The notes under the pieces were generated by a model. It had not been told where the DNA came from and ran no database searches. It saw only the letters and a program-made list of their open reading frames with translations. A program made the position numbers and the translations under genes. From JBHIBR01 sp046759145 [NCBI: Nitrospinota bacterium] (lineage in GTDB: Bacteria; UBA8248), in contig JBHIBR010000043.1 of assembly GCA_046759145.1 (NCBI GenBank), positions 1 to 9,355 of the forward strand: a stretch of DNA of 9,355 bases. Reading direction: 5' to 3'. Positions 1 to 9,355 of this stretch are shown in pieces; the first letter of the stretch is position 1; each line of letters begins with the position of its first letter.

Positions 1-25
1 AATCGCCAATCGAAGCTATATCCAG

Positions 26-50
26 GGCCTAGCGATCAGCCCGCTAGGCC
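26..50. terminator. Hairpin downstream of cofE, possible terminator
   Basis: A perfect 9-bp stem (GGCCTAGCG at 26-34 pairing with CGCTAGGCC at 42-50) encloses a 7-base loop, about 76 bases past the cofE stop. On the plus strand it is followed by a T-rich stretch (TCTTTGTCTC, then a T5 run at 65-69), so as an intrinsic terminator it fits plus-strand transcription better. On the minus strand no T-run follows. It may end a convergent gene outside the window, or work in both directions. A weaker 5-bp hairpin (CCGCC 99-103 with GGCGG 114-118) lies just after cofE and is followed on the minus strand by CTCTTCTCC. The rest of 1-126 shows no gene. Confidence 0.35.
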
Positions 51-126
51 TCTTTGTCTCAACATTTTTCTAAGTAGATCACCACCCGAGGAGAAGAGCC
101 GCCCAGACCTTCAGGCGGAGAGGGGG

Positions 127-882
127 CTAGCGGAAGAGGTCTTCCGCCTTGGGGCGTAGGAGCACCCGGGCGGGTCTCTCCGAGCGGCGGTAGGGGAGTC
201 CCCGGATGAGGACGGCGGGGATGGCTTCGTCCCCCTCTCCCATCACGAGGCTCGCCGCCGAGGCCACCTGGTCCGCGGTCCCTACCTGGGTGATCTGAAG
301 GGAGCGGCCGAAGAGGTCTAGCTCCCCCCTCCTGTCCACCAGGGGCTCCAGGCCGGCGCATCCGAGGGCCACCCCCACCACCCCGCGCCGGAAGGCGCGC
401 CCCTGGGAGTCGCTGATGAGCACAGCGGGAGCCGCCCCCGCGATCTCCCGTAGGCGCTCGCGCAGGCGGCGGGCCGAGGCGTCGGGGTCTAGGGGCAGGA
501 GGAGGGCTATCTCGTCGCTCCCCGCCACATTGGAGCGGTCCACCCCGCCGTGGGCGCACACGCAGCCCAGGCGGTGCTCCACGATGAGGGCCACCGGCGC
601 GGCCCGCACCACCTCGTTCGACTCCCGCAGCACCACCTCCACCAGGCGCGGGTCCCGCCCATCGCGGAGGGCGATGGCCTGGGCCTCCGGGGAGGGCGCC
701 ACCTCCCGCAGGTCCACCATCCTCCCCTCCGCTTTCGAGACCACCTTCTGGGCAACCACCAGGATGTCCTCATCCCGGAGCTGCGCCCCCTGCCGCTCGA
801 GGGCCGCGGCGAGGAGCCCGCCCAGGTCGTCGCCCGGCCCGATGAGGGGGAGGCCGCTTAGCCCGACGATCTCCACCCGCAT
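127..882 (-). CDS. cofE: Coenzyme F420-0:L-glutamate ligase CofE
   Basis: CofE attaches gamma-linked glutamates to F420-0 (or its dehydro form) using GTP and divalent metal in the cytoplasm, the last step of F420 assembly. The 251-residue protein has the family signatures: QKVVSKAEGR at 45-54, a CVCAHGGVDRSN block at 107-118 (family form usually VCANAGID-SN), LLPLDPDASA at 128-137, SDSQGRAFRRG at 157-167, and a C-terminal AASLVMGEG...PAVLIRG stretch. It is a single domain about the length of archaeal CofE. It lacks the fused nitroreductase domain of actinobacterial FbiB; a separate gene at 2647-3264 appears to supply it. The ATG overlaps the cofC stop by one base (TGATG) and no clear Shine-Dalgarno site precedes it, so translation is probably coupled to cofC. 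It is the last gene of the operon. Confidence 0.95.
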   Translation of the reverse strand: MRVEIVGLSGLPLIGPGDDLGGLLAAALERQGAQLRDEDILVVAQKVVSKAEGRMVDLREVAPSPEAQAIALRDGRDPRLVEVVLRESNEVVRAAPVALIVEHRLGCVCAHGGVDRSNVAGSDEIALLLPLDPDASARRLRERLREIAGAAPAVLISDSQGRAFRRGVVGVALGCAGLEPLVDRRGELDLFGRSLQITQVGTADQVASAASLVMGEGDEAIPAVLIRGLPYRRSERPARVLLRPKAEDLFR

Positions 883-1577
883 CAGCGGGCCGCCCCCGCC
901 CCGAAGGGCACCGGCAGCGCGACGCCGAGGGCGCGAAGTTTCTCCAGGTCCTCGGCGCGGTCGATGTCCAGCGCGAGGGGGGGGGAGTGGTGGGTGGCGA
1001 AGGTGAGCCCCCGCTTCCGGGCGAGGGAGCGGTGGCGCTCAAAACTCCCCTCTCCAAATGCGAAGGGAAGGGCACCGGGCGGCCGGAGCAAAAGTGCGTT
1101 CGTCCCCCCATCCACAGGGCAGGGGGCAGCCACCACGGCCGCCCCGTCTTCTGCCGCCCCGACAAGGGCGTCCACGTCGTCGGGAGCGAGGAGGGGGAGG
1201 TCTGCCGGGATCACCAGGAGGGAGTCGGCCCCCCATTGCGCCGCCCTCCGCCTGGCCGCCGCCAGTGCCCCGTTGAGCCCCTCTCCCCGCTCAAGGAGCG
1301 TCAGCGCGCCCGCCGAACGGACGGCCTCCAGCACCTCGGCGTCTCGGCTCACCACCAGCACCCGGTCCACGGCCGTGGCCTCCAGGAGCGCCCGGAGCAC
1401 CCGCTCCAGCATCCAGCGGACGAGGGCCCTCCGCTCCCGGGCCGAGAGGAGCCCTGCGAGGCGGCTCTTGGCCTCCTTCAGTGGGCGCACGGGAAGGACG
1501 GCGAGGCAGACGAGATCGCGGCACCCGGGATCGGATTTTTCGTCATGAGAGGGGCTGATGCGCGCGGCGGGTGCCAT
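882..1577 (-). CDS. cofC: 2-phospho-L-lactate / phosphoenolpyruvate guanylyltransferase CofC (FbiD)
   Basis: CofC uses GTP to activate a three-carbon phosphoacid (2-phospholactate in archaea, phosphoenolpyruvate in mycobacterial FbiD), giving the unstable guanylyl intermediate used by CofD. With the start chosen here the protein has 231 residues. Visible motifs are the nucleotide-binding start LPVRPLKEAKSRLAG (about 28-42), IPADLPLL with a probable metal-binding Asp near 125, DGGTNALLL (about 155-163), FGEGSFERH (about 174-182, the family pattern G-S-x-x-RH), and LALDIDRAEDLEKL near the C-terminus. The frame is open up to a GTG at 1700, which would add 41 low-complexity residues without family resemblance. 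The ATG at 1577 has a good Shine-Dalgarno site and gives the usual length, so it is preferred. The sequence alone does not tell 2-phospholactate from phosphoenolpyruvate; the reductase gene upstream favours the latter. Confidence 0.9.
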   Translation of the reverse strand: MAPAARISPSHDEKSDPGCRDLVCLAVLPVRPLKEAKSRLAGLLSARERRALVRWMLERVLRALLEATAVDRVLVVSRDAEVLEAVRSAGALTLLERGEGLNGALAAARRRAAQWGADSLLVIPADLPLLAPDDVDALVGAAEDGAAVVAAPCPVDGGTNALLLRPPGALPFAFGEGSFERHRSLARKRGLTFATHHSPPLALDIDRAEDLEKLRALGVALPVPFGAGAAR

Positions 1578-1589
1578 CTCACCTCTCCC
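1578..1589 (-). promoter_or_regulatory. Ribosome binding site that decides the cofC start
   Basis: Read on the minus strand, GGGAGAGGTGAG stands directly in front of the ATG at 1577. GGGAG is 7 bases away and the overlapping GAGG about 3-4 bases away. The competing GTG at 1700 has only an AGGAG 12 bases upstream, inside the 3' end of cofD. This favours the shorter CofC. Confidence 0.6.
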
Positions 1590-1703
1590 AACAGGCAGTG
1601 CCAGCGGGCACCCCGGAAGGGCCAGCTCTTTTGAGCCCCTCTCGTCTGCGGGGGGACCAACAGCGCGGGCATCCCCGCTCCGGCCCGGTGGCCGGGCCAC
1701 ATC

Positions 1704-2642
1704 TTAGCCCAGCTCCTGGGCGAAGGCGAGGACCCGGCGGGCGAGGCGGGATTTGTCCTCGCGGGCCCTCATGACCGTGTCGGCTACGAGGACGCTCAGG
1801 CCCAGGCCACTCACCTCTCCCGCGAGCCTCTCGTCCTCGCGGTCCAGGACGAAGCCCTGCAGGTGAGGCAGGAGCAGCCCCGCCACACCGAGGGCGCTCG
1901 GCTCGTAGCCAAGCTGGCCCATGAGCTCGGCGGCCGGGCCGCGCAGGGCCTTGCCTCCCACGATGGGGCTCACGGCCACTTTCGGGCCGGGGGCGCGGCG
2001 CACGAGCTCCGCCATCCCCGGCACCGCCAGGATGGGGCCAAGGCTGAGGATGGGGTTAGAGGGGCAGAATAAGATCGCCTCCGCATTTTCCAACGCTTGA
2101 CGCACCTCGGGCGTGGGGCGCGCTCGCTCGACGCCCGCGTAGCGCACCGCCCCCACCTCCGCTCGGGCCCCCCGGGCGACAAAATATTCCTGGAATTCGA
2201 GCTCCCCCTCGGGGGTCTCAACGCGCGTCGCGACCTCCTCCTCGCACATGGGTAGGACGCGGCTCTCCACGCCCAGGCAGCGGGCGAGGGAAGCCATCAC
2301 CTCGGTGAGCGTGCGTCCCTCACGCAGGAGGCGGGTGCGCTGGATGTGGGTCGCCAGGTCGCGGTCGCCCAGCTTGAACCAGGTGGGCTCGCCGTAGCGC
2401 CCCAGCATGGCCAGGGCCTCGAAGGTGTCGCCCGCGATCCCCCACCCCTGCTCCGGGTGAGCGAGGTCCGCCAGGTTGTAGAGCACCGTGTCCAGGTCGG
2501 GGCAGATGCGAAGGCCGTGGCGCTCGAAGTCGTCGGCCGTGTTGACCACCACCGAGAGGGCCCCCGGAGGGAGCGCGTCGGCGAGGCCGAGGGCGAGCTT
2601 CGCCCCCCCTACGCCCCCCGCCAGGGCCGCGACCTTCCTCAC
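1704..2642 (-). CDS. cofD: 2-phospho-L-lactate transferase CofD (FbiA)
   Basis: CofD transfers the phosphoacid moiety of the CofC product to the deazaflavin Fo, releasing GMP and giving F420-0 or dehydro-F420-0. The 312-residue protein has the family landmarks in order: a glycine-rich LAGGVGGAKL at 7-16, VNTADDFERHGLRICPDLDT at 33-52 with the conserved acidic residues that bind metal and Fo, WGIAGDTF at 67-74, WFKLGDRDLATHIQRT from 88, then CPSNPILSLGPIL and VSPIVGGKALRGPA, and DTVM near the C-terminus. Length matches the family. The start is a GTG with a partial GGTAGG site upstream. It lies 4 bases after the nitroreductase stop, so the two are probably co-translated. The gap to the preferred cofC start (126 bases) is the largest in the operon. 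Confidence 0.95.
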   Translation of the reverse strand: MRKVAALAGGVGGAKLALGLADALPPGALSVVVNTADDFERHGLRICPDLDTVLYNLADLAHPEQGWGIAGDTFEALAMLGRYGEPTWFKLGDRDLATHIQRTRLLREGRTLTEVMASLARCLGVESRVLPMCEEEVATRVETPEGELEFQEYFVARGARAEVGAVRYAGVERARPTPEVRQALENAEAILFCPSNPILSLGPILAVPGMAELVRRAPGPKVAVSPIVGGKALRGPAAELMGQLGYEPSALGVAGLLLPHLQGFVLDREDERLAGEVSGLGLSVLVADTVMRAREDKSRLARRVLAFAQELG

Positions 2643-2646
2643 CGGC

Positions 2647-3264
2647 CTACCGGCGGAGCACCTGGGGCGAGGGGGCGGGGGCCCCCTTGGGCGCGGGGCG
2701 CCACTCCGGGTGGGGGTAGCCCAGGAGGATGAGGGCCTGAGGGATGTGGTCTGCGGGCAGCTCTAAGGCGCGCCGGACGGTCTCGGGGCAGAAGAGGGGT
2801 GCGCAACGCCAGAGGCTCCCGAGCCCCCGCGCGTAGGCGGCCAGCATGAGGTTCTGGAGGGCGGCTCCCAGGCTCTGCGCCGCCATGGTCCGCTCGGCCT
2901 CCTGACGGGCCACATCGGGATAGACGTCGAGCCCCTCCAGCGTGATGGAGGCCAGCAGGAGGAGGGGCGCTCCCTTCAGGAGCCGGAGAGAGGCTTCGTG
3001 GCGGCGGCGGCGTTCCTCCTCGGGGACGCCGTCCCGCTCCATGTCGCGCAGAAAATCCCTCCCCATCGCCTCGGCGAGGCGCGCCTTGGCCGCGGCGCTC
3101 TCCACCAGCGCAAACCGCCAGGGCATGGCGCCGTGGGGAGAGGGAGCGAGACAGGCGGCGCGGAGCACTTCCTCCACCAGCTCCCCGGGAACGGGCCGCG
3201 GGGCGAAGCGTCGCACCGACCGGCGGCCCTCGAGCGCCGCGAAGAGGTCGAAGGCGGGGGACAT
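2647..3264 (-). CDS. Nitroreductase-family protein resembling the FbiB C-terminal domain, probable dehydro-F420-0 reductase
   Basis: This 205-residue FMN-dependent nitroreductase-fold protein begins FDLFAALEGRRSVRRF, where the paired arginines are the usual FMN-phosphate contact. By recall (no alignment was run) it follows the C-terminal half of mycobacterial FbiB: APSPHGAMPWRF against APAPHHTRPVRF, a DGVPEEERRRR segment against DGLSAEAVARR, YPDVARQEAERTM against YPDAARTxAEHTM, then GAALQNLMLAAYARGLGSLW and a LELPAD...LLGYP ending. In mycobacteria that domain reduces dehydro-F420-0 made from phosphoenolpyruvate. Here it is a separate gene between frhB-like and cofD, which supports the same role. 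The frame stays open upstream to 3537, but that stretch is the antisense-free shadow of the FrhB gene in another frame and is low-complexity; the ATG at 3264, 16 bases after the FrhB stop, matches the family start. A generic nitroreductase or flavin reductase remains possible. Confidence 0.85.
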   Translation of the reverse strand: MSPAFDLFAALEGRRSVRRFAPRPVPGELVEEVLRAACLAPSPHGAMPWRFALVESAAAKARLAEAMGRDFLRDMERDGVPEEERRRRHEASLRLLKGAPLLLLASITLEGLDVYPDVARQEAERTMAAQSLGAALQNLMLAAYARGLGSLWRCAPLFCPETVRRALELPADHIPQALILLGYPHPEWRPAPKGAPAPSPQVLRR

Positions 3265-3280
3265 GGCCGGCGGGCGGCCC

Positions 3281-4477
3281 TCACGCTGCGGAGGCGTACT
3301 GGGGGAGGTCCGGTTGAGTCCCGCTCTTGCCGGGGCGGATGGGGACGCGTTTTCGCTGCTTCTCGGAGAGCCGCAGAAGCACCTTCCAGCTCCGCTTGAA
3401 CTCCTCCATGGGCCGCACCTCGAGGAGGCCTTCTTCGACCATCTCGTCGAAGAGCTGCTCCCCGAGCGGGGTGCGCAGCAGGGTGATGGTCCAGCCCATG
3501 GAGCCCACCCCCCCGCAAGAGATATCGGCCAACTCACCCGAGAAGTCGCCGCAGTGGTGGCACTCGGGCCGGGCGTACTGCTGGGCCTCTTTGAGATTGA
3601 GATCGACGACCTCCCCGCTCTTTTTGTAGATGAGCACCTTGCCCTTCACGTTGAACTTCTGGACCTCTGTGAGGGGGATGCCCATCTCCTCCTGGATCTT
3701 CCCCACCATCAGGCCCTCGTAGGTGAACACCTCGCTGCACAGGAGCCCCACGGTGAACGCCACCCGCTCCCGGTAGCCCCGCAGGAAGCGACGCTGGCGG
3801 TCGATGTGCTGCTCTTTCTTCTTCGGGGTGTGGAGGAAGCCCTCGTCTATCAGCTCCATCTTCCGCAGCGGGGTCACCTGGCAGGGCACCCCCACGAAGC
3901 CCACCCGCGTGAGGCCCATCCGCTCGGCGTCCTCGAGGGCCAGGTTATTGGGGCAATAGGTGTACCAGCTCCCGGCGCTGGCGAGGGCCTCCTCCTCCTT
4001 CGTCACCACCTTGGGGATGGGGGAGCAGGGCTTCTCGCCGTCCAGGGCGCTCACCACAGCACCGTCGATCTTGCCCTGTCGCAGCGCCCGTGCCAGTAAC
4101 GTCGTCACCACCCCCCCGTCCTGGCAGCGGGCGAGCACCCGCTCGTCCCTGGTCCGGGCGGCGACCACCCTCCGGTACACCCCGAAGATGCCCTCGTAGG
4201 GACGCTCCCGCCGGAAGAGGGCGTCCTGGAGATGGGCCTCCCGGGGCCAGAGGCGGGGGCACACCGAGGCGCAAACGTCACAGCCGATCCCTTCGCTGAT
4301 GCCGCAGTAGTCGAAGGAAGCCGCGGGCTTGGCCGTCTGCTTGGGCTTTCCCTCTACATACTCGATGACGTTGTGGGGGCAAACCAGTACGCAGCCGCCG
4401 CACTCGCAGCAACTGCCCGCCGCCACCACGTCGTTCATCATGTCTTTGAAGGTCGGGTGATTCAGGTCAACCCCCAT
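3281..4477 (-). CDS. FrhB-type coenzyme F420 hydrogenase/dehydrogenase beta subunit family protein
   Basis: A 398-residue flavin and iron-sulfur protein of the FrhB/FpoF/FdhB family, which passes electrons between reduced F420 and iron-sulfur partners in the cytoplasm. The N-terminus has a ferredoxin-type motif CxxCxxCxxxCP (C23/C26/C29/C33, with an additional C24) and a second cysteine group (C58, C66-x2-C69-x3-C73-P). Then come CQDGGVVTTLL at 118-128, SAGSWYTYCPNN at 167-178, GFVGVPCQ at 193-200, and a C-terminal CHHCGDF...ELADISCGGVGS block from 306, all family features. The start has an AAGGGGG site 6 bases upstream, 12 bases after the cofH stop. No hydrogenase or dehydrogenase large subunit is in the window, so the partner is unknown; an F420:ferredoxin oxidoreductase is the simplest reading. 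Related 400-residue proteins (HCAR/BciB chlorophyll reductases) share the fold and are the main alternative. Confidence 0.85.
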   Translation of the reverse strand: MGVDLNHPTFKDMMNDVVAAGSCCECGGCVLVCPHNVIEYVEGKPKQTAKPAASFDYCGISEGIGCDVCASVCPRLWPREAHLQDALFRRERPYEGIFGVYRRVVAARTRDERVLARCQDGGVVTTLLARALRQGKIDGAVVSALDGEKPCSPIPKVVTKEEEALASAGSWYTYCPNNLALEDAERMGLTRVGFVGVPCQVTPLRKMELIDEGFLHTPKKKEQHIDRQRRFLRGYRERVAFTVGLLCSEVFTYEGLMVGKIQEEMGIPLTEVQKFNVKGKVLIYKKSGEVVDLNLKEAQQYARPECHHCGDFSGELADISCGGVGSMGWTITLLRTPLGEQLFDEMVEEGLLEVRPMEEFKRSWKVLLRLSEKQRKRVPIRPGKSGTQPDLPQYASAA

Positions 4478-4489
4478 GGGCGGCCCCCT

Positions 4490-5581
4490 TTAGCCGATGT
4501 GCTGGTAGAGGGTGCTCCGCTCGAGAGGGATGCGCCCCTCTGCCTCGATGGCGCCCCGCACCTGCTCCACCGTCAAGTACTGGCCGAACCTGGATCCCGA
4601 GCTGCGGGAGATGTTCTCTTCGATGAGGGTTCCCCCCAGGTCGTTGACGCCGCACTGGAGGGCCCGGCGGCTGGCCTCCAGGCCGATCTTGGGCCAGCTC
4701 ACCTGGTTGTTGGGGATGTGGGCGCCGAAGTAGAGGCGGCTCACCGCGTGGACGCGAAAGACGTAGCGGTTGTCCACCATCTCGGTGATGCCGAGCTCGC
4801 GCCCCAGGACGTTGTCGTAAGGCACGAAGGGGAGCGGGACGAACTCGGTGAAACCGCCCGTGTCCTTCTGGATGCTCCGGAGCACCTCCAGGTGGCGGCC
4901 CACCTGTTCGGGCGTCTCGATGTGGCCGATCATGATGGTGGAGGTCGAGGGCAGGCCCAGGCCGTGGGCGCAGCGGATGATCTCCTCCCAGCGGCCCGCC
5001 CGGATGCGCCGGGGGCTGATGATGTCCTTCACCTCATCGCAAAGGATCTCTGCCGCAGTCCCGGGGACGCTGCCGAGGCCGGCCTCCTTGAGGGTGAGGA
5101 TCACCTCCTCCAGGGGGAGGCGCGTCTTGCGCTGGAGGTGGTCGATCTCGGCGGGGGAGTAGGCGTGGATGTGGACGCCCGGGATCTTCTTGTGGATGAG
5201 CTCCAGGATCTTCGCGTAGTAGTCGAGGGAGAGGTTGGAGTTCAGCCCCCCCTGCATGCAGATCTCCGTGACGTCCCAGCTCCTGGCCTTCTCCAGCTTC
5301 TCTTCCAGCACGGAGAAGGGGTGGGTATAGGCCCCCTCATCCGCGGGCCGCCGCCAGAAGCCGCAGAACTTGCAGTCGGTGTAGCACACGTTGGTGAAGT
5401 TGAGGTTGGCGTTCACCACATAGCTCACCTTGTCTCCCACCAGCTCCTTGCGGAGTCGGTCGGCGGCGGCGAACAGCGCCTCCTCCTCGGGCCCTTCGGC
5501 CCGCAGGAGGCTCGCCGCATCGGAAGGGGTGAGTTCCTCTCCCGCTTCAAACTTCTCCAGGCACTCGAGCGCTGGGGTCAT
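4490..5581 (-). CDS. cofH: Fo synthase subunit 2, CofH (5-amino-6-(D-ribitylamino)uracil-tyrosine transferase)
   Basis: CofH is the radical SAM enzyme that couples a tyrosine-derived fragment to 5-amino-6-ribitylaminouracil, the first half of Fo synthesis. The 363-residue protein has the [4Fe-4S]/SAM motif CYTDCKFC at 66-73 (C66, C70, C73), preceded by VNANLNFTNV as in the CofH/MqnC/MqnE group. Further along are ICMQGGLN near 108-115, HIHAYSPAEI, VPGTAAEIL, and TIMIGHIETPEQ, all typical of this group. The position between cofG and other F420 genes separates it from the menaquinone enzymes MqnC and MqnE, which have similar motifs. The ATG has GAGGG 6 bases upstream, overlapping the cofG stop; the gap to cofG is 9 bases, so the two Fo synthase halves are probably co-translated. 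In actinobacteria this protein is the C-terminal half of FbiC. Confidence 0.95.
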   Translation of the reverse strand: MTPALECLEKFEAGEELTPSDAASLLRAEGPEEEALFAAADRLRKELVGDKVSYVVNANLNFTNVCYTDCKFCGFWRRPADEGAYTHPFSVLEEKLEKARSWDVTEICMQGGLNSNLSLDYYAKILELIHKKIPGVHIHAYSPAEIDHLQRKTRLPLEEVILTLKEAGLGSVPGTAAEILCDEVKDIISPRRIRAGRWEEIIRCAHGLGLPSTSTIMIGHIETPEQVGRHLEVLRSIQKDTGGFTEFVPLPFVPYDNVLGRELGITEMVDNRYVFRVHAVSRLYFGAHIPNNQVSWPKIGLEASRRALQCGVNDLGGTLIEENISRSSGSRFGQYLTVEQVRGAIEAEGRIPLERSTLYQHIG

Positions 5582-5590
5582 GGTTTTCCC

Positions 5591-6592
5591 TCAGGAGGCG
5601 TGGGCCGCGCAGAGGGCTTCCAGCACGGGCGCCACAGGCGGGGCGTACCAGCCCCGCTCGACGAACTCCTCGTAGATGGGCATCCGCAGCTTGAGCCGCA
5701 TCCCGTGGGGCCGGAGGGCGGCCTCCAGCGCCTCGGGCTTTGGCCAGGGGCGGTCGGGGTTGATGTGGTCTGGCTCGTGGGCGAGCCCCCCCACGTCGTC
5801 CGCTCCTGCCTCGAGCAGGGGGATGAGCTCGTCCACCAGGTTGGGAGGGATCTGAACGTGCACATCGGGCATGATGGCCCGGCAGGCGGGGATGAGCTCC
5901 AGAAGGGCTTCCAGGGGGGGCCGGGGCCAGCGCGCCATGGGGGTGTCGGGCTGCGGGTTCAGGGGCTGGAGGATCACCTCCTGGATGTGGCCGTAACGCG
6001 CGTGGACCTCGGCGATGGCCTCGAGCGCGCGCACTCGCTCCTCGGCGCTCTCCCCGATGCCGATGAGGATGCCCGTGGTGAAGGGGATGCGGAGCTCCCC
6101 CGCCCAGCGCAGCATGGCGAGGCGCTTGGCGGGGGCCTTGGTGGGGGCGAGCTGGTGGGCGATGCGCGCCGCGGCCGGGCTCACCGTCTCCAGCATGGCG
6201 CCCATGGAGGCGTTCACGGGCCCGAGGAGCTCCAGCCCCCCTTGGGTCAGGGTGCCGATGTTGGTGTGGGGGAGGAGGCCGAGGTCCAGCAGGCGCTGGC
6301 AGACCCGGGCGACGTAGGCGGCGTAGGAGGGGTATCCCCAGGAGCGGAGCACCCCCGCCAGGCGCGGGTTCAAGTCGATCCCCTCGCCCGTCATCACAAG
6401 GGCCTCGATGGCGCCATAGCCTTTGGCCTCGAGGGCCCTGCGCTCCACCTCCTCCAGGTCCAGTAGGAGCGGGAGATTCTGCCGAAAGCTGCAGTAACTG
6501 CAGCGGTTATAGCACCAGTTGGTGACCGGGAGGGTGAAGTTCCGAGAGTAGGTGATGGCGCGCAGGGTCGGACCTCCCGCTTGGGCTAACAC
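5591..6592 (-). CDS. cofG: 7,8-didemethyl-8-hydroxy-5-deazariboflavin (Fo) synthase subunit CofG
   Basis: CofG is the second radical SAM enzyme of Fo synthesis and closes the deazaflavin ring of the CofH product. The 333-residue protein opens with ITYSRNFTLPVTNWC, the typical CofG start, and holds the cluster motif CYNRCSYC at 27-34 (C27, C31, C34). LVMTGEGIDLNP, HTNIGTLT, the METVSPAA-type block (here LETVSPAAARIAH), TGILIGIGES, and a VQIPPNLV...GADDVGG segment follow in family order. The C-terminus after the YEEF region is ordinary. The start is a GTG with AAGGGA 9 bases upstream (6607-6602). It is the first gene of the F420 operon, behind a promoter-like sequence and a dyad. Length is close to stand-alone CofG proteins and to the N-terminal half of FbiC. 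Confidence 0.95.
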   Translation of the reverse strand: MLAQAGGPTLRAITYSRNFTLPVTNWCYNRCSYCSFRQNLPLLLDLEEVERRALEAKGYGAIEALVMTGEGIDLNPRLAGVLRSWGYPSYAAYVARVCQRLLDLGLLPHTNIGTLTQGGLELLGPVNASMGAMLETVSPAAARIAHQLAPTKAPAKRLAMLRWAGELRIPFTTGILIGIGESAEERVRALEAIAEVHARYGHIQEVILQPLNPQPDTPMARWPRPPLEALLELIPACRAIMPDVHVQIPPNLVDELIPLLEAGADDVGGLAHEPDHINPDRPWPKPEALEAALRPHGMRLKLRMPIYEEFVERGWYAPPVAPVLEALCAAHAS

Positions 6593-6621
6593 ACACAGGC
6601 ATCCCTTGGCTTGGCGGGGCG

Positions 6622-6639
6622 AAGGAGCGAACGCTCCTT
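6622..6639. promoter_or_regulatory. Perfect 8-2-8 dyad in the cofG leader (operator or 5'-UTR hairpin)
   Basis: AAGGAGCG at 6622-6629 and CGCTCCTT at 6632-6639 form a perfect inverted repeat separated by two bases. It lies between the predicted -10 element (6657-6652) and the cofG start, roughly +6 to +24 from the predicted start of transcription. That position fits a repressor operator. As RNA it would fold into a 7-bp stem with a GUUC loop close to the 5' end of the message, which could instead stabilise the transcript. The minus-strand read AAGGAGCG also contains a Shine-Dalgarno-like AAGGAG, but no start codon is suitably placed for it. No regulator gene is in the window. Confidence 0.5.
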
Positions 6640-6651
6640 ATCCCCATTTCG

Positions 6652-6680
6652 ATTCTACCGGCCGCCCCCTCCCCTGACAA
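6652..6680 (-). promoter_or_regulatory. Sigma70-type promoter of the F420 operon
   Basis: On the minus strand TTGTCA (6680-6675, 5 of 6 to TTGACA) is followed after exactly 17 bases (6674-6658) by TAGAAT (6657-6652, 5 of 6 to TATAAT). The spacing is optimal, and an AT-rich sequence this clean is rare in so GC-rich a region. Transcription would start near 6645, leaving a leader of about 50 bases that holds the 6622-6639 dyad and the cofG ribosome site. It is predicted to drive cofG through cofE. It was found by eye and was not scored against background. Confidence 0.65.
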
Positions 6681-6792
6681 GGAATTTGGGAGGCGTTCTA
6701 TTTTCCCCATCTCTGAGCGGACTACGGCGAGCCTTCGGCCCGAGCTCAGACCGAGGGCTCAGTCGAGCCGGACGGCGGCGTTCCGGCCCCCG
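6681..6792. other. Upstream intergenic segment without a recognised gene
   Basis: This stretch lies between the promoter and the palindrome cluster, inside the 376-base gap between the amidohydrolase and cofG. It has a short imperfect dyad, CTGAGC at 6713-6718 against GCTCAG at 6744-6749, with a second GCTCAG at 6757-6762. It may hold a regulator or terminator element for the amidohydrolase transcript, but there is no hairpin with a T-run on the minus strand. No open frame here looks coding. Confidence 0.3.
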
Positions 6793-6943
6793 GTAGCGCC
6801 GATGCCTCGGAACGCCGGCATCTTGCCGGCCTCCTGGCCGCGGTTGCCGCCAAGATGGCGGCGCTCCCAATGTTCGTAGCGCCGGCGTCTCGCCGGCTGT
6901 GGCGATGCCGCCGGAGCCGGACCGCCGGTGCGGCCGGCGCTAC
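6793..6943. repeat. Cluster of REP/BIME-like palindromic elements
   Basis: Four small hairpin units in alternating orientation share a 5-base head and a GC-rich palindrome. Unit A (+): GGAAC at 6809-6813 then GCCGGCA-TCT-TGCCGGC at 6814-6830. Unit B (-): palindrome 6846-6862, read on the minus strand GCCGCCA-TCT-TGGCGGC, with head GGAGC at 6867-6863. Unit C (+): GTAGC at 6876-6880 then GCCGGCG-TCT-CGCCGGC at 6881-6897. Unit D (-): head GTAGC at 6943-6939, stem of 9 bp with one bulged base at 6938-6916. A degenerate fifth head-plus-hairpin may lie at 6793-6810. C and D share a perfect 13-base inverted repeat (6874-6886 with 6933-6945). A GTAG or GGAG head before an imperfect palindrome is the hallmark of REP elements mobilised by RAYT (Y1) transposases. 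No RAYT gene is visible here. Confidence 0.65.
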
Positions 6944-6968
6944 GATGGTGTCAGCCTGGCGAAGGGTC

Positions 6969-8132
6969 TCAGTTCCCCGGCGCTCTCCCATCCCCCGGAC
7001 CCGGCACCCCGTAGAGCTCCGAGGCGTTTTTCCAAAAAACCCTCTCCGCCCCCTCCTCCGCCTGCGCCTCGGTGAGCTCCCCCCTCTCGACGTAGCTCCC
7101 GAGCAGGCGCTCGAAGCCCCGCCGCGCCCAGACGGCGCCCAGCCAGTGCATCTCGGGAAGGGTGTGGCCGTCCGAGCCGTAGAGCACTTTGCTGAAAGGC
7201 GCCAGGGCGAATAGCTCCTCCAGGACGCGCGGGAGGTGTCCCCCCAAGAGGGGCGTCGCCAGGGAGATGTCCACGAAGGCGTTCCCGTAGGTGGCCACGA
7301 GGAAGCCGGCCTCCCGCACGTGGGGGTAGCCCGCGTGGAGGAGGACGATCGGGAGCTCTCGCAACCCTTCCTCCTCGAAAATCGGCCGCAGGAGAGCGGG
7401 ATTCGCAAGCGGCAAGTGAATGTCGGCGTCCCCGAAGCCCGTGTGGAGTTGGAAGGGGAGAGTGAGCTCCCGGGCCGCGTGGAGGGCCTCCCAGAGGAGG
7501 AAGTCGAGGAGGTTCTTTTCGGCGATGCGGAGGCGCCCCGCCTGCCCTGCCCCCGCCCCCTTCCGCAGCGATTCATAAGCCCCGATGGCCTCAAGCCGCG
7601 TGGGCCGACCCACATCGAGGCCCGAGCGGTAGGCGATGATGGACTTGAGCGCCACCCCTCCCCGCGCTTTGTAGGCGGCAAGCCCATCCAGGAAGCGCGC
7701 CAGGAACCCTTCGAAAGCGGAACCCTCGGGCAGAAGATCCTCGGCCAAGCTCTCGATGCGGAGGGCGCCATAAGCGGGCCTCCCGAAGGCTTCGGGAAGT
7801 TCCCCGAGCCCCGGCGCATCGGGCGGAAAGCGGTGGTCGAAGAGGAGGGAGATGACCCCGGCCTTCTCGGCGAGGTCGCGGCAGCGCCCCGCAATGTCCC
7901 TCCCCTCCAGGGCGCCCGACACCTCCTCCAGCGTCGCGCCGCAGCCGTAGAGGCCCGCCAGGAGCGCGAGGCTCGCCTGCGCCGAGGGGGAGTGGGGGAG
8001 GTGCCGCCGCCGCTGCTCCTCACAGCGGCTCTCGCTCAGGATGGAGCGGAGCGCCTCCAAGGAAGGCGCCCTCCCTGCCAGGTCGGGCGCGTGGCAGTGG
8101 GCGTCGATGAGGGGGATGCGGGAGAGGTCCAC
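6969..8132 (-). CDS. Amidohydrolase, FluG N-terminal-domain type
   Basis: A 387-residue TIM-barrel metal hydrolase of the amidohydrolase 2 (PF04909-type) group. The metal-ligand signatures are present: DAHCH at 10-14 (H12, H14), a lysine in ALKSIIAYRSGL at 161-172, H230 in PFQLHTGFGDADIHL, H266 in VLLHAGYPHVREA, and D321 in YGSDGH. The HTGFGD, HAGYP and GSDGH set is characteristic of proteins related to the N-terminal half of fungal FluG, which is fused to a glutamine synthetase-like half; the upstream gene here is that second half. It probably acts on an amide, gamma-glutamyl or ring-carboxyl substrate, but none can be named. The GTG start is fixed by an in-frame stop at 8150-8148 and a GGAGG site about 8 bases upstream. 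The 90-base gap from the synthetase holds a small hairpin (8201-8215). No terminator with a T-run follows. Confidence 0.85.
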   Translation of the reverse strand: MDLSRIPLIDAHCHAPDLAGRAPSLEALRSILSESRCEEQRRRHLPHSPSAQASLALLAGLYGCGATLEEVSGALEGRDIAGRCRDLAEKAGVISLLFDHRFPPDAPGLGELPEAFGRPAYGALRIESLAEDLLPEGSAFEGFLARFLDGLAAYKARGGVALKSIIAYRSGLDVGRPTRLEAIGAYESLRKGAGAGQAGRLRIAEKNLLDFLLWEALHAARELTLPFQLHTGFGDADIHLPLANPALLRPIFEEEGLRELPIVLLHAGYPHVREAGFLVATYGNAFVDISLATPLLGGHLPRVLEELFALAPFSKVLYGSDGHTLPEMHWLGAVWARRGFERLLGSYVERGELTEAQAEEGAERVFWKNASELYGVPGPGDGRAPGN

Positions 8133-8222
8133 AAAAAGGCCCTCCGCTCAAATGTCCGGGCCGCCGGAACAGCGCCTTCCAGTCGGGCCTCCAAGTATGA
8201 GCACCCCTCCGGTGCGCAGGCG

Positions 8223-9355
8223 CTAGAAGATGGCGAAATGTCTCTCGAAGGCGTGCTCGGGCGGGTTGGCCGAGAAGTACTCCCACTCGTGGCGCTTGAT
8301 GAGGAGGTAGTCCTTGAGGAGCACCTCCCCTATGGCGTCGCCAAGCACCTTGTCGCGCTCCAGCTCGTCGGTCGCCTCCCGGATGGAAGTGGGAAGGCGC
8401 CGGATGCCGAGGCGCGCCCTCTCCTCCTCGCTGAAGAGGCCTGGGTCGCTCAGGGAGGGCTCGCCCACCGGCGTTTCGTGCTTGATGCCGTCCAGGCCCG
8501 CGGCGATGAGGCCCCCGAGGGCGATGTAGGGGTTGTTGCTCGGGTCGCAGGGCTTGAGCTCGAGGTTGGCCGACTCCATCTCCCGCCCCCAGAGGGGGGA
8601 GACCACCCGCACGGCGGCCTCCCGGTTGTCCGGGCCCCAGGCGGTGAAGGCGCTCGACCAGAAGTGGGGCACAAGCCGGCTGTAGGATTGGAACGAGGGA
8701 GCGGTGAGGGCGACGAGGGCCGGGAGATGGCGGAGGATGCCCCCCATGAAGTGGTAGCCGAGCTGGCTCAGGCCGTAACGGTCCTTGCGGTCGTGGAAGA
8801 GGTTTTTCCGTCCCGCCCGATCCCAGAGACTGAAATGGAGGTGGCATCCGTTTCCCGCCTCGCCGGGGAATGGTTTGGGAGAGAAGCTGGCGATGAGGCC
8901 GTGGTTGTGGGCTACTCCCCGGGCCGTCTCCCGGACCGTGAGCTGGTTGTCGGCGGCCGGGAGGGCGTCTGCGAAGCGGATGGGAAGCTCCTGCTGGCCG
9001 GGGCCGAGCTCGGGGTAGAACTCCTCGACCGACACCCCCTGGCCCTCCAGGGACTCGACAACATCCTGGATGACGGGGGCGGTGGAGTCCATCCCGGCCG
9101 AGCTGAAGCAGAGGCTGCGGTCGTAGGGCTCAAGGCCTCCCTCCCGACGGAGGGCGAGGGTGAACTCATTCTCGAAGGCCGCCTTCACAGTGAAACCCGC
9201 CTCCCGCGCCCGGTCCACCATGCGCTTCAGAAAACTCCGCGGACACGCCCCCCAGGGGGTGCGGTCTTGCTCGTAGAGGTCACAGTAGAGGCGCGCCGTC
9301 TTGGGCTGGTAGGGCAGGAGGGCGAAGGTTTCCGGGTCCGGCAGGAGGCGGATCT
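8223..9355 (-). CDS. Glutamine synthetase-family ligase (FluG C-terminal type), N-terminus outside window
   Basis: The frame continues unbroken to the window edge; a methionine at 9221 is internal, since the sequence beyond it (RLLPDPETFALLPYQPK, then YCDLYEQDRTPWG) is typical of the family. About 376 residues are visible, probably 70 or so short of full length. Numbering from the edge, the metal and ATP motifs are present: FENEF at 60-64 (E61, E63), E115 and E122 in ELGPGQQE, NGCHLHFSLW at 168-177, YSRLVP at 224-229, NREAAVR at 243-249, and NPYIALGGLIAAGLDGI from 274. The adenylylation tyrosine loop of E. coli GlnA is absent. The glutamate flap position (GYEAP in GlnA) reads HFWSS, with W232, and the arginine of EVRFPDP reads ELKPCDP, with K267. 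These changes argue for an amine other than ammonia as substrate. It pairs with the amidohydrolase downstream. Confidence 0.85.
   Translation of the reverse strand, partial: IRLLPDPETFALLPYQPKTARLYCDLYEQDRTPWGACPRSFLKRMVDRAREAGFTVKAAFENEFTLALRREGGLEPYDRSLCFSSAGMDSTAPVIQDVVESLEGQGVSVEEFYPELGPGQQELPIRFADALPAADNQLTVRETARGVAHNHGLIASFSPKPFPGEAGNGCHLHFSLWDRAGRKNLFHDRKDRYGLSQLGYHFMGGILRHLPALVALTAPSFQSYSRLVPHFWSSAFTAWGPDNREAAVRVVSPLWGREMESANLELKPCDPSNNPYIALGGLIAAGLDGIKHETPVGEPSLSDPGLFSEEERARLGIRRLPTSIREATDELERDKVLGDAIGEVLLKDYLLIKRHEWEYFSANPPEHAFERHFAIF

Follow-up and report, generated by a model that had tools for sequence, protein, structure and literature searches.

Positions 6793 to 6943 of the window (the whole stretch of 9,355 nucleotides analyzed here, from a Nitrospinota bacterium) very probably form a REP/BIME cluster of two heads-outward dimers and a decayed copy, whose units belong to a dispersed family of GTAG- or GGAG-headed hairpins and most likely owe their placement to a RAYT. 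An earlier note, made without database searches, had proposed the same identity, which was borne out by dispersed copies and by the dimer layout, both tested in other genomes.

Layout of the cluster between a putative cofG and an amidohydrolase gene

The spacer between the amidohydrolase gene and the radical SAM gene holds three full hairpin units (A, B, and C), one looser unit (D), and one decayed copy (Table 1). Read directly and by pattern, unit A is GGAAC-GCCGGCA-TCT-TGCCGGC, unit B, on the minus strand, is GGAGC-GCCGCCA-TCT-TGGCGGC, and unit C is GTAGC-GCCGGCG-TCT-CGCCGGC. Measured against one 22-mer, A, B, and C have 2, 3, and 0 mismatches, and the same pattern gave 0 matches in 200 dinucleotide shuffles of the window. 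Folded as single-stranded DNA, the three units take the same form, with an identical 7-bp stem, a 3-base TCT loop, and a 5-base head that stays unpaired, which upholds the 17-base stem-TCT-stem plan ascribed to them in the earlier note. D, with its 6-bp stem and different 5-base loop, falls outside the plan. The units have the build of a REP, namely, a palindrome of 20 to 40 bp that carries a conserved tetranucleotide, left unpaired, on one of its ends, from which A (GGAA) and B (GGAG) deviate: of the four heads that had been matched to the conserved tetranucleotide, only those of C and D are GTAG. Orientation alternates at short spacing (A +, B -, C +, D -), as in BIMEs and REP dimers, in agreement with the claim that B and D point opposite to A and C. 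A-B and C-D form heads-outward dimers, and the heads of B and C point inward toward each other with 8 bases between them.

TABLE 1 Features of the window and of RAYT frames at other loci (L numbers)
Feature	Positions	Strand	Basis and remarks
Radical SAM protein gene, putative cofG	5591..6592	-	PF04055; starts 200 bp beyond the cluster, heads the F420 run
Promoter-like site TTGTCA-17-TAGAAT before cofG	6652..6680	-	Consensus match only
Decayed or truncated unit copy, GTAGCGCCGATGCCTCG	6793..6809	+	Direct repeat with C, 82% over 17 bases; weak fold
REP unit A, head GGAAC, 7-bp stem, TCT loop	6809..6830	+	Sequence reading, pattern match, DNA fold
REP unit B, head GGAGC (extended TTGGGAGC), 7-bp stem, TCT loop	6846..6867	-	Reading, pattern match, DNA fold
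REP unit C, head GTAGC, exact family 22-mer	6876..6897	+	Reading, pattern match, DNA fold
REP-like unit D, head GTAGC, 6-bp stem, other 5-base loop	about 6920..6943	-	Reading, DNA fold
Amidohydrolase gene	6969..8132	-	PF04909, ORF; stop 25 bp from unit D
RAYT-in-methyltransferase frame	L236 1-3552	-	
RAYT-in-methyltransferase frame	L197 1-3528	-	
RAYT-in-methyltransferase frame	L271 1-3531	-	
RAYT-in-methyltransferase frame	L277 1-3549	-	
RAYT-in-methyltransferase frame	L280 799-3516	+	
RAYT-glycosylase frame	L171 785-2113	-	Profile match
RAYT-glycosylase frame	L205 967-2523	+	Profile match
RAYT-glycosylase frame	L203		By reading only
RAYT-glycosylase frame	L204		By reading only

The radical SAM protein is probably CofG, judging from its location beside CofH, CofD, CofC, and CofE. 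One promoter-like site was found in the cofG spacer, against a mean of 0.0 in shuffled sequences, and since it lies between the cluster and cofG, this gene need not rely on read-through. An effect of the cluster on the F420 genes, or their insulation by it, is at most compatible with the layout. None of the nine window proteins scanned gave a Y1 match. The spacer also holds two further palindromes, at 6616 to 6645 and 6729 to 6760 (a 14-bp inverted repeat before cofG and an overlapping palindrome). Among the proteins of 201 genomes drawn from the same phylum as G047, a Chloroflexales genome, none exceeds 51% identity to CofH (window positions 4490 to 5581), and a contig scan with CofH as the query confirmed no relative.

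A dispersed hairpin family with paired stem changes and mixed heads

Exact copies of the 22-mer GTAGCGCCGGCRTCTYGCCGGC occur in at least 120 stretches found by a genome-collection scan, with nine phyla among the record labels of the matches listed. The labels among these matches comprise Acidobacteria and relatives, Pseudomonadota (Gallionellaceae, Hydrogenophilales, and Caulobacteraceae), Hydrogenedentota, Sumerlaeota, Verrucomicrobia, Planctomycetota, Armatimonadetes, Actinomycetota, and one Chloroflexales isolate; since all labelled stretches except this isolate are MAGs, any single phylum label may be wrong. The 37 genomes scanned, which had been picked for carrying the 22-mer, hold between 2 and 213 unit copies each at up to 2 mismatches, with at least 10 copies in 32 of them, and the pattern read backward gave three matches in total over all 37. 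In genomes drawn from the whole phylum of a known carrier, copies with at most 1 mismatch were present in 9 of 99 (G009, Acidobacteriota by label), 10 of 199 (G028, Planctomycetota), and 1 of 100 (G026, Pseudomonadota); each count takes in the carrier itself, and the second also G029, another known carrier. The presence of the unit across phyla is patchy. Eighteen stretches of a viral collection (L121 to L138) also carry the exact 22-mer, and units can form tandem arrays, with six copies at a 36-bp period (L231, 822 to 1023) or eight copies at a period of 27 to 28 bp (L270, 1217 to 1431).

The earlier note had proposed that the stem covaries, a case that is thin when built from three window units alone but strong over 238 paired units in 138 loci. 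With GTAGC, seven bases, TCY, and seven bases as an anchor, these loci yielded 271 sites, 208 of them fully paired and the 238 paired at 5 or more of the 7 positions. Among the 238, 27 have C-G at stem pair 5, the same change as in unit B. Pair 7, counted in scan-pattern units, where both of its letters are free, is G-C in 91 units, A-T in 66, G-T in 2, and A-C in 3 (Fisher test, 5e-39, a value that overstates independence because the copies are related). Stem variants change in complementary pairs, as is characteristic of REPs. Adjacent units at most 150 bp apart (n = 84) mostly have their heads outward (70 pairs, against 9 tandem and 5 heads inward), and 61 of these 70 pairs join unlike partners, as in A-B.

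Both of these habits are likewise reported in the text of Di Nocera et al. (2013; PMC3733652) for the GTAG-tagged REP superfamily, for which that paper gives 24 consensus sequences and which, as described there, resembles our family in several other respects: a short palindrome with an unpaired GTAG end, a stem of 6 to 9 bp, a loop of 2 to 3 bases, a location near the 3' end of the upstream gene (our cluster lies close behind a stop codon, as uni-REPs do), and RAYT genes bordered by repeats. However, the GGAG heads, with which we class A and B, lie outside the degenerate forms given in the text of that paper (GYAG, GYRG, GTRG, GTMG, and GTGG). Group 3 REPtrons, such as Stenotrophomonas REPSm as characterized by Corneloup et al. 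(2021; PMC8266576), share the GTAG head, the 3-base loop, and a perfect stem, which is 8 bp in REPSm and of similar length here; the loop is GCT in REPSm, whereas it is TCT in the window's family. The four 17-base unit strings were not found in the running text, as distinct from figures and supplements, of the papers searched.

The GGAG head is not mere decay, as it is the main head in genomes G440 and G525 among the matches listed. Exact matches to GGARCGCCGSCRTCTYGSCGGC number 33 in G440 and 20 in G525, with none in 13 of the 21 genomes tested. Heads-outward dimers of the GGAG type were seen in 7 of 8 neighbourhoods from G525 and in both of those from G502, and a clear dimer in 0 of 6 from G440. 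The three flanks examined read CTGGGAGC, where unit B has TTGGGAGC. The RAYT frame of L280, in G525, has a GGAGC unit (3 mismatches) and a GGACC unit (4 mismatches) at its borders. A-B would then be a GGAG-type dimer lying side by side with a GTAG-type dimer, C-D, each represented by two units.

Association with one RAYT clade and origin of the cluster

Y1 genes (PF01797) were matched in 37 of 37 genomes, and one clade of them is tied to the unit. The RAYT gene of locus L169 has a unit on both sides, and we defined its clade as the genes that scored at least 85 bits with the L169 protein as the query. Under the rule that a unit has the head G[TG]A[GA]C, at most 4 mismatches, and a place within 150 bp of the gene, 23 of 38 clade RAYT genes have one, in comparison to 2 of the 98 remaining Y1 loci; with the limit set at 2 mismatches, the counts are 18 of 38 and 1 of 98. 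Since L169 had been chosen as the query for its bordering units, we also give the count without it, 22 of 37. Reversed-sequence controls gave 0 of 38 clade loci and 1 of 104 comparison loci, a group that includes six cofH loci (L264 to L269) left out of the 98. Repeat entries for the same place (ten loci) were left out of these counts, the 98 include L231, where a clade gene is cut short at a contig end, and for 23 loci without a tblastn match the gene position was set to 1501 to 1840 of the locus, which misplaces a few of them. The REPtron arrangement, in which the unit flanks a RAYT gene, occurs in other genomes, as the link to RAYTs drawn in the earlier note had implied. The outcomes named there as speaking against it did not appear in these genomes either, where copies are many and the head is largely conserved.

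In six of seven loci examined, the 5' unit is followed by a common second hairpin. Six clade proteins scored 69.6 to 82.7 bits with NF047646 (REP-associated tyrosine transposase), three of them above the cutoff of 80, and the sole PDB relative found is TnpArep 4er8. By description, the clade is close to TnpAREP subclass 2.7 or 2.4 of the Y1 family as outlined in the text of PMC6006769, with which it shares NHVH, WQ, and Y..NP motifs, a length of about 200 amino acids, a variable N terminus, long REPs, and a scatter over phyla; we offer this assignment as a lead only. The RAYT tree mixes phyla, placing Sumerlaeota beside Acidiferrales (91/78, below the tool's star) and Chloroflexales beside Hydrogenedentota (99/93). 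Genes flanked by units do not group as a single clade in it (5 changes, against a shuffled mean of 12.3, with 0 of 500 shuffles as low), so that we do not claim strict codescent; the unit-flanked group of 15 was set by eye before the 150-bp rule and includes L230, which fails that rule. Fragments L231, L198, L202, and L186 were left out of the tree, and L257 sits on a very long branch. No unit lies within 150 bp of 15 of the 38 clade genes, and several copy-rich genomes, among them G004, G011, and G021 with more than 100 copies each, gave only distant RAYT matches and no close clade gene, perhaps owing to incomplete bins and to contigs broken at repeats. Genome G477 has two RAYT paralogues, each with its own REP form at the borders: GTAG heads at L270 (1217 to 2207), and TGAG, TGAC, or AGAG heads with TTT or TTC loops at L276 (1295 to 2265).

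How the cluster arose can be weighed against these data. Weak inverted repeats are numerous in this GC-rich region, but the 200 shuffles without a match and a reversed-pattern control near zero led us to reject chance palindromes, whose probability is negligible. Host-built RNA hairpins, meaning a terminator or message-stabilizing 3' structure of the amidohydrolase transcript that was selected for folding and is not a mobile repeat, would agree with the position of the cluster just past the stop codon and with the message-strand fold of 6780 to 6968, which surpasses that of shuffles (z, -4.1; 1 of 200 as good). Yet the identical 22-mer recurs across many genomes and phyla, and both an intrinsic terminator (none found in 6560 to 7000) and a known structured RNA (no Rfam match up to an E value of 1 in 6500 to 7050, further spacer palindromes included) were rejected; we consider such an origin very unlikely. 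A transcript role could nonetheless be added on top of a REP origin, as the strength of the message-strand fold means that hairpins at the 3' end may act on the amidohydrolase message: dimers transcribed with this gene would form strong 3' hairpins, which, at a guess, may protect or end the message.

That the REP copies were placed long ago and are now decaying without effect is a real possibility, if somewhat short of probable, and differs from the REP/BIME reading in present activity only, not in origin. It would account for the unlike heads, the other loop of D, and the decayed copy at 6793, whereas the stems of A, B, and C are perfect and C matches the family exactly. Under the REP/BIME reading, the RAYT would be a Y1 HUH enzyme that recognizes a folded single strand through the hairpin and its 5' tetranucleotide, and the copies were most likely placed by its action on such strands. 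Other TnpAREP/REP pairs need the hairpin and GTAG in vitro, with the head guiding cleavage, according to PMC8266576; by analogy, the units of our family may be cleaved likewise, and a cognate RAYT presumably acts or acted in the window's host.

Head changes and RAYT frames within DNA-modifying enzyme genes

The cluster itself is ordinary: GTAG REPs and RAYTs are already in print, as are REPs within genes (in the text of PMC3733652), and the text of PMC6006769 attributes the patchy spread of RAYTs to horizontal transfer. Two features may be more uncommon: the changes of head while the stem stays nearly constant, over up to nine phyla, and the nesting of RAYTs in DNA-modifying enzymes. With a common stem and different heads beside different RAYTs in Acidobacteriota, Hydrogenedentota, Sumerlaeota, and others, the unit family amounts to a natural experiment on the joint evolution of a domesticated transposase and its hairpin. 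It is tempting, though rather doubtful, to see in it one REP/RAYT lineage in which a 22-base hairpin stayed near unchanged over up to nine phyla while the enzyme diverged to roughly 40 to 57% identity, in which chiefly the head changed (GTAG, GGAG, and TGAG/TGAC beside the second RAYT of G477), and in which the RAYT, repeatedly in frame in DNA methyltransferase and uracil-DNA glycosylase genes, may be an internal domain.

RAYT-clade frames lie in frame within large DNA methyltransferase-type ORFs at five loci. We found no published account of RAYT frames inside restriction or repair genes, judging from titles and the beginnings of abstracts; unexpectedly long proteins, taken as fusions or annotation errors, were discarded in the survey of PMC6006769. 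In-frame RAYT insertions in DNA-modifying enzymes raise the testable question of how such transposases are expressed and kept. The methyltransferases concerned are of the Eco57I type, of Type ISP, or DUF1156 proteins with a D12 methyltransferase match, and REP-like peptide repeats border the RAYT part of these frames. In four Pseudomonadota genomes, the RAYT shares its reading frame with a uracil-DNA glycosylase family 4 domain at the C terminus.
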